A stretch of 64,000 bases of DNA from Ruminococcus sp. YE71 (GTDB lineage: Bacteria > Bacillota > Clostridia > Oscillospirales > Ruminococcaceae): NCBI RefSeq assembly GCF_900119155.1, contig NZ_FPIR01000004.1, forward strand, positions 1 to 64,000, in the 5' to 3' direction. Below, one piece after another: positions 1-64,000 of this stretch; position 1 is the stretch's first letter; every line of letters starts with the position of its first letter. The notes beneath the pieces were generated by a model, which saw only the letters and a program-made list of their open reading frames with translations, was not told the origin of the DNA and made no database searches. The position numbers and the translations under genes are program-made.

Positions 1-92
1 CGCTCGATACGAAAAACAGCGGTCGCTCGATACGAAAAACAGCGGTCGCTCGATACGAAAAACAGCGGTCGCTCGATACGAAAAACAGCGGT
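1..92. repeat. Tandem array of a 23-bp repeat (4 copies)
   Basis: Four perfect back-to-back copies of a 23-bp unit lie at 1-23, 24-46, 47-69 and 70-92. The unit begins cgctcgatac and ends cagcggt. The array probably continues left of the window. The last copy runs directly into a terminator-like hairpin whose left arm reuses the gcggtcgc of the repeat. There are no unique spacers, so it is not a CRISPR array. Confidence 0.9.
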
Positions 93-124
93 CGCAAGAT
101 AAATCTTGCGACCGCATTCTTTTT
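88..124 (+). terminator. Rho-independent terminator
   Basis: A 13-bp perfect stem (88-100 with 103-115) has a 2-nt formal loop and is followed by a T-rich tract to about 125. It would end transcription of a gene left of the window. The left arm is made partly of the last 23-bp repeat unit. Confidence 0.75.
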
Positions 125-179
125 TAGAAAAAAAGAATATTTTTTTGAGTGCCGCATAAGAAGTGAAGGGAATAATAAC

Positions 180-1499
180 ATGGAAAAGTTTAAGAAATTT
201 ACAGCCTTCGCGGCTGCACTCTGCATCTGCCTGTCATTCGCGGCTTGCGGAAGCAGCGACAAGGACGATGACGACGACGAAAAGACCTCTTCTGTTTCTT
301 CTGAGGACAAGCAGAAGGAAATGGAGGACATGGCAGCACAGGCTGATGCTGAGATGCAGGGCAAGACTGCCTCGTCAGCTGAGACCTCTTCTGCTGACGA
401 ATCAAGCTCTGAGGCTGAGCCGGTAGTTGATACGCTCAACTATAACGATCCTCAGCTTCTCTTTGCTGACCCCAGCAATATCGAAAAATCCGAGTTATAC
501 GGCTACTATGCTGAGCTGAAAAAGGCTTATGACTCATCGTTCCGTGCTCGTATTGTTCAATCTCAGGCTGCTCTTCGCGGCGAGTCTGATAACGGCAAGG
601 ACATTACGGCAGCAAATGACGGCAAGCTGTACTTCACAGTCACCAACCCCGATGCTGAGCACCCGGAATACAACGGTTATTACGCAACTAAGCTGATGTG
701 CTTTGACCCTGCCAACCCCGACAAGGGTGCTGTAGAGGTCTACAAGCCCGAGGGCTATATCAAGGACTGGTGTGTGGCTGACGGCAATATCTACCTGTTC
801 TTCAACAACTGCTGGATCGAAAAGTACGATGCAAACGGTAAGATGACAAACATCAATCTAGCCGATGACAGCGGTATGATTGGTTTGCAGGCTGTCGGCG
901 TGTTCAAAAACGGTATGTGCGCAGTCATTAGCCACGATAAGCAATTGCTCGTGGATTCTGACTTGAAAAACGTGACTGAACTGCCGCCGGTAGAGGTGGA
1001 AGCTGCTCACGGCAACACCGAACAGAAAGAGGGAAGTTTCATTCTGACCTATGAGAACAAGCTGGTCGCAACTGTTGACAACGAATTCTACTGCTACGAT
1101 CTTGACAGCGGCAGCTGGTCTAAGCTTGCTGACAGCGAAAGAAGCTGGGATAGATATAGTCCGGATGTTGTTTACGACAATTTCAGAGTGACAGAAGCCG
1201 GTATCTATAAAGTCGATGACGGCAGCCTGGTATCATCGCGTAAGTTAGGAAAATATCTTGGCGGTCTTACTGATATTCAGCTGTCTGACGGCGCATGGGT
1301 AAGAACGCTTGTTCCGGGTACGTCCGAGTTTGATCTGGCTAACAGCGAACCTATGGGTTCGGAATCGGCTACGTTTGACCACATTCGTATGCTGACGGAT
1401 GAATACTACGCGCTCATTGATGAGTACGGCATATTCCTGCGCACATACATTGACGGCGAGGACGAGTCGAAAGAGATCCCCGTCTACAGCTTTAAGTAA
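180..1499 (+). CDS. Ser/Asp/Glu-rich lipoprotein of unknown function
   Basis: A 439-aa exported lipoprotein. The N-terminus has two basic clusters, a hydrophobic stretch and a lipobox ending at Cys23 (SFAAC). An acidic, Ser-rich low-complexity linker follows (about residues 25-85), typical of surface lipoproteins that stand off the membrane. The remaining 350 residues contain repeated D-G-K/N-Y/F blocks such as 'DGKLYF', 'DGNIYLFF' and 'NEFYCYDLDSG'. These suggest a beta-propeller or WD/PQQ-like fold; that fold is inference. The ATG at 180 follows a gaaggg ribosome site. The next gene starts 12 nt downstream, so they are probably cotranscribed. No confident promoter was found between the terminator and this start. 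Confidence 0.75.
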   Translation: MEKFKKFTAFAAALCICLSFAACGSSDKDDDDDEKTSSVSSEDKQKEMEDMAAQADAEMQGKTASSAETSSADESSSEAEPVVDTLNYNDPQLLFADPSNIEKSELYGYYAELKKAYDSSFRARIVQSQAALRGESDNGKDITAANDGKLYFTVTNPDAEHPEYNGYYATKLMCFDPANPDKGAVEVYKPEGYIKDWCVADGNIYLFFNNCWIEKYDANGKMTNINLADDSGMIGLQAVGVFKNGMCAVISHDKQLLVDSDLKNVTELPPVEVEAAHGNTEQKEGSFILTYENKLVATVDNEFYCYDLDSGSWSKLADSERSWDRYSPDVVYDNFRVTEAGIYKVDDGSLVSSRKLGKYLGGLTDIQLSDGAWVRTLVPGTSEFDLANSEPMGSESATFDHIRMLTDEYYALIDEYGIFLRTYIDGEDESKEIPVYSFK

Positions 1500-1511
1500 G
1501 GAGAGATCATC

Positions 1512-1811
1512 ATGGCTAAACTTAGAATGCTTTTTCTTATACTGGCGATCCTGCTGATCGTGTTCGGTGTATGCTGCTTTATAGGCTCGAACTATATTGC
1601 AGGCGTACAGGATAGGGTCGAGGATTCATGGGCGGCGACCATTGACATGGGTTACACCACCATGTCGAGGGAAGAGTTCCTTGACTACGCCGACGAGAAC
1701 GTGCCGAAGCTCAAAAATGCAGGCATCGTTTCCGAATGTGCGGCGGCAGGCTGCATAGTGCTGTTCGCGATAGGCGAGGCTAAACTCAAAAAGAGCAATA
1801 AAGCGGAATGA
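1512..1811 (+). CDS. Small two-helix membrane protein
   Basis: A 99-aa protein with a strongly hydrophobic N-terminal helix (about residues 5-30) and a second hydrophobic segment near residues 73-90, ending in a short basic tail. The loop between them is acidic. An aaggagag ribosome site precedes the ATG, and the gene follows the lipoprotein by 12 nt, so the two may work together at the membrane. No family is recognised. A terminator follows directly. Confidence 0.65.
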   Translation: MAKLRMLFLILAILLIVFGVCCFIGSNYIAGVQDRVEDSWAATIDMGYTTMSREEFLDYADENVPKLKNAGIVSECAAAGCIVLFAIGEAKLKKSNKAE

Positions 1812-1816
1812 TCCGA

Positions 1817-1850
1817 AAAAGCCCGAAGGTGAAAAAACTTCGGGCTTTTG
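1817..1850 (+). terminator. Rho-independent terminator
   Basis: A 12-bp stem (1817-1828 with 1838-1849) is separated by an A-rich loop and ends in tttt. It closes the lipoprotein/membrane protein pair. Confidence 0.85.
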
Positions 1851-1899
1851 TAATATCCGAAGTGCTTTTTGCGTCATAAAATGTAAGGAGGTGATGCGC

Positions 1900-2316
1900 A
1901 TGAAGAAAAGGCTTAGTATAGGCGTAATAATGGCTGCGATAACGTTTTCTGTGATCATGACGACGGCGATACGCAGCCGCAGCCTGAGCAGACTTCCCTG
2001 CCCCGACGAAATGACGGTCACACAGGAGAAAAACTGCGGATTCTTCATTATTCGCACGGAAAACGACTGTTTTGTCAGCGAACGTCAGACCCGCTACGAC
2101 TCCAATTATGAACCGTACTTCGTCAGCGTGTGGGTGCGCCATCCCGAATTAACGAAAACGTTTGATGAGATCGGTCTCCCTATCGACACCCCCGCACTCG
2201 TAACAGCCGATGTCACTTGGTTCGACGGCGGTATCGCAGGTCTGCACAGGCTCAAAATAGACCATATCCGCTCTGTTCAGCAGACTGACACGACCCATTG
2301 TCCTAAATTTCCCTAA
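1900..2316 (+). CDS. Hypothetical secreted or membrane-anchored protein
   Basis: A 138-aa protein starting with a basic N-terminus and one hydrophobic helix (residues 5-25), then a soluble domain of about 110 residues with two Cys near the middle and start. The start is set at ATG 1900. It lies 8 nt after a perfect aaggaggtgat Shine-Dalgarno that itself contains the upstream in-frame GTG at 1891, so the longer start is unlikely. The gene stands alone between a terminator and a new promoter. No family is recognised. Confidence 0.6.
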   Translation: MKKRLSIGVIMAAITFSVIMTTAIRSRSLSRLPCPDEMTVTQEKNCGFFIIRTENDCFVSERQTRYDSNYEPYFVSVWVRHPELTKTFDEIGLPIDTPALVTADVTWFDGGIAGLHRLKIDHIRSVQQTDTTHCPKFP

Positions 2317-2354
2317 ATTTTCATCTAAAAGTGAAAAAAGCCAACCAAAAACAC

Positions 2355-2383
2355 TTGCACAACTCGTAATAATATGCTATAAT
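2355..2383 (+). promoter_or_regulatory. Sigma-A promoter for the epimerase gene
   Basis: TTGCAC (2355-2360), a 17-bp spacer and a perfect TATAAT (2378-2383). Transcription should start near 2390, leaving a leader of about 70 nt. Confidence 0.85.
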
Positions 2384-2458
2384 TGTTTTAGGTGTATGTT
2401 CGGAGGTTGTATAAACCCATCGAACATACTTTCGACTACATTATAGGAGAATGGAAAG

Positions 2459-3463
2459 ATGGCAAAAGCATTAAACGATTTCGTAATGAAAGGCGTCCCC
2501 TGCGTAAAGCTTGAGGCGGATAAGTACGAGGCGGTCATTTCGCCGAAGTACGGCGCAAGCGTCTGGAGAATGCGCGACACAGAACTCGGTATCGAGGTGT
2601 TCCGCTACAGGGAAGACGTTACCGCCGCCGAGATAGATAAGGCAAGAGAGATATGGGGCCTCCCCACCCTCTACCTGCCGAACCGCTTCGATAAGGGTCT
2701 GGTAAAAACTTCCGACGGCGAGTATCATCTGCCCGTCAACGAGACTGCATTCAACAACCATATCCACGGTTGGATGCAGAAGCGCGAACACACCGTTGAA
2801 CGCTGTGAGACCGAGGGCGAAAAGGCTGTCCTCGTTACTTCCTACACTCACGACGAAAAGGACGAGATGTTCAGCTTCTTCCCCCTGAAATTCAAGATAA
2901 GCTATACATTCGAGCTTTCGGCTGAGGGTCTGAAACAGACTATCAGTCTCGAAAATCTCAGCGAAAAGCAGCTGCCTGTGTCTATCTGCACTCACACCTG
3001 CATCAACGCGCCTATCACCATCGGCGGCAAGCAGAAAACCCTGCGCCTGTCGGTTCCGATAGTTGAGCGCTGCGAGCTCGACGACCGCTGCCTGCCTACC
3101 GAAAAGCTGCTGCCGCTCGGCACAAAGGACAAGCGTTACAAGACAGGTGCTATGGTGCCTGTTCTCCACCAGATATCCAACGATATGTACACCGCCTGCG
3201 ACAACGAGCTTGACGGCAAGCCTTTCTACGGCGTCATCATCACCGACAAGGATAACGGCAACCGCATCTGCAACGAGGTGTCAAAGGAATTCAAGTTCTG
3301 GAATATGTGGAACGACAGAGGCGGCAACGGCTACTTCTGCCCCGAGCCTATGACGGCTATGATAAACTGCCCGAACCTCAGCCTTCCGAACGATGTCAGC
3401 GGCTACTCCGAGCTCGCACCCGGAAAGACATACGAGTGCTGGCAGAGATTCTTCACGGTATAA
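2459..3463 (+). CDS. Aldose 1-epimerase family protein
   Basis: A 334-aa cytoplasmic protein of the galactose-mutarotase fold, the usual length for the family. It would interconvert alpha and beta anomers of a sugar or act on a related sugar epimer. The family region is visible in 'NNHIHG' (about residues 99-104, with the expected catalytic-type His), 'THTCINAP' and the C-terminal 'LAPGKTYECW'. The start follows a ggagaatggaaag ribosome site. It has its own strong promoter. Cellobiose phosphorylase lies about 3 kb downstream on the same strand, so a role in feeding sugars of the right anomeric form into cellobiose metabolism is plausible but inferred. Exact substrate is unknown. Confidence 0.8.
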   Translation: MAKALNDFVMKGVPCVKLEADKYEAVISPKYGASVWRMRDTELGIEVFRYREDVTAAEIDKAREIWGLPTLYLPNRFDKGLVKTSDGEYHLPVNETAFNNHIHGWMQKREHTVERCETEGEKAVLVTSYTHDEKDEMFSFFPLKFKISYTFELSAEGLKQTISLENLSEKQLPVSICTHTCINAPITIGGKQKTLRLSVPIVERCELDDRCLPTEKLLPLGTKDKRYKTGAMVPVLHQISNDMYTACDNELDGKPFYGVIITDKDNGNRICNEVSKEFKFWNMWNDRGGNGYFCPEPMTAMINCPNLSLPNDVSGYSELAPGKTYECWQRFFTV

Positions 3464-3490
3464 ACAGAAAAAGACACATGAGAAACAAAA

Positions 3491-4138
3491 ATGTACAGAA
3501 GACGAGTGACCGTATTTGATATATTCGGAAGATGGGGCATTATCGTCGCCGTTTCATTGATCGCCTGTATAGGCAGCTTCACCGCAAGGCGAAGCCTTAC
3601 GTCAGGAACGGATTTTCTCGGCGGACGCACCGAGATAGAGTATTTCTACAAGATAAACCTCATCTGCTTTGTGATAACGCTGCTGGCGGTCATCGCAGAC
3701 ATCGCCGTGTTCGCGGTCGCCTGCGTGAACAAGAACAATTCCGACTTACGAAAGCCCGCCGCCTGTGCCGTGGGACTGATAATATCGGTGTTCACCTGCG
3801 CGGCGTTCACCTACAGCGTGGTGAATATCCACAGCGACCTCAGCAGCACGACCATAGCACGCCCTTCGACTTACGTGCTGTGTTCGAGCGATGACTCGCG
3901 GTATTTCGTGGGCTTTGAGGACAAGGGCGAAATGGCGCTCATACCCGTCACGAAAGAGACGTTCGACAACCTCAGCAAAGGCCATGTGATAGACTCCGAT
4001 AAGACTCACAGCGAGGTTTACCGAGCGATAGAGTCGAGAAATTATGTCGAACCCGCCGAGTATGACAGTGCGGTAAGCATAGAATACTATTTCAACAGCG
4101 CGATGATAGAGAAAGCAGAGCTGTTGTTTGTTAAATAG
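3491..4138 (+). CDS. Membrane protein with three helices and an extracytoplasmic tail
   Basis: A 215-aa protein with hydrophobic segments near residues 11-28, 54-76 and 88-108, followed by a soluble C-terminal domain of about 100 residues. The ribosome site is weak. It lies 27 nt after the epimerase gene and 10 nt before the next lipoprotein gene, so it is probably within one operon. No family is recognised. Confidence 0.55.
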   Translation: MYRRRVTVFDIFGRWGIIVAVSLIACIGSFTARRSLTSGTDFLGGRTEIEYFYKINLICFVITLLAVIADIAVFAVACVNKNNSDLRKPAACAVGLIISVFTCAAFTYSVVNIHSDLSSTTIARPSTYVLCSSDDSRYFVGFEDKGEMALIPVTKETFDNLSKGHVIDSDKTHSEVYRAIESRNYVEPAEYDSAVSIEYYFNSAMIEKAELLFVK

Positions 4139-4148
4139 AGGAGAGAGA

Positions 4149-5057
4149 ATGAAAAACGGAAAAAGATTTGCTGCGGCTGCTCTGGCACTGCTGATGCTGG
4201 CAGGCTGCGGAAAGAAAAATGACAGCAGTTCGTCGGATAACGGCAGCACTGCTAACAGCACAGCTTCGGTGTCGCAGACACAGTCGTCTGACAGCAGTTC
4301 TGCGGACAGCAGCGAGAGCGCTGAGGACTCGTCCGCGGACAGCGAAAGCAGCTCGGAAGAGTCGGACAGCAAGGATAAGAAGGATCCTAAGGATAATAAA
4401 GACAAGAAGGACAGCAAGTCCGATGAGTCTGCTGCGGATGAAAGCAGCAAGGAAGAGATCTTAGACCCCGATGACGACCCCGACGCACACGCCGTGGCGG
4501 TAAAGTTCATGGAGTGCATGAGATCGGGCGACAAAGACGGAGCTTACGAATTATGCAGCGATATTTTCATCGCGTGTATGAACGTTTCATCGTATTCGTG
4601 GGAGTCCCATGAGGATGTAAAGTACTCCCTCGAATTCGATATGGTCGATAACGGCGAGTATATCTACAAGGTGGTCAATGCGGACAGCTCGAAATCCCTT
4701 CGTTTTGCCGTGAAGGACAGCGGCAGCGGCTTTAAGGTCATCGACCTTGAATCGGGAGCGGGCAGTCTCCTCGATATGCTCGGCACAAAGTTTGCCGATA
4801 TGGCGGCTGAGCTCATCTACAACGTTGCCGATTATTACAAGGATCAGCTTTCGGACGGTGAATACAAGAACATTGACAATCCAGTTATAGAACAGACTCT
4901 TACCTCTGCGCAGGAGCGTGCGGACGAAAAGGCCCCCGGTATATTCAAGTCGGAAAATGTAAGGTATCTCATTTCCGTGAGCGGGGGAAATATAACCGTG
5001 ACTGTTGAATACACTCTTGACGGCAGAGCTTACAAGGCTGTATACCCCAAAGATTGA
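4149..5057 (+). CDS. Lipoprotein with Ser/Asp/Lys-rich linker
   Basis: A 302-aa lipoprotein. The signal peptide ends in the lipobox LAGC (Cys20). Residues 25-110 are a low-complexity Ser/Asp/Glu/Lys linker. The C-terminal 190 residues form a compact domain starting 'AVAVKFMECMRSGDKDGAYELC' in part and ending 'YTLDGRAYKAVYP'. The in-frame TTG at 4128 is rejected because ATG 4149 sits correctly behind aggagag. This is the first of three tandem lipoproteins with the same layout; the next two look like diverged paralogues. Function is unknown. Confidence 0.7.
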   Translation: MKNGKRFAAAALALLMLAGCGKKNDSSSSDNGSTANSTASVSQTQSSDSSSADSSESAEDSSADSESSSEESDSKDKKDPKDNKDKKDSKSDESAADESSKEEILDPDDDPDAHAVAVKFMECMRSGDKDGAYELCSDIFIACMNVSSYSWESHEDVKYSLEFDMVDNGEYIYKVVNADSSKSLRFAVKDSGSGFKVIDLESGAGSLLDMLGTKFADMAAELIYNVADYYKDQLSDGEYKNIDNPVIEQTLTSAQERADEKAPGIFKSENVRYLISVSGGNITVTVEYTLDGRAYKAVYPKD

Positions 5058-5088
5058 TCTCGGTCTTGCCGAAGAAAGGCGGGGAAAC

Positions 5089-5949
5089 ATGAAAAAGAAA
5101 TTAATAACAGCTGCGGCAGCGGCGGCGGTCATGCTCAGTATGAGCGGCTGCGCTTTTGATGAAATGCTCGGACAGCTCGACTCGGCGCTCGAATCGGTGT
5201 CCCACGCCGACAGTTCCTCGGAAACGGACGAAAGCACCGACGACAGACCCGATGAACGCGGCGGCGACAAGAAAAAGCCCGATACCCAGAGCTCGGCAAA
5301 GCACGAAAGCAGCTCGGCTGCGCAGGAGAACAACTCCCGTGCCGAACCTATCGGCGAGGTCGATGAGGTCAGGTTCACGGCTAACGCCAAGGCTGTGATA
5401 AGCTCCTACTTCGGGCTTATGAGCGCGGCACAGTACACCGATGCATTCAGACTCTGCACCGATGATTTCATTGAAAAACACTATCCGCAGGGACTCAAAG
5501 ACGGCGAGAACGCTTCTCCCGTGACCGTCAGCTTCTACGACGGCTCGGAAAAGTTCGATACCGATGAGCTCGGCAGGAGCAGGATAAGATTAACGGTGAG
5601 CATCTCACCTCAGGGCAAGGAAGATCAGGCATTCGACTGCTGCACCTTCGTGGTGATAAGCGGTAACAGTTTCCTTATCTCCGAGACCCAGCGTGCTGAC
5701 GGCGGCGAAGAAACGGTCGGACTGACCCAGGAACAGGTCGCACAGTACGCAAGATACGTCTATGACTGCACGAATATCTATATTGATCTCTTGCAGGCAG
5801 GCGTCTATGAAACAGGAGACGGCAGTGAGCTCGACAGGCTCATTCCCGAATATACCCCCGGGGGGCACTACATGGTGACGATAGGTCCCGAGGGAGTCGA
5901 ATCAGTTGTATACACGGTGGACGGCATCACAGCCGTTTATCCGCAGTAA
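5089..5949 (+). CDS. Lipoprotein, paralogue of its neighbour
   Basis: A 286-aa lipoprotein with lipobox MSGC (Cys21), a short acidic/Ser-rich linker (about residues 28-95) and a C-terminal domain. The domain shares with the preceding gene a helix followed by an LxxGxY-type turn ('YIDLLQAGVYETG') and the ending 'YTVDGITAVYPQ'. The ATG at 5089 follows aaaggcgggg. It starts 31 nt after the upstream stop and is followed by the third lipoprotein after 13 nt. The shared ending implies tandem duplication. Function is unknown. Confidence 0.7.
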   Translation: MKKKLITAAAAAAVMLSMSGCAFDEMLGQLDSALESVSHADSSSETDESTDDRPDERGGDKKKPDTQSSAKHESSSAAQENNSRAEPIGEVDEVRFTANAKAVISSYFGLMSAAQYTDAFRLCTDDFIEKHYPQGLKDGENASPVTVSFYDGSEKFDTDELGRSRIRLTVSISPQGKEDQAFDCCTFVVISGNSFLISETQRADGGEETVGLTQEQVAQYARYVYDCTNIYIDLLQAGVYETGDGSELDRLIPEYTPGGHYMVTIGPEGVESVVYTVDGITAVYPQ

Positions 5950-5962
5950 GGAGGACAAAATA

Positions 5963-6658
5963 ATGAAAATGAAAAAAATTCTGGCAGTAATGATGGCGGT
6001 CACTATCGCAGCAGCAGTAACAGGCTGCGGCAAGAAGGACACAGGCAGCAAGTCGTCCGAGAAGGACGATAAGGCAACGACCAGCAGCACCGCTTCCGAG
6101 GAAGTCAAGGACGCTGAGAGCTCTGAGGAAGAGTCGAAGGCTGAGGAAGCAAGCTCCGCTGAGGAAAGCTCCGCAGCTGAGGATAGCTCGGCAGCAGACG
6201 AGAGCAGCAAGGCTGACGACAGCTCGAAGGCTGATGACAGCTCCAAGGCTGACGACAGCAAGGCTTCCGAAAGCAAGGCTGAGAGCACCGATACTTCTTC
6301 TTACGAAGTACCCGAAGGCTTCGAGGACGCTGAGCCTTGGGGCGATGACGGCGAAGTTACCCCCAGCAAGACTGACCCCTCTGACTACAATCAGACAGTC
6401 GCAGACGCAGCAGCTTCGGCACTCAACGTAAGAGCTGAGACCTACCTGCTCGAAGCACTCTTCAATAACGAGACTGTTCCCGATATGGTAGTTGACAAGA
6501 ACTCCGACAAGACCATCTACGAGTACTTCGAGAAGTACGCTAACGGTGCGGAATTCACCATCGAGTTCCAAAATCAGCAGGTCAAGAAGATCTGGGTCAA
6601 GATGATCGGTACCAACGGCAGCGCATACGAGTCCACTATCGAGAACACGATAGAATGA
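5963..6658 (+). CDS. Lipoprotein with DDSSKA repeats
   Basis: A 231-aa lipoprotein with lipobox VTGC (Cys22). Residues 25-115 are low complexity, including consecutive 'DDSSKA' hexapeptides at DNA 6214-6257. The C-terminal domain (about 85 residues) again begins with an Ala-rich helix and ends in beta strands ('EFTIEFQNQQVKKIWVKM'). A strong taaggagga ribosome site fixes the ATG at 5963. It is the last of the three tandem lipoproteins and precedes cellobiose phosphorylase by 62 nt. No terminator is visible between them. Confidence 0.7.
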   Translation: MKMKKILAVMMAVTIAAAVTGCGKKDTGSKSSEKDDKATTSSTASEEVKDAESSEEESKAEEASSAEESSAAEDSSAADESSKADDSSKADDSSKADDSKASESKAESTDTSSYEVPEGFEDAEPWGDDGEVTPSKTDPSDYNQTVADAAASALNVRAETYLLEALFNNETVPDMVVDKNSDKTIYEYFEKYANGAEFTIEFQNQQVKKIWVKMIGTNGSAYESTIENTIE

Positions 6659-6720
6659 TCTAAGTAAGTATTATTGCGGAAAAGCAAATAATATAAAAAA
6701 ACGAAAGGTGGAATTTTCAG

Positions 6721-9174
6721 ATGAAATTCGGCTTCTTCGATGACGTGAACAAGGAATACGTCATCACAAACCCCAGAACTCCCTATCCCTGGATCAACTA
6801 CCTCGGAACTGAAGAGTTCTTCTCGCTCATCTCCAATACCGCAGGCGGTTACTCCTTCTTCAAGGACGCAAGACTGCGCCGTATCACGAGATACCGCTAC
6901 AACAACGTTCCCGTTGATATGGGCGGCAGATATTTCTACATCAAGGACGGCGAGACCGTCTGGAATCCCGGCTGGTCGCCTGTAAAGACCGAGCTTGACA
7001 GCTACACCTGCCGTCACGGTCTCGGCTACACAGTTATCAAGGGCGCTAAGAACGGCCTTGAGGCTGAAGTTACCTTCTTCGTACCGATGCACTTCAACGG
7101 CGAGGTACAGAAGGTAGTTCTCAAGAACACTTCGGGCGAAGCCAAGACCTTCAAGCTCTTCTCCTTCCTGGAGTGGTGTCTGTGGAACGCTTCCGACGAC
7201 TGCGAGAACTTCCAGAGAAACTTCAACACAGGTGAGGTAGAGATCGAGGGTTCGACCATCTTCCACAAGACTGAGTACAAGGAGCGCCGCGACCACTTCG
7301 CATTCTACACCGTAAATGAGAAGCTCGCAGGCTACGATACCGACAGAGAGACCTTCATGGGTCTGTACAACGGCTTCGGCAATCCGCAGACCGTTCTCGA
7401 AGGCAAGCCCCGCAATTCCGTTGCTGACGGCTGGTCGCCGATCGCTTCCCACTGCCTCGACATCACTCTCGGCGCAGGCGAGGAGAAGCAGCTGGTATTC
7501 ATGCTCGGCTACGTTGAGAACAAGTTCGAGGAGAAGTTCAACGCTGACGGCAGCATGAACAAGTCCAAGGCTTACGCTATGATCGAGCAGATGGGTACTC
7601 CCGAAAAGGCTGACAAGGCTCTTGAAGAGCTCAAGGCTTACTGGAACAGCCTGCTGTCCCAGTACAGTGTTACCACTTCCGACGAGCGCGTAAACAGAAT
7701 GGTAAACATCTGGAACCAGTATCAGTGCATGGTCACCTTCAATATGTCCCGTTCCGCTTCCTACTTCGAGAGCGGTATCGGCAGAGGTATGGGCTTCAGA
7801 GACTCCAACCAGGATCTGCTCGGCTTCGTTCACCAGATCCCCGACAGAGCTCGCCAGAGGATCCTCGACCTCGCTGCTACTCAGTTCCCCGACGGCGGCT
7901 GCTATCACCAGTATCAGCCCCTCACCAAGAAGGGTAACGACGCTATCGGCGGCGACTTCTCGGATGACCCGCTGTGGATGATCCTTTCCACCGCTCAGTA
8001 CATCAAGGAGACAGGCGACTACGCAATCCTCGACGAGATGGTTCCTTATGACAACGATCCCGCTCAGGCTAAGCCCATGATGCACCACCTGGAGAAGAGC
8101 TTCTGGCACGTTGCTGAGAACGTTGGTCCTCACGGTCTGCCGCTCGCTATGAGAGCTGACTGGAACGACTGCCTCAACCTCTCCTGCCACTCCGACACCC
8201 CCGGTGAGAGCTTCCAGACATACACCAGCCCGAAGTACGGCGCTGACAAGTTCTCGAAGGTAGCTGAATCCGTCATGGTTGCTGCTATGATGGCATTCAT
8301 CGGACCTGAGTACGTTGCACTCTGCAAGTACAAGGGTCTCGACGCCGAGGCTGCTAAGGCTCAGGCTGAGATCGACAAGATGAACAAGAACACCCTTGAG
8401 TACGGTTTCGACGGCGAGTGGTTCCTCCGCGCTTACGACGACTTCGGCAAGAAGGTCGGCTCCAAGGAGTGCGAAGAGGGCAAGATCTTCATCGAGCCGC
8501 AGGGCTTCGCTGTTATGGCAGGTCTCGGCAAGGAAGACGGCAAGGACAAGCTGACTATGGATTCCGTCAAGAAGTGGCTCGACTCCAAGTACGGTCTTGT
8601 GCTCAACCAGCCCGCATTCACCAAGTACTACAAGCAGTACGGCGAGATCTCGACCTATCCGGGTGGCTACAAGGAGAACGCAGGTATCTTCTGCCACAAC
8701 AACGCATGGATCATCTGCGCTGAGGCTGCTATCGGCAACGGCGACAGAGCGTTCGAGTACTACAGCAAGATCGCTCCTGCATTCCTTGAGGAGATCAGCG
8801 ACCTGCACCGCACCGAGCCGTATGTTTACGCTCAGATGATCGCAGGTAAGGACGCCAAGCGTCACGGCGAGGCTAAGAACAGCTGGCTGACCGGTACTGC
8901 TGCATGGAACTTCGTTGCTATCTCGCAGTACATTCTGGGTGTAATCCCCGACTACAACGGTCTGAAGCTGGATCCGTCCATCCCGCACGAGTGGGACGGC
9001 TTCACCGCTTCGAGATTCTTCCGCGGTGCTACCTACAACATCACCGTAAAGAACCCCGACCACGTTTGCCACGGCGTAAAGGCTATGACCGTAGACGGCA
9101 AGGCAGTTGAGGGAAATGTTGTTCCCGCCGCTGCTAAGGGCGCTACTGTTAATGTTGAGATAACACTTGGTTGA
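6721..9174 (+). CDS. cbpA: Cellobiose phosphorylase (GH94)
   Basis: An 817-aa cytoplasmic enzyme that splits cellobiose with phosphate to glucose 1-phosphate and glucose, saving ATP during cellulose use. The length matches GH94 cellobiose phosphorylases (about 810-820 aa). Visible family features include the N-terminal beta-sandwich start ('[17 protein letters not shown]'), the central (alpha/alpha)6 domain '[16 protein letters not shown]', and the catalytic segment 'RADWNDCLN' with the general-acid Asp at about residue 480. The signature 'WLTGTAAW' occurs near residue 721. The start follows aaaggtgg. Codon use is very biased toward preferred codons, which implies high expression. A strong terminator follows. 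Cellodextrin phosphorylase is a less likely alternative, as those proteins are longer. Confidence 0.95.
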
Positions 9175-9202
9175 TAATTCACATATAGCGTTATAAAAAA
9201 GG

Positions 9203-9240
9203 TTCTCCCCTGTGCTTTTGCGGCACGGGGGAGAATTTTT
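9203..9240 (+). terminator. Rho-independent terminator after cbpA
   Basis: A 13-bp GC-rich stem (9203-9215 with 9223-9235, one G-T pair), a 7-nt loop and five T residues. Confidence 0.9.
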
Positions 9241-9242
9241 AG

Positions 9243-9271
9243 TTGACATTTTACGGCAATCGTGTTATAAT
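9243..9271 (+). promoter_or_regulatory. Consensus sigma-A promoter
   Basis: A perfect TTGACA (9243-9248), 17-bp spacer and perfect TATAAT (9266-9271), placed immediately after the cbpA terminator. It drives the GIY-YIG gene. Confidence 0.9.
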
Positions 9272-9322
9272 ATATTCACAGAAGGTCTGATAAATCTAAA
9301 TAATTATTAGAGGTGTGATTTT

Positions 9323-10174
9323 ATGGCGATTTTATATTTTTCTGATATTCTGAGAAAAGTTGGATTAGACCCACAGAAAGTTAAGCTGATACGTCATGCT
9401 TATTCTGACAAAGTATTTAAGGAATTTGCAGATAATAATTTGATTTATGAATATACTCGTCATCAGCGTAATAATTTTAGCAAGGGATACGATTACTGGG
9501 TTGTCTTTGTAAGCGACAAAGGCACTTTGGCTAAATTTTACACAATTTACAAAGTAGGCGACTCTGTTCCTGATACACCTGACATGATACCAGAAGGCTG
9601 TTCTGAAAAGGAAGCCACTTTTTATACTGGTGAAGGTGCAGTATTTGACTTGACACAACTTGACCTCTTGAAAGAATATGAAGGCAAACTTACCATTGAT
9701 TGGGGTAAATCAACTCATATGTGGCATCACAAGGGAACCACAGAAAAACCAATTATTTCAATAATGCCCGATGAAAAGAAAGTATTTATGGGATATGAGG
9801 AAGTATTACTTTCCTATGACCAGTTGAAAGAGATAGTTGATAACAAAGAAATATACGAAGCATGGCACGTTGCGCTGAAATCCGTAAATGCTATCTATCT
9901 AATTGTTGATACCGAAACAGGCAAGCAATATATCGGTTCGGCTTATGGAGAAGATGGTCTTTTCGGCAGGTGGTGCTGCTATGTGAACTCACATCACGGA
10001 CATAACAAAAAGATGAAAGAACTTATCTGCGATTATCCCGAAAGATACCACGCTTTCCAGTTTTCAATACTTCAAATTCTCCCCAAAACACTTATTCCAG
10101 AAGATGTTATAAAAATAGAAAGCAAATGGAAAAGCCGACTTTTAAGCACTAAATTTGGTATGAACGACAACTGA
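9323..10174 (+). CDS. GIY-YIG nuclease-domain protein
   Basis: A 283-aa protein whose C-terminal half (about residues 190-280) is a GIY-YIG nuclease domain: 'AIYLI' for the GIY strand, 'QYIGSA' for the YIG strand, then an Arg-containing helix ('LFGRWC') and a late Glu ('KIESKWKSR'), in the order of the family's catalytic residues. The N-terminal 190 residues are a separate, unrecognised domain, possibly for target recognition. Coding sequence is clearly more AT-rich than neighbouring genes, and it is a single-gene unit with its own consensus promoter and terminator, which suggests horizontal acquisition. Substrate is unknown. Confidence 0.8.
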   Translation: MAILYFSDILRKVGLDPQKVKLIRHAYSDKVFKEFADNNLIYEYTRHQRNNFSKGYDYWVVFVSDKGTLAKFYTIYKVGDSVPDTPDMIPEGCSEKEATFYTGEGAVFDLTQLDLLKEYEGKLTIDWGKSTHMWHHKGTTEKPIISIMPDEKKVFMGYEEVLLSYDQLKEIVDNKEIYEAWHVALKSVNAIYLIVDTETGKQYIGSAYGEDGLFGRWCCYVNSHHGHNKKMKELICDYPERYHAFQFSILQILPKTLIPEDVIKIESKWKSRLLSTKFGMNDN

Positions 10175-10188
10175 TTATCATAACACAA

Positions 10189-10221
10189 AAAACCCGAACC
10201 TCTCCCAGAGATTCGGGTTTT
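10189..10221. terminator. Bidirectional terminator between the GIY-YIG gene and rplA
   Basis: A 10-bp stem aaaacccgaa (10189-10198) pairs with 10212-10221. T-runs on both sides let it serve the two convergent genes. Confidence 0.85.
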
Positions 10222-10247
10222 AAAATTCAGTGATACAAAGTCAGCTA

Positions 10248-10943
10248 TCAAGCACCATACTTAGCAGTATTTACCTTGATACCAACGCCCATAGTAGAAG
10301 CAACTACTACGCTCTTGAGGTACTGACCCTTAGCTGCTGCCGGCTTAGCCTTAACGATAGCCTCAAGCAGAGTGTTGAAGTTCTCCTCAAGCTTAGCAGC
10401 ACCGAAGGATGCCTTGCCGATGGGGCAGTGGATGATGTTGGTCTTGTCGAGACGGTACTCGATCTTACCTGCCTTAGCCTCGGTTACAGCCTTAGCTACG
10501 TCGGGGGTAACGGTACCAGCCTTGGGGTTCGGCATAAGACCGCGGGGTCCGAGGACCTTACCGAGTCTACCAACAACGCCCATCATGTCAGGGGATGCGA
10601 TTACAACGTCGAAATCCATCCAGCCTTCCTTAGCGATCTTGTCAACATAGTCCATACCGCCGTAGTACTCAGCGCCTGCAGCCTTAGCTGCCTCATACTT
10701 GTCCTCCTTGCAGAAAACAAGAACTCTTACCTTCTTGCCTGTGCCGTTGGGGAGAACAACTGCGCCTCTAACCTGCTGATCTGCGTGACGGGAGTCAACG
10801 CCGAGACGGATGTGAGCCTCGATAGTCTCGTCAAACTTAGCCTTTGCGCCGTTAGCTGCGAGCTCGAGAGCCTCGTTTGCCTCATAAAGCTTAGCCTTGT
10901 CAACTGCCTTGAGGGAGTCAACGTACTTCTTGCCGTGTTTCAT
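10248..10943 (-). CDS. rplA: 50S ribosomal protein L1
   Basis: A 231-aa ribosomal protein forming the L1 stalk on 23S rRNA and a translational repressor of its own mRNA in other bacteria. The full family length and the signature '[17 protein letters not shown]' (about residues 123-139) are present, with 'GTVTPDV' after it. The start follows aaggagg. It follows rplK by 75 nt and closes the operon, because a terminator lies directly downstream. rplJ-rplL, which often follow, are not here. Confidence 0.98.
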
Positions 10944-11018
10944 TAATTTTCCTCCTTATAAGTGGTCATGACGGAAGTCGAGCCCTTGCCCGATCCTCCC
11001 ACCTTAGGGTGATCCCTA

Positions 11019-11444
11019 TTAGTCCTTTACAACAACGCCCATCGAGCGGCAGGTGCCTGCGATCATGCTCATAGCGGACTCGATGTTAGCCGCATTGAGG
11101 TCGGGCATTTTCTGCTCTGCGATCGCCTTGATCTGATCCTTGGTGATAGTAGCGACCTTATTCTTGTTAGGCTCGCCGGATGCCTTTTCGATCTTGCACG
11201 CCTTCTTGATAAGAACTGCTGCAGGCGGAGTCTTGGTTATGAAAGTGAAAGAACGGTCTGCGTAAACAGTGATAACTACAGGGATGATAAGACCTGCGTC
11301 ATTCTTGGTTCTCTCATTGAAATCCTTGGTGAATGCCATGATGTTAACGCCATGCTGACCGAGTGCAGGGCCAACAGGGGGTGCAGGAGTTGCCTTTCCT
11401 GCCGGGATCTGAAGCTTGATATAGCCTACTACTTTCTGTGCCAT
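11019..11444 (-). CDS. rplK: 50S ribosomal protein L11
   Basis: A 141-aa ribosomal protein of the GTPase-associated centre. The classic N-terminal segment '[20 protein letters not shown]' and the C-terminal RNA-binding domain are intact and of standard length. A ggaggtgcg-type ribosome site precedes the ATG. It lies between nusG and rplA in the conserved order. Confidence 0.98.
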
Positions 11445-11531
11445 ATTTTTCGCACCTCCAAAAAACTTTCGTGGTATGCGAGCTGTGCGATCAACTCTCC
11501 CACTTTATTCGTCCCGTCTTTCGGGACAGCC

Positions 11532-12059
11532 TTAATCTTCCGCCTTTACGTCGGTGATAGGCAGGGTTACGGGTGTTTCTCTGCCGAACATGGATACCAC
11601 TACCTCAACGGTCTGTGCCTCAAGGTCGATAGCGGATACAGTACCCGTGAAGCCCTCGAAGGAGCCAGTAGAAACGACCACGCTGTCGCCGATCTTATAA
11701 TCGACTTCAACTGCGGCTGTTCTGGTCTCAACGCCGAGTGCCTCGACCTCCTTATCCGAAAGGGGCACGGGTTCGGTGGGAGTTCCCACGAATCCCGTAA
11801 CGCCTCTGGTGTTGCGCACGATGTACCATGAGTCGTCGGTAAGCACCATCTTCACCATAACGTAGCTGGGGAACAGCTTTCTTTCTGCCTCGACCTTCTT
11901 GGATTCCTTTACCTCGGTATAGCTTTCCATAGGTATCCTGATCTCCTGGATAAGGTCATGCAGCTTGCGGTTTTCTACTACCTTTTCAATATTCTGTTTC
12001 ACCTTGTTCTCATAACCCGAATAGGTGTGGATCACATACCATTTTGCTCCGTCAGCCAT
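11532..12059 (-). CDS. nusG: Transcription termination/antitermination factor NusG
   Basis: A 175-aa protein with the N-terminal NGN domain ('WYVIHTYSGYENKV', residues 7-20) and a C-terminal KOW motif ('GDSVVVSTGSFEGFTGTV', about 122-139). It binds RNA polymerase and modulates pausing and coupling. The length is standard. It lies between secE (54 nt upstream) and rplK. Confidence 0.98.
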   Translation of the reverse strand: MADGAKWYVIHTYSGYENKVKQNIEKVVENRKLHDLIQEIRIPMESYTEVKESKKVEAERKLFPSYVMVKMVLTDDSWYIVRNTRGVTGFVGTPTEPVPLSDKEVEALGVETRTAAVEVDYKIGDSVVVSTGSFEGFTGTVSAIDLEAQTVEVVVSMFGRETPVTLPITDVKAED

Positions 12060-12113
12060 TTGTACTTTCCTCCCAAAATATCGAAAATCATTGCAGAAAC
12101 TGCGATGTGTCCT

Positions 12114-12413
12114 TTAACCGCCGATGTTGAGCAGTGCGTTTATCGCAAAGCTGAGAGAACTGTCGATAGCGAACAGAAGAAGTCCGCATACGAGCATAAC
12201 GCCGATAACTATGCCGGTGTTATTCACTACCTTCTCTCTTGACGGCCATACTACTTTTTTGATCTCAGATCTGAGATCCTTGAAATACTTCTTGGCTCCG
12301 CCCTTCTTAGCGTCCTTGGTGCCGGCTGCCTTCTTGTCGGCGCCCTTCTTGCCCTCGGACTTGGCGGTGTCCTTCTTAGACTTTGTTTCTGCGGATTCAG
12401 CTTTCTTTGCCAT
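12114..12413 (-). CDS. secE: Preprotein translocase subunit SecE
   Basis: A 99-aa subunit of the SecYEG channel. The first 40 residues are a Lys/Ala-rich extension. The conserved amphipathic segment 'DLRSEIKKVVWPSREKV' (about 46-62) and a single transmembrane helix (about 66-92) follow. The N-terminal Lys-rich extension is longer than in Bacillus SecE. An aaggagc ribosome site precedes the ATG. It lies between rpmG and nusG. Confidence 0.96.
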   Translation of the reverse strand: MAKKAESAETKSKKDTAKSEGKKGADKKAAGTKDAKKGGAKKYFKDLRSEIKKVVWPSREKVVNNTGIVIGVMLVCGLLLFAIDSSLSFAINALLNIGG

Positions 12414-12432
12414 TCAAAAAGCTCCTTCCGTA

Positions 12433-12582
12433 TTACTTAGTCTCTTTGTGAAGAGTGTGCTTCTTGCAGAACTTGCAGTATTTCTTCATCTCAAGTCTGT
12501 CAGGGTCATTCTTCTTGTTCTTCTTGGTGTTGTAGTTTCTCTGCTTGCACTCTGTGCAGGCGAGGGTGATCTTTACTCTCAT
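12433..12582 (-). CDS. rpmG: 50S ribosomal protein L33
   Basis: A 49-aa protein read on the minus strand: it begins [17 protein letters not shown] and ends KHTLHKETK. Two CxxC pairs (Cys9/Cys12 and Cys36/Cys39) show this is the zinc-binding form of L33. A caggaggtg ribosome site precedes the ATG. It is the first gene of the operon rpmG-secE-nusG-rplK-rplA, transcribed from the promoter at 12754-12783. Confidence 0.95.
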
Positions 12583-12750
12583 GTCGGCACCTCCTGACGA
12601 TTTTTACACCGAGCCGAGAACATAAGCACGGTGCGGTCTGCCTCCCTCCGCGGCGCATTTATGCCTGCGCCATCGAGGTAACTTACGATTTTCCGCGCAC
12701 CGCATTTCGCAAAAACGGGCGCAAAAAAATATACCTCATAAAGAGGTAAA
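12583..12750 (-). other. Leader of the rpmG-secE-nusG-rplK-rplA operon
   Basis: About 165 nt of untranslated leader lie between the promoter and rpmG. It contains a short tacctc/gaggta inverted repeat at its 5' end and GC-rich segments able to pair. I see no tRNA (a tRNA-Trp often lies nearby in Firmicutes) and no riboswitch class that I recognise. Confidence 0.4.
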
Positions 12751-12753
12751 CCT

Positions 12754-12783
12754 ATTATACCACACCTCAGCGCCCTTTGTCAA
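12754..12783 (-). promoter_or_regulatory. Sigma-A promoter of the rpmG operon
   Basis: On the minus strand, a perfect TTGACA (12783-12778), 18-bp spacer and perfect TATAAT (12759-12754), as expected for a ribosomal protein operon. Confidence 0.9.
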
Positions 12784-12845
12784 CCCCTAATATGAACTTT
12801 CAGTAAATTTTAACCACACGTTTTTCAAAAAACTCCGCATTTTCG

Positions 12846-12875
12846 GTATATTCAGCACATTCTGCGACAATACTA
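12846..12875 (+). promoter_or_regulatory. Sigma-G-like (forespore) promoter of spoVAC
   Basis: GTATA (12846-12850) fits the forespore sigma-G -35 (GHATR). An 18-bp spacer leads to AATACTA (12869-12875), one mismatch from the CATAMTA -10. No sigma-A promoter is visible here. spoVA genes are sigma-G dependent in Bacillus, which supports the call. Confidence 0.6.
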
Positions 12876-12900
12876 ACCCTAAAAAACGGAGGACATGAGC

Positions 12901-13338
12901 ATGAACATTTCAAAGCAGGAATATCTCGAACTGACCGAACAGGCGTCCCGCGACAGCCGCTGGCGGACAAACGCCCTGAAAGCCTTTGCGGTGGGCGGCA
13001 CCATATGCCTTATCGGGCAGGCCGTTACCGAGCTGTACCGCTACATGGGTGCGGACAAAACATCGGCGGCGGCGTGGTGTTCGGTGACGCTCATCGCCGC
13101 TTCGGTGGTGCTCACCGCTCTCGGCAAATACGAAAAGATCGCGAAGGACGGCGGTGCAGGCACTCTCGTTCCCATAACTGGATTCGCCAACGCCGTTGCC
13201 GCGCCCGCAATCGAGTACAAGACCGAGGGTTTCGTCACGGGGGTAGGCACGAAGATATTCACCATCGCGGGGCCCGTCATCCTCTACGGGACTGCGGCAG
13301 GGGTCATCTTCGGGATACTCTACAGGCTGCTCGGCTGA
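12901..13338 (+). CDS. spoVAC: Stage V sporulation protein AC
   Basis: A 145-aa membrane protein of the SpoVAC/SpoVAEB family, part of the forespore inner-membrane channel that moves dipicolinic acid during sporulation and germination. Four hydrophobic segments are visible, and the family signature 'PITGFANAV' plus 'EGFVTGVGTKIF' and 'AGPVILYG' occur in the second half. The start is ATG 12901, 8 nt after cggagg; the in-frame ATG at 12895 is too close to that site. spoVAD and spoVAE, usually adjacent, are absent. Confidence 0.93.
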   Translation: MNISKQEYLELTEQASRDSRWRTNALKAFAVGGTICLIGQAVTELYRYMGADKTSAAAWCSVTLIAASVVLTALGKYEKIAKDGGAGTLVPITGFANAVAAPAIEYKTEGFVTGVGTKIFTIAGPVILYGTAAGVIFGILYRLLG

Positions 13339-13367
13339 GCATGAAACCGCGGTCTGCCGCATACACT
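13339..13367 (+). promoter_or_regulatory. Possible sigma-E promoter of yabP
   Basis: CATACACT (13360-13367) matches the mother-cell sigma-E -10 well. The -35, GCATGAA (13339-13345, 14-bp spacer), is only a partial match. yabP and yabQ are sigma-E genes in Bacillus. Confidence 0.4.
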
Positions 13368-13388
13368 CCTAACAAAGGAGTTGATCTT

Positions 13389-13685
13389 ATGCCCGAAAAG
13401 AGACCCGAGACCCAGCCGCGTCCGAAAGGCAGGCACAGCGTCGTGATGCAGGACTGCATGAAGCTCAGCCTGAGCGGCGTCACCGATGCCGACAGCTTCG
13501 ACGAGGGACAGATAAGGCTTTTCACCGAGTGCGGCGAGCTGACTGTCTACGGCGCCGACCTGCACGTCAACGAAATGAACGTCGATACGGGCAGCGTCAC
13601 CATCGAAGGCGAAGTGCGTGCGCTGGTATACGGCGACAGGTCTGCCAAAAAGCGCCTCGGCGTGCTGGGCAGACTGCTGAGGTGA
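13389..13685 (+). CDS. yabP: Sporulation protein YabP
   Basis: A 98-aa protein of the YabP family, needed for spore coat/cortex assembly in the mother cell. The family pattern is clear: 'KLSLSGVTDADSFDE', then 'TECGELTVYGADLHV' and 'VTIEGEV' with the ending 'ALVYGD'. The ATG at 13389 is 8 nt after aaaggag. It is followed 4 nt later by yabQ, the conserved partner. Confidence 0.93.
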   Translation: MPEKRPETQPRPKGRHSVVMQDCMKLSLSGVTDADSFDEGQIRLFTECGELTVYGADLHVNEMNVDTGSVTIEGEVRALVYGDRSAKKRLGVLGRLLR

Positions 13686-13689
13686 CCCC

Positions 13690-14115
13690 GTGACCCCCAT
13701 GCAGCTCGGAACGGCAGCCGAGCTCGAAGTGCTGAAAAACGCCGTCGTCACGGGGGTGTTCCTCGGGGCGGTCTACGGCGTTTTCGCAGCGGTCAGACGG
13801 CTGCTGCCGAACCGCGCCGTCGGATTCGTCTGCGACCTGCTGTATTCGCTGGCTTTCGGAGCAGTGTTCTTCCTGTTCACCCTCTCGCAGACCGATAATT
13901 ACAGGTGGTTCGTGCTTCTTGGGATGCTGGTCGGGGCGGCGCTCTGGCACGCGTCTCTCGGGCGGCTGCTGGTTTCGGCATTCTGCGCAGCCGCAAAAAC
14001 CGTGGCTTCGCCTGTCATTGTGGCAATAGACAAATCGTGTCGTTTTATGAAGGGTATATTTGTAAAAGTTCACACAAATTTGCAAACAAGAAAAAAATTG
14101 CCCGAAAGCACTTGA
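13690..14115 (+). CDS. yabQ: Spore cortex protein YabQ
   Basis: A 141-aa membrane protein of the YabQ family. Hydrophobic segments lie near residues 18-36, 46-64 and 74-92, and the C-terminus is basic. The start is uncertain: GTG 13690 gives the length shown, and an in-frame ATG lies at 13699. The neighbours (yabP upstream; divIC and the S1 protein downstream) reproduce the Bacillus yabP-yabQ-divIC-yabR order, which is the strongest support. Confidence 0.88.
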   Translation: MTPMQLGTAAELEVLKNAVVTGVFLGAVYGVFAAVRRLLPNRAVGFVCDLLYSLAFGAVFFLFTLSQTDNYRWFVLLGMLVGAALWHASLGRLLVSAFCAAAKTVASPVIVAIDKSCRFMKGIFVKVHTNLQTRKKLPEST

Positions 14116-14140
14116 AAGTTAAAAAATAAACAGTTATAAT
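14112..14140 (+). promoter_or_regulatory. Sigma-A promoter of divIC
   Basis: TTGAAA (14112-14117), 17-bp spacer and perfect TATAAT (14135-14140). The -35 overlaps the yabQ stop codon, so divIC is expressed in vegetative cells independently of the sporulation genes. Confidence 0.85.
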
Positions 14141-14239
14141 AATATAGTATAGATATATCAAAAGTACCGCCCGTTTTCGCACGGGACGGAGCGGGAAACA
14201 AAACGTGCGGATCGTGTAAAAAATCTTGGAGTGAAAATC

Positions 14240-14575
14240 ATGAATGAAAGGAACCGTTCCGAAGCAGCAGCGGCTGCGGCTAAGAGAAAAAAGGAAAGAT
14301 CCCCTGTCATCAAGCCGATATTCGGCTTTGCGGCGTTCTGTCTTGTGGTGTACTCGGTGATAACGATCATCACTCAGCAGGTACAGATCGCACAGTACAA
14401 ACAGCAGAAGCAGGAGATCAATGAACAGATCACCGAGGCAAGGATGCTCAACGATGAGTATACCCGTCTGCTCGCCAGCGACGATGAGAGCGCTTACATG
14501 GAGAAGATAGCCATTGAAAAACTCGGCTACGCTTACCCCAACGAAAGACGCTTCTACGTCGTGGAAGTAAACTGA
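14240..14575 (+). CDS. divIC: Septum formation initiator (FtsB/DivIC)
   Basis: A 111-aa bitopic division protein. A basic cytoplasmic N-terminus is followed by a transmembrane helix (about 28-48), a coiled coil rich in Gln/Glu (about 50-85) and the family's C-terminal block 'IEKLGYAYPNERRF'. It joins FtsL and DivIB in the divisome. ATG 14240 is preferred over the in-frame GTG 14231 because ttggag ends at that GTG and is 8 nt from the ATG. Confidence 0.92.
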   Translation: MNERNRSEAAAAAAKRKKERSPVIKPIFGFAAFCLVVYSVITIITQQVQIAQYKQQKQEINEQITEARMLNDEYTRLLASDDESAYMEKIAIEKLGYAYPNERRFYVVEVN

Positions 14576-14640
14576 CGGAATACATAAACATGAAGTAAAA
14601 AACCACTGAAGTAAAATGAAACGGAGTAAAGAAAAGAACA

Positions 14641-15168
14641 ATGCAGCTTGAAGTAGGAAATATCTATGAGGGAAAAGTAACAGGCATCACCAAGTTCGGC
14701 GCATTCGTCGAGCTTGAAAAGGGCACTACAGGTATGGTACATATCTCGGAGATCGCAAATACATACGTGAGCGAGATAAAAGACCACATCCAGGAGGGTC
14801 AGACAGTAAAGGTAAAGATACTCTCGATGGGCGACGGCAAGATCAGCCTTTCGATAAAGAAGGCTCAGCCTGCACCCGAAAGAAGCGAGAGAAGACCTTT
14901 CAACAGACAGCAGAACGGCGACAGAAGACCGCAGGGCGGAAGAAACGGCGGTCAGCGTCCCGACGGTGCAAGAAGAGCACCCAGAACAGAGCGTCCCGAG
15001 CCTGTGGACTTCTCGAAGAATCCCCCGCCTGTTTACGAACAGACGACATCCGGCAATGCGGACTTCGAGGATATGATGGCAAAATTCAAAGCGTCGAGCG
15101 AGGAGCGTTTTTCCGATCTCAAGCACGTGATGGAGAACAAGCGCCGCGGCTCTTCACGCAGAAGATAA
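14641..15168 (+). CDS. yabR: S1 RNA-binding domain protein (YabR-like)
   Basis: A 175-aa protein with one N-terminal S1 domain (residues 3-75: 'GNIYEGKVTGITKFGAFVEL', 'GMVHISEIA', 'VKVKILSMGDGKISLSIKKA'). A long Arg/Gly/Gln/Pro-rich disordered segment (about 80-130) and a short helical tail follow. This matches the YabR/general stress protein 13 type that follows divIC in Firmicutes. A basic RGG-like middle favours RNA or ribosome binding. Start ATG 14641 follows ggagtaaag. Confidence 0.88.
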   Translation: MQLEVGNIYEGKVTGITKFGAFVELEKGTTGMVHISEIANTYVSEIKDHIQEGQTVKVKILSMGDGKISLSIKKAQPAPERSERRPFNRQQNGDRRPQGGRNGGQRPDGARRAPRTERPEPVDFSKNPPPVYEQTTSGNADFEDMMAKFKASSEERFSDLKHVMENKRRGSSRRR

Positions 15169-15183
15169 GGCAGGTCGGTTAAC

Positions 15184-15441
15184 TTGAAAAAGACGATCGC
15201 ATTTATATTCTTCACGCTGGCAGCTGTCGTGCTTGGCGCTTTCTTGGCGTATCTCTGCGACGGTGTGAAGTATCTCGGATGGCTCGCATGGGGCAAGACA
15301 CTGGGGCTCGACAGTTTATCCTTCGACCTCTACGTGATAAGTCTGTCCTTTTCACTGACTGTGAGGTTCACTATCTCACAGCTTATCACCGTTCCTATCG
15401 GTCTTATCGTCTACGCAAAGACCAGCAAGGGACTCGGCTAA
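15184..15441 (+). CDS. DUF4321 family membrane protein
   Basis: An 85-aa protein with a hydrophobic N-terminal helix (residues 3-25) and a C-terminal hydrophobic segment. The layout and the ending 'LITVPIGLIVYAK' match DUF4321 proteins of Clostridia. The start is TTG at 15184, the only reasonable initiation codon before the hydrophobic segment. It lies 15 nt after yabR. Function is unknown. Confidence 0.72.
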   Translation: MKKTIAFIFFTLAAVVLGAFLAYLCDGVKYLGWLAWGKTLGLDSLSFDLYVISLSFSLTVRFTISQLITVPIGLIVYAKTSKGLG

Positions 15442-15500
15442 AAAATATCCAATGTGAGGGCTGCCACAGCCCTCATATTTTTGACAGGAGATTACAACAA

Positions 15501-16169
15501 ATGGAGAAAAAGAAAACGAGCGAGCTCCTTCTGCTCGCTGTGGCGTTCTTCGGTGTGATGGGCGGACTGGCGACCCTTTTCTTTGTCGGTATGCCCTTCG
15601 CCATGAAGCTGTCGGTGTCGGCGCGTATGCCGCTGGTCATCGTGATGAGATGGGCGCTCATGCTCGTGCCCGCCATGATAATGATACTGCGCGAGGAGAG
15701 CTTCAGGGAGTTCCTGCCCGAAAAAGAAAAGCTCGGCAGACAGATAGTCACAGGCGCCGCGGTGGGTGCGGCGTTCTCGGCAGTGATGACGCTGATACCG
15801 CATCTTGCAGGCTTCGGCGAGTCGGTCAGCGCGGGATACGGCTACAAATACCTGTGGCAGTTCGCATTCGAGTTCATCAACTGCATCTTCTGCATCGGAC
15901 TGACAGAGGAGTTCATCTTCCGCGGATATTTCTACAGCAGACTGGAGCGCATTTTCGGAAGTACGGCGGCTGTCGCAGGTTCGTCGGTGCTGTTCGGGCT
16001 GTTCCATCTGTTCGGCGGCAATATCGTGCAGATGATATTAACGGGTCTGTTAGGCGCGGCATGGTGCATCTGCCGCAAAAAGATACCTCACTGCACACTG
16101 CTGTCCCTTATTATAGCGCACGGTCTGTACGATTTTCTCATACACGTATGGGAGTTCGTGTTCAGCTGA
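15501..16169 (+). CDS. CPBP family intramembrane glutamic protease
   Basis: A 222-aa protein with about six membrane segments. It has the three CPBP/Abi motifs: 'EEFIFRG' (motif 1, catalytic Glu-Glu and Arg), 'FGLFHLFGG' (motif 2, His) and 'IAHGLYDF' (motif 3, His). Family members are CAAX-type proteases or bacteriocin self-immunity proteins. The ATG at 15501 follows acaggag. It continues the same-strand run after the DUF4321 gene, with a following gene after 15 nt. The substrate is unknown. Confidence 0.88.
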   Translation: MEKKKTSELLLLAVAFFGVMGGLATLFFVGMPFAMKLSVSARMPLVIVMRWALMLVPAMIMILREESFREFLPEKEKLGRQIVTGAAVGAAFSAVMTLIPHLAGFGESVSAGYGYKYLWQFAFEFINCIFCIGLTEEFIFRGYFYSRLERIFGSTAAVAGSSVLFGLFHLFGGNIVQMILTGLLGAAWCICRKKIPHCTLLSLIIAHGLYDFLIHVWEFVFS

Positions 16170-16184
16170 CCAAAGGAGACTATC

Positions 16185-16544
16185 ATGTTCGGTCTGTTCA
16201 GAAAAAAGGCGGAGAACGACTCTCCGCTGAAAAAGCGCGTCAGAGACATGAAATGCCGCAAGATAAGCTACGTTGACTGCGACTTTGACGAGCTCTGCGC
16301 GAAAATGCGGCAGTCGCCCGAAGCGATACTCTCGCTCACCCCCGTGAACTACTACGCGGTCAAGAACGAGTACATACTCGCGCTTGTCTACACCTCGCCC
16401 GACTACTCGGAGAATTACGTTCAGCTGAAACGCATCTCCTTCGAGAAGCAGTGCGGTCAGAGCGAAATATACGCCCTTGACAGCAGTACCGTGTCAAGGG
16501 CGTTGGCTAAAGTAGGTATAATCATCGATCTTCCGAAGCAGTGA
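16185..16544 (+). CDS. Hypothetical protein
   Basis: A 119-aa soluble protein with a basic N-terminus (MFGLFRKK) and no signal or membrane segment. An aaaggag ribosome site precedes the ATG. It follows the CPBP gene closely. The predicted mixed alpha/beta content and 'EAILSLTPVNYYAVKNEYI' do not point to a family I know. Confidence 0.6.
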   Translation: MFGLFRKKAENDSPLKKRVRDMKCRKISYVDCDFDELCAKMRQSPEAILSLTPVNYYAVKNEYILALVYTSPDYSENYVQLKRISFEKQCGQSEIYALDSSTVSRALAKVGIIIDLPKQ

Positions 16545-16564
16545 CCTGCTTGTCGGGAAGGTCT

Positions 16565-17101
16565 TTATGCGGGTGCGACGGCCGCGTATCTCTTTACGAT
16601 GAACGCCGCCGTCGCTCCGAGTATCACGCCCTCAAGCGCTCCGCAGAGCACGTCGGTGGGGTAGTGGATGTAGAAATACAGTCTCGAAAAACCTATCACT
16701 GCCGAGACCGCGTAGCATATCAGACCGAGTTTCCTGTTGAAGCAGAATACCGCGGTCGAGAAGCAGAACGAGGTGCAGGTGTGTCCCGACGGGAAGGAGT
16801 AGCTCGACGGTTTGTGGACGATGGTGTCTATCCAGTCGTGTACGACGAAAGGTCTCGTCCGTCTGACCAGATGTTTTATCATCAGCTCACTTATAAAAAC
16901 TTCGAGCACCAGCGAAAGACCGCCTGCCGCACCCATCTGTCTCGTCTTTTTTACGCGCAGGAACACGAGTGAGAGAAATATCCACAGGATGCCTGCGTCA
17001 CCGAGATAGGTGAACACAGCCATGATGACGTTCAGTACCGGGCTATGTATCTTCTGTAAAGCGTCGAGTACCGAAAAGTCAAAATTTGTGATGCTTTCCA
17101 T
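16565..17101 (-). CDS. PAP2 family phosphatase
   Basis: A 178-aa integral membrane phosphatase. All three active-site motifs are present: 'KHLVRRTRPF' (KX6RP), 'PSGHT' and 'SRLYFYIHYPTD' (SRX5HX3D). Such enzymes dephosphorylate undecaprenyl pyrophosphate or phosphatidic-acid-type lipids at the outer face of the membrane. It faces the preceding gene convergently (20 nt between stops) and has its own promoter at 17138-17166. Recycling of undecaprenyl pyrophosphate is the likeliest role but is inferred. Confidence 0.9.
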   Translation of the reverse strand: MESITNFDFSVLDALQKIHSPVLNVIMAVFTYLGDAGILWIFLSLVFLRVKKTRQMGAAGGLSLVLEVFISELMIKHLVRRTRPFVVHDWIDTIVHKPSSYSFPSGHTCTSFCFSTAVFCFNRKLGLICYAVSAVIGFSRLYFYIHYPTDVLCGALEGVILGATAAFIVKRYAAVAPA

Positions 17102-17137
17102 TTGTTACCTCCATATAACATTCACAGTGTGAAAGTT

Positions 17138-17166
17138 ATTATACCACACTTTTTTTAAAATTGCAA
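17138..17166 (-). promoter_or_regulatory. Sigma-A promoter of the PAP2 gene
   Basis: On the minus strand, TTGCAA (17166-17161), 17-bp spacer and perfect TATAAT (17143-17138). Confidence 0.8.
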
Positions 17167-17192
17167 GGACATTTTTCAAAAAGGAGAAAAAA

Positions 17193-18932
17193 ATGCTGAA
17201 GCTGTTCGGTTATTTGAAAAAATACCGTCTTGAAGCCGTGCTCGCGCCCCTCGGCAAGCTGCTCGAAGCGATATTCGAGCTCATAGTGCCGATAGTCATG
17301 AAACGCATCATCGATACAGGCATACACGGCGCGGACAAGCCTTACATCTACAAGATGGGCGGACTTCTGCTGATGCTGGGCGTGCTGGGGCTCGCATCCT
17401 CGCTGACGGCGCAGTACTTTGCGGCGAAGGCGGCGGTGGGCTTCGGTACGGAGCTCAGGTCGGCGCTTTTCAGGCACATAAACACCCTCTCACATTCCGA
17501 GATAGACAGGCTCGGCAGCACGACCCTCGTCACAAGGATGACCGTTGACATCAACGCGGCTCAGCAGGGAGTGAATATGCTGCTGAGACTGTTCCTTCGT
17601 GCGCCCTTCATCGTGGTCGGTGCGCTGATAATGGCGCTGACCGTCTCGGTGAAGCTGACCCTGATATTCCTCGTGTTCACGCCCGTTATATGGGCGGTGA
17701 TATGGGTCATCACCAAGCGAACAGTACCCATGTACGGCGCGATACAGAAGGGTCTTGACCGCACCTCCATGATAGTCGGCGAGAACATCTCGGGCGTAAG
17801 GGTCATCCGCGCCTTCTCCCGTCAGTCGGACGAAAGGGCGCGTTTCAAGCAGTCCACAAGAAGATTGCAGGACAGACAGCTGGCAGCAGGAAGAGAGGCG
17901 GCGGTGATGTCGCCGCTGACCTACGTGTTCGTGAACATCGCGGTCATGTTGCTGATATGGTTCGGCGGTGTGAACGTCAACACGGGCAGCATGACTCAGG
18001 GCGATGTCATAGCCCTGGTCAACTACATGACGCAGATACTGCTGTCGCTGATACGCCTTGCCGAACTGATACAGTCGCTGACGAAGGCGCAGACTTCCTC
18101 GGAGCGTATACGCGAGGTGTTTGCGATACACACTACCCTCAGCGACAGAGGGAACAAACCCGTGAAAGCGGTGAAGGACTCCCCTGCCGTCGAGTTCAGG
18201 GACGTCACCTTCGGCTACAGCGATTCGGAGCGGAGCGCTCTTGAGGGCATCAGCTTCACGGCTGGGCGCGGCGAGACCGTCGGCATCATCGGCGGTACGG
18301 GCTGCGGAAAATCCACCCTCGTGAACCTGATACCGCGTTTCTACGACGCGACTGGCGGCGAAGTGCTGGTCAACGGCGTGAACGTAAAGAAATACCCCTT
18401 CCCGCAGCTTCGCGGAGCTATCGGCATCGTGCCGCAGAAGGCGGTGCTTTTCAAGGGAACGGTGCGCGAGAATATGCAGTGGCGCAAGAAAGACGCTTCG
18501 GACAGCGAGATAGAACGCGCCCTCGAAACGGCACAGGCGGCGGATTTCGTGCATGAAAAGCCCGAGGGGCTCAGGCATATGATAGAACAGGACGGCCGCA
18601 ACCTCTCGGGCGGTCAGCGGCAGAGACTGACCATCGCAAGGGCGCTGACGGGCGACCCCGAGATACTCATCCTCGACGATTCGGCTTCGGCGCTCGACCT
18701 CGCCACCGACGCGGCGCTCAGACGGGCTATCGCGGAAAAGACCTGCGGCATGACCGTTTTCATCGTGTCACAGCGCGTTTCGTCCATCAGGAATGCGGAC
18801 AAGATAATCGTGCTGGATGACGGCAGCATCGCAGGTCAGGGCACTCACGCAGAACTCATGAAGAGCTGCCGCGTTTACCGCGAGATATGCCGTTCACAGC
18901 TCACGGAAGAGGAGGTGAGCCGCGGTGAATGA
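17193..18932 (+). CDS. ABC exporter half-transporter, degenerate ATP site
   Basis: A 579-aa half transporter with six membrane segments (residues about 15-315) followed by an ATPase domain. Walker A is 'GGTGCGKST' and the signature is 'LSGGQRQRL'. Walker B ends 'LILDDSASALD', with Asp where the catalytic Glu normally is, and the switch His is replaced by Gln ('IVSQRV'). This is the non-catalytic partner of a heterodimer such as BmrC/D or TM287/288. The gene overlaps the next one by 8 nt, giving tight translational coupling. Drug, lipid or peptide export is likely; substrate is unknown. Confidence 0.92.
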   Translation: MLKLFGYLKKYRLEAVLAPLGKLLEAIFELIVPIVMKRIIDTGIHGADKPYIYKMGGLLLMLGVLGLASSLTAQYFAAKAAVGFGTELRSALFRHINTLSHSEIDRLGSTTLVTRMTVDINAAQQGVNMLLRLFLRAPFIVVGALIMALTVSVKLTLIFLVFTPVIWAVIWVITKRTVPMYGAIQKGLDRTSMIVGENISGVRVIRAFSRQSDERARFKQSTRRLQDRQLAAGREAAVMSPLTYVFVNIAVMLLIWFGGVNVNTGSMTQGDVIALVNYMTQILLSLIRLAELIQSLTKAQTSSERIREVFAIHTTLSDRGNKPVKAVKDSPAVEFRDVTFGYSDSERSALEGISFTAGRGETVGIIGGTGCGKSTLVNLIPRFYDATGGEVLVNGVNVKKYPFPQLRGAIGIVPQKAVLFKGTVRENMQWRKKDASDSEIERALETAQAADFVHEKPEGLRHMIEQDGRNLSGGQRQRLTIARALTGDPEILILDDSASALDLATDAALRRAIAEKTCGMTVFIVSQRVSSIRNADKIIVLDDGSIAGQGTHAELMKSCRVYREICRSQLTEEEVSRGE

Positions 18933-20664
18933 CACAAAGTCCATCATCAAAAGACTGCTCGGCAGCTTCAGACCATACAATATGCAGCTGGCGGCGGCGC
19001 TGCTGCTGGCAGTGCTGAACGTTGCGGCGACCCTCTACGCGCCGATACTGACAGGTCAGGCGATAGACCTCATCGTCGGGAAGGGCAAGGTCGATTTTAA
19101 AGGGCTGGTGCCGCTGCTCATCGTGTTCGCGGTGACCATCGTGGTCGTTGCGCTGTCACAGTATTTCATGACGCTGTTTCTCAACAAGGTCACCTTCTCC
19201 GCGCTGAGAGACCTGCGCGACGCGGCGTTCGACAACCTCAGCCGTCTGCCCCTGTCGAAGATAGACTCGCGGCAGAAGGGCGACATCATCAGCCGCCTTA
19301 TCTCGGACGTTGACCAGATATCCGACGGTCTTATCCTCGGGTTCGCACAGCTGTTCACGGGCATCGTCACCATCATCGGCACGCTCGTTTTCATGCTGAC
19401 CATCAACGTGAAGATAGCGCTCATCGTCGTGGTGCTGACACCCGTTTCGCTGTTCGTGGCACGCTACATCTCGAAGAACACCTTCAGGTTCTTTCAGGAA
19501 CAGACGAGCGTCCGCGGCGACGTGACTTCATTCGTCGAGGAGATGACGGGCAATCAGAAGACCGTCAAGGCGTTCGCGCACGAGGACGAGGCCGAAGAGG
19601 GATTCGGCAGACTGAACGAGGAACTCCAGAGGGTCAGCACCCGTGCGATATTCTTCTCATCGCTGACCAACCCCGCCACCCGTTTTGTCAACGGTCTGGT
19701 GTATGCGGCAGTCGGCGTCATCGGTGCGCTGTCGGTCATCGCAGGACGCTTCTCGGTGGGACAGCTTTCCTGCTTCCTGACCTACGCCAACCAGTACACC
19801 AAGCCCTTCAACGAGATATCGGGCGTTATCACCGAGCTGACGGGAGCGGTCGCCTGCGCAAAGCGCGTGTTCGAGCTTATCGACGAGCGTGCGGAGACCG
19901 ACGACAGCCGCTCGCCCAACCTAAAGAGGGTCAACGGTGCGCTCACCGCCGAGAATATATTCTTCTCCTACGACCCGAAAGTGCCGCTTATCGAGGATTT
20001 CTCGCTGAACGTCAGAAGCGGTCAGAGGATAGCCATCGTCGGTCCGACGGGCTGCGGAAAGACCACCTTCATCAATCTGCTGATGCGTTTCTATGAACCC
20101 GACAGCGGCGTGATAACCGTCAGCGGGACGCCTGCCGCCGAGGTCACGAGGAACTCGCTGAGACGTTCATTCGGCATGGTGTTGCAGGAGACATGGCTCA
20201 AGACGGGTACGGTGCGCGAAAACATCGCATACGGCAAGCCCGACGCCGACATCAGCGAGATAGAAGCCGCGGCAAAGGCGGCGCACTGTGACAGCTTCAT
20301 CCGCAGACTGCCTCAGGGCTACGAAACTGTCATCTCGGACGACACGGGTGCGCTCTCGGCAGGTCAGAAACAGCTGCTCTGCATCGCGAGGATAATGCTG
20401 AGCCTGCCGCCCATGCTCATACTCGACGAGGCGACCAGCTCCATCGACACCCGAACAGAACTGCTGATACAGGAAGCCTTCGGGAAGATGATGCAGGGCA
20501 GGACGAGCTTCATCATCGCCCACCGCCTTTCCACCGTGCGGAGTGCGGACTGCATTATCGTCATGAACAGCGGCCACATCGTCGAACAGGGCACCCACGA
20601 CGAACTGATGGCAAAACAGGGCGCCTATGCCGAGCTGTACAACTCGCAGTTTGCTCAGGGATGA
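18925..20664 (+). CDS. ABC exporter half-transporter, catalytic partner
   Basis: A 579-aa half transporter with six membrane segments and an ATPase domain. Walker A 'GPTGCGKTT', Walker B 'LILDEATSSID' with the catalytic Glu, and switch 'IIAHRLSTV' are all canonical. Its signature is altered, 'LSAGQKQLL', as expected because it faces the degenerate site of the partner. The start is GTG 18925, 7 nt after ggaggtg, inside the end of the upstream gene. The two proteins should form one heterodimeric exporter. Confidence 0.93.
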   Translation: MNDTKSIIKRLLGSFRPYNMQLAAALLLAVLNVAATLYAPILTGQAIDLIVGKGKVDFKGLVPLLIVFAVTIVVVALSQYFMTLFLNKVTFSALRDLRDAAFDNLSRLPLSKIDSRQKGDIISRLISDVDQISDGLILGFAQLFTGIVTIIGTLVFMLTINVKIALIVVVLTPVSLFVARYISKNTFRFFQEQTSVRGDVTSFVEEMTGNQKTVKAFAHEDEAEEGFGRLNEELQRVSTRAIFFSSLTNPATRFVNGLVYAAVGVIGALSVIAGRFSVGQLSCFLTYANQYTKPFNEISGVITELTGAVACAKRVFELIDERAETDDSRSPNLKRVNGALTAENIFFSYDPKVPLIEDFSLNVRSGQRIAIVGPTGCGKTTFINLLMRFYEPDSGVITVSGTPAAEVTRNSLRRSFGMVLQETWLKTGTVRENIAYGKPDADISEIEAAAKAAHCDSFIRRLPQGYETVISDDTGALSAGQKQLLCIARIMLSLPPMLILDEATSSIDTRTELLIQEAFGKMMQGRTSFIIAHRLSTVRSADCIIVMNSGHIVEQGTHDELMAKQGAYAELYNSQFAQG

Positions 20665-20740
20665 ACGGCACATACCGAAAATACACAACGTCGTCAATTG
20701 TGAAAAGATGATGATTTTTTGTAAGAATTTCAAAAAGGTG

Positions 20741-20769
20741 TTGAAATTTGAAAACAGATGTGCTATAAT
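20741..20769 (+). promoter_or_regulatory. Sigma-A promoter
   Basis: TTGAAA (20741-20746), 17-bp spacer, TATAAT (20764-20769), upstream of the signal-peptidase-like gene. Confidence 0.8.
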
Positions 20770-20833
20770 ATATAATATACGTTTTATGTCCTGCCGTTAT
20801 CTCCGGCAGGCAAGGAAGGAATGGTAAAAAACA

Positions 20834-22180
20834 ATGGCAAAGTCCAGAAAGAGGAAGAAGAAATCCTCTGCCGCAAAAAATGTAGCGATATTTTTCATTG
20901 TGTTCACCCTGCTGGTCGGACTGCTGATATTCGGTCTGAAAAGCGTGTTCAAGAACGATGACAGCGTAGCTACCCTCGCGGGCTACAGCTTCTTTATAAT
21001 GGATTCCGACAACATGGGGCAGGATTGTCCCAAGGATTCGCTGGTCATCGCCGTTAACGGCGTGCCCTCGTCCGAAAAATGCGGACTGCCCATGCTCGCA
21101 AAGAACGTTGAAGGCTTCGGCACTACCGTCGGCTGGCTGTATGAGGTCGGCTCGAAGGGCGATACCGTTGACTACGCTGTATACACCATCTATCAGGAAA
21201 AAGCTCCCGACAAGATGTACGACCTCAAGAGCTCGGACATCGTCGGTCAGGCTACCAGCTACTACCTCACCGCAGGCAAGATCATCTCATTCATGATAAC
21301 TCCTTTCGGTATGGCTGTTTGTCTTGCGGCACCTATCGTGCTCATGATACTCATCCTGCTCATCATCGCTATGGCTAACCGCTCGGGCGACGGCTACGAC
21401 CTTGAGGACTTCGAGGAGATGGAGCGCTTACATGACGCTCAGCAGAACTCGAATATGTCGCTCGACGACTTCCTTTACGGCGGCGAGGGCGATGAAGTTT
21501 ATTCCTCCGCAGGAAAGCCTTCGGCTGACTACGAGGAAGAGTTCGACGAGAATTACTCCGAGCCTGCTTCCGATGAGAACAGCATTTCCAAGGAAGCTGA
21601 CCTGTTCTTCGGCATCGGTCAGGAGACTGCCGAAGAAGAGCCCGAGGAGCCCGTACAGGAAGAAGAGCCCTTCTTTGAAGAGCCCGAGCCTGTTGCAGAG
21701 CCCGAACCCGAACCTGTTGAAGAAGCTGAGGAAGAGGACGACGATACGCCCATCATCCCGCACGAGCTGTTCGCTCACAAGAAGTCCGCACCCGAGCCTG
21801 AGCCTGTTGCAGAGCCTGAGCCCGAGCCTGTTGACGAGTCGGGCGCTTATGTAGATCCTTCCTACTACGAGAAGGCATCGAAGATGATCGACGACGCGGT
21901 GGATTCCCACGACGCAGTCGAGGCTTCCGCTCCCGTATCCTCCGCAGAGGACACAAGCTACGAAGAGCCTGTCCGCAGACCTCAGAGACCTCAGCAGAGA
22001 CCTGCTCAGGGTCAGAGACGCAGACCGCCTCAGAGACCCGCAGGCGCACAGCCCAGACGCAGACCTCCCCAGAGACCCAGAAGAGAAGAGACCGGAAAGA
22101 ATTCTGCCGCTACCATCGACGAGCTGATGAAGCTGATGGAAGAGGAACAGAAGAAGCTCAGAAACCCCGGAAAAGACTGA
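20834..22180 (+). CDS. Signal-peptidase-like membrane protein with long acidic/Pro-rich tail
   Basis: A 448-aa protein. A basic N-terminus and helix (about 16-38) lead to an extracytoplasmic domain, then a second helix (about 155-180). The domain begins 'GYSFFIMDSDNMGQD' then 'DSLVIAV', which has the layout of the type I signal peptidase catalytic box (SGSMEPT then GDLV), but the Ser expected before Met is Asn. The cytoplasmic tail (about 185-448) has Glu-Pro repeats, a PQRP/RRPPQ basic segment and a final helix. The tail is far outside the family's usual size. I call it a possible inactive S26-like protein; this is inference. Confidence 0.5.
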   Translation: MAKSRKRKKKSSAAKNVAIFFIVFTLLVGLLIFGLKSVFKNDDSVATLAGYSFFIMDSDNMGQDCPKDSLVIAVNGVPSSEKCGLPMLAKNVEGFGTTVGWLYEVGSKGDTVDYAVYTIYQEKAPDKMYDLKSSDIVGQATSYYLTAGKIISFMITPFGMAVCLAAPIVLMILILLIIAMANRSGDGYDLEDFEEMERLHDAQQNSNMSLDDFLYGGEGDEVYSSAGKPSADYEEEFDENYSEPASDENSISKEADLFFGIGQETAEEEPEEPVQEEEPFFEEPEPVAEPEPEPVEEAEEEDDDTPIIPHELFAHKKSAPEPEPVAEPEPEPVDESGAYVDPSYYEKASKMIDDAVDSHDAVEASAPVSSAEDTSYEEPVRRPQRPQQRPAQGQRRRPPQRPAGAQPRRRPPQRPRREETGKNSAATIDELMKLMEEEQKKLRNPGKD

Positions 22181-22188
22181 TACACACT

Positions 22189-22220
22189 AAGAGCCGAACG
22201 CAGAGTTCGGCTCTTTTTTT
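22189..22220 (+). terminator. Rho-independent terminator
   Basis: An 11-bp stem (22189-22199 with 22205-22215), 5-nt loop and a run of T to 22220. Confidence 0.9.
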
Positions 22221-22249
22221 GGTAAAAAATACAAGTCTGACGGGAGGAC

Positions 22250-22278
22250 TTGATTTTTTCACCGTATTGTGCTATAAT
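22250..22278 (+). promoter_or_regulatory. Sigma-A promoter of the VanY-type gene
   Basis: TTGATT (22250-22255), 17-bp spacer and TATAAT (22273-22278). Confidence 0.75.
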
Positions 22279-22322
22279 AATAATGTATATACGTTTTCTG
22301 AAAAGAGTTGAGGAAATTATTT

Positions 22323-23726
22323 ATGAAAGACGAATACAGTCATGACTTTGACTTTGTGCGATACACAGACTGGCGCGAACACTCGCGTAGATATACAGAA
22401 CCTGCCGATCAGCGCGAAAATGCTGACACCGTGACCTTCCGCGACGACGAGGATGACTTCCCGCCCGAACCGCAGGACTATCAGGATCCGCAGGAATATC
22501 GGGAGCCCGAACAACAGTGGAACGAGGATGCCGAACCCGAGTGGAACAGCACCCCCGAATGGTCGGACGAAACTGTTCAGGAGGAATACGCCGAGCCCGT
22601 TTACAACGTGCAGGAGCCCGTGTATCAGGAAGACTACCAGCAGGAATATGAGTTCGACCGCGAACGCGCCCTCGAACAGATACGCCTCGCGAAGATAAAG
22701 CGCGAACGTGCCGACCAGCTCGCAAGAGACAGACTGCACGCCGAGATATTCCTCGTTGTGACGGCTATCGTCATCGTGATGCTGATAATCGGGCTGATAG
22801 TTCACGTCAACAGGAAAAAGAACCGCAGTGATACGTTCACCATCACATCGAACACTCCCACGGCACCCGCCGAGGAGCTGAAAGATCTGCCCGAGTCGAT
22901 GAGCGACGCAGGCGGCAAGGGAAAGGGCAAGGGCTCGACCCCTGCAAGTGAGCATGAGGTAGTCCAGCAGGGCGGCATTACATACGTTGACGGCATCATG
23001 ATCGTCAACAAGACCTACGGTCTGCCCTCGACCTACGACCCCGGGCTCGACCCCCAGTGCGAGGCCGCATTCAATCAGATGGCGGCGGCGGCATGGAGCG
23101 ACGGCGTCACCCTCTGGATATGCTCGGGCTACCGCAGCTACACCGAACAGGATCAGCTTTTCGACGGCTATGCTACGGCGAGAGGACTCGAAGGCGCCGA
23201 TGAGGTCTCCGCACGCCCGGGACACTCGGAGCATCAGACGGGTCTCAGCATCGACGTCAACACCACCGATTTCACATTCGCCGACACCGCCGAATCTCAG
23301 TGGCTCCAGGAGCACTGCGCGGAGTACGGCTTCATCATCCGCTTCCCGAAGGGCAAGGAGAAACTGACGGGCTACGAGTACGAGCCGTGGCACATCCGCT
23401 ACGTGGGCGTCGAGAACGCGCAGAAGATAAAAGCTACGGGCAAGTGCCTTGAAGAATTCCTCGGTGTGACTTCCGACTACGAGCTGTCGCCCGATAACGA
23501 GCTGTTCAAGAAGAAGTACGAGCAGTACTCCGACTCCTCCTCCGAGGAGACCCAGAGCGCCGACGACAACAACTATGACAACGGCGGCTACACCGACTAC
23601 AATAACTACGACTACGGAACAGACAACAGCTATACCGATTACAACACCTACGACAACGGCTACGATAACGGCTACACCGATTACAACGCGGACTACAACA
23701 CCTACGACTACAATTACGGATACTGA
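22323..23726 (+). CDS. VanY-type D,D-carboxypeptidase (peptidase M15B), membrane anchored
   Basis: A 467-aa type II membrane protein. An acidic, Gln/Pro/Tyr-rich cytoplasmic region (1-110) is followed by one transmembrane helix (about 139-162) and an outside M15B domain. Motifs are 'SGYRSY' (from residue 268), 'RPGHSEHQTGLSIDV' with the zinc ligands His and Asp, and 'EPWHIRYVG' with catalytic Glu and third ligand His. It would trim the terminal D-Ala from peptidoglycan stems. The last 70 residues are a Tyr/Asn/Asp/Gly repeat tail, unusual for the family. ATG 22323 follows gagg by 9 nt; the upstream TTG 22308 is rejected. Confidence 0.9.
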   Translation: MKDEYSHDFDFVRYTDWREHSRRYTEPADQRENADTVTFRDDEDDFPPEPQDYQDPQEYREPEQQWNEDAEPEWNSTPEWSDETVQEEYAEPVYNVQEPVYQEDYQQEYEFDRERALEQIRLAKIKRERADQLARDRLHAEIFLVVTAIVIVMLIIGLIVHVNRKKNRSDTFTITSNTPTAPAEELKDLPESMSDAGGKGKGKGSTPASEHEVVQQGGITYVDGIMIVNKTYGLPSTYDPGLDPQCEAAFNQMAAAAWSDGVTLWICSGYRSYTEQDQLFDGYATARGLEGADEVSARPGHSEHQTGLSIDVNTTDFTFADTAESQWLQEHCAEYGFIIRFPKGKEKLTGYEYEPWHIRYVGVENAQKIKATGKCLEEFLGVTSDYELSPDNELFKKKYEQYSDSSSEETQSADDNNYDNGGYTDYNNYDYGTDNSYTDYNTYDNGYDNGYTDYNADYNTYDYNYGY

Positions 23727-23731
23727 CAAAA

Positions 23732-23768
23732 AAGACCTGCGGGAGCTGATCCCGCAGGTCTTGCTTTA
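23732..23768. terminator. Bidirectional terminator
   Basis: A perfect 13-bp stem (23732-23744 with 23750-23762) lies between two convergent genes, with T/A runs on both sides. Confidence 0.88.
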
Positions 23769-23781
23769 TACTGTCTGTTGT

Positions 23782-25431
23782 TTATTCAGCCGAGATTATG
23801 TAGTAGTAAACGGGCTGACCGCCGCGAACCATCGCGATGTCGAGGTTCGAGAACTTGCGCTTTAACAGCGAGTCGAGTGCCTCTGCGGCAGCGTCGGAAA
23901 CGTCCGCGCCGTACATTACCGTTACGAACGAAGTGTCATTCTTGACAAGACGCTTGGTCAGCTTGTAAGCCGCCTTTGTAACGTCCTTCTCGGTAAAGCA
24001 GAGCTTTCCGTTCTCCATACAGAGTATCTCACCCTTCTTGATGGAGTGACCCTCAAAGTCGCTGTCGCGGGCGGCAAAGGTCACCTGACCCGTTGACACT
24101 CTCTCAAGAGCCGCTGTCATGTTTGCGCGGTTCTCAGCGAGTTCGGCGTCAGGGTCGAATGCCAGCATAGCGCTCATACCCTGCGGGATGCTTCTTGTCT
24201 GGAGCACGCAGACCTTCTTGCCCTCAACGAGCTTCATAGCCTGTTCAGCCGCCATGATGATGTTCTTGTTGTTCGGGAGAACGAACACGTTCTCGGCGGG
24301 GCAGGTATTGATAGCCCTGAGGATATCCTCGGTGGAGGGGTTCATGGTCTGACCGCCGCGGACGATGCTGTCAACGCCTGCGTCGGTGAACATGGCTTCG
24401 ATGCCGCTTCCTGCCGCGACTGCCACGAAGCCGTACTTCTTCTCGGGCTTGGCGGTGGCGTAGCCGTTGCCCACGTCCTTGCGCTTGGTCTCGTGCTGGA
24501 GCTTCATGTTCTCTATCTTCGGCAGGTTGATGTAGCCGAATTCGAGAGCCTTCTGCATGGCAAGTCCCGGGTCGTTGGTGTGGACGTGGAACTTGATGAT
24601 ATCATCATCCTCAACTACCAGCACGCAGTCACCGATAGTTTCGAGGTATGCTCTCAGCGCGTCTGCGGAATCACAGCCCTCGCACTTGGTGATTATCATT
24701 TCGGTGCAGTAGGTGAAATGTATCTCAGTGTCATACATACCGACCACATCCGAGAAGGAATCCACGGTGACGGTCGGGCCCGCAGAGTTCTTCTGGTCGG
24801 CAGCGGTGACAGTGCCGCCCTCGAATATCCTCTGCATCTCCTTGAACACGATTACGAGACCCTTGCCGCCTGCGTCAACAACGCCTGCTTTTGCAAGCTG
24901 GGGCAGAAGGTTCGGGGTGTTCGCGAGTGCGACCTCTGCCTGCTTCACCATCTCATCCCACACGATCAGCGGATCGTTGGAGGAGTTGGCAGTCTCTCTT
25001 GCCTTTTCGCTCGCCTCACGCGCAACGGTGAGGATAGTGCCCTCTGTAGGCTTCATGACAGCCTTGTAAGCGCCCTTTACAGCAGTTTCAAGGCTTTCTG
25101 CAACGAGCTCGGCAGTCATAGCCTTCTGATCCTTCAGAGCCTTTGCGAAACCCCTGAATATCAGCGAAAGGATAACGCCCGAGTTGCCTCTTGCGCCCCT
25201 GAGCATTCCCGAAGCGGTCTCGGCAGCAGCCTCACCCACGGTAACGTCATCGGGCAGAGTCTTCAAGGACAGTGCGGCATTTCCTATCGTCATGGACATA
25301 TTCGTTCCCGTATCGCCGTCGGGCACGGGGAACACGTTAAGCTCATCTACGGACTTTTTCTTGTTGGAAAGAACATTTGATGCACTGATAAGCGCGTCCC
25401 TGAACGTCTTTCCGTCTATAACAGAATTCAC
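23782..25431 (-). CDS. fakA: DAK2-domain protein, fatty acid kinase FakA-like (YloV)
   Basis: A 549-aa cytoplasmic protein. The N-terminal DAK2/DhaL nucleotide-binding domain is marked by 'VFPVPDGDTGTNM' (about residues 33-45, Mg-ATP-binding Asp residues) and 'RGARGNSGVILS'. The C-terminal half matches YloV/FakA. FakA phosphorylates fatty acids held by FakB proteins for phospholipid synthesis. No fakB is in the window. It follows the Asp23/YloU gene by 22 nt, the conserved pairing in Firmicutes. The length is standard. Confidence 0.93.
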   Translation of the reverse strand: MNSVIDGKTFRDALISASNVLSNKKKSVDELNVFPVPDGDTGTNMSMTIGNAALSLKTLPDDVTVGEAAAETASGMLRGARGNSGVILSLIFRGFAKALKDQKAMTAELVAESLETAVKGAYKAVMKPTEGTILTVAREASEKARETANSSNDPLIVWDEMVKQAEVALANTPNLLPQLAKAGVVDAGGKGLVIVFKEMQRIFEGGTVTAADQKNSAGPTVTVDSFSDVVGMYDTEIHFTYCTEMIITKCEGCDSADALRAYLETIGDCVLVVEDDDIIKFHVHTNDPGLAMQKALEFGYINLPKIENMKLQHETKRKDVGNGYATAKPEKKYGFVAVAAGSGIEAMFTDAGVDSIVRGGQTMNPSTEDILRAINTCPAENVFVLPNNKNIIMAAEQAMKLVEGKKVCVLQTRSIPQGMSAMLAFDPDAELAENRANMTAALERVSTGQVTFAARDSDFEGHSIKKGEILCMENGKLCFTEKDVTKAAYKLTKRLVKNDTSFVTVMYGADVSDAAAEALDSLLKRKFSNLDIAMVRGGQPVYYYIISAE

Positions 25432-25453
25432 AGGTAACTTTCCTCCCGAATAT

Positions 25454-25750
25454 TTATTCCCAGCTCATAATATCGTTAGTGCGGATCACGACCGACCTCA
25501 CTTCGATACCCGTTTCATGGGTGAGCACGTAAGAGACCTTATGGATAACGGCGTTCGATATGACAGGCAGATTAACGCTGTCGGAGATCCTTATCCCGAG
25601 CCTGATATCCACGGCGTCTCCGTCCGCGGTTATCTCAACACTGTCGAGCCCCGAAACGCCGAAGCAGCTTTCGGTGATACTCGTCACGAGCTTTTGCAGG
25701 TATCTCTTAGAAATATTTATCTTACCCAGATGGTTGCTGATAGCGATCAT
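25454..25750 (-). CDS. yloU: Asp23/Gls24 family protein (YloU-like)
   Basis: A 98-aa protein of the Asp23/Gls24 envelope stress family, shorter than staphylococcal Asp23. The family core includes 'INISKRYLQKLVTSI', 'VEITADGDAVDIRLGIRI' and a closing 'VRSVVIRTNDI'. It is encoded just upstream of fakA on the same strand, as yloU-yloV are in Bacillus. Its promoter is at 25788-25816. Confidence 0.88.
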   Translation of the reverse strand: MIAISNHLGKINISKRYLQKLVTSITESCFGVSGLDSVEITADGDAVDIRLGIRISDSVNLPVISNAVIHKVSYVLTHETGIEVRSVVIRTNDIMSWE

Positions 25751-25787
25751 AGGATATACGCCGCCTTTCTTCTGAAAATATATTTTT

Positions 25788-25816
25788 ATTATACTACTAT
25801 TATCCCGATTTGTAAA
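25788..25816 (-). promoter_or_regulatory. Sigma-A promoter of yloU-fakA
   Basis: On the minus strand, TTTACA (25816-25811), 17-bp spacer, TATAAT (25793-25788). Confidence 0.8.
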
Positions 25817-25846
25817 GCCTGTTCACGAAATTTTCATCTTGCGGAC

Positions 25847-27058
25847 TCAGCCCAGCGGATGAACTTTGTCGTTCGCAGCGCCGACTATCGCTTCTGCCGC
25901 AGGCTTGATGTCGTTCATATCGCCGCAGGCGTCCACGCCGTTTGAAGTCCACGCCATGACGCCGTTCCAGCCGTTGTCGTAGCAGCCCTTGTACTTGGTG
26001 TCGAGGGTCTCGCCCGACTCGGAGACGTCGTTTGCCGCAACCTCGCCGATGACGCAGGGCTTTGTGCCGTCGAGACCGAACTCTGTCGGCGACTTGTCGA
26101 AGGGGTATCCGAACCACCGGTGCTCCCAGTAGTAGTAATGGGTCGAGTAGAAGTCGAGGTACGACTTGTCGTTCCCCGAAAGGGTGCTCAGGTAATCGTC
26201 GGCACCGTAGTTGCCCTCGTAGTTGTCGGAGTTGTACTTGATGATGCCGAAACCTACCGTCGTGAGAATATCCGAGTGTTCGTGGACAGCCGCCGCACCT
26301 CTCGCGAAGTAGTTGCAGATGTCATCCCAGGAAAGCTGACCGCTCTCGGCGTTCTCGTGTACCCAGTCGGGCTCGTTCATGAAGTCGATGCTCCAGAGGT
26401 AGTCGCAGCTGTCATATCTCTCGGCAAAGGGAACGACATAACCGTTCACGAAGCTGTCGATATTGTCGCTGCTTGTAATCATATTCCGCCAGTTCTTGTA
26501 GCAGTTGTTGGAATCCTTGAAGTGGTCGAAGGAAGTCAGCGTCGCCATGATGTAGATATGATGCTTTTTCGCGAGAGTGAACAGCACGTCAAGGTCCTGC
26601 CAGTGCTTGTCGGTGACCTCCCTGAAGCTGCCGTCCTCGTTCAGTATAACGCCCACGCAGTCGTTGCAGTTTATCCACACACGGCTCGCGTTGATGCCTG
26701 CTTCCTCAAGCTCCGCAAAGTGCATATCCCAGAACACATAGCTGAACTTATCCGAGCCGAAGTCGTTCCAGTTGTTCCAGGGGGTGTTGACGCCGTTTAT
26801 CCACAGCTCCTTGTCCCCAACCATGAACTTTGTGCCGTCTACCGTGACCTTTGCCGCGCCGTCGGTCGCATAGTCGATGTCGATGGGCGCTGCGTTCAGG
26901 TCGATGACCGTGCTTTCGGTGCTGTCGGCATTGTCCGCCTTCGGGCTGTTATCCGACTTGCTGTCGGCAGTGCTTTCGGTCTTTGAGCCGCAGGACACGA
27001 GTCCCAGCGTCAGCACCGATGCCAGCATTGCCGAAAATATCCTTCTGTATATCTTCAT
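25847..27058 (-). CDS. GH5-like (clan GH-A) glycoside hydrolase lipoprotein
   Basis: A 403-aa lipoprotein with lipobox LVSC (Cys23) and a short Ser/Asp linker to about residue 60. The catalytic (beta/alpha)8 domain begins 'WINGVNTPWNNWNDFG'. The acid/base Glu229 lies in 'DFMNEPDW' and the likely nucleophile Glu339 in 'VIGEVAAN', the spacing expected of clan GH-A. Mannanase or other beta-glycanase activity on plant fibre is likely; the exact subfamily cannot be set by eye. It is held at the cell surface. It lies 50 nt after the DUF3592 gene on the same strand, possibly in one operon with argS. There is no clear terminator. Confidence 0.82.
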   Translation of the reverse strand: MKIYRRIFSAMLASVLTLGLVSCGSKTESTADSKSDNSPKADNADSTESTVIDLNAAPIDIDYATDGAAKVTVDGTKFMVGDKELWINGVNTPWNNWNDFGSDKFSYVFWDMHFAELEEAGINASRVWINCNDCVGVILNEDGSFREVTDKHWQDLDVLFTLAKKHHIYIMATLTSFDHFKDSNNCYKNWRNMITSSDNIDSFVNGYVVPFAERYDSCDYLWSIDFMNEPDWVHENAESGQLSWDDICNYFARGAAAVHEHSDILTTVGFGIIKYNSDNYEGNYGADDYLSTLSGNDKSYLDFYSTHYYYWEHRWFGYPFDKSPTEFGLDGTKPCVIGEVAANDVSESGETLDTKYKGCYDNGWNGVMAWTSNGVDACGDMNDIKPAAEAIVGAANDKVHPLG

Positions 27059-27108
27059 AAGTTATTTCCCCATTATCCTAAAGTTACATTCTGCGTATTT
27101 ATTCGGGT

Positions 27109-27549
27109 TCAGTACCCTCTCTTTTTCTTATTGGCTCCGACAAGTATGGCTATCAAGCCCGCGGCTCCGAAAACGCCGCCGACCATCCTTGTCATTTTCG
27201 GCTCAACGTAGTGCCCCTTGATATAGTTTTTTTCGGGGTCGTCGGGGTCGTACATGATGGTCATTTTTTCGCCCTGGTTCACATACGAGCTTGACTTTTT
27301 CTCGTTCTCGTATTTCTTGCCGTTCACCTCAAACTGTACGGTGTATCTGTATTCCACATTGTCATCGCTGTCCCTGCCTTCGGAGACCGAGATGACAACG
27401 CCTTCCGCGCTCTCGGTGCAGCGCTTTCTCATATCGGCTATCCTGCCTGATAAGATTATCCCGAAGAAAACGCCTATTCCGATGAACAGCACTCCCAGCA
27501 CGAACAGACTCAGCGGGTCATTCAGTTTTCTGATATGGTAAACTCTCAT
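27109..27549 (-). CDS. DUF3592 domain membrane protein
   Basis: A 146-aa protein with helices at about residues 14-36 and 122-140 flanking an extracytoplasmic beta-rich domain. The pattern 'TVQFEVNGKKYENE' followed by 'GEKMTIMYDPDDPEKNYI' is the DUF3592 signature. Function is unknown. It follows argS by 18 nt. Confidence 0.82.
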   Translation of the reverse strand: MRVYHIRKLNDPLSLFVLGVLFIGIGVFFGIILSGRIADMRKRCTESAEGVVISVSEGRDSDDNVEYRYTVQFEVNGKKYENEKKSSSYVNQGEKMTIMYDPDDPEKNYIKGHYVEPKMTRMVGGVFGAAGLIAILVGANKKKRGY

Positions 27550-27567
27550 CGTCCGTCCCCCTGTTTA

Positions 27568-29322
27568 TCAGAACAGTTCGACCGTCTCGATGCCGAGGAT
27601 GTCGAGGTGCTTTTCAAGCAGCGTCTTGGAAGCGTAGCAGAGGTTCACCCATGCGCGTTTCTTGTTCTCGTCGGGCTCGTCAACGATGTGGTTCTCGTGG
27701 TAGAACTTCGCGAACAGCTCGGCAAGCTTGTAGGCGTTCTCGCAGACGATGTTCGGCGCTCTGTCGCGGAACGCAAGTCCGAAGGCTTCGCCGCTCATGG
27801 CGAGACCCAGCAGCAGCGCCCTCTCGGAATCGCTGTAAACGTCGGCGGAGTCGAAGCCCGCGGGAGTGAAGGTCTTATTCAGTATCGAATTGATGCGGGC
27901 TACCGAGTAGAGCAGGAACGAACCTGTCTTGCCCTCAGCCGCCATGAACTTGTCGAGGTCGAAGATGTAGTCCTTCATGCGGTGGTTGATGAGGTCGCCG
28001 AACTTGATAGCCGCGACTGCCACGCGCCTTGCGATGTCCGCCTTGTCCTCCTCAGCCGAGTGGGTGGACTTGCCCACGATGTCGAGTGCGTAGTCGTACA
28101 CCTGGGCGTAGAGCGCTTCAAGACGCATAACGCCGCCCTCACGGGTCTTGTAGGGCTTGCCGTCCTTGCCGTTCATCGTGCCGAAGCCGAGATGTTCGAG
28201 GGAGCAGTCCTCTGGGACGATGCCCGCCTTCTTCGCACAGCGGAACACCTGCGTGAAGTGCAGGCTCTGACGGCTGTCAACGACGTACCACACCTTGTCG
28301 GGCTTCCAGTCCTCAACACGCTGGATGAGGGTGGCGAGATCGGTGGTGGCGTAGATGTTCGAGTCGTCGGATTTCTTGATGATGACGGGGGGGATGGTGA
28401 TCTTGTCGGTCTCCTCCTCAACGTCAACGACCATCGCGCCCTGGCTCTCGTGGAGCAGTCCCTGAGCGTTGAGGGTCTCCAGCAGACGGGGCACGAACTT
28501 CTCCGCGTCGCTCTCGCCGTACCAGTAATCGAAGCTGACGTTCAGAGTGTCATAGTTGCGCTTTACGTCAGCAACGCTGACCTTGATTATCTCTCTCCAC
28601 AGTGCCATGAACGCGGGATCGCCCTTCTGGAGACCTGCGGTGACAGCCTTTGCCTCAGCCTTGAACTCCTCGTCCTCCTTGCTCTTTGCACTTGCGAAGG
28701 GGTACACCTCGTTGAGCTCGTCGGCGGTCAGCGGCAGGCTGGTGAAGTTCGCAGGGTCGAAGCCCTCCTTAAAGCACTCCCACTCGGGGTGACGCACTCT
28801 CAGCTCCGCGATGACAAGACCTATCTGGAGTCCCCAGTCGCCCAGATGAACGTCCGAAACGGTCTTTCTGCCCGTCGCCTGTGCGAGCCTTTTGAGGGAT
28901 TCGCCGATGACTGCCGAACGCAGATGTCCGATGTGGAGCGGCTTTGCAACGTTCGGTCCGCCGTAGTCGAGGACGATGGTCTCGGGCTTTTCAGCCTGCG
29001 GGATGCCGAGATTTTCATCGGAGAGCATCTCGGTAACGTAGCCCAGCAGCAGCTTGTCAGAAACGTCTATGTTTATGAAGCCTGCGCCTACGACCTCTAT
29101 CTTTGCGAGGTCGGCGTCGTCAGTCAGCTTGTCAGCAGCTTCCTGCGCGATAACACGCGGAGCCTTCTTGTAGAGCTTAGCGCCCGAGAACGCGCCGTTG
29201 CACTGGAACTGGCAGAGGTCGGGACGGTCGGAAACGACGACTGTGCCGAGGTCGGCCGAGTATCCGCAGGCCTCGAACGCCGCCGAGAGTTTTTCGGTAA
29301 GTATCTGTGTCAATGCTTTCAT
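27568..29322 (-). CDS. argS: Arginyl-tRNA synthetase
   Basis: A 584-aa class I synthetase that charges tRNA-Arg. The N-terminal Add-1 domain is followed by 'YGGPNVAKPLHIGHLRSAVIG' in part, with the HIGH motif near residues 129-132. The KMSKS region is divergent, as in many ArgRS, and the C-terminal DALR anticodon-binding domain ends the protein. ATG 29322 is chosen because ggagg lies just before it; in-frame codons further upstream lack a ribosome site. Its promoter is at 29360-29388. Confidence 0.97.
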   Translation of the reverse strand: MKALTQILTEKLSAAFEACGYSADLGTVVVSDRPDLCQFQCNGAFSGAKLYKKAPRVIAQEAADKLTDDADLAKIEVVGAGFINIDVSDKLLLGYVTEMLSDENLGIPQAEKPETIVLDYGGPNVAKPLHIGHLRSAVIGESLKRLAQATGRKTVSDVHLGDWGLQIGLVIAELRVRHPEWECFKEGFDPANFTSLPLTADELNEVYPFASAKSKEDEEFKAEAKAVTAGLQKGDPAFMALWREIIKVSVADVKRNYDTLNVSFDYWYGESDAEKFVPRLLETLNAQGLLHESQGAMVVDVEEETDKITIPPVIIKKSDDSNIYATTDLATLIQRVEDWKPDKVWYVVDSRQSLHFTQVFRCAKKAGIVPEDCSLEHLGFGTMNGKDGKPYKTREGGVMRLEALYAQVYDYALDIVGKSTHSAEEDKADIARRVAVAAIKFGDLINHRMKDYIFDLDKFMAAEGKTGSFLLYSVARINSILNKTFTPAGFDSADVYSDSERALLLGLAMSGEAFGLAFRDRAPNIVCENAYKLAELFAKFYHENHIVDEPDENKKRAWVNLCYASKTLLEKHLDILGIETVELF

Positions 29323-29359
29323 GATTTTTCCTCCGTTTATTGCAATAGTCAACATTATC

Positions 29360-29388
29360 ATTATACCATATTATTATCGCTTTTTCAA
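29360..29388 (-). promoter_or_regulatory. Sigma-A promoter of argS
   Basis: On the minus strand, TTGAAA (29388-29383), 17-bp spacer, TATAAT (29365-29360). Confidence 0.85.
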
Positions 29389-29463
29389 TACGTTTTTCAA
29401 ATTTCTCCGCAAAATCGGTGTTATAAGTCCGAACCTTGTCTGAGGTAATGCTGAACCTGTATT

Positions 29464-29509
29464 ATGGTAAAATAATATTGACAATTTTATTGAAATATGG
29501 TAAAATAAT
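29464..29509 (+). promoter_or_regulatory. Promoter and direct repeat before the GTPase/Hsp70 cluster
   Basis: TTGACA (29478-29483), 17-bp spacer and TAAAAT (29501-29506) form a good sigma-A promoter. A 13-bp word atggtaaaataat occurs at 29464-29476 and again at 29497-29509, exactly 33 bp apart. The second copy covers the -10 element, so it could be an operator. Confidence 0.7.
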
Positions 29510-29572
29510 TTTGTTGAGCGCATTTAATTTAATCATAGTTAAAACAAATGCGGAAAGTATGAGGTGAAAAGA

Positions 29573-31387
29573 ATGGGCAATTCAGACGGCGGCGGATGCG
29601 TCGGACTTGTGATAATCATCGGCGTCGTGGCATACATCATCGAACTGCTGGTAAAACTGCTGTCGAAAGTATTTGTCGCGGCGATCAGTATAGTGGGCAT
29701 ATTGCTGCTGGCAATGTGTCTTGTAGGCGCTGTGATCGGCGTATTCTACGCATTCAAGAGCTTTTTCGCGGCTGTGATGGAAGTCAGCGACGACCGAAAG
29801 GCGCTGTTCTCGAAGCCGCAGTACACACGCCTTACCCTGCCGAGGACGGCTGACGGAAAGTTCGAATTCTACGAGGACATCTCGCGGGCGAGCTATTTCA
29901 ACGGCGGTATGCTCAAGGACATCGGCAGCATCCTCAAAAAGACATTCTCGAACAGTGTGAAGAGACTCAGGATATTCGGCAGCAACATATCCGATTCAAG
30001 CGGCCTCTTCGGAAAGACTTTCTCGATAATCAAGAACGTTTTCTCGATAATCTCGCTTCTTGTGTTCGGCATGGTGGTCTCGGCGGTGCTGAGCGTCATG
30101 ATAGTAGTCTCTTCGGTCATCATACTCATATTCTACAGGATATTCTTCTTTGCCGTGCTCTCGGCGGAAAAAGCGAGCTTTTCGGCGAAGAAGATCACAA
30201 ACCGCTGCGACTTCTGCAAGGCGGAGTACGACCTTCCCGTCTACTTCTGCCCGAAGTGCGGCATTCCCCACAGATACCTCAGACCGAGCAAGTTCGGCAT
30301 TTTCTACCGCACCTGCGTCTGCCTTGAAAAGCTGCCCGTTACCGCAGGCGGCAAATGTGCGGACGGCAAAAAGCGCAGTCAGCTCACAGCCGCCTGCCCG
30401 AAATGCGGAAAGTCGGACAGATCCTCCGAGACACGTCCTCTCGGCATACCGCTCATCGGCGGCGTGAACGCGGGCAAGACCACCTTCAAGACCGCGTTCC
30501 TCTACAGCTTCCTCAACGACGAAGCTACAAAGCTCGGGCTCACCATAAAGCTGAACGACAAGGCGATGGAGAACGAGTTCGAGGAGATACGCAGCTGCTT
30601 CATCGGCAAGCGTATGGTAACAGAGACACGCCCGGGCAAGGAGTACGACGTTACTTCCTTCAACTTCGTCATCGAGCACGAAAAGCTCTCGGTGCCGAGA
30701 CTCATGCACATCTACGATATGCCCGGTGAGGTGTTCGAGCAGTCGAACGCTCAGGAGAGCCTGAAACACTTCACGTTCAGTGAGGGCGTTATATTCGTCA
30801 TCGACCCGTACACCTTGCAGTCGATAATCTCTTCCGAGAGCGACCTCGGCGGCATGAGAGTCGGAAAGATGGATTTCAACACGCTGGTGGAGGTGTTCTG
30901 CGAGACCCTCGAAAAGCTGCCGAATATGCCCCGCGAAGGCAAGAAATACGCCATCCCCGTGGCTATCTGCATAAACAAGGTGGACACTCCTTCGCTGAGG
31001 AACCGCATCGGTATGCCTGCCGCGAGAAAGCTCATGAACGCAAAGCCCGAGGTCTACAGCGACAGCTACGATACGATGGATATGCTCTGCCGCGAGTTCC
31101 TTTCGGCGAACGGCAAGTCCAACGCCGTGACGCTGCTTGACCAGAACTTCAAGTATGTGCATTTCTTCGCCTGCTCGGCTACGGGCAGCATACCAAAGGG
31201 ACCCGTCAGATTCGTGCCCGAACAGGTGCTGGCGGCAGTCTACTGGATAACCGCACGCTCCGACAGCCAGCTCGCACCGCTGCTGGGTACGGATGTGCCC
31301 CATGACATCGACGAAAGCACAAGAAAACGCCTGTCACAGAACAGGTCGGATTACTTCGAGATAATCGAGAATTCTCTCGTTCATTAA
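29573..31387 (+). CDS. Membrane-anchored zinc-ribbon GTPase (TRAFAC-like)
   Basis: A 604-aa protein. Hydrophobic helices lie near residues 8-65 (two) and 150-200 (two). Two zinc-ribbon CxxC pairs follow ('CDFCKAEY' with 'CPKCGIPH', and a later 'CPKCGKSD'). The C-terminal half is a GTPase: P-loop 'GGVNAGKTT' (from residue 296), DxxG as 'DMPG' (382) and NKxD as 'NKVD' (468). This resembles the double-GTPase/TRAFAC enzymes of predicted conflict systems. ATG 29573 follows gaggtg; GTG 29564 is part of that ribosome site. It heads a same-strand cluster with a GrpE-like gene and Hsp70. Confidence 0.78.
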   Translation: MGNSDGGGCVGLVIIIGVVAYIIELLVKLLSKVFVAAISIVGILLLAMCLVGAVIGVFYAFKSFFAAVMEVSDDRKALFSKPQYTRLTLPRTADGKFEFYEDISRASYFNGGMLKDIGSILKKTFSNSVKRLRIFGSNISDSSGLFGKTFSIIKNVFSIISLLVFGMVVSAVLSVMIVVSSVIILIFYRIFFFAVLSAEKASFSAKKITNRCDFCKAEYDLPVYFCPKCGIPHRYLRPSKFGIFYRTCVCLEKLPVTAGGKCADGKKRSQLTAACPKCGKSDRSSETRPLGIPLIGGVNAGKTTFKTAFLYSFLNDEATKLGLTIKLNDKAMENEFEEIRSCFIGKRMVTETRPGKEYDVTSFNFVIEHEKLSVPRLMHIYDMPGEVFEQSNAQESLKHFTFSEGVIFVIDPYTLQSIISSESDLGGMRVGKMDFNTLVEVFCETLEKLPNMPREGKKYAIPVAICINKVDTPSLRNRIGMPAARKLMNAKPEVYSDSYDTMDMLCREFLSANGKSNAVTLLDQNFKYVHFFACSATGSIPKGPVRFVPEQVLAAVYWITARSDSQLAPLLGTDVPHDIDESTRKRLSQNRSDYFEIIENSLVH

Positions 31388-31411
31388 CAGACAAAACAAG
31401 GAGGTAATAAG

Positions 31412-32290
31412 ATGTCGGAAGAAAAAAACGTTCAGGATTTCTGCTCGGATGACGAGGTCATCGCTCCCCCCGCGGAGACGGAAGAAGTGACCGCTCCCGA
31501 AGAGGAGAACGCAGGATACCCCGAACAGACAGAGACAGAAAACAGCGCACCTGAGGAAGAACGTCACGGCGGCTACTTCGACACCTTCCCGAACGGGCCT
31601 GCGCTCCATCATCCGCCTTCCCCGTCGGTAAAGGAGATACTGAAAAAGACTTCGGGGAACAGCGTCAGCCGCGAACTCATCGACAGCATGATCGAAGAGA
31701 ACCGCGCGGCGTTCGCGGAGCTGACAGCGAAGAACGAAGCCCTCGCGGCACAGAACGATACGCTCCTCGCCGCAAATGAGAGCTTACAGGCACAGCTTGA
31801 TTCGCTGGGGGAAAGGCTCGACAGGCTGACCGCACAGGTGGTAAACACCAACCGCGCAGTCACCATGCATGAGACTATCGAGGGCAACCTCAACAAGGAA
31901 CTGCAAAACTACAAGAACGACTTCTACGGGAAGCTCGCCACGCCTTTCCTCATGCAGATGATATCCCTCTGCATCGAGATGACGAAGGAGCTGGAGGAAC
32001 TGCTCGATGAGATAGCCGCCAGCGAAGAACCCACGGGTCACGAGGATGTGGTCAGCAGCCTTTCCTACTACGTGGAGAAGATACGCGGTTCGCTTGTGAA
32101 CAGCGGCGTTGAGATGGAACGTCCCGAAGAGGGCGAGAAGATGGACCCCTTAAAGCATCAGATAGTGCGGACGATACCCTCTGACGACCCCGAGATGAAC
32201 GGCGTCATAGAGTCCGTCCGCAGCAGCACATACACCTACAACAACAAGATACTGCTACGCGCAAAGGTCGCAGTATACAAATCCAAGTAA
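31412..32290 (+). CDS. GrpE-like nucleotide exchange factor with long acidic N-terminus
   Basis: A 292-aa protein. Residues 1-65 are acidic and Pro/Glu-rich, residues 85-150 form a strong coiled coil, and a helical segment and beta-rich end follow. The C-terminus fits the GrpE head pattern: 'GVEMERPEEGEKMDPLKHQ', a break, then 'LLRAKVAVYKSK', like GVE-GE-FDP-H and LRPAKVVV in GrpE. It ends 15 nt before the Hsp70 start, which supports a dedicated exchange factor. The N-terminal extension is not found in housekeeping GrpE. The start follows aaggaggt. Assignment rests on pattern matching. Confidence 0.65.
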   Translation: MSEEKNVQDFCSDDEVIAPPAETEEVTAPEEENAGYPEQTETENSAPEEERHGGYFDTFPNGPALHHPPSPSVKEILKKTSGNSVSRELIDSMIEENRAAFAELTAKNEALAAQNDTLLAANESLQAQLDSLGERLDRLTAQVVNTNRAVTMHETIEGNLNKELQNYKNDFYGKLATPFLMQMISLCIEMTKELEELLDEIAASEEPTGHEDVVSSLSYYVEKIRGSLVNSGVEMERPEEGEKMDPLKHQIVRTIPSDDPEMNGVIESVRSSTYTYNNKILLRAKVAVYKSK

Positions 32291-32305
32291 ACGGAGGATA
32301 ATAAA

Positions 32306-33874
32306 ATGGCAGAAAAATATGTATTCGGAATAGACCTCGGCACCACCTACTCCTGCATCAGCTACTTTGATGAGAATATGCAGTGCATCCCCTGCCCGAG
32401 CATGGAAGGACCTACCACCACACCGTCGGTTGTAAGGCTCGAACCAGGCTGCGACCCCGTAGTAGGTCAGGCGGCAAAGAACACCGCTGTCATCTATCCC
32501 GACCATACCATCCAGTTCGTTAAGAGCCGTATCGGCAAGGACGCTACCTTCAACTACGGCGCCGACGGCGAGCTGACCACCACGCCTATCGCTGTTTCGG
32601 CTGAGATACTCAAGAAGCTCGGCGAGGACGCCGCAAACCACACCAACTCGGAAGTAAAGCGCGTTGTCATCACCGTGCCCGCATACTTCGGCGACCCCGA
32701 GAGAAAGGCTACCGCTCAGGCAGGTATCGACGCGGGCTTTGACGTGCTCGGCATCATCGAGGAGCCTACCGCTGCGGCTATCTACTACGGCATGAACAAG
32801 TCCGAACAGCCCGAGAATATCCTCGTGTTCGACCTCGGCGGCGGTACCTTCGATATCACCGCGATGAAGATAGAGGGCAACAACTTCACCACCCTCACCA
32901 CCGAAGGCGACCACGACCTCGGCGGTAAGAACTGGGACATCGCACTCATCGACCTCGTAAAGCAGAAGTTCGAGGATCAGACAGGCTACTGCGACGGCTA
33001 CGATTCCGACATCGAGCAGGATCTGCTCATCAGCTGTGAGCAGGCCAAGATAGTTCTCTCCCAGGCTCAGAAGGCTTCGGTAGCAGTTACCATCAGCCGC
33101 GAATACAGAGCCGCTATCGAGATCACCCGCGAGGAGTTCGACGACGTTACATCGGCACTCCTCGACCGAGCTATCTCCCTCACAAGAACTGTCATCGACA
33201 GAGTCGGCGAGCCTATCACAAAGATACTCATGGTGGGCGGTTCCACCTATATGCCGCAGGTGCGCGAGGCAATCGAGAGAGAGTTCCCCCAGCTTGAGAT
33301 ATACTCCAACGAGCCGAACCACTCGGTATCCAAGGGCGCGGCTATCTTCGCGTTCAACAAGTATGTCAACCCCGACCCCGAGGAGCTGAAGGAGAAGTCC
33401 GAGCGCACCACTTCCAGCGGTGAAAAGGCTCTCGTATGCCTCGAAGAGGAGATAGACACCTACAAGAACATCGTCACCCTCGAAAACGAGATAAACATCG
33501 TGACCGTTGCCACAAAGAGCCTCGGCGTGCGCATCCTCTTCAACGGCACCCCGAAGATAAACAACCTTATCTTCAAGGATACCCAGCTTCCCGCTTCGGT
33601 AACGGCTACCTACGCTACCAACACAGCGAACGCTACCCGTATCCCGATCCGCATCTTCCAGGCAAACAACTACGATGAGTACTACGATGTTGACGACGAC
33701 CTCCAGATAGGTCAGGCAGTCCTCGAACTTGACGGCACTCTGCCTCAGGGCGCACCTATCGACGTTACCCTCTCCATCTCCGACGACGGACTTATCCACG
33801 TAAAGGGCATCGACGTCACCAACAATATCGAGGTAAACGCAAACATCGAGAACGACGCTTACAGCACCAAGTAA
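32306..33874 (+). CDS. Hsp70 (DnaK-like) chaperone lacking the lid
   Basis: A 522-aa Hsp70. All ATPase motifs are intact: 'GIDLGTTYSCISYF' (phosphate 1), 'FDLGGGTFDIT' (phosphate 2) and 'ILMVGGSTYMPQV' (adenosine). The interdomain linker DVLLLD of DnaK is replaced by another sequence near residue 377-390. A beta substrate-binding domain follows and the protein stops there, so the helical lid (about 100 residues of DnaK) is missing. It is preceded by a GrpE-like gene, but no J-domain gene is near. It is unlikely to be the housekeeping DnaK and probably serves the neighbouring GTPases. Confidence 0.9.
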   Translation: MAEKYVFGIDLGTTYSCISYFDENMQCIPCPSMEGPTTTPSVVRLEPGCDPVVGQAAKNTAVIYPDHTIQFVKSRIGKDATFNYGADGELTTTPIAVSAEILKKLGEDAANHTNSEVKRVVITVPAYFGDPERKATAQAGIDAGFDVLGIIEEPTAAAIYYGMNKSEQPENILVFDLGGGTFDITAMKIEGNNFTTLTTEGDHDLGGKNWDIALIDLVKQKFEDQTGYCDGYDSDIEQDLLISCEQAKIVLSQAQKASVAVTISREYRAAIEITREEFDDVTSALLDRAISLTRTVIDRVGEPITKILMVGGSTYMPQVREAIEREFPQLEIYSNEPNHSVSKGAAIFAFNKYVNPDPEELKEKSERTTSSGEKALVCLEEEIDTYKNIVTLENEINIVTVATKSLGVRILFNGTPKINNLIFKDTQLPASVTATYATNTANATRIPIRIFQANNYDEYYDVDDDLQIGQAVLELDGTLPQGAPIDVTLSISDDGLIHVKGIDVTNNIEVNANIENDAYSTK

Positions 33875-33909
33875 AAAACGCTCCCCCTGTGCCTGCGTAT
33901 TTTCAGGGG

Positions 33910-34318
33910 TGAGTGCGGGTAATATTTGGGGAAACCCTTTTGAAAAAGGGTTATCCCCCAAACCCCTTTCATAAAACTTTTAATACTTTTTGGCTTTTGG
34001 GTAGTTCTACCCAACTTTGTGCAGGTCGGAAAGATCGTAATTCTATTTTTCATTAGCGCCCATCAAGCCGAATTTGGGTAATATGACGGAATTTATGCAA
34101 GCATATGACGTGCAAAGGCGCGAGCCGGAGGTTGCGCGGTGTTGCCTTAGTCTGCTCCTTGCCAAAAAGACGTTCAAGGGTGGTTTACGCTTCATTTGAG
34201 GAATTGATCAGACGGTCTCTCATGAAACGGTGAGAGTCTATCTTCCCGACCAGAACCAACAGACGACAATATTAAAAGTCTTTGGAAGGGTGTTCTACCA
34301 CGGTAAGACCCGCACTCA
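33910..34318 (+). mobile_element. MITE-like element, copy 1
   Basis: A non-coding element of 409 bp with ends tgagtgcgggt (33910-33920) and its inverse acccgcactca (34308-34318). A hairpin near the left end (33927-33956) pairs ggggaaaccc with gggttatccc. Internal blocks such as ctttttggcttttgggt and ctccttgccaaaaagacg are shared with two other copies at 48903-49315 and 52323-52566. It separates hsp70 from the second GTPase gene. There is no transposase. Confidence 0.75.
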
Positions 34319-34416
34319 ACAGCACTCAAGAAGACAAACAGAGTGAGAGAAAAGCGCGAAAGGGACGTCCTTTTTCGTTTTTCTCTCATTCGCGATACTA
34401 CAAGGAGAATCCCACA

Positions 34417-35589
34417 ATGGGCCTGTTCGATTTTGACAAGGTCATCTGTCCATACTGCTACAACAAATTCCCGAAGTCGCAGATAATGTGGCGCTGCAAT
34501 TCGGGCAAGTGCATCCGTCCCGCTGCGCTTGAGGAAGACAGCGTCTACGCGGAATACCACAACATCACGAACCCTGCCGAGAAGCGCAAGCCGCATATCA
34601 TCCCCGACCCGAAGCCAAAAAAAGGCTTTGTAAAGTGCGACAAGTGCGGCGACGACACCAATATGCAGATATGCCCTGTCTGCCACAGCGTTCTGCCGAA
34701 GACCGACGAGAATATCGTCATTTCGGTCATCGGCGTTCCCGGCTCGGGCAAGAGCTACTATGTCGGCACGCTGATAAGACAGCTGAGGCAGTACATGAGC
34801 GCTTTCGGCTGCTCGATAAAATTCACCACCGATGAATCGCGCAGGATGTACGAGGACAGGTTCGAGACGCCGTTCAGCAAGCGCATCGTGCTGCCAAAAA
34901 CAAAGCAGCCCGACGAGAACGCAAACATAGTCGGCGCGAATCTGCCGATACTCTGCGACATCACCGACGACAGGCTGAAAACAAGAACATTCACCTTCTT
35001 CGACGCGGCAGGCGAGAACTTCGAGAACGAGGCGATAATGCGCTATGTCGCGCCTTACATCAGCCACTCGGCGGCGATAATACTGCTGCTCGACCCGACA
35101 CAGATACCTGCCGTCGCCAACACCCTCGTTTCCGAGAACCCCAACGGCGTTTCGGGACGCAGGTCGGTGAACACGGTCAGCTACGAACAGGTGCTGAACA
35201 ACACCGTCGAGGTCATCCACTCCCACCTGAAATCGAAGGGTCAGATAGACATCCCTCTGGCGGTGGGCTTCTCGAAGTGGGACCTTATCGAGAACTCCCC
35301 TACCCTGCGCCCCGACGGCGTTATCACCAACCCGAGCCCCCACTTCATGCGCGGCTTCTCGGAAGAGGACTGCGACAACGTGAGCAGCGAGGTCGAGGGT
35401 CTTCTGGCACACTGGGAGTGCCAGAACTTCGTGATGCTGGCAAGACAGCAGTTCAAGACGGTGAAGTTCTTCGGTTTCTCGGCGATAGGCGCGGACATAG
35501 AGACGGGCAGGAGCGTGCCGAACATCGTTTCAAAGCGCGTGGAAGACCCGTTCCTGTGGCTGCTGCATAAGAAGAAGATAATCATATGA
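34417..35589 (+). CDS. Soluble zinc-ribbon GTPase (double-GTPase 2-like)
   Basis: A 390-aa protein without membrane segments. The N-terminus carries zinc-binding pairs 'CPYCYNKFP' with a later 'WRCNSGKC', then 'CDKCGDD' with 'CPVCHSVLP' (about residues 72-98). The GTPase has P-loop 'GVPGSGKS' (106-113), DxxG as 'DAAG' (196-199) and a specificity motif 'SKWD' (286-289), where Ser replaces the usual Asn. ATG 34417 follows aaggag. Its stop overlaps the next start (ATGA). The zinc-ribbon plus GTPase layout matches the upstream GTPase but without its anchor. Function in signalling or conflict is inferred. Confidence 0.75.
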   Translation: MGLFDFDKVICPYCYNKFPKSQIMWRCNSGKCIRPAALEEDSVYAEYHNITNPAEKRKPHIIPDPKPKKGFVKCDKCGDDTNMQICPVCHSVLPKTDENIVISVIGVPGSGKSYYVGTLIRQLRQYMSAFGCSIKFTTDESRRMYEDRFETPFSKRIVLPKTKQPDENANIVGANLPILCDITDDRLKTRTFTFFDAAGENFENEAIMRYVAPYISHSAAIILLLDPTQIPAVANTLVSENPNGVSGRRSVNTVSYEQVLNNTVEVIHSHLKSKGQIDIPLAVGFSKWDLIENSPTLRPDGVITNPSPHFMRGFSEEDCDNVSSEVEGLLAHWECQNFVMLARQQFKTVKFFGFSAIGADIETGRSVPNIVSKRVEDPFLWLLHKKKIII

Positions 35590-36482
35590 CGGGCGAGACC
35601 GTGCTCAGGGCGTCGGGGCTGACCCTCGACATCGGGAAAAAGCGGGTGCTGGACGATATCGGCTTCGAGCTGAAAAAGGGCGGCATCTACGCGGTGGTCG
35701 GTCACAACGGCGCAGGAAAATCAACGCTGATACGCACCCTTCTCGGGCTCGAACCGAAATACGGCGGAAGTATCACGCTCTTCGGCTCGGAGGATCTTTC
35801 CGCAGGCAGAAAACGCGTGGGCGCGATGCTCTCGGGGGACAAGCTGCCGCCGAAACAGACTGGTGAGCGCTATCTGAGGGAAATGTGTATGCTCTGCGGC
35901 TGCGACTGCGGCACGGAGATGTCACGGGTCTCGGCGCTTGCGGGGACGGACAGCTTTCTCGGGCAGAAGACAGGCGGCTACTCCTACGGGATGAAACAGC
36001 GGCTCTCGCTGGCAGGGGCACTCGTCGGAAGTCCAGACGCGGTGTTCCTCGACGAACCTTTCAAGGGGCTTGACCCCGAAGCGTCGGGACAGCTGCAAAT
36101 GACAGTCTCGGCACTGGCAAGAGAGGGCGTCACCATAGTCGTTACCGACCATATACTGCACACGCTGATACAGCTGGGCTGCGAATTCCTCGTGCTGAAC
36201 GGCGGCAGACTGACACACACCCTCACCTGCGCCGACCTCGCACGCGACCCCCTGCCCGTAAAGCGCTTCACGCTCGGCAGCCGCGCCATGAACGACGAGA
36301 CTTTCGCCGAGCGCTATCCCGACTTCTGCGGTATCGCGAGGGGGAGCTACGTTGACGTTATCGTGCCAAAGAACAAGGACGTTCCCGACAGCCTCATCGA
36401 GGGCTGCACGGAAGTCACACAGCACACCGCCGACAGCGAAGAGATGCTCATATGGTATATCAGCGGAAAGGACGCCACATGA
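35586..36482 (+). CDS. ABC transporter ATP-binding protein (ABC-2 type)
   Basis: A 298-aa ATPase. Walker A 'GHNGAGKST', signature 'YSYGMKQRL', Walker B 'AVFLDEP' and switch 'VTDH' are present. The signature and a C-terminal extension of about 85 residues resemble ABC-2 type exporters. It overlaps the GTPase stop and the permease start by ATGA, so the three products are translationally coupled. This is why I place the transporter in the same system as the GTPases. Confidence 0.9.
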   Translation: MTGETVLRASGLTLDIGKKRVLDDIGFELKKGGIYAVVGHNGAGKSTLIRTLLGLEPKYGGSITLFGSEDLSAGRKRVGAMLSGDKLPPKQTGERYLREMCMLCGCDCGTEMSRVSALAGTDSFLGQKTGGYSYGMKQRLSLAGALVGSPDAVFLDEPFKGLDPEASGQLQMTVSALAREGVTIVVTDHILHTLIQLGCEFLVLNGGRLTHTLTCADLARDPLPVKRFTLGSRAMNDETFAERYPDFCGIARGSYVDVIVPKNKDVPDSLIEGCTEVTQHTADSEEMLIWYISGKDAT

Positions 36483-37309
36483 AAAAGCTCACGAAAACGT
36501 ATATTTATCGGGCTTTGTTCAGCCTGCGGTATGCAGAGCAGCTGATATTCGCGGCTCTGATGGCGGTGTTCGGGGCGGTGCTGGCAGGACAGCTCTCGAA
36601 GCTGATGCTTTCGGGGGAACTGCCGCAGGGAACGCTTGCGAGCTTCCGCACGGGCGGCGGCTACACACTCGGGGTCGTGCGTTTCGGCTCGGTGATGCAG
36701 CTGAGGATGATGCGCACGAAGGACTTCATCACGGGGCTGCTGTGTACCGAGGGTCTGCTTTCGGTGGCGGCGGTGGTCTGCGTGAAGAACGTCACCGATG
36801 TGCTTCGGTACGGCGGCGCGGCAAACGCGGTCAGCCGCGGTGCGAAGCGTCGGCAGGTGTTCGGGGCGATGTGCGTAACGAACATCATCGCTGTGCTCGG
36901 CATCGCGCTGGTGACACTTGCTGCCTTCACGGCGGCGTCGCGGATAACGGCAGGCTTTAAGGGCGGCGGCATCGCGGACCTTGAGGACGTGGGGATAATA
37001 CTGCGTCAGCTGGTCGAACTGACGGCGTTTTCGGTCATGTGTACGGCGGTCGCGGCGGCATACGGGAAGCCTTTGAGGGCGGCGATGACGCTGCTGGGGG
37101 CGGTGCTTGTACTGCCGACGGCGTTCGGGTACATGAGGATCATGTACGGAACGGACTTCGGGCTGCCGAAGGTGATAAGTTTTGTGAGGATGCTGCAAAG
37201 CGGAATGTTATTGCCGAATATCGGTGATGTGATAGCCGCAGCAGGAATGGCAGCAATATCAGTACTCGCAGGAATAACGATAATGAACAGAAAACGCATA
37301 GATATATAA
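36479..37309 (+). CDS. ABC transporter membrane subunit
   Basis: A 276-aa protein with about six hydrophobic segments (near residues 20-38, 60-80, 85-110, 130-155, 170-200 and 250-272). It starts inside the stop codon of the ATPase gene (ATGA). The sequence is not close to any permease family I know, but the partner and topology fit an ABC-2 type exporter. A 305-bp untranslated stretch follows it. Confidence 0.75.
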   Translation: MKKLTKTYIYRALFSLRYAEQLIFAALMAVFGAVLAGQLSKLMLSGELPQGTLASFRTGGGYTLGVVRFGSVMQLRMMRTKDFITGLLCTEGLLSVAAVVCVKNVTDVLRYGGAANAVSRGAKRRQVFGAMCVTNIIAVLGIALVTLAAFTAASRITAGFKGGGIADLEDVGIILRQLVELTAFSVMCTAVAAAYGKPLRAAMTLLGAVLVLPTAFGYMRIMYGTDFGLPKVISFVRMLQSGMLLPNIGDVIAAAGMAAISVLAGITIMNRKRIDI

Positions 37310-37614
37310 GCATACCCCTCGTCCTCGCCGGAGATCAGGCGGGTCAATGCGCCCCGCCTTAGCTTCGCACGGCTACGCGCTTGGCAGGATATGGGACGGC
37401 AGCCCAAAAACAAATGAAGCTGACCCCTCAAAATGAGAAGTCATCTCCGACAAACATTACCTCACCAAAAGCCGCAGACACACCTCTGAAGAAAGTCGAA
37501 AAGCGGGCAGTGTGGGACAACGTCCACCACAACAAGACCCACACAAACCAAAAAATCAAAACACAAAAAACCACACACCAACAGAACTCCCCCAGAAAAG
37601 AAAGGATGGTAACT
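37310..37614 (+). other. Intergenic region with a T-poor leader
   Basis: No gene, promoter or clear terminator is seen in these 305 bp. The last 80 bases (about 37530-37605) are almost free of T and consist mostly of A and C. As RNA this would be single-stranded just before the ribosome site aaagga of the next gene. Confidence 0.4.
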
Positions 37615-40365
37615 ATGTCTATCGAACAGTCTATTTTCACTTGCTGCCGTGCCCGACGCGAAACGGGTACAACAGGCTTCGGTTACTACTCCGTGACCGA
37701 GGGAATGGACGAGCTTCGCCGCAACAGCCCCGAGCTCTCCATGCTCTCGAACAACTACTCCGCACCGAGAAATCAGGAACTCTGGTGGTCGCAGGAAAGC
37801 GACGAGACTCAGCGCGACGCCGAAGAGACCGAGGCGATAAAAAAACATCACCCCGTTTCCTTCGGCTACCGCGTCATCGAGACCGAAGGCGTGAAAAAGG
37901 CTGTGTTCACCTACGGAAAGAACCTCGGCAGAGATATCGAGGGCTTCCGACCCGGCAACATCATGGTCAATACCGTGGCAGCCGACCTCGGCGACGTGAC
38001 AGCTTACCCCTTTGAATACTTCGGCAGCCCCGAGATATTCACCGACTACGACCGCAGCTTCTTCGTGAACGCGCCCGATACCCCCGCCGACCTGCTCGAC
38101 AGACCCGAGACCCTACACACGGGCGGCAGGATAACACAGGACGACGTGGTCAGATTCATGAACGAGGACGAGCGCAGGACAGACCTCATGCTGTCGATGG
38201 TGCAGTTCGTCCTCGACCGCTCCGACCCCGACAAGACTTCGAGACAGGTCATGATCTGCGACCGTATGGAGAATATCATCTACTGGGCAGCCGCAGTCTC
38301 CCTCGTGTTCCCTCTTGAGATCGCAAAGCAGTTCTCGTTCTCCACCTACTCGTTCCTCGGCAGCGCCGATTCAAGCTCGGTCAGCCTTGAGGATGTGATG
38401 CTCTGCGGCGTCTACTCGTCAGCTGTCAACGGCGACGAACCCGACCCGCGCTCCACAAACTACGACTACGAATTTGAAGCCGAAAGGATAGAATCCGCAC
38501 TCTTCGACTTCGAGCACGACTTCTTCACCGAAGCCGATATGCATAACAACGCCTTCATGATGATAGTCCGCAGCGCTATGTCGGGCAACTTTGAACAGCT
38601 CGACGAGTTCAAGCGGTTCATTATGGAAAAGACCGACTGCCGCACCATCGGCAACGACTACGCACGGGGATGCGGCTGCTTCCTCATCGCGAAGATGCGC
38701 CGCCAGCAGAGCCTTGCTTACCTCGCCGACGCTCACTACTTTGCGAAGAAATACATGGGCGCGGACGCCATCCGCACCATCACGGGGATAGCCTACTCCT
38801 GCTCCCTCGACAAGGGCGAGATGTCACGATACTTCGACGACATCATCGAGCTGTCGAGAAGCTGCGCCGACGGCAGCAGCGAGGACAGAAAGTTCGTGTA
38901 CGCACACTGCCTGCACTTTATCCGTGAGGCATTCCTGTCACAGACCCTCTCGCGGGAGGAATATCTCTCCGCAAGCGACAGCATAAAGTCGATATTCGAG
39001 GAACACCGCGACAGCTTTGAACAGGCGTTCATAGGCTCCCTCGACAGCGAAGTGATAAGTGAACAGCTAAAGACCATCACGAAAAAATGGGTGCTGATGC
39101 ACCTTGCGGAACTTCTCTGCCGCGACGCCGCCGCTTCGGGGAAAGACCTCTACAGCCGCGACTGCGCACTCATGCTGTCGGCAGTGTACCGCGCAGTGCT
39201 CTCCGAGACCGCTGAACGCGCTGCACTGATAAGCACCTTCGCGAAGATGTTCGGTTCGCTCTCCGATTCGCTGAAACTCTACGACTTGCTGCTTGCCAAG
39301 TCCGCAAACGACAGCGAGGTCACGGACGACCTGATGTACTCTCTTGCCGAGCTTGCCGTTAGTTCCGACCTCGGCGGATTCAGGGAGATATACGGCTTCA
39401 TGTCCGAAAGCCCCTTCCGCGATCAGTTTTTCACCGCCTGCTCCGATCTGGCAGACAGCCTTGACTCTGCGCTGGAGATGTTCAACGATATGCTGGAGAC
39501 TTCGGAGAACTACGCTTACTACCTGAGGGAGATGTGCGGCAGACTTCTCGACCTGACCGAGAACGACGACTGCGAGACACAGATAAACGGCATCTACCGC
39601 GTGTTCCTCTTCGCCGAGAGCAGCGACGCCTTCGGCGTGTGCGGCACAGACCTCTGCATCGAGTTCTGCAACACGCTGTACAACAAGGGCTGCTGGTACA
39701 GGATAAGCGACGACTCGGCGGCGATACTGCGTGAACTCATAGAGGGCAGCGGCAGCGACCATTTCGTGGCGGACAGCGCGGCTCACAACATCTTCGTGAT
39801 GTACTATATAACGAAGTTCGCCGAGACTGCCGACGAGAGCCTGATACCCTTCCCGGCCGACAAAGTGGGATTCCTCGATCTGTCGCTGATACACGAGGAT
39901 GAATACGACGACGTGGTGAAAGAGATAGCCCACGCCTTCGCACGGAGGAGCATCGCGACGGGTTCGGCAGTGGATGTGCGCTACGACCTGTTCATAGATG
40001 TACACGCACAGCCCCATCCGGGGATAATAGAGCGCGTGGCAGTACTGTGGCTGAGAGAGATAATGAAAGCCGCACCGAAAGACTGCCGCGTGAGACTTAC
40101 GGCTCACATACTCGCGATAATGCACGTTGATTGCAGCGTGGACTTCGTGAAAATGGGGGAGGAGCTGTACGCAAACAAGATAAAATCGGCAGATGTGATC
40201 CGCTGCTTTGAAGACAGTGACATCTTGCGGTTCATAAAGGACTGCGGCGGCAGCGAAAAGGAACTGCAAAGGACGGCTTCGGACCTTGCGTCGGGCTGTG
40301 AAAAAGCAAAACAGAGCGGAAGCGTGCTCGGTAATCTGTTCTCACGCTTCGGAAGGAAGGGGTAG
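37615..40365 (+). CDS. Large GTPase-associated protein (GAP1-N-like)
   Basis: A 916-aa soluble protein. The N-terminus 'IEQSIFTCCRARRETGTTGFG' in part, followed by 'YYSVTEGM', fits the start of the GAP1-N domain as I remember it (sequence of the form QxxYT...GxGFGxxxxSxG). The remaining 700 residues are mainly helical and acidic with no catalytic motif I can see, and could form a repeat scaffold. ATG 37615 is 8 nt after aaagga; an in-frame ATG at 37606 overlaps that site. It lies between the ABC permease and the lectin gene (2 nt gap). Since GAP1 proteins partner conflict-system GTPases, the neighbourhood supports the call. HMM confirmation is lacking. Confidence 0.6.
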   Translation: MSIEQSIFTCCRARRETGTTGFGYYSVTEGMDELRRNSPELSMLSNNYSAPRNQELWWSQESDETQRDAEETEAIKKHHPVSFGYRVIETEGVKKAVFTYGKNLGRDIEGFRPGNIMVNTVAADLGDVTAYPFEYFGSPEIFTDYDRSFFVNAPDTPADLLDRPETLHTGGRITQDDVVRFMNEDERRTDLMLSMVQFVLDRSDPDKTSRQVMICDRMENIIYWAAAVSLVFPLEIAKQFSFSTYSFLGSADSSSVSLEDVMLCGVYSSAVNGDEPDPRSTNYDYEFEAERIESALFDFEHDFFTEADMHNNAFMMIVRSAMSGNFEQLDEFKRFIMEKTDCRTIGNDYARGCGCFLIAKMRRQQSLAYLADAHYFAKKYMGADAIRTITGIAYSCSLDKGEMSRYFDDIIELSRSCADGSSEDRKFVYAHCLHFIREAFLSQTLSREEYLSASDSIKSIFEEHRDSFEQAFIGSLDSEVISEQLKTITKKWVLMHLAELLCRDAAASGKDLYSRDCALMLSAVYRAVLSETAERAALISTFAKMFGSLSDSLKLYDLLLAKSANDSEVTDDLMYSLAELAVSSDLGGFREIYGFMSESPFRDQFFTACSDLADSLDSALEMFNDMLETSENYAYYLREMCGRLLDLTENDDCETQINGIYRVFLFAESSDAFGVCGTDLCIEFCNTLYNKGCWYRISDDSAAILRELIEGSGSDHFVADSAAHNIFVMYYITKFAETADESLIPFPADKVGFLDLSLIHEDEYDDVVKEIAHAFARRSIATGSAVDVRYDLFIDVHAQPHPGIIERVAVLWLREIMKAAPKDCRVRLTAHILAIMHVDCSVDFVKMGEELYANKIKSADVIRCFEDSDILRFIKDCGGSEKELQRTASDLASGCEKAKQSGSVLGNLFSRFGRKG

Positions 40366-40366
40366 G

Positions 40367-41701
40367 ATGAACAGGTATTTGCGGACAGCAGTGCTGACGG
40401 TCCTTATCGGGCTCTCGGTGCTGTTCACGGGGAATATCACGGCTTCCGCGCTGACGGTAGTCCCCGATTCTGCAACCCGTATCGGTTCTCACTGGTACAA
40501 GATATACAGCGATGTCCCCGCAGATTCTTCGCCAAAAGGCAAGGCTCTGGAGCTGTGCAAACAGCGCGGCGGACACATCGCTTATATAGAGGATGCTTCG
40601 GAACATCAGCTTGTACTGAATATGATAGCCAACAGCGGGATAAACGGCGATGTGTGCCTGGAGTTCGAGCCGATGTACGCCGAACTGAACGACCTGACGA
40701 TAAAGTACGATGATAAAGACAGGGCGTTCAGCAATTACGACGTCAAGACGATGGGCGAATACTTCATCTACGTCTGCGAATGGGACGAGGGAAACAAGTC
40801 CTCGGAATTCAAGACAGACTTCGGCAAAAAGCTCATTCCCGACAAGACAAAGAGCTTCGGCAGCAGTCAGTACAAGGTATTCGGCTACGGGCTCTCATAT
40901 TCGGACGCTGCGCTGTTCTGCCACGCCATCGGCGGTCACCTCGTTTCGATAGACAGCGAGGAAGAGAACAAGTTCGTCACCAAGCTCATCAAGGATGACG
41001 ACAGCAGCAGGTCGATGTTCTGGATAGGCACGCGCTACGACGGCTCGATCGGCAAATGGTGCGCCCCCGACGGTACCCCGTCCGATTACACCGACTGGAG
41101 CTCGGGGGAACCCACAAACTACCTGAACGGCGCGAATTTCACCGTCATCAACCGCAGCGTGGGGCTGTTCGACAAATACAAATGGGTGGCCGAGTTCAAT
41201 GACGGCTTCGTGGGCAGCGACCTGAAGGAATCGAGCGCCTGCTACGGTTTCGTCTGCGAATGGGAACCGGTCTGCGGCGGCGAGCGGTACTTTCACGGCA
41301 GCACCGAAAGGACCGCCACCGAGAGGCCGAACTGCATCACCGAGGGAAAGATCTCGGTGGTCTGCAAGGACTGCGGCGAGACCCTTGAGGTCATCCACAT
41401 CCCGAAAGATCCGCATAAATACCGCATCACAGGCGTGGTGAAGAACATAAAGGTCGTGGGACTGACGGTCCGCGAATGCTCGGTATGCGGCGACCGCACC
41501 TTCGACATCGACTGGAAGAAGATATGGTTCGAGCCGCTGATACTTCTGGCGGCGGCTGTGACTTCCGCGGCGTTCATATCGGCATATGCCGACTACAGGC
41601 GCGAACACGGCTCGGGAGCACCGCCGATGTGGGCGCTTCTGCTCGCGTTTGCGATGATAGCGGCGGCGGCTCTGACGGCATACCTCATCTTCATAAAATA
41701 G
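40367..41701 (+). CDS. Exported protein with C-type lectin-like domains
   Basis: A 444-aa protein. A signal peptide ends near 'ITASA' (about residue 27). Two C-type-lectin-like domains follow: a degenerate one (about 35-145) and a clear one (about 165-305) with 'SYSDAALFCHAIGGHLVSI', 'FWIGTRYDG', 'YTDWSSGEPTNYL' and 'FVCEWE'. The sugar-binding EPN/QPD motif is EPT here. A region with two CxxC pairs (about 325-385) leads to two transmembrane helices at the C-terminus (about 390-412 and 422-442). It starts 2 nt after the GAP1-like stop. It is the likely outside sensor or ligand-binding part of the cluster. Confidence 0.85.
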   Translation: MNRYLRTAVLTVLIGLSVLFTGNITASALTVVPDSATRIGSHWYKIYSDVPADSSPKGKALELCKQRGGHIAYIEDASEHQLVLNMIANSGINGDVCLEFEPMYAELNDLTIKYDDKDRAFSNYDVKTMGEYFIYVCEWDEGNKSSEFKTDFGKKLIPDKTKSFGSSQYKVFGYGLSYSDAALFCHAIGGHLVSIDSEEENKFVTKLIKDDDSSRSMFWIGTRYDGSIGKWCAPDGTPSDYTDWSSGEPTNYLNGANFTVINRSVGLFDKYKWVAEFNDGFVGSDLKESSACYGFVCEWEPVCGGERYFHGSTERTATERPNCITEGKISVVCKDCGETLEVIHIPKDPHKYRITGVVKNIKVVGLTVRECSVCGDRTFDIDWKKIWFEPLILLAAAVTSAAFISAYADYRREHGSGAPPMWALLLAFAMIAAAALTAYLIFIK

Positions 41702-41770
41702 GTGGAAAACACCTTGGATGAAAGCATATTCATATTTTCGGAAATATACAGAATCTTCAAAATTTATTAA

Positions 41771-41799
41771 TTGACATTTTCCCCATAAGAGAGTATAAT
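41771..41799 (+). promoter_or_regulatory. Consensus sigma-A promoter of guaB
   Basis: TTGACA (41771-41776), 17-bp spacer, TATAAT (41794-41799). The 66-nt leader shows no purine riboswitch that I can recognise. Confidence 0.9.
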
Positions 41800-41844
41800 T
41801 TTTAAAATATAATAGGTATCAATTAATCATACGGCGAAAAATGA

Positions 41845-43341
<1,497 letters not shown>

Positions 43342-43354
43342 TCTGACTATGATC

Positions 43355-43396
43355 ATCCCGATTTGTGTTGCCTGCAATACAAGTCGGGATTTTTTG
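43355..43396 (+). terminator. Rho-independent terminator of guaB
   Basis: A 16-bp stem with two wobble pairs (43355-43370 with 43375-43390), a CCTG loop and a T-run. Confidence 0.9.
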
Positions 43397-43521
43397 CTGC
43401 TGTCTGCGGAATTGCCGTGGGAGAACCTTCCGAAGACTTTTAATATGTTGACAGATAGATGTATTCGGGAAGACAGACTCTCGCCGCTATATGTGTGATC
43501 CGCAGTCCTGCTGATTCCAAA

Positions 43522-43554
43522 AAAGGCACTTCCGGTATTTCCGAAAGTGCCTTT
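43522..43554 (-). terminator. Terminator of the SpoIIQ-like gene
   Basis: On the minus strand, a 14-bp stem with one mismatch is followed by a run of T. It lies 4 nt beyond the stop codon. Confidence 0.8.
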
Positions 43555-43557
43555 CTG

Positions 43558-44271
43558 TTACTTCGAGGACGGGTTGATATAGTTTACGGGGTCGATCCAC
43601 TCGCCGTTCTTTTTCAGCCCGAAGTGCAGGTGCGACGCCATAGCAGCTTCGATCTCGGCGCTGTCACCCACCGCGCCTATCGTCTGCCCTGCCTGAACGC
43701 TGTCGCCCTCTTTGACCGCGACCCCCGACGAGAGGTTGTAGTAATACCCCATCAGTCCGCTGCCGTGGTCGATGATGACCGTGTTGCCCCACAGCGGGTC
43801 TTCGGCGACGGCTGTCACCTCGCCGCGGTTCATGGCACGGACGGGAGTTCCGCGCTCGGCTGCGATGTCAACGCCATCATGAGTCTTCCAGATGCCGAGA
43901 GTCTCGCTCTTGACCAGCTCGCCGCCCGAAAAAGGCTGTAAGATCTCGCCGTTCACGGGCATGACGTTGGGCTGTGTTTTGACCTCAAGAGGCGGCTCGG
44001 AGCTCGAATCCTCCTGCGAACTGCTGTCGGAAGGCTTGTCCTTCGCGACCCCCGTCTGTTTCAGGTCGGTAGGCAGCGTGTCGGGGATGCTGACATCGAG
44101 CGGTTCGGCTGAACCGATGTTCAGATCGTAGCTTTCCCCCGCAGTCTTCACCGCCTTGGAATAGGCTGTCACGCCTGCCCCGACCGTCGCCACGAGCGCA
44201 GCCGATAAGGCGATGTACGCGCCCTTACTGCCGATAAGTTTTGCCATTTTTGTGTCCTTGAGTGATCTCAT
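43558..44271 (-). CDS. spoIIQ: LytM/M23 domain protein, SpoIIQ-like
   Basis: A 237-aa protein with one N-terminal transmembrane helix (about residues 18-37), a Ser/Pro-rich linker and a LytM domain. The zinc motifs HxxxD ('HDGVD') and HxH ('HLHFG') are present, but the third catalytic His region reads 'YYYNLS' instead of YxHLS, so the enzyme may be impaired. A forespore-type promoter (44319-44348) and the one-helix-plus-LytM layout point to SpoIIQ, which forms the channel with SpoIIIAH. ATG 44271 is favoured by an upstream aaagga; an in-frame ATG at 44292 lacks one. An alternative is a vegetative murein hydrolase regulator. Confidence 0.68.
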   Translation of the reverse strand: MRSLKDTKMAKLIGSKGAYIALSAALVATVGAGVTAYSKAVKTAGESYDLNIGSAEPLDVSIPDTLPTDLKQTGVAKDKPSDSSSQEDSSSEPPLEVKTQPNVMPVNGEILQPFSGGELVKSETLGIWKTHDGVDIAAERGTPVRAMNRGEVTAVAEDPLWGNTVIIDHGSGLMGYYYNLSSGVAVKEGDSVQAGQTIGAVGDSAEIEAAMASHLHFGLKKNGEWIDPVNYINPSSK

Positions 44272-44536
44272 TTCAGTCACCGTTCCTTTCATGTCACACG
44301 TTTAAGTGCTTTCGGAAATAGTATGGACACAGAAGAGAAATATATTCAGCATCTGGCAGGAAAATTCGCAAAAATTGACTGCCCAAAACCCGCTTATATC
44401 GCCCTTCATGATACGTTATATCCTATGGGAATAGTACTGTTTTTCGCATTATCTACAAGGTGAATGCGGAATTATTGTTCAAATCGACGTTTTTTTAAAA
44501 AAATTTGGATATAAATGAAAAAATGTATTTTTCCAC
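44272..44536. other. Divergent intergenic region
   Basis: The left part carries the forespore-type promoter of the SpoIIQ-like gene on the minus strand. The rest, up to the hyd promoter, is AT-rich and contains a T8 run followed by A7 near 44492-44506. I see no gene or RNA in it. Confidence 0.5.
44319..44348 (-). promoter_or_regulatory. Forespore (sigma-F/G) promoter of the SpoIIQ-like gene
   Basis: On the minus strand, TGAATA (44348-44343), a 17-bp spacer and CATACTA (44325-44319) match the sigma-G consensus at every position. Sigma-F and sigma-G overlap in specificity; spoIIQ is a sigma-F gene in Bacillus. Confidence 0.7.
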
Positions 44537-44565
44537 TTGAATTATAAAGATTTGTGTTGTATAAT
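44537..44565 (+). promoter_or_regulatory. Sigma-A promoter of the hydCBA operon
   Basis: TTGAAT (44537-44542), 17-bp spacer, TATAAT (44560-44565). The leader to hydC is about 65 nt and contains a palindrome at 44598-44614. Confidence 0.85.
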
Positions 44566-44597
44566 TAGTTATATGCTATATTCTATATAAGTATGTC

Positions 44598-44614
44598 TTA
44601 CTTAGCATAAGTAA
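44598..44614 (+). promoter_or_regulatory. 17-bp palindrome, candidate operator of the hyd operon
   Basis: TTACTTAGCATAAGTAA has perfect 7-bp arms around a 3-nt centre. It sits about 25-40 nt downstream of the expected transcription start and upstream of the ribosome site (44625-44630), a good place for a repressor. The binding protein is unknown. Confidence 0.55.
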
Positions 44615-44638
44615 CTTAACTAACAGGAGGTTGGTGCT

Positions 44639-45151
44639 ATGAAGGAAAAAAACCTGATTCCGTTTAACGGAACGGAAGCTCAGGAACAGGAGCTGAAAAA
44701 GGTGATCGCAGAGCATCGCGATCAGCCGGGCGGACTTATGCCTACGCTCCAGAAAGCACAGGGCATCTACGGCTATCTGCCTATCGAGGTGCAGAAGATG
44801 ATCGCCGACGGTCTGGGAATTTCCCTTTCCGAGGTGTACGGTGTAGCTACGTTCTACTCCCAGTTCTCGCTTACCCCGAAGGGCAAGCATCGTATCAGCG
44901 TCTGTCTCGGTACAGCGTGCTACGTTAAGGGCTCGGACAAGGTGCTTGAGGCTGTTGAGAACCGTCTCGGTATCAAGTCGGGCGAATGCACACAGGACGG
45001 AATGTTCTCAATAGATTCCTGCCGCTGCGTAGGTGCGTGCGGACTTGCTCCCGTAATGCTCGTTGATGAAGACGTTTACGGCAAGCTCACACCCGATCAG
45101 GTGGGCAAGATACTCGATTCCTACCTTGAAAATAAAGGAGGTAACGAATAA
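44639..45151 (+). CDS. hydC: Electron-bifurcating hydrogenase subunit HydC
   Basis: A 170-aa thioredoxin-like [2Fe-2S] protein of the NuoE family. The cluster Cys are in 'CLGTACYVKG' and 'CRCVGACGLAP'. The segment 'GVATFYSQF' is typical. In trimeric HydABC it passes electrons near the flavin subunit. A strong aggagg lies 8 nt before the ATG. Its stop overlaps the hydB start (TAATG). The order hydC-hydB-hydA equals that in known bifurcating hydrogenase operons. Confidence 0.93.
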   Translation: MKEKNLIPFNGTEAQEQELKKVIAEHRDQPGGLMPTLQKAQGIYGYLPIEVQKMIADGLGISLSEVYGVATFYSQFSLTPKGKHRISVCLGTACYVKGSDKVLEAVENRLGIKSGECTQDGMFSIDSCRCVGACGLAPVMLVDEDVYGKLTPDQVGKILDSYLENKGGNE

Positions 45152-47043
45152 TGACTATTGCAGAACTCAATAAGATCTATGACGAGTACTCCGATCTCGT
45201 AAAGGTCAGAAGACTCGTTGCCGAGGAAGGCGCTAAGCTCGCCGAGAAGACCGGCTACAGAAAGCAGATCCTTGTTTGCGGCGGTACAGGCTGTACTTCG
45301 TCGGGAAGCAAGAAGGTCGTAGAAGCTCTTGAGGACGAACTCAAGAAGCAGGGCCTTGAGAAGGAAGTTCTCGTTGTAAAGACGGGCTGCTTCGGTCTCT
45401 GCGCACTTGGTCCTATCATGATCGTATACCCCGAGGGTGCTTTCTATTCTCAGGCTACTCCCGAGGGCGTAAGAAGAGTTGTTGACGAGCACATCAAGAA
45501 CGGCAACATCGTTAAGGATCTGCTCTATAAGGAGACTGTTCACGAGGACGGCTCCATCAATCCTCTGTCCGAGACTGCTTTCTATAAGAAGCAGAAGAGA
45601 ATCTCCCTCAGAAACTGCGGCGTTATCGACCCCGAGAACATCAACGAGTACATCGCAACCAAGGGCTATCAGGCTCTCGCTAAGGTACTTACCGAGATGA
45701 GCGAGGACGACGTTGTTCAGTGCCTGCTCGATTCCGGACTCCGCGGACGCGGCGGTGCGGGCTTCCCCACCGGCAGAAAGTGGATGTTCGCTAAGGGCGC
45801 TCCCGGAGACGTTAAGTACGTTGCTTGTAACGCTGACGAGGGCGACCCCGGTGCATTCATGGATCGTTCCATCCTTGAGGGCGACCCCCACGCTATCATC
45901 GAGGCTATGACCATCGCTGGTCACACCATCGGCGCTCACCAGGGCTTCATCTATGTTCGTGCTGAGTATCCTGTTGCTGTACAGCGTCTTGAGATCGCTC
46001 TCAAGCAGGCAAGAGAGTACGGCCTCCTCGGCAAGAATATCCTTGACACCGGATTCGACTTCGATATCGAGATCAGACTCGGCGCAGGCGCATTCGTTTG
46101 CGGTGAGGAAACTGCTCTTATGACCTCTATCGAGGGTAACCGCGGTGAGCCGAGACCCCGTCCTCCGTTCCCTGCTGTAAAGGGTCTGTTCGGCAAGCCT
46201 ACTCTGCTCAACAACGTTGAGACTTACTCCAACATTCCTCAGATCATCCGCAAGGGTGCTGACTGGTACGCTTCCATGGGTACCGCAACCTCCAAGGGCA
46301 CCAAGGTATTCGCTCTCGGCGGTAAGATCACTAACGTTGGTCTCGTTGAGGTTCCGATGGGAACTACTCTCCGTGAGATCATCGAAGAGATCGGCGGCGG
46401 CATCCCCAACGGCAAGGCATTCAAGGCTGCTCAGACAGGTGGTCCTTCCGGCGGATGCATCCCTCCCCAGCACATCGATACTCCTATCGACTATGAGTCC
46501 CTGTCTGCTATCGGCTCTATGATGGGCTCCGGCGGACTTATCATCATGGATGAGGACAACTGCATGGTAGACGTTGCTAAGTTCTACCTCAACTTCACCG
46601 TTGATGAGAGCTGCGGTAAGTGTACTCCCTGCCGTATCGGTACCAAGAGACTCTGCGAGTACCTTGAGAAGATCACCGAAGGCAACGGCACTATGGAAGA
46701 CCTCGACAAGATCGAAGAGCTTTCCAACCACATGAAGAGCTCGTCGCTCTGCGCACTCGGTCAGTCCGCTCCTAACCCTGTACTTTCTACTATCAAGTAC
46801 TTCAAGGACGAGTACATCGACCACATCGAGAACAAGCACTGCACCGCAGGTGTCTGCAAGAACCTGCTCAGCTATGAGATCATCGCCGATAAGTGCAAGG
46901 GCTGCACGCTCTGCGCAAGAAACTGCCCCGTTGGTGCTATCAGCGGTACTGTTAAGCAGCCCCACGTTATTGATTCCGCTAAGTGCATCAAGTGCGGCGT
47001 CTGCATGAACAATTGTAAGTTCGGCGCGATCATCAGGAAGTAA
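45151..47043 (+). CDS. hydB: Electron-bifurcating hydrogenase subunit HydB (NuoF-like)
   Basis: A 630-aa flavoprotein. In order: an N-terminal thioredoxin-like [2Fe-2S] domain ('CGGTGCTSSG', 'GCFGLCALGP'), the FMN site ('GRGGAGFPTGRKW'), the NADH site ('NADEGDPGAFMDR', 'CGEETALM'), a [4Fe-4S] site ('SCGKCTPCRIG') and two C-terminal ferredoxin clusters ('CKGCTLCARNC', 'CIKCGVCMNNC'). It exchanges electrons between NADH, ferredoxin and the hydrogenase subunit. Codon bias shows high expression. Length and architecture match HydB of bifurcating hydrogenases rather than respiratory NuoF. Confidence 0.95.
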   Translation: MTIAELNKIYDEYSDLVKVRRLVAEEGAKLAEKTGYRKQILVCGGTGCTSSGSKKVVEALEDELKKQGLEKEVLVVKTGCFGLCALGPIMIVYPEGAFYSQATPEGVRRVVDEHIKNGNIVKDLLYKETVHEDGSINPLSETAFYKKQKRISLRNCGVIDPENINEYIATKGYQALAKVLTEMSEDDVVQCLLDSGLRGRGGAGFPTGRKWMFAKGAPGDVKYVACNADEGDPGAFMDRSILEGDPHAIIEAMTIAGHTIGAHQGFIYVRAEYPVAVQRLEIALKQAREYGLLGKNILDTGFDFDIEIRLGAGAFVCGEETALMTSIEGNRGEPRPRPPFPAVKGLFGKPTLLNNVETYSNIPQIIRKGADWYASMGTATSKGTKVFALGGKITNVGLVEVPMGTTLREIIEEIGGGIPNGKAFKAAQTGGPSGGCIPPQHIDTPIDYESLSAIGSMMGSGGLIIMDEDNCMVDVAKFYLNFTVDESCGKCTPCRIGTKRLCEYLEKITEGNGTMEDLDKIEELSNHMKSSSLCALGQSAPNPVLSTIKYFKDEYIDHIENKHCTAGVCKNLLSYEIIADKCKGCTLCARNCPVGAISGTVKQPHVIDSAKCIKCGVCMNNCKFGAIIRK

Positions 47044-47056
47044 GGGAGGAACAATC

Positions 47057-48808
47057 ATGGCTAATGAAACTACAGAAATGATCCACCTTAAGGTCAATGG
47101 CATACCTGTTGAGGTACCGAAGGGAGCTACTCTGCTCGACGCTGCTAAGGCTGTAAACGTTGAGGTCCCCACTCTTTGCTATCTTAAGGATATAAACTGC
47201 ATCGGCGCTTGCCGTGTCTGCGTTGTTGAGGCTGTAGGCAGAAGAGGTCTGCTCGCTGCCTGCGTATACCCTGCTGAGGAAGGCATGGAAGTACTCACAA
47301 ATACTCCTGCTGTACGTCACTCCCGCAAGACCACGCTTGAGCTGCTGCTCTCCAATCACAAGAAAAAGTGTCTCTCCTGCGAGCGCAGCGAGATCTGCGA
47401 GCTCCAGAGACTTGCTCGTGAGTACGGCGTTGACGAGGATAAGTTCAGCGGCGAGAACGATGAACAGTTCCCCATCGACGACAGCTCGGCTTACGTTGTC
47501 CGCGACAACAACAAGTGTATCCACTGTATGCGCTGCGTTGCCGCTTGTAAGGACGTTCAGGGCGTAAGCGTTATCGGACCTATCAGAAGAGGTTTCGCTA
47601 AGCACATCGGTTCCGCTTTCGACATGGAGCTTGCTGATGTTCCCTGCGTAGGCTGCGGTCAGTGTATCGTTGCCTGTCCTGTAGGCGCTCTCACCGAGAA
47701 GAGCAACACAGACAAGGTTTGGGACGCTATCGCTGATCCCAACAAGAAGGTAGTATTCTTCACCGCTCCTTCCGTTCGTGCAACCGTTGGCGAAGCTTTC
47801 GGTATGCCCGTAGGAACCAACGCTGAAGGCAAGATGGTAGCTGCTATCAGAAGACTCGGCGACGTTAAGGTCTTCAACATGGACGTTACCGCTGACCTCA
47901 CCATCATGGAAGAGGCTAATGAGCTCATCGAGCGCATCTCCAACGGCGGCACAATGCCTATGTTCACTTCCTGCTGTCCTGGTTGGGTAAAGTTCTGCGA
48001 GCACTACTACCCCGATTTCCTGCCGCACCTCTCCAGCTGCAAGTCCCCGCAGCAGATGTTCGGCGCAGTTCTCAAGAGCTACTACTGCGAGAAGAACGGC
48101 ATCGATCCTAAGGATCTGTTCGTTGTCAGCGTAATCCCCTGCACCGCTAAGAAGTTCGAGGTAACCCGCGAAGAGCAGAGAAGCGGCGACTTTGACGATG
48201 TAGATGTAGCACTCACCACCAGAGAGCTCGCAAGAATGATCAAGAACTCCGCTATCAAGTTCACCGATCTTGAGGATGAGAAGTTCGACGATCCGTTCGA
48301 GATCGCTACAGGCGGCGGCGCTATCTTCGGTGCTACAGGCGGTGTTATGGAGGCTGCTCTCAGAACAGCTGCCTGCATCCTCGACGGTTCCTCCAAGGCT
48401 GTTGACTTCGTAGAAGTTCGCGGCACTAAGGGCATCAAGGAGGCTACCTACACCGTAGCCGGCAAGGAGATCAAGGTCGCAGTTGCTTCCGGTCTTGCTA
48501 ACGCAAGAAAGGTAGTTGACTCTATCATCAGCGGCGAAAAGGACTACACCTTCGTTGAGATCATGGCTTGCCCCGGTGGCTGCATCAACGGCGGCGGTCA
48601 GCCTTATCAGACTGATTCTGTACGCAACTACGTTGACCTCAAGGCTCTCAGAGCTAAGGCACTCTACGACTACGACGTAGACAGCAAGATCAGAATGTCT
48701 CACGAGAGCCCTGTTATGAAGGTCCTCTACGATGAGTACTTCGAGGCTCCCGGTAAGGAGAAGGCACACCACCTGCTCCACACCACCTACGTTAAGAGAG
48801 GCAAGTAA
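47057..48808 (+). CDS. hydA: [FeFe] hydrogenase catalytic subunit HydA
   Basis: A 583-aa hydrogenase. The N-terminus has a plant-type [2Fe-2S] domain ('CYLKDINCIGACRVC'), a His-Cys3 [4Fe-4S] site ('HKKKCLSCERSEIC' region) and two ferredoxin clusters ('CIHCMRCVAAC', 'CVGCGQCIVAC'). H-cluster motifs are L1 'TSCCPGW', L2 'IPCTAKKFE' (Cys362) and L3 'MACPGGCINGGGQP'. L2 has Ile360 where most enzymes have Met. It forms H2 from ferredoxin and NADH electrons with HydB and HydC. It follows hydB by 13 nt and ends at a strong terminator. Confidence 0.97.
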   Translation: MANETTEMIHLKVNGIPVEVPKGATLLDAAKAVNVEVPTLCYLKDINCIGACRVCVVEAVGRRGLLAACVYPAEEGMEVLTNTPAVRHSRKTTLELLLSNHKKKCLSCERSEICELQRLAREYGVDEDKFSGENDEQFPIDDSSAYVVRDNNKCIHCMRCVAACKDVQGVSVIGPIRRGFAKHIGSAFDMELADVPCVGCGQCIVACPVGALTEKSNTDKVWDAIADPNKKVVFFTAPSVRATVGEAFGMPVGTNAEGKMVAAIRRLGDVKVFNMDVTADLTIMEEANELIERISNGGTMPMFTSCCPGWVKFCEHYYPDFLPHLSSCKSPQQMFGAVLKSYYCEKNGIDPKDLFVVSVIPCTAKKFEVTREEQRSGDFDDVDVALTTRELARMIKNSAIKFTDLEDEKFDDPFEIATGGGAIFGATGGVMEAALRTAACILDGSSKAVDFVEVRGTKGIKEATYTVAGKEIKVAVASGLANARKVVDSIISGEKDYTFVEIMACPGGCINGGGQPYQTDSVRNYVDLKALRAKALYDYDVDSKIRMSHESPVMKVLYDEYFEAPGKEKAHHLLHTTYVKRGK

Positions 48809-48845
48809 TTGTAATTGCACTTGCACTTGACATAACGCAAGCTTT

Positions 48846-48878
48846 ACGCTCCCGTCCGAATGGATGGGAGCGTTTTTT
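48846..48878 (+). terminator. Rho-independent terminator of the hyd operon
   Basis: A 12-bp stem with one G-T pair (48846-48857 with 48862-48873), a GAAT loop and a run of T. Confidence 0.93.
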
Positions 48879-48902
48879 GTCGTCCTCGGGCTTTGTTTTT
48901 TT

Positions 48903-49315
48903 CTTGGGGGAAACCTTTCTGAAGAAAGGTTCTCCCCCAAACCCCTTTCCAAAGACTTTTAATGCTTTTTGGCTTTTGGGTGATTCTTCCTTGCTTTGTG
49001 CTGATCGGGAAATGTGGAGTTCTCTTTTTCAATGGTCTGCTCCTTGCCAAAAAGACGGGCGAGGGTGGTTTACGCTTCATTCTGCGGAGAGGATATGGGC
49101 GAGCGTAAATATAGGATAGCAAAGAAAAAAGGCGGAAGCAAGCCCCCGCCCTACATAACAAAATTCCCGAAAATAACAGAATACATCTCTTGAAATGGTG
49201 ATAGTCTATCTTCCAAATCACGCCCAACGAACGACATATTAAAAGTCTTTGGAAAGGGGGTCTGGGGGGAGAACCTTTCTCCAGAAAGGTTTCCCCCCAG
49301 CATGACCCGCACTCA
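48903..49315 (+). mobile_element. MITE-like element, copy 2
   Basis: The best preserved copy, 413 bp. Its ends are about 60-bp imperfect inverted repeats: 48903-48962 matches the reverse complement of 49236-49300, and each arm is itself a hairpin (for example aacctttct/agaaaggtt). The outer tag gacccgcactca (49304-49315) is shared with copy 1. There is no coding sequence. It fills the gap between hydA and the pepF promoter. Confidence 0.8.
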
Positions 49316-49341
49316 CTCCCCCAGCAATCGACGAGATATGT

Positions 49342-49370
49342 TTGACACGGCGGTGAAAAAGTGGTATAAT
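49342..49370 (+). promoter_or_regulatory. Consensus sigma-A promoter of pepF
   Basis: TTGACA (49342-49347), 17-bp spacer, TATAAT (49365-49370). Confidence 0.9.
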
Positions 49371-49415
49371 TAGTCTGGGCAAACTGCCTGAATACTTTAA
49401 CAAAGGAGAACTATC

Positions 49416-51215
49416 ATGGCTGATGAAAGAATACCCAAGCGTGAAGAGCTTGACGTAAAGGATACATGGAAACTTGAGGACATCTACCCCACTGACGCGG
49501 ACTGGGAGAACGACTTCAAGAAATTCGAGTCTATGACCGAGAGGTACACCGCGTTCAAGGGTAGGCTCGGGGAGAGCGCGGAGACTCTGCTGGAATACTT
49601 CCGCCTGCGCGACGAGCTCGCGGTGCTTTCCGACAGTCTTGTGAACTACTCTATGCGCAAGAGCGACGAGAACACTGCAAACGCCGAGTATCAGGCGATG
49701 GTCGCAAGGCTGATGAGCGCTTACGCGGCGTTAAGCTCGGCTTCGAGCTTCGACACGCCCGAGCTCATCGCGATCCCCGACGACACCCTCGAAGGCTTCT
49801 ACAAGACCTGCCCCGACCTCGAACTTTACCGCAGGGCGCTGGACAACATCCGCCGCCAGAAGGCTCATATCCTCTCGGAAGCTGAGGAGCGCATCCTCGC
49901 CCTTTCCTTCGAGATGGGCAGGGCGCCCGAGAATATCTTCTCGATGTTCTCCGACGCCGACCTCAAATTCCCCGACGCTGCCGACAAGGACGGCAAGCTT
50001 CATCAGCTGACCCACGGCAGCTACATCCCGCTGGTGCAGTCCTCCGACAGGGTACTCCGCAAGAACGCCTTTGAAGCGCTCTACCACACCTACGACAGCT
50101 TCAAGAACACCTGCGCAGCGACTCTTTCGGCGCAGGTCAAGATGGTGAACTTCTACTCGCAGGCGAGACACTACGGCTCCGCCCTCGAAGCGGCGCTGGA
50201 CAGCACCGAGATACCCGTCGAGGTCTACCACAACCTCATCTCGGCGGTGCATGACAATATGCAGTATATGTACGACTACGCGGCTCTGCGCAAGGAGCTG
50301 ATGGGGCTCGACGAGCTGCATATGTACGACCTCTACACGCCCATCGTCTCCGACTTCGACATGAAGATAACCTTCGAGGAAGCCAAGGAGACCGTGCTTA
50401 AAGCGCTGTCGATCATGGGCGAGGAGTACGTTTCCATCCTGAAAGAGGGCTTTGAGAACCGCTGGATAGACGTTTACGAGAACGAGGGCAAGACCAGCGG
50501 CGCTTACTCGGCGGGCGCGAGAGTTCACCCCTACGTGCTGCTCAACCACAAGGACACCCTCAACTGTATGTTCACGCTGGCGCACGAGATGGGTCACGCG
50601 ATACACAGCTACTACTCCAACAAGTTCCAGCCCGTGGCTTATTCCGACTACAAAATTTTCGTGGCTGAGGTCGCTTCCACCTGCAACGAAGCTCTTCTGA
50701 TGCAGTACCTGCTGAAAAACACCACCGACAAGAAGGAAAAGGCGTACCTCATCAACTACTTCCTCGAACAGTTCCGCACGACCCTCTACCGCCAGACCAT
50801 GTTTGCGGAGTTCGAGCTGAAAATAAGCGAGATGGACGCGGCAGGCGAAGCACTGACTGCCGAAAGCCTCTGCAAGCTCTACCGCGAACTGAACGAGCTG
50901 TACTTCGGCGAGAACGTCGTCATCGACAGCGAGATAGACCTGGAATGGGCAAGGATACCGCATTTCTACTACGATTTCTACGTTTACCAGTACGCGACGG
51001 GCTACTCGGCAGCTATCGCGCTCTCACAGCGCATCCTGAACGAAGGCGAGCCCGCAGTCCGCGACTACATCGACAACTTCCTGAAGGGCGGCTGCTCGGC
51101 TGACCCCATCTCCCTGCTGAGAGGTGCAGGCGTGGATATGGCAAGCCCGAAGCCTGTTGCCGACGCGCTGAAACTGTTCGGAGAGCTTATCGGTCAGATG
51201 CGCGGGCTGATGTGA
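49416..51215 (+). CDS. pepF: Oligoendopeptidase F (M3B)
   Basis: A 599-aa cytoplasmic zinc peptidase that cuts short peptides. The N-terminus 'DTWKLEDIYPTDADWE' and the catalytic 'HEMGHAIHSYY' (HEXXH from residue 390) are typical, and a downstream Glu ('AEVASTCNEALL') provides the third zinc ligand. The length is standard. The next gene starts 4 nt after its stop. Confidence 0.97.
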   Translation: MADERIPKREELDVKDTWKLEDIYPTDADWENDFKKFESMTERYTAFKGRLGESAETLLEYFRLRDELAVLSDSLVNYSMRKSDENTANAEYQAMVARLMSAYAALSSASSFDTPELIAIPDDTLEGFYKTCPDLELYRRALDNIRRQKAHILSEAEERILALSFEMGRAPENIFSMFSDADLKFPDAADKDGKLHQLTHGSYIPLVQSSDRVLRKNAFEALYHTYDSFKNTCAATLSAQVKMVNFYSQARHYGSALEAALDSTEIPVEVYHNLISAVHDNMQYMYDYAALRKELMGLDELHMYDLYTPIVSDFDMKITFEEAKETVLKALSIMGEEYVSILKEGFENRWIDVYENEGKTSGAYSAGARVHPYVLLNHKDTLNCMFTLAHEMGHAIHSYYSNKFQPVAYSDYKIFVAEVASTCNEALLMQYLLKNTTDKKEKAYLINYFLEQFRTTLYRQTMFAEFELKISEMDAAGEALTAESLCKLYRELNELYFGENVVIDSEIDLEWARIPHFYYDFYVYQYATGYSAAIALSQRILNEGEPAVRDYIDNFLKGGCSADPISLLRGAGVDMASPKPVADALKLFGELIGQMRGLM

Positions 51216-51219
51216 GCTC

Positions 51220-52323
51220 ATGCCTGTCTGGAATCCGTGGCACGGCTGCAAGAAGCTCAGCCCCGGCTGTCAGAACTGCTACGTCTACAGGCGTGACAGC
51301 AGCATCGGCAAGGACGCTTCGGAGATCACAAAAACGGGGAGCTACGACCTGCCGCTGAAAAAAGACCGTCAGGGCAGGTTCAAGCTCACGCCCGAGAGCG
51401 GCGTCGTGTTCACCTGCATGACCTCGGATTTCTTCCTGCCCGAAGCCGACGGCTGGCGCGAGGGCTGCTGGGACATCATCAGGCAGCGGAGCGACCTGCA
51501 CTTCCACATCATCACCAAGCGCATCGACCGCTTTGCAGAGTGCATCCCTGACGACTGGGGCGACGGCTGGGAGAACGTCACGATCTCCTGTACCTGCGAG
51601 GATCAGGAACGCGCCGACTTCCGACTGCCCGTCTTCATCGGGCTGCCGATAAAGCACCGCCGCATCGTCTCCGAACCCATGCTTGAAGAGATAAACATCG
51701 AGAAATACCTCGCGGACGGGCTTATCGAACAGGTGACCTGCGGCGGCGAGTCGGGCGAAAATGCGCGGCTGTGCAGCTTCGACTGGGTGAAGGAGCTTCG
51801 CCGTCAGTGCGTTCGCAGCGGAGTGCCGTTTTACTTCAAGCAGACGGGTGCGCTTTTCCGCATGAACGGCAAGGATTACCGCATCGAACGGCGATTTCAG
51901 ATGGCGCAGGCGGAAAAATCGGGCTACAGCTACACCCCGAACACGGGCTGCGCCGACCGCATCCGCTACACGCTCCCGACCCGCGCCGACCTGTTCGCAA
52001 GGCTCGCAAAGTCAACTTTCCGCAGCCGTTTCCGCCTCTCGGACGAGGACAGGCAGTACATCGCCGACAAGGGGCTCGATGTGATACGCGCCCACGCCGC
52101 CGATTTCGTGGCGAAAAAACTCGCCCCCGAAAATCCCCCCAAGGACGGCAGGCAGACCCCCATGCGCGGTCACCCCATCTTCAAGGCACAGCACGCCACC
52201 GCCTGCTGCTGCCGCGGCTGCCTCGAAAAATGGCACAACATCCCCTCGGGCAAGACCCTCACCGACCGCGAGTGCGCCTACATCACCGACGTCCTCATGG
52301 ACTGGGTGGTTAAACGCCTGTAG
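51220..52323 (+). CDS. DUF5131-DUF4186 fusion protein
   Basis: A 367-aa protein made of two domains usually encoded separately. The N-terminal 260 residues match the DUF5131 (phage Gp37/Gp68) family: 'WNPWHGCKKLSPGCQNCY' with its Cys triad, later 'HIITKR', 'GLPIKHRRIVSEPML' and 'CGGESG'. The family is related to radical SAM proteins. The last 100 residues match DUF4186: 'DGRQTPMRGHPIFKAQHAT', 'CCRGCLEKWHNIP'. The Cys-rich motifs suggest iron or zinc. It follows pepF by 4 nt. Its stop codon overlaps the end of a MITE-like copy. Function is unknown. Confidence 0.82.
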   Translation: MPVWNPWHGCKKLSPGCQNCYVYRRDSSIGKDASEITKTGSYDLPLKKDRQGRFKLTPESGVVFTCMTSDFFLPEADGWREGCWDIIRQRSDLHFHIITKRIDRFAECIPDDWGDGWENVTISCTCEDQERADFRLPVFIGLPIKHRRIVSEPMLEEINIEKYLADGLIEQVTCGGESGENARLCSFDWVKELRRQCVRSGVPFYFKQTGALFRMNGKDYRIERRFQMAQAEKSGYSYTPNTGCADRIRYTLPTRADLFARLAKSTFRSRFRLSDEDRQYIADKGLDVIRAHAADFVAKKLAPENPPKDGRQTPMRGHPIFKAQHATACCCRGCLEKWHNIPSGKTLTDRECAYITDVLMDWVVKRL

Positions 52324-52566
52324 AGTGCAGGTCTTAACCGGGGAAACCCGCCTTTTTCTTTGCTATCCTATATATATCCGCTCCGCAGAATGAAGTGTTA
52401 CGCACTCACGAACGTCTTTTTGGCAAGGGGCAACCATATAGGAGAAGAACACCAAACTTCCCGACCAACACAAATTAAAGAAGAATAACCCAAAAGCCAA
52501 AAAGCATTAAAAGTCTTTGGAAATGGGTTTGGGGATAACCTTTCTTCAGAAAGGTTTCCCCCAAGA
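52323..52566 (-). mobile_element. MITE-like element, copy 3 (inverted, shorter)
   Basis: Read on the minus strand, 52566-52323 aligns with the first half of copy 2: the hairpin arm, the cttttaatgctttttggc block, ccttgccaaaaagacg and ggatagcaaagaaaaa. It ends in a degenerate outer tag (gacctgcactc) at the stop codon of the upstream gene. The second half seen in copies 1 and 2 is missing. Confidence 0.75.
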
Positions 52567-52573
52567 AAACAAA

Positions 52574-52610
52574 AAAAGGCACTTCTGTCGAAAGAACAGG
52601 AGTGCCTTTT
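52574..52610. terminator. Bidirectional terminator between the DUF5131 gene and ptsH
   Basis: A 15-bp stem with one wobble (52574-52588 with 52596-52610) has A/T runs on both sides. Confidence 0.88.
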
Positions 52611-52614
52611 TGGT

Positions 52615-52878
52615 TCAGTTGAATCGGTTTTCAAACATTGCTGCGAGTTCGTCGAGGACCTGCTGTTCGTTCTCGCCGCTGACTTCGAGGGTCGGTCTTG
52701 CGCCGCAGTCGATGCCTGCCATCATGACAGCCATAACGGACTTGGCGTTGGTGCGTTTTCCGTTGTAGACCAGCGTTATCTCGCAGTCCTTATACGACTG
52801 TGCCGCCTTTGAAAAAACGCCTGCGGGTCTCATGTGAAGGCCCTCGTCGTTGAGCACAATTACAGTTTTTGATACCAT
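52615..52878 (-). CDS. ptsH: HPr family phosphocarrier protein
   Basis: An 87-aa HPr. The phosphorylated His15 lies in 'EGLHMRPAG', and the regulatory Ser (Ser47, the Ser46 equivalent) in 'NAKSVMAVM'. Both the PTS and HPr-kinase sites are therefore kept, so it can act in sugar uptake or in carbon catabolite control. Met follows His15 where Ala is common. No EI or EII genes are near. ATG 52878 follows aaggg; the codon 2 residues upstream overlaps it. Confidence 0.93.
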   Translation of the reverse strand: MVSKTVIVLNDEGLHMRPAGVFSKAAQSYKDCEITLVYNGKRTNAKSVMAVMMAGIDCGARPTLEVSGENEQQVLDELAAMFENRFN

Positions 52879-52929
52879 TTGCATCCCTTCCTTTCATGTT
52901 TTGTCACATTAAATCTTTAGCTTGTTAAT

Positions 52930-52958
52930 ATTATAACACACTTTTCTGCATATTTCAA
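52930..52958 (-). promoter_or_regulatory. Sigma-A promoter of ptsH
   Basis: On the minus strand, TTGAAA (52958-52953), 17-bp spacer, TATAAT (52935-52930). Confidence 0.85.
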
Positions 52959-53109
52959 CAGGCTGCGGCAAAATCCCTTGAAGTGCGGCAATATTTTGGC
53001 ATTGTAAACATTTTTTTTAGTGTTTTTTGTTTATTATCACCATTGTGTGAAAAAGTTCGCGCTATTTTTGTATTTCATGATAAAAATATTGTTTTACGAT
53101 AAAAACCTA

Positions 53110-53138
53110 TTGACAAACGATTTTCTTTGTGCTATAAT
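53110..53138 (+). promoter_or_regulatory. Consensus sigma-A promoter
   Basis: TTGACA (53110-53115), 17-bp spacer, TATAAT (53133-53138). It drives the two membrane protein genes. Confidence 0.9.
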
Positions 53139-53169
53139 CATATCGGACAAAGGAAAGGAGACAGCCGAA

Positions 53170-53598
53170 ATGACACAGATAAAAAAGACTGCTCTGAAAC
53201 TCTCGGCTGTGCTTCTGCTGATAACGGCGGTGCTCTGCCTGACCCATCTCACGGAGCTGCAAATGACGTGGTATATGCTCACCCACGCGGAGGACTTCGC
53301 GGCGATAGAGCGAGGGTTCGACGCGGTGAAAGAGGGTTCGCAGTACAGGCTTGTTTACAGCGGCGGCAGCTTCGAGATCGACGCTGCAAAAATAGTCGCG
53401 GCGGACGCGGAAACGACCCGTGCGATGGATCGCATCACCGAACACTTCGGGACGGACTGGGCTTATTTCGCCGACGGCAGCGTGTTCGTCCTTGCAGGAG
53501 GGCTCCGTGTCGGAGAGGTCGGCAAGGAAAAGTCATATTATTTCAGGCTCGGAAACGGCAGGCGGCAGGTTTGCAGCCGAGTGCATGACGTGGGTTAG
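53170..53598 (+). CDS. Hypothetical single-pass membrane protein
   Basis: A 142-aa protein with one N-terminal hydrophobic helix (about residues 9-28) and a soluble, beta-rich outer domain ('YRLVYSGGSFEIDAAKI', 'GSVFVLAGGLRVGEV'). It has a strong aaaggag ribosome site and promoter. It is followed 9 nt later by the DUF6688-like gene. No family is recognised. Confidence 0.6.
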   Translation: MTQIKKTALKLSAVLLLITAVLCLTHLTELQMTWYMLTHAEDFAAIERGFDAVKEGSQYRLVYSGGSFEIDAAKIVAADAETTRAMDRITEHFGTDWAYFADGSVFVLAGGLRVGEVGKEKSYYFRLGNGRRQVCSRVHDVG

Positions 53599-53607
53599 GA
53601 GGAGAAC

Positions 53608-54756
53608 ATGAAAGTGGCAACAGCAGGTATCGGAGAGGTCATTGCTTTTATGATAATCGCGGCGTTCGTCGCGCTGCCCATCGTGCTGACGGGCTACAAC
53701 TTTTATTTTTTTGTGAAGCCGTTCGGCACGCTGACCCCGAAAAAACAGAGGACGAGGTTTTTGTGCTATCTCGCAACGCCGATATTAGGAGAGCTTTGTC
53801 AGGGGTTGTGGATCAGTATGTTCGTCGGCGTTTCGATGAAACAATGGAACGAACCGATCATCACAGGCGGCGCTTCCGACGAGAACTTTCACAGCCTGAC
53901 CGCGAGCGGTCTTGACTGGTGGATGTACACGCTCCTGCTGCTTTCGGTGCTGGCGGTGTGGTTCATGAACGTCCGTTACGACACGCGTAAGCCGCCGCTG
54001 GTGAGCGTTCTGCTCATCGGGCTTGCGGCATCGGCGAACGTGGTGAGCCTGCTCTACTGCATACAGCTGAGCAAAAACCTCGAAAAAGAGGCCAATATCC
54101 TGGTGCTGTACGTCCTTCCCGTGAACTGGCTGCTCATCACCCTGCGCACCCTCGCAGACGAGTTTGCATCGCAGGTGAAGCTGATGCGCGAGAACGGCGA
54201 ACCGACAGGATTAAACGCTTTTTTGTGCAAACTGTTCACGTCGAACGGCGGACGGTTTGGCGTGATATTCACAAGCCTTGTACCGATCGCGGCGGTCGTC
54301 TTCATCATACAGATACTCGCAGGTCAGGGCGCGGACGCCTTCGTCAAGACCTTCACCGACACCGCCGACTGGACGTTCTCACAGCAGACTCCGCCGCCGC
54401 CCGAATACTACGAGGGACACTACCTCTGCACCGTCGCGGCAGGCGGGCACCACAAGCTCGTGAAACCGACCAGGTACGGGGTGCGCCGCGGCGAACGCAT
54501 AATCGTCAACCGTCAGCTGTGCATCGCGAACGCCTTCGAGGATCTGATCGCAGAGCGCACGCCCCGTTTCCACAAGGCGGTCCGCGGCTTTTACGACCGA
54601 CACGGCTACCCCATCTGCCGCTTCATCACCACCCCTCTCCGAGCCGACATCACCTACCTGCTGATGAAACCCCTCGAATGGGTCTTCCTCGCAGTCCTCT
54701 ACCTCTTCGACCCCCAGCCCGAACGCCGCATCGCTCGGCAGTATACGGGGAGATAA
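53608..54756 (+). CDS. Multi-pass membrane protein, DUF6688-like
   Basis: A 382-aa protein with about six membrane segments in the first 250 residues. A soluble region with 'YYEGHYLCTVAAGGHHKLVKP' in part and 'RYGVRRGERIIVNRQL' follows. That C-terminal block, with 'FYDRHGYPICRFI', is what I associate with DUF6688. An aggagg ribosome site precedes the ATG. It is probably cotranscribed with the upstream small membrane protein. Function is unknown. Confidence 0.7.
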   Translation: MKVATAGIGEVIAFMIIAAFVALPIVLTGYNFYFFVKPFGTLTPKKQRTRFLCYLATPILGELCQGLWISMFVGVSMKQWNEPIITGGASDENFHSLTASGLDWWMYTLLLLSVLAVWFMNVRYDTRKPPLVSVLLIGLAASANVVSLLYCIQLSKNLEKEANILVLYVLPVNWLLITLRTLADEFASQVKLMRENGEPTGLNAFLCKLFTSNGGRFGVIFTSLVPIAAVVFIIQILAGQGADAFVKTFTDTADWTFSQQTPPPPEYYEGHYLCTVAAGGHHKLVKPTRYGVRRGERIIVNRQLCIANAFEDLIAERTPRFHKAVRGFYDRHGYPICRFITTPLRADITYLLMKPLEWVFLAVLYLFDPQPERRIARQYTGR

Positions 54757-54773
54757 TTTTACTTTTTGAAAAC

Positions 54774-54815
54774 CCGCAGGCACTTTCGTCACCCAAACGA
54801 CAAAAGTGCCTGCGG
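54774..54815. terminator. Bidirectional terminator
   Basis: A perfect 13-bp stem (54774-54786 with 54803-54815) lies directly between two convergent genes, with T-runs beyond it on the minus strand. Confidence 0.8.
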
Positions 54816-55901
54816 TCAGTTTTCGAGTTTTCCCAAGGCTGATGCCTGTTCGAGAAGGCGGGCGTTGGCGGCGTTGGTGGTGCCGAAAGTGGTGAGGGTA
54901 CAGACGGCGCGGGGGCATTTGGCGAGCAGTGCCGAAGCTTTCGCGTAGGCGCTGTCGCTGATAGGCTCGAAGGCTCGTTCAGTCACGACCTCTGCCGCGA
55001 GCGCCTTTGCCACGGGCAGTTCGGCGTCGTTTTCGTGCAGCACACCTGCCGCGAAGGGCACGCCCTCACGCCACAGCCTGCGGTAGACCGACACACCCGT
55101 TCCGCCGCCGCCGATGACGAACACCTGCGGTTCGCCGCCGATGCGCTGCGGTTCTGCGCTGCCGTAAAGCTCACAGAAACTGCCCTCGGGAACACCGTAA
55201 AGCTCGGCTATCCTGCCGCCCGAGAATATCTCTTCGGGGGTGCCGAGCAGCGGCTTGTCCGCAAGGCAGAGCACCCTGTCGGAGAAGCGCTGGGCAAGTT
55301 CCAGCTCGTGCAGGGTCATCATGACGGCTATGCCGCGTTCGCGCACAAGCTGTCTCAGCAGGGTCAGCAGGCGTAGCTTCGCGCCGATGTCGAGGTATGA
55401 AGTCGGCTCGTCGAGCAGCATTATCTTCGGCTGCTGGGCGATGGCGCGGGCGAGCATCACGCGCTGCCGCTGACCGTCGCTTATGAAACGGAAATCGCGG
55501 TCGGCGAGATCGGTCACGTCGGTGAGCCGCATCGCGTCCTCGACCACCTCGCTGTCCGACTTCGACAGCAGTCCGAGCCTGCCAGTGTAGGGGTAGCGCC
55601 CCGACTCGACGATGGCGCGGCAGGTCATGCGCTCAGCGGTGATGCGGTCGGTCAGCATCAGCGACATTATCCGCGCAGTCTCCGCCGCCGTCATGCTGCC
55701 GAGACCGCGCTCGCCGATGTACACCTCACCCGAGATGATGCTCAGCTGACCCGTGACGGTCTTCAGCAGCGTGGATTTTCCCGAACCGTTGCGCCCGATG
55801 ACGGTCAGCACCTCGCCCTCGCGGAGCTCAAAGCTCAGACCCTCGACAATGACGGTCTTTCCGTAGCCTGCCGAGAGCCCTTTTGCGGAAAGCAGCTCCA
55901 T
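54816..55901 (-). CDS. Iron/cobalamin-type ABC ATPase with C-terminal extension
   Basis: A 361-aa ATPase of the FecE/BtuD type. Walker A 'GRNGSGKST', signature 'ISDGQRQRV', Walker B 'IMLLDEPTSYLD' and the switch 'MTLHE' are present in the first 250 residues. The last 100 residues form an extra alpha/beta domain with 'FVIGGGGTGVSVYRRL' and 'FGTTNAANARLLE', a dinucleotide-fold-like Gly-rich loop not found in FecE. Its ATG overlaps the permease stop (ATGA). Importer of siderophore, haem or corrinoid is inferred. Confidence 0.88.
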   Translation of the reverse strand: MELLSAKGLSAGYGKTVIVEGLSFELREGEVLTVIGRNGSGKSTLLKTVTGQLSIISGEVYIGERGLGSMTAAETARIMSLMLTDRITAERMTCRAIVESGRYPYTGRLGLLSKSDSEVVEDAMRLTDVTDLADRDFRFISDGQRQRVMLARAIAQQPKIMLLDEPTSYLDIGAKLRLLTLLRQLVRERGIAVMMTLHELELAQRFSDRVLCLADKPLLGTPEEIFSGGRIAELYGVPEGSFCELYGSAEPQRIGGEPQVFVIGGGGTGVSVYRRLWREGVPFAAGVLHENDAELPVAKALAAEVVTERAFEPISDSAYAKASALLAKCPRAVCTLTTFGTTNAANARLLEQASALGKLEN

Positions 55902-56923
55902 CAGCCTGCCCTCCTCTCGCGTTCGCGGCGCAGCATGATGAATATGACCACAGGTGCGCCGAACACCGCCGTCACCGTGCTGACGCTCAGCTCGGTGGGG
56001 GCGAAAAGGCTTCGTGCGATGAGGTCGCAGGCGAGACAGAAGGCTCCGCCGCCGATGAATGCCGCAGGGATGATGATGATGGGCTTCGCCGTCCCGAAGA
56101 TGCTCTTTGTCAGGTGCGGGACTGCAACGCCCACGAAGGACACAGGCCCCGCAAACGCCGTCACGCACGCCGAGAGCACGCTGGACAGCAGTATCAGCGC
56201 GGCGCGGAAAAGCCGTATGTTCACGCCGAGACTCGCGGCGTAGCCCTCGCCGAGGCGGTAGGCGTCCATCGGCTTAGACAGCATGAAAGCCGCCGCCGTG
56301 CCGAATGCCACAACGGCTGACATCACCTTGACGTCCCCCATGTCCGTGCCCGAGAAGCTGCCCTGCGACCAGTTGTGCAGGTTCACGATGTCGGCGTCGC
56401 TTGCGAAGGTCACGGCAAGCTCGGTCACGGCAGAGCATATGTAGCCGATCATAACGCCTGCGATGATGAGCTGAGCCATGCTCTTCACCCGTCCCGAAAG
56501 CAGCAGCACCGCTCCCATCGAGAGCAGCGAACCCACGAACGCAGCCGTCACGAGCATCCCCGAGTTCAGCAGGAAGCCGTTTTGCAGGGCGGCTATCATG
56601 GTCAGTGCGACCGTCAGCTTCGCGCCCGAGGAAACGCCCAGCACGAACGGTCCTGCGATGGGGTTCCCGAAGAAGCTTTGCAGCAAGAATCCCGACACCG
56701 ACAGCGCACCGCCCAGCAGCATCGCCGCTGCCGCACGGGGCAGTCTCACCTGATACACGATGGTGTTCGCAAGCCCCGACGAGGGCGAGAACAGCTGACG
56801 CAGAGCTTCGCCTGCGGTCACGCTCGAACTTCCCACCGTCAGCGACAGCAGAAAAAGAGCCACCGCCGCCGCCGTCAGCATCACAAACCCCGCCACATAT
56901 CTGAACTTCACTTCACTCACCAC
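55901..56923 (-). CDS. FecCD family ABC permease
   Basis: A 340-aa permease with about ten membrane segments, the size and layout of FecCD/BtuC. Conserved blocks include 'VRLPRAAAAMLLGGALSVSG', 'GNPIAGPFVLGVSSGA' and 'GPVSFVGVAVPHL'. The start is GTG 56923, with a second GTG directly after it. The ATPase gene follows with an overlap, but no substrate-binding protein gene is present here. Confidence 0.93.
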   Translation of the reverse strand: MVSEVKFRYVAGFVMLTAAAVALFLLSLTVGSSSVTAGEALRQLFSPSSGLANTIVYQVRLPRAAAAMLLGGALSVSGFLLQSFFGNPIAGPFVLGVSSGAKLTVALTMIAALQNGFLLNSGMLVTAAFVGSLLSMGAVLLLSGRVKSMAQLIIAGVMIGYICSAVTELAVTFASDADIVNLHNWSQGSFSGTDMGDVKVMSAVVAFGTAAAFMLSKPMDAYRLGEGYAASLGVNIRLFRAALILLSSVLSACVTAFAGPVSFVGVAVPHLTKSIFGTAKPIIIIPAAFIGGGAFCLACDLIARSLFAPTELSVSTVTAVFGAPVVIFIMLRRERERRAG

Positions 56924-57015
56924 ACACCTTTGATTTTAGATAAGAAATTAGAGATAAGAGATACGTTGTCCGCTTCGCAGACGGATCTCAGCTTGCCCAC
57001 AGATACCTTTTCTCC

Positions 57016-57447
57016 TCAGATCGACAGCAGTTTGTCGGCGTCGATGACCGAGATGCGCTCGCCGTTTTCGCCGTGGGTTATGCCTTCGATGACGCTGTCG
57101 TCGTCGAGGGGGATGAAGTTGTTCTCAAGGCTCACCGAGGTCACCGCTTCATCCACCCTGACCGCCGCCACCGTGTTGCGGCTGTTTATCACCATAAGAC
57201 AGCTCCTGCCGCCGTACTCCTCGGGGGCGGGAAAACCCAGCCGAAGCCGAAGGTCGATGACGGGGATGACATCGCCCATGCGGTTTATCACACCGATGAT
57301 GCAGTCGGGCAGGCAGGGCACGCTCGTGAACTCACTGCGCGTGATTATCTCCAGCAGCACATCGATGCGGAAAGCGTAAAGACCGCCCTCCGAACGGAAG
57401 ATGACCGCAGTCTCCATTTTCTCGTTCTGAATGTCCTGTTCAGCCAT
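57016..57447 (-). CDS. cheW: Chemotaxis coupling protein CheW
   Basis: A 143-aa CheW-domain protein linking CheA to receptors. The SH3-like core is seen in 'AVIFRSEGGLYAFRIDVLLEI', 'GVINRMGDVIPVIDLRLRLG' and 'VAAVRVDEAVTSV'. The length is standard. It starts 3 nt after the cheA stop. Confidence 0.93.
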   Translation of the reverse strand: MAEQDIQNEKMETAVIFRSEGGLYAFRIDVLLEIITRSEFTSVPCLPDCIIGVINRMGDVIPVIDLRLRLGFPAPEEYGGRSCLMVINSRNTVAAVRVDEAVTSVSLENNFIPLDDDSVIEGITHGENGERISVIDADKLLSI

Positions 57448-57450
57448 GCT

Positions 57451-59496
57451 TTACACCCTGCCTTTCATTATCTCGCCTGCGTCCATGACGAGAAGTATCG
57501 AACCGTCGCCCAGCACGCTCGTGCCCGAAAGCCCCCTCTCCTTCAGACCGAAGCCCGAAAGGTACGGCGAGAAGGGCTTGATGACTATCTGCATCTCCTC
57601 GACTATCTCGTCGGTGAAGAGGGCGGCTTCGCCCTGCGGCGTGCTGCACACCAGCATGATGCCGTCAGTGAGGTCGCGCTTGCCCCCCGTCAGCCCGAAA
57701 TGGTCGTCGAGACGGATGACTTTCAGCACCTTGCCGCTGCCGTGTCTCAGCACCGACTCCTTGCCGTCGGGGGTGACGATGAGCTCGTCGGCTTCGGGGC
57801 GGAACACCTCGCTCAGGACAGTTATCGGCAGGGCGTATTCCTGACCGCACAGCCTGATGCCCATGCAGGAGCTTATGGACAGCGACATCGGCACACGTAT
57901 CGTGAAGGTCGAGCCCTTGCCAAGCTCGGAATCGACTTTCAGCGTGCCGCCGACCTTTTCGAGGTTCTGCTTGACCACGTCCATGCCAACGCCGCGTCCC
58001 GAATACTGGGTGACGGCGGTGTTGGTGGAGAAGCCTGCCGCCATGATGAGGGCGAAGCATTCCTCGTCGGTATACTCGCCCATGGGCTTTGTGAGGATGC
58101 CCTTCTGACGGGCTTTTTCCAGCAGTACGTTCGGGTCCATGCCTGCGCCGTTGTCGGTGACGGTCACAAGCACGTCGTTGCCCTCATAGAACGCCGAGAG
58201 CGTAACGGTGGGCTTTTCGGTCTTGCCTGCCGCGGCGCGTACCTCGGGGGTCTCGATACCGTGGTCAACGGCGTTCCTGACCAGGTGCATGAGGGGGTCA
58301 CCCAGCAAATCCGCCACCGACTTGTCCACCTCGGTGTCCTCGCCGACGGTCACGAGCTCGACCCCCTTGCCGAGGGTCTTGTTCATGTCGCGCATAACGC
58401 GGTTCATGCGGTTGAAGGCGCCGCTTATCGGCACCATTCGCACCGACATTACGAGGTCCTGCAATTCATCGGTGAGCTTTTTCAGCTCTCTCGCGCTCTT
58501 CTCGAAGTTCGGCATACCCGTTTTGTACGGCGCAAGGTCGGACGAGTGCAGTACTCCCGACTCGGAGATGACCAGCTCCTGCACGAGACGCATGAGCCTG
58601 TCCAGCTTCTCGATGCGCACCGAGATCATCGCGCCGCCCTTCTCCTCCTGCTTTTTCGCAGGCTTTTTCTCCTCCGCCGACGGGGCGGGGGCGGCAGGCT
58701 GTTCGGGGGCAGGCGCCGCCTGAACGGGTTCGGGCTTCGGGGCTTCGGCGGCCTTGCGTTCGAGCCGCAGAACGTCGCAGACATTGATGCCCGAGTTGAG
58801 GTGATCCTCGATGGTGTCGGGCTTGTCGGTCTTTACCTTGACGATGAAGCCGTTCGCCGAGATGCGGTCGCCTGCGTTGTCGTCGTCCAGGTCGGCGGGG
58901 TCGGTCATGAGCACCTCGCACTGAGCCTTGACCTGATTGAGCAGCACCATAGCGCGGATATCGGGCATCATGCAGGTGGACTCATAGCTGACCCTGAACG
59001 CGAAAACGTCCTCGCCGTCGTCGGGCGCGTAGTAGTCGGAGCCTCCCGTGCCGCCGCTCTTCTGTGCGGTCTGCACCTCGGCGGACTTGCCCTGCATCTC
59101 CGCCGCGAATGAACGGCACCTTGCAGTCAGGTCGGAGAAGTCGGTCAGGGGAACGCTGTCATCGCCGAGATTTTCCGTCTCGTACTTGAGCCCGTCGGAG
59201 CCCTCATAGAGCAGCTCGTAAAGGCGCGGCTTGTCGTAGCTGATGTTCGGATCCTCGCGGATGAGGGAGAAAAGATCCTCCAGCGAGTGTGCGAGCCCCG
59301 ACATATTCGTAAGACCCATCATCGCCGCCGAGCCCTTGACGGTGTGCATTATGCGGAATATCTCGCCCACATCATCGGGAGTCAGCACATCGCTCTCGGT
59401 GCGCATAAGTATCTCGTCGAGCTTTTCGAGCAGCTCGCTGGTCTCGAACACGAACATATCCAGCATGGCTTCCATGCCTGCTTCGTATTTCGGCAT
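57451..59496 (-). CDS. cheA: Chemotaxis histidine kinase CheA
   Basis: A 681-aa kinase. Domains in order: HPt with the phosphorylated His51 ('MHTVKGSAAMMG'), a P2-like response-regulator-binding domain (about 165-255), a Pro/Ala-rich linker with PAPAPEQ-type repeats (about 260-290), dimerisation and HATPase ('LMHLVRNAVDHGIE', 'TDNGAGMD', 'GRGVGMDVV') and a C-terminal CheW-like domain. It phosphorylates CheY and CheB. An aaggagg ribosome site precedes the ATG. No cheY, cheB, cheR or receptor gene is in the window. Confidence 0.97.
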   Translation of the reverse strand: MPKYEAGMEAMLDMFVFETSELLEKLDEILMRTESDVLTPDDVGEIFRIMHTVKGSAAMMGLTNMSGLAHSLEDLFSLIREDPNISYDKPRLYELLYEGSDGLKYETENLGDDSVPLTDFSDLTARCRSFAAEMQGKSAEVQTAQKSGGTGGSDYYAPDDGEDVFAFRVSYESTCMMPDIRAMVLLNQVKAQCEVLMTDPADLDDDNAGDRISANGFIVKVKTDKPDTIEDHLNSGINVCDVLRLERKAAEAPKPEPVQAAPAPEQPAAPAPSAEEKKPAKKQEEKGGAMISVRIEKLDRLMRLVQELVISESGVLHSSDLAPYKTGMPNFEKSARELKKLTDELQDLVMSVRMVPISGAFNRMNRVMRDMNKTLGKGVELVTVGEDTEVDKSVADLLGDPLMHLVRNAVDHGIETPEVRAAAGKTEKPTVTLSAFYEGNDVLVTVTDNGAGMDPNVLLEKARQKGILTKPMGEYTDEECFALIMAAGFSTNTAVTQYSGRGVGMDVVKQNLEKVGGTLKVDSELGKGSTFTIRVPMSLSISSCMGIRLCGQEYALPITVLSEVFRPEADELIVTPDGKESVLRHGSGKVLKVIRLDDHFGLTGGKRDLTDGIMLVCSTPQGEAALFTDEIVEEMQIVIKPFSPYLSGFGLKERGLSGTSVLGDGSILLVMDAGEIMKGRV

Positions 59497-59538
59497 TATG
59501 ACCGACCTCCTTGTCTTACGGTGGATTATGCAGGGAGC

Positions 59539-60336
59539 TTATCCCTCTGAAAAAGTGCGGCGAAACGCCGATATGTTCCTGCCGTCGGGTCTGCCGTAGA
59601 TCGCAAAGCAGACCTCGTCGAACAGCCTGCCGAAGCCCTCGTCAACGAGCACCTCGCGGAAATATCCCGAAACGTCCTCGGGCTTGTTGCCGAAGGCTCC
59701 GCAGCCCCACGCACCGAGCACCAGCGCGTTGTGACCGCGTACAGCGGCGGCAGCGAGCATTATCCTGATGCGGCGCATCATGGTCTCGCGGATGGTCTTT
59801 CCCGAAGTGAGCATCGCGGCTCCGTGACGGTTAGGTGCGGGGAGAGTCATGACAGACGCCATGAAGGGCTTTTCCAGCAGCTGGCACTTGTTGTCGCGGA
59901 AAACGCATACGTCGGGGGAATAGAGCATATAGTCCGACTCGACCGCGCTTACGTGGGAATTATTGTATCGGTACATCTCCGACGCGGCTCTTGAATTAAT
60001 CGAGGCGTAGAGGGTGCTGCACCTACAGAGCGCCTCCTCCTGCGCGTTCGCGCCCAGCATGAATCCGCCGCCCGGGTGATGGGCGTTTGCGAAGTTCATG
60101 ACGAACGGCTTTTTGAACCTCTGCGCCGCCTGAAATGAATCCTCGGCAGTAACGGTCACGCGGCAAATCTCCTCGTCGGGGATCCTGAGATTCAGCAGTT
60201 CGGCGCCTTTTTCGGGGGAGTAGACCACCACCGCCGCGAAGTCGTGCTTCGGCAGCTTCACTTCCCTGTCGTCCAGCGTGTAGCTGCCTTTGTTGGTTAT
60301 CTCGATTGTCTCTTTTGCAATGGCGATATTGTTCAT
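59539..60336 (-). CDS. Microbial PARG-like protein (TIGR02452/DUF2263)
   Basis: A 265-aa macrodomain-fold protein. The poly(ADP-ribose) glycohydrolase signature is visible: 'NFANAHHPGGGFMLGANAQEE' in part, with the GGG loop and the catalytic Glu-Glu after a Gln. The C-terminal 'VLGAWGCGAFGN' is a second macrodomain loop. It would remove ADP-ribose from proteins or nucleic acids. ATG 60336 follows aaaggag; in-frame codons further upstream are not supported. It lies 42 nt before cheA on the same strand. Confidence 0.9.
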   Translation of the reverse strand: MNNIAIAKETIEITNKGSYTLDDREVKLPKHDFAAVVVYSPEKGAELLNLRIPDEEICRVTVTAEDSFQAAQRFKKPFVMNFANAHHPGGGFMLGANAQEEALCRCSTLYASINSRAASEMYRYNNSHVSAVESDYMLYSPDVCVFRDNKCQLLEKPFMASVMTLPAPNRHGAAMLTSGKTIRETMMRRIRIMLAAAAVRGHNALVLGAWGCGAFGNKPEDVSGYFREVLVDEGFGRLFDEVCFAIYGRPDGRNISAFRRTFSEG

Positions 60337-60347
60337 ACGGTCTCCTT

Positions 60348-61844
60348 TCAGAACAGCGAGTAGCCCTCTCGGGTACACATCTCCTTCACCAGATCATACC
60401 GCACGAAGCGGATGACATGGGATTTGCGTTTCAGACCCACCGTGCAGACCACAAGGGTGCAGGTGTTGTTAGTCAGCTGGAAGGGGTTGCGGATGATGCG
60501 TATCATGCTTATATTTTTCTTTGGCAGGAACACCTTGTGGAACTGATAGCCTTTGCAGTAGTTGAGTACCGCACCCGTATCATCGAATCCCACCGAGGTG
60601 TTGAACGCAGCAGCCGTCTTGACTATCACCAGCCATATCAGCGGCACGGTGACGATCGCTATCAGCGCGTTAAGGTCGGGGTTGTGGTTCGGGAAGTAGC
60701 TGTCCAGCAGCTTTATGGCGAGGGGCGGCAGCGCACAGAGCATCGCGGGCATCGTCACGAAGCGCCGCACGCCGTTTGCTCCGACGGTGTCTATCTCGGG
60801 CTTCGGGCGCGGAAGTTCGGGGACGAGCAGCTTCAGCGAAGCGTTCATCTGGTCGTAGGTGGTGATGGGGATGAGTGCGCTTATCTCGCGCCTTGACTGG
60901 CCATAGCCCGCGCAGTCAAGGGTCACCGAGCAGATGTGGAACAGCTTCATCAGCAGCGTCTGGGTGAGGTCGTAGTAGTTTATCTTGTCGCGGCTGATGA
61001 TATGGCGGCGCTTTATCAGCACGCCGCTCTTGATGAAGAACTGTCTGTCGGAGCGTCCCACCGTGAACGACCAGTGCCTTGCCAGCGTCGCGAGGAACGA
61101 CACGAACCAGCCGCCGATAACGAGTGCCGCCAGTGCGAGTATCACCTGCGGTATGGTCTCGGTCAGCCGCAGGAAACGGCTGTCTATCTTCGTGACCTCG
61201 CCGTTCACGCGCTCGAACACTGCCCTCTCGCCCTCGATGCCGACTATCTTGCTCACCTCATACATGAAGGTGCCGTACAGCAGCATACCCGTCAGCGCCG
61301 ACGAGAACAGCAGCGAGAAGATGAACAGATGCGTCTTTTTCGGCGAGTAGCTTATCCGCGGCTTCTCCTTTGAAAGGCTGCTGACGAAACTGTAGAGCGC
61401 GTCGGAATTGCGCTGTGACAGCACGAGCTTTATGTCCTGTCTGCCCACCGATTTCGCGTTGGTCTCAATATATATCTTGTTTGCGCCGAAGGGACGGTTA
61501 TACCAGCTCTGACAGAAAGACACGGTAGTGAACTGTGTGAAGTAGACCTTCGTGCGTATCATACCGAAGAGTCCCGTCTTCGCGGAGATGCCGTCAGGCT
61601 CGATATCGAAGCTGACGAACAGCCAGCGCAGTATCGCAACAGCGAAGATGACCGTGATGGTCAGTATATCCAGCCAGCTGGTACGGAGCCACTCCTGAAA
61701 GTGGAACTGCATCGCGATAAGGCGTTTTGAAAGCGGTATCAGCAGCAGCCACAGGTTTCGCGAGGAGTAGTCCAGCAGCTTTATCGGGTGCTGTCTGTGC
61801 CTGAAAAAGCGCCGCACAGCGTCAAGCCCTCTTTTTGCGTTCAT
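60348..61844 (-). CDS. ydbT: PH-domain membrane protein (YdbT type)
   Basis: A 498-aa protein with paired membrane helices near residues 30-75, 185-205, 235-260 and 360-400, and three bacterial PH (bPH_2) domains between them, for instance 'PDGISAKTGLFGMIRTKVYF' in part. The layout equals YdbT of Bacillus, which together with YdbS is linked to resistance against a bacteriocin. It overlaps its partner by ATGA. Local function is unknown. Confidence 0.85.
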   Translation of the reverse strand: MNAKRGLDAVRRFFRHRQHPIKLLDYSSRNLWLLLIPLSKRLIAMQFHFQEWLRTSWLDILTITVIFAVAILRWLFVSFDIEPDGISAKTGLFGMIRTKVYFTQFTTVSFCQSWYNRPFGANKIYIETNAKSVGRQDIKLVLSQRNSDALYSFVSSLSKEKPRISYSPKKTHLFIFSLLFSSALTGMLLYGTFMYEVSKIVGIEGERAVFERVNGEVTKIDSRFLRLTETIPQVILALAALVIGGWFVSFLATLARHWSFTVGRSDRQFFIKSGVLIKRRHIISRDKINYYDLTQTLLMKLFHICSVTLDCAGYGQSRREISALIPITTYDQMNASLKLLVPELPRPKPEIDTVGANGVRRFVTMPAMLCALPPLAIKLLDSYFPNHNPDLNALIAIVTVPLIWLVIVKTAAAFNTSVGFDDTGAVLNYCKGYQFHKVFLPKKNISMIRIIRNPFQLTNNTCTLVVCTVGLKRKSHVIRFVRYDLVKEMCTREGYSLF

Positions 61845-62299
61845 CGGGTGACCTCCTCAGCGCTGCTTATCATGCCGTTGATGCGTGCCGCGATGTCGAG
61901 AGCGTCGCTTTTTTTCAGGAAGCTCAGCACGAGCCGTGCCCCCAGCGCATTTATCATCACGAAGTTGAAGCCTGTGAGCACTCCGAGGGGCGTGACCAGC
62001 ACCGACACCGACTTGACCGAGCTTACGGGCATATAGTCGCTGCGCGTGTTGACAAAGCCGCCTGCCGCCGCTATCTCGCTGCCAGTCAGCACGACCTTCG
62101 CGCAGATAAAGTAATGCGGCACGATGACAGCCGCCGTGAGTATCACTATCGACCACATTATCATCGAAACTATCTTCAGGTACTCCTCGGGGATAAAGGT
62201 GACATACCTGTAAATGATGTAATTCAAAGCAGCCCCGACGATACACAGCAGCACGTAAAACGTGAGCATCGCCCGTTTGGCAGGCAGGTACTTTCTCAA
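61841..62299 (-). CDS. ydbS: PH-domain membrane protein (YdbS type)
   Basis: A 152-aa protein with two N-terminal membrane helices (about residues 11-30 and 42-65) and one bPH_2 domain ('KVVLTGSEIAAAGGFVNTRSD' in part). It is the short partner of the YdbT-like gene, whose start overlaps its stop. No ribosome site of unusual type is seen. Confidence 0.85.
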   Translation of the reverse strand: MRKYLPAKRAMLTFYVLLCIVGAALNYIIYRYVTFIPEEYLKIVSMIMWSIVILTAAVIVPHYFICAKVVLTGSEIAAAGGFVNTRSDYMPVSSVKSVSVLVTPLGVLTGFNFVMINALGARLVLSFLKKSDALDIAARINGMISSAEEVTR

Positions 62300-62381
62300 A
62301 GCTCCTCTACTCCCTCGGATGGATTTGATTCAGACAAGAGAAGCGGACACCTTATCTCTCATCTGTTATCTGCGAAGTGTT

Positions 62382-63224
62382 TCACAGTTCGCAGGAGGCG
62401 TGTCTGGTTACGTGGCAGCCCATATTTACGGAGACAGGCAGACCTGCGATGTGGGTCGCGGACTGTTCGATGTTGACTGCAAGGCAGGTCTGTGTGCCGC
62501 CGAAGCCCTGCGGTCCGATGCCGAGTTTGTTGATCTTTTCGAGCATCTGCGCTTCGAGCTCGGCGTAGAGGGGCTTGGGGTTGCGCTTTGAAACGCTGCG
62601 GCAGAGCGCCTTTTTAGCGAGGTACGCGCACTGCTCGAAGTCGCCTCCGATACCTACGCCAACCACCATCGGAGGGCAGGGGTTCGAGCCTGCCTGCGCA
62701 CAGACGCCGACCACCCAGTCAACTATCTCTTCCTTCGTAACTGCGGGAGTCATCATTTTCAGCTGCGACATATTCTCGCTTCCGAAGCCCTTCGGAGCGA
62801 CGGTTATCTTCACCTTCTCGCCCGAGACGATGGAAAGGTGGAGCACAGCGGGGGTATTATCGTCGGTATTGACTCTTTCGAGGGGGTCGCCAACCACGGA
62901 TTTTCTCAGCAGTCCGTCAACGTAGCCGTCGTGGACGCCCTTGTTCACGGCCTCGTTCAGGTCGCCGCCCGTAAGGTGAACGTCCTGTCCCAGCTCGATG
63001 AACACGACCGCCATGCCCGTATCCTGACAGATAGGCAGTTCCTCTTTTTTCGCGGCTTCGAGGTTCGCTATCATATCGTCGAACACGCCCTTGCCTACAG
63101 GCGACTTCTCGGCTGCGGCGCCGCATTTTATGCACTCGCACATATCATCGGGCAGAACGCGGTTTGCTTTGATACAGAGCTCTTTTATTGCTGATGATAT
63201 TTCTGCTACGTTTAATTCTCTCAT
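62382..63224 (-). CDS. Fumarate hydratase class I, alpha subunit
   Basis: A 280-aa iron-sulfur hydro-lyase subunit that, with a beta subunit, converts fumarate and malate (or tartrate in the related TtdA). The [4Fe-4S] Cys are in 'ICQDTG' and 'CHVTRHASCEL'; 'VGVGIGGDFEQC' holds another. The length fits the two-subunit type. The beta subunit gene, normally next to it, is not present: the following gene on this strand encodes a PH-domain protein. ATG 63224 follows aaagga; an upstream TTG is too near it. Confidence 0.93.
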   Translation of the reverse strand: MRELNVAEISSAIKELCIKANRVLPDDMCECIKCGAAAEKSPVGKGVFDDMIANLEAAKKEELPICQDTGMAVVFIELGQDVHLTGGDLNEAVNKGVHDGYVDGLLRKSVVGDPLERVNTDDNTPAVLHLSIVSGEKVKITVAPKGFGSENMSQLKMMTPAVTKEEIVDWVVGVCAQAGSNPCPPMVVGVGIGGDFEQCAYLAKKALCRSVSKRNPKPLYAELEAQMLEKINKLGIGPQGFGGTQTCLAVNIEQSATHIAGLPVSVNMGCHVTRHASCEL

Positions 63225-63379
63225 TTTATTCAATTCCTTTCGGATGGGTTTTCAGGGTGGATTTGTGGTTTTTTTGGGGGTGTGCGGTGTTCGCTCATCG
63301 GGGACGCTGTTCCCGTACCCCTGCCAGCGTGTAGCCGTGCCTTGTCTCTGGCGTGGACGTGGCGTTTGTTTCGTCGGGT

Positions 63380-64000
63380 TTATACTATTTTTCCGCCGAT
63401 TATTACCGTTTTCGGTTCGCTCATGACCTCGAACGGATCGCCCTCAAACAGCACCATATCCGCTCTCTTTCCGACTTCGATACTTCCTGCAAGATCTGCT
63501 ATCCCTGCGATCTCCGCAGCATTTATCGTGACCGCTTCAAGCGCCTGCTCATACGTCATGCCGTTCCTGATGCATATCCCCGCCGTCAGCAGAAGATACT
63601 CTATCGGTGTCTCGCTGTGGTCGGTACAGATAGCGGTCTTGATGCCGTGAGCCGCCAGTATCCCTGCGTTCGCAGGGGTGACGTTCGCCATTTCGGGCTT
63701 GCACGGGTCAGTGATTATCGGTCCCACCACCGCACAGGCGTTCTCCTCGGCGAGTTCGTCGGCTATGAGATGCCCGTCGGTGCAGTGGATCAGCACATAA
63801 TCCAGCCCGAACTCCTTCGCGATGCGCACCGCCGTGAAGATGTCATCGGCGCGGTGGCAGTGAAAATGTGCCTTTATCTCGCGCCTGAGAAGCGGTATCA
63901 GCGCTTCGTGCTTCATGTCCAGCTCGGGGAGCTCGCCCTCCTCGGCGTTCTCCTTGTCCTCCATGTAGCGTTTCGCCTTCGCCAGCTCCTCACGGATGAT
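63380..64000 (-). CDS. Amidohydrolase family protein (partial, cut by window end)
   Basis: The C-terminal 206 residues of a metal-dependent amidohydrolase, likely of the imidazolonepropionase-like group. Visible are 'HFHCHRADDI', 'LIHCTDGH', the metal-binding Asp region 'AICTDHSETP', 'VTINAAEIAGI' and the closing 'EVGKRADMVLFEGDPF'. The reading frame stays open to the last base, so the gene begins beyond the window. The 155 bases between this stop and fumarase are GC-rich with no clear promoter. Confidence 0.88.
   Translation of the reverse strand: MIREELAKAKRYMEDKENAEEGELPELDMKHEALIPLLRREIKAHFHCHRADDIFTAVRIAKEFGLDYVLIHCTDGHLIADELAEENACAVVGPIITDPCKPEMANVTPANAGILAAHGIKTAICTDHSETPIEYLLLTAGICIRNGMTYEQALEAVTINAAEIAGIADLAGSIEVGKRADMVLFEGDPFEVMSEPKTVIIGGKIV

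Follow-up and report, generated by a model that had tools for sequence, protein, structure and literature searches.

A Ruminococcus operon as a rare variant of the predicted GAP1-N2-type DO-GTPase systems, with an ABC-2 exporter pair and a tandem C-type lectin protein

Introduction

Predictions place systems combining DO-GTPases with GAP1 proteins in hundreds of bacteria. The closest described relatives of the locus considered here are the GAP1-N2 systems with the 'HSP70 + GrpE' theme, a computational prediction in which this theme makes up about 14% of the GAP1-N2 neighbourhoods (Kaur et al., 2020; PMC7159879). Such GAP1-N2 systems contain a two-zinc-ribbon GTPase, a second one with transmembrane (TM) helices, an FNIII protein and extracellular domains, and the core family was predicted on conflict-system grounds, with components that vary between close relatives (Kaur et al., 2020). 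In the literature searched, no experimental work on a DO-GTPase/GAP1 system came to light.

As defining parts of a GAP1-N2-type system we took a TRAFAC DO-GTPase, often present twice, that bears zinc ribbons at its N-terminus and a conserved Walker B Glu, and, 3' of the GTPase, a GAP1 protein combining GAP1-N2 with GAP1-M. The HSP70-GrpE theme is marked by HSP70 and GrpE genes, in a subset with a second HSP70, and by an FNIII protein typically fused to a DnaJ domain or TPR.

Results

The window, a stretch of 64,000 nucleotides from the gut bacterium Ruminococcus sp. YE71 (contig NZ_FPIR01000004.1), contains at positions 29573-41701 eight genes on one strand, flanked by argS and guaB. All open reading frames were recovered where a preliminary description had placed them, with small corrections to the best coding starts (34417, 36479, 37615 and 40367). 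The features are, in order:

29478..29506, + strand: promoter-like site TTGACA-17-TAAAAT 5' of gene 1, a consensus match only (consensus scan, 11/12, TG preceding the second hexamer)
29573..31387, + strand: membrane DO-GTPase with N-terminal TM segments and two zinc-ribbon-like Cys pairs (DO-GTPase2 35.4 bits, Pfam, cut-off 27)
31412..32290, + strand: GrpE-like nucleotide exchange factor with acidic/coiled N-terminus (GrpE 43.6 bits, Pfam)
32306..33874, + strand: lidless Hsp70, ATPase domain and SBD-beta without the alpha lid (HSP70 289.9 bits, Pfam; DnaK alignment)
33875..34416, no strand: dispersed intergenic repeat (MITE/REP-like) in the Hsp70/soluble GTPase gap, which measures 32 bases in G012, a second Ruminococcus species
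34417..35589, + strand: soluble DO-GTPase with N-terminal zinc ribbons (DO-GTPase1 34.4 and DO-GTPase2 30.4 bits, Pfam)
35586..36482, + strand: ABC ATPase, ABC-2 exporter type (ABC_tran 81.8 bits, Pfam; nearest solved chains ABCA/NosF)
36479..37309, + strand: ABC-2 permease (AlphaFold2 model, pLDDT 73; best PDB match PmtD, 6xjh, TM 0.65/0.73, then NosY)
37615..40365, + strand: GAP1 protein, GAP1-N2 and GAP1-M followed by a long alpha-solenoid (GAP1-N2 30.0 and GAP1-M 25.0 bits, Pfam, cut-off 24 each)
40367..41701, + strand: membrane tandem C-type-lectin protein with signal segment, degenerate CTLD1, CTLD2, Cys pairs and two C-terminal TM segments (Lectin_C 61.6 bits, Pfam; family alignment)

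The ATGA overlaps reported earlier are real, joining the soluble GTPase to the ABC ATPase gene and the latter to the permease gene by 4 bases each, and a single base separates the GAP1 from the lectin gene. This tight spacing is broken by two gaps, the 542 bases of the repeat, partial copies of which lie at 48904-49263, at 52389-52564 and at loci L069 and L098 of the same genome, and 305 bases 5' of the GAP1 gene, versus 111 in G012. Downstream, guaB has a promoter-like site of its own (12/12, 41771-41799, consensus scan), and no Rfam RNA was found in the window.

Both GTPases score above the Pfam cut-off, and the Glu is conserved in DAAGE of the soluble and DMPGE of the membrane protein. The nucleotide-binding motifs are intact in the two GTPases and the Hsp70: GVPGSGKS, DAAGE and SKWD are the conserved motifs of the soluble GTPase, while GGVNAGKT, DMPGE and NKVD of the membrane GTPase are invariant across five aligned relatives. 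The latter protein has three strong hydrophobic segments, all N-terminal, and a simple hydropathy scan predicted no C-terminal TM segment; a solved DO-GTPase structure was not found by sequence.

Both domains of the GAP1 protein exceed their cut-offs as well, and its model (pLDDT 84) is helical from about residue 312 to 912. A role as a karyopherin-like Ran binder was rejected: importins match, as do many other solenoids (Foldseek/VIA), all with TM at most about 0.2 and Z below 10, so the region is called just an alpha-solenoid. In the lectin protein the C-type lectin fold signature is present, both CTLD modules being matched in relatives. WND-like residues occur in CTLD1 of G009 and G010 and are absent from the window copy (family alignment), so that glycan binding, a Ca2+-dependent activity in C-type lectins, is putative for the window protein. 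Its two neighbouring CTLD modules, placed outside a membrane anchor, recall the mannose-receptor-type tandem C-type lectin receptors, from which the window protein differs in being bacterial, with two C-terminal TM segments, Cys pairs and a degenerate CTLD1.

Aligned with the DnaK of G012, the Hsp70 stops at the start of the DnaK alpha lid, which confirms the lidless Hsp70 of the preliminary description. Besides this Hsp70 and the GrpE-like protein, the same genome encodes, unlinked, an Hsp70-vWA fusion (C16:171368-173470) and a zinc-ribbon/FNIII-type protein about 1,000 aa long (C16:200126-203152), at two other chromosomal sites; in a relative these genes are contiguous, and the full operon of G140 reads TM-GTPase, GrpE, Hsp70, Hsp70-vWA, FNIII-type protein, GTPase, GAP1, lectin. 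The FNIII-type protein was found in five genomes with GAP1 and is absent from G002 and G011, both without GAP1; fragmentary G008 has GAP1 and gave no FNIII-type match. Relatives of this protein in the same operon position of L028 and L015 score as fn3; the copy of the present genome does not, and Pfam matched no J-domain or TPR in it. The window thus holds part of a system to which the Hsp70-vWA and probably the zinc-ribbon/FNIII-type protein also belong. That the ABC pair replaced these two genes was ruled out, as L025 has the full operon of G140 plus the ABC pair, and as the genes lie elsewhere in the present genome (G000) and in G012, which likewise excludes their loss.

No Pfam family matched the permease, though its relative in L111 matches ABC2_membrane_2. 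In its ABC-2 permease fold and ABC-2 type ATPase the pair resembles PmtCD, the phenol-soluble modulin exporter, of a type marked by amphipathic-peptide export, but identity is about 13% (Foldseek E 2.3e-3), a resemblance of fold; the ATPase scores 75 bits against NCBIfam PmtC, below the family cut-off, and the pair here sits inside an operon of GTPase and Hsp70 genes.

All eight genes recur in the same order in the argS-guaB interval of G012, at 48-88% protein identity. Between the two sister species the lectin is the least conserved part (48%; Hsp70 88%, argS 91%, guaB 97%), which would suit a part that faces a ligand. In the tree, eight GAP1/GTPase systems fall into one clade (100/100). The lectin gene lies 3' of GAP1 in seven of them. 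In L023 the gene at this place encodes an SLH and F5/8-type C protein, also of surface-binding type. The ABC pair, in the same position in three further genomes, is present in only five of the eight and absent from L011, L021 and L022, and is therefore an accessory, non-essential part and not core; the five ABC ATPases again form a single clade (100/100, against 32 others).

Presence is patchy, with five of 13 genomes in the genus and a GAP1 match in nine of 397 in the family. The relatives are of gut or rumen provenance, and their neighbours vary, including an acyltransferase (L009/L010), a transglutaminase (L030/L034) and a HerA-like ATPase (L028/L044). In the sequence stretches examined, argS was not beside guaB in members of the genus lacking the system, and hence no clean empty site is demonstrable. 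Carriage by phages or plasmids was rejected: no GAP1 relative occurs in 50,697 phage records, a scan of viral contigs gave none for the soluble GTPase, and plasmids gave two matches only, distant and in Rhodococcus. Four proteins had no match in PHROGs. Assignment to a known defence system was equally rejected, as PADLOC has no model of a matching system and returned only generic ATPase and coiled-coil matches, none of them to a core protein of a defence system.

Discussion

The eight genes are almost certainly a rare variant of the predicted GAP1-N2-type DO-GTPase system with the HSP70-GrpE theme. Shared with the systems of Kaur et al. (2020) are two DO-GTPases, one of them with TM helices, the GAP1-N2 and GAP1-M protein, GrpE, an HSP70 whose C-terminus is reduced and, encoded at separate sites here, the Hsp70-vWA and probably the zinc-ribbon/FNIII-type protein. 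The locus differs in that an ABC-2 exporter pair separates GTPase from GAP1, a tandem CTLD membrane protein lies 3' of GAP1, the membrane GTPase has no predicted C-terminal TM segment, and the genes for the FNIII-type protein and the second Hsp70 lie scattered. Every domain call of the preliminary description was borne out by Pfam matches or, for the permease, by the match of the AlphaFold2 model to ABC-2 permeases, and its idea of one system gains support from the gene order kept in related genomes and from GAP1 and GTPase calls that pass HMM cut-offs. Its term 'undescribed', on the other hand, does not hold, as GAP1-N2 systems with HSP70, GrpE and soluble and TM zinc-ribbon GTPases were published in 2020 (PMC7159879). 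While the core was already predicted, the ABC-2 pair between GTPase and GAP1 and the tandem-CTLD protein after GAP1 are not found in that description, in the text of which the words ABC, permease and SLH are absent and lectin is used for FGS/DGR domains only.

For the lectin ligand, the direction of signalling and the function, we infer the following. The chances are about even that this Ruminococcus-clade variant of the GAP1-N2-type DO-GTPase systems, accessory and chromosomal, keeps watch over the cell envelope. A surface lectin sensor, a relay of GTPases, GAP1 and Hsp70 and an exporter output are tentatively suggested as its mechanism, at slightly less than even chances, the sensor and output roles being plausible. 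The tandem-CTLD protein would display its lectin domains outside the membrane, where they may bind an envelope glycan or an attacking molecule, and the signal would pass by a putative contact to the membrane GTPase, which may pair with its soluble counterpart, with the GAP1 solenoid as scaffold. The lidless Hsp70 and Hsp70-vWA, with GrpE as exchange factor, may set a threshold or drive assembly and disassembly of the GTPase/GAP1 complex. Output would include the ABC-2 exporter, which, since the permease resembles PmtCD, would most likely remove a membrane-active peptide or lipid-like molecule from the membrane. Against the envelope model stand the absence of the ABC pair from three of the eight systems of the clade, the position of the operon beside argS and guaB and not in a recognised defence island, and a PmtD match that, at 13% identity, is a fold resemblance.

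If the locus were instead a conflict system as understood by Kaur et al. (2020), acting against phages or by abortive infection, GAP1 and the DO-GTPases would sense an invader inside the cell, the Hsp70 and FNIII proteins would assemble, and the ABC pair or the lectin would be the variable membrane effector. The grounds on which the variable core family was predicted, the patchy presence in the genus and the changing neighbours agree with this, but a nuclease, a protease or a clear killing domain is absent from the eight proteins, an exporter is no obvious effector, and neither PADLOC nor the phage, viral and plasmid searches point in this direction, which leaves the reading somewhat unlikely. 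A housekeeping-like machine for envelope biogenesis or secretion, in which Hsp70s and GTPases act as chaperones that hand a substrate over to the ABC-2 exporter while the lectin anchors or checks a surface glycan in fibre-degrading bacteria, is unlikely: nine of 397 genomes is a distribution too patchy for housekeeping, the ABC pair is dispensable in the clade, and a gene for an export substrate was not found beside it, even though the dedicated Hsp70/GrpE pair, the chromosomal site between housekeeping genes common to two species and the gut or rumen provenance of the relatives would suit it. ABC-2 exporters carry peptides, lipids and glycans, which would fit such a machine too. Highly improbable, and already contradicted, is the idea that an Hsp70/GTPase core lies by chance beside an ABC exporter and a lectin gene that have nothing to do with it; the three systems without the ABC pair would allow it, whereas the constant position and single clade of the ABC genes in five genomes, the lectin 3' of GAP1 in seven of eight systems, the gene overlaps and the spacing of a few bases oppose it.

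A related arrangement, seen in the single case of L111 (G083), has an ABC ATPase and a related ABC-2 permease directly followed by a CTLD membrane protein. Its core, however, consists of JAB, ThiF (E1-like) and a T4SS-coupling-type ATPase, with GTPase, GAP1 and Hsp70 absent from the contig, and its CTLD protein contains TM2 and RCC1 repeats in addition. A general rule of ABC-lectin pairing was rejected, as in about 32 further permease relatives, most of them with 1.5 kb of flanking sequence, a CTLD lies beside the pair in L111 only. It is distinctly unlikely that exporter and CTLD protein form a portable sensor-and-expulsion cassette adopted by different intracellular conflict cores, DO-GTPase/GAP1/Hsp70 here and JAB/E1-like in L111, for envelope defence against attacking peptides.

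With respect to the family as a whole, the parts of such a system can be split over several chromosomal sites, and surveys of gene neighbourhoods alone consequently undercount them. In the Ruminococcus variant three parts lend themselves to direct assays: the lectin domain with its predicted extracellular location, the ABC-2 exporter with its likeness to a peptide exporter, and the Hsp70/GrpE pair dedicated to the system. The variant thereby offers concrete hypotheses, on the lectin ligand and the pump substrate, for a family so far without any.

Architecture and conservation of the cluster

Eight open reading frames, all on one strand, occupy 29573-41701 of the window in the order membrane DO-GTPase, GrpE, lidless Hsp70, soluble DO-GTPase, ABC ATPase, ABC-2 permease, GAP1 and lectin protein, flanked by:

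27568-29361, minus strand: argS, divergent neighbour of gene 1
41866-43341: guaB, downstream neighbour of the cluster

A sequence scan located a promoter-like site upstream of gene 1 and a separate one for guaB. Neighbouring genes of the cluster overlap or are separated by 1-24 bases with the exception of two gaps, the larger of which (33875-34416) is filled by a dispersed repeat; the corresponding spacer in a sister species, an uncultured Ruminococcus (genome G012), comprises 32 bases. This intergenic repeat of up to approximately 450 bases, with partial copies, is found in the window at 33875-34416, where it stands inside the operon between Hsp70 and GTPase, at 48904-49263 and at 52389-52564, and elsewhere in the same genome at loci L069 and L098; another copy sits close upstream of the FNIII-type gene considered below, which is not linked to the cluster. 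The repeat is a candidate for a part in splitting the system.

All eight genes recur in G012 (loci L008/L019) in identical order, again between argS and guaB.

Table. Protein identity, window versus G012
membrane GTPase: 68%
GrpE: 65%
Hsp70: 88%
soluble GTPase: 76%
ABC ATPase: 69%
permease: 61%
GAP1: 65%
lectin: 48%
argS (flanking): 91%
guaB (flanking): 97%

The eight genes are a real, conserved gene system; the single system proposed in the preliminary description is upheld by the gene order repeated in related genomes and by GAP1 and GTPase matches above the HMM cut-offs.

The domain assignments made there likewise stand, seven of the eight by Pfam matches above curated cut-offs (DO-GTPase2 for genes 1 and 4, GrpE, HSP70, ABC_tran, GAP1-N2 with GAP1-M, and Lectin_C) and the permease, which has no Pfam match of its own, by the AlphaFold2 model (pLDDT 73), best matched by the ABC-2 permeases PmtD (TM 0.65/0.73) and NosY; a relative of this permease in locus L111 scores ABC2_membrane_2. 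Alignments show intact P-loop, DxxG-E and NKxD/SKxD motifs in both GTPases. Hsp70, with its ATPase motifs and beta substrate-binding domain both kept, stops short of the lid. GAP1 is modelled as an alpha/beta N-terminal part followed by a long alpha-solenoid, and the fold matches of this model, many unrelated solenoids, carry no functional message. The lectin protein carries two CTLD modules, of which the first is degenerate in the window copy, together with two Cys pairs, a hydrophobic segment at the N-terminus and a pair of TM segments at the C-terminus.

Distribution and relation to known systems

With the window's genome counted, matches to the GAP1 profile occur in 9 genomes out of 397 sampled from the family and in 3 out of 395 sampled from the order. 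Searching genome-wide with the soluble GTPase yielded 30 loci, which were annotated by comparison with the window proteins. A widespread operon, seen in Ruminococcus flavefaciens and Treponema and with variations in Metabacillus and others, encodes membrane GTPase, GrpE, Hsp70 (~540 aa), an Hsp70-vWA fusion (~700 aa), a ~1,000-aa protein with zinc ribbons (in locus L028 also an fn3 domain), soluble GTPase and GAP1. The window and seven other systems form one clade (100/100) in the GAP1 and soluble GTPase trees alike. Within it, the lectin follows GAP1 in seven of eight systems, and five systems (window, L019, L023, L024, L025) have the ABC pair between GTPase and GAP1; the ABC ATPases of these five form a single clade (100/100) against 32 others. 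Two changes, e.g. one gain and one loss, suffice to explain the distribution of the pair on the tree.

Several loci differ in detail. A protein with SLH and NADase_transloc/F5/8 type C domains occupies the lectin's place after GAP1 at L023:15649-17112, and in two Ruminococcus genomes that lack the ABC pair an acyltransferase (Acyl_transf_3) gene stands between FNIII-type protein and soluble GTPase (L009:2430-3617; L010:12061-13227). Outside the main clade, a more distant GAP1-N2/GTPase pair adjoins another lectin-type neighbour, a protein with a CTLD and five Big_3 domains (L014:10439-12187; G275:C71).

The core of the window system is a member of the GAP1-N2 HSP70 and GrpE kind, so that 'undescribed', as the preliminary description tentatively had it, does not apply: Kaur et al. 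(2020; PMC7159879) defined GAP1-N2 systems and reported this theme in ~14% of them, with two GTPases, one of them bearing TM helices, together with an FNIII protein and, frequently, extracellular domains. The main text of that paper does not contain the words 'ABC', 'permease' or 'SLH', and uses 'lectin' for FGS/DGR domains. Among the papers searched for experiments on these families, only this one and PMC11237479, which briefly names a DO-GTPase in the context of membrane stress, came up. The window system is a variant of a computationally predicted kind.

As a lead from a single case, a JAB/ThiF operon (L111:805-13088; G083:C406) resembles the window in an ABC pair related to that of the window, permease included, followed by a CTLD protein. 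It encodes a T4SS-coupling-type ATPase, JAB, ThiF (E1-like), DUF5685, ABC ATPase, ABC-2 permease and, truncated where the contig ends, a TM2-RCC1-CTLD protein.

Probable components dispersed over the genome

Genome G140 carries the whole operon in one uninterrupted stretch, in the order membrane GTPase, GrpE, Hsp70, Hsp70-vWA, FNIII-type protein, soluble GTPase, GAP1 and lectin. A second, divergent GAP1/DO-GTPase/Hsp70/GrpE system is also present there (L012; G140:C2:1769500-1789400), with two stops in its Hsp70-vWA reading frame. Two genes of the contiguous operon are missing from the window, yet present elsewhere in its genome, unlinked to the cluster:

C16:171368-173470: Hsp70-vWA gene
C16:200126-203152: FNIII-type gene

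By our reading of the sequences, the former adjoins a glmS-like gene, and aroB- and aroA-like genes lie directly downstream of the latter. In G012 both stand beside corresponding neighbours, on other contigs. Five genomes that have GAP1 (the window's, G012, G009, G010 and G140) yielded the FNIII-type gene; G002 and G011, both without GAP1, gave no match, nor did the fragmentary genome G008, which has GAP1. Because of this co-occurrence and the contiguous operon in G140, the unlinked genes probably work with the window operon.

Possible function

With parts, order, recurrence, motifs and permease fold class in place, a relay can be proposed in which the lectin protein would signal from outside to inside, the GTPases would pass the signal on upon GAP1, the Hsp70s may set a threshold and the exporter would be the output. 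Two features, the exporter's likeness to PmtCD and how quickly the lectin diverges, make it more probable that the system would answer attack at the envelope than that it would have an intracellular anti-phage role.
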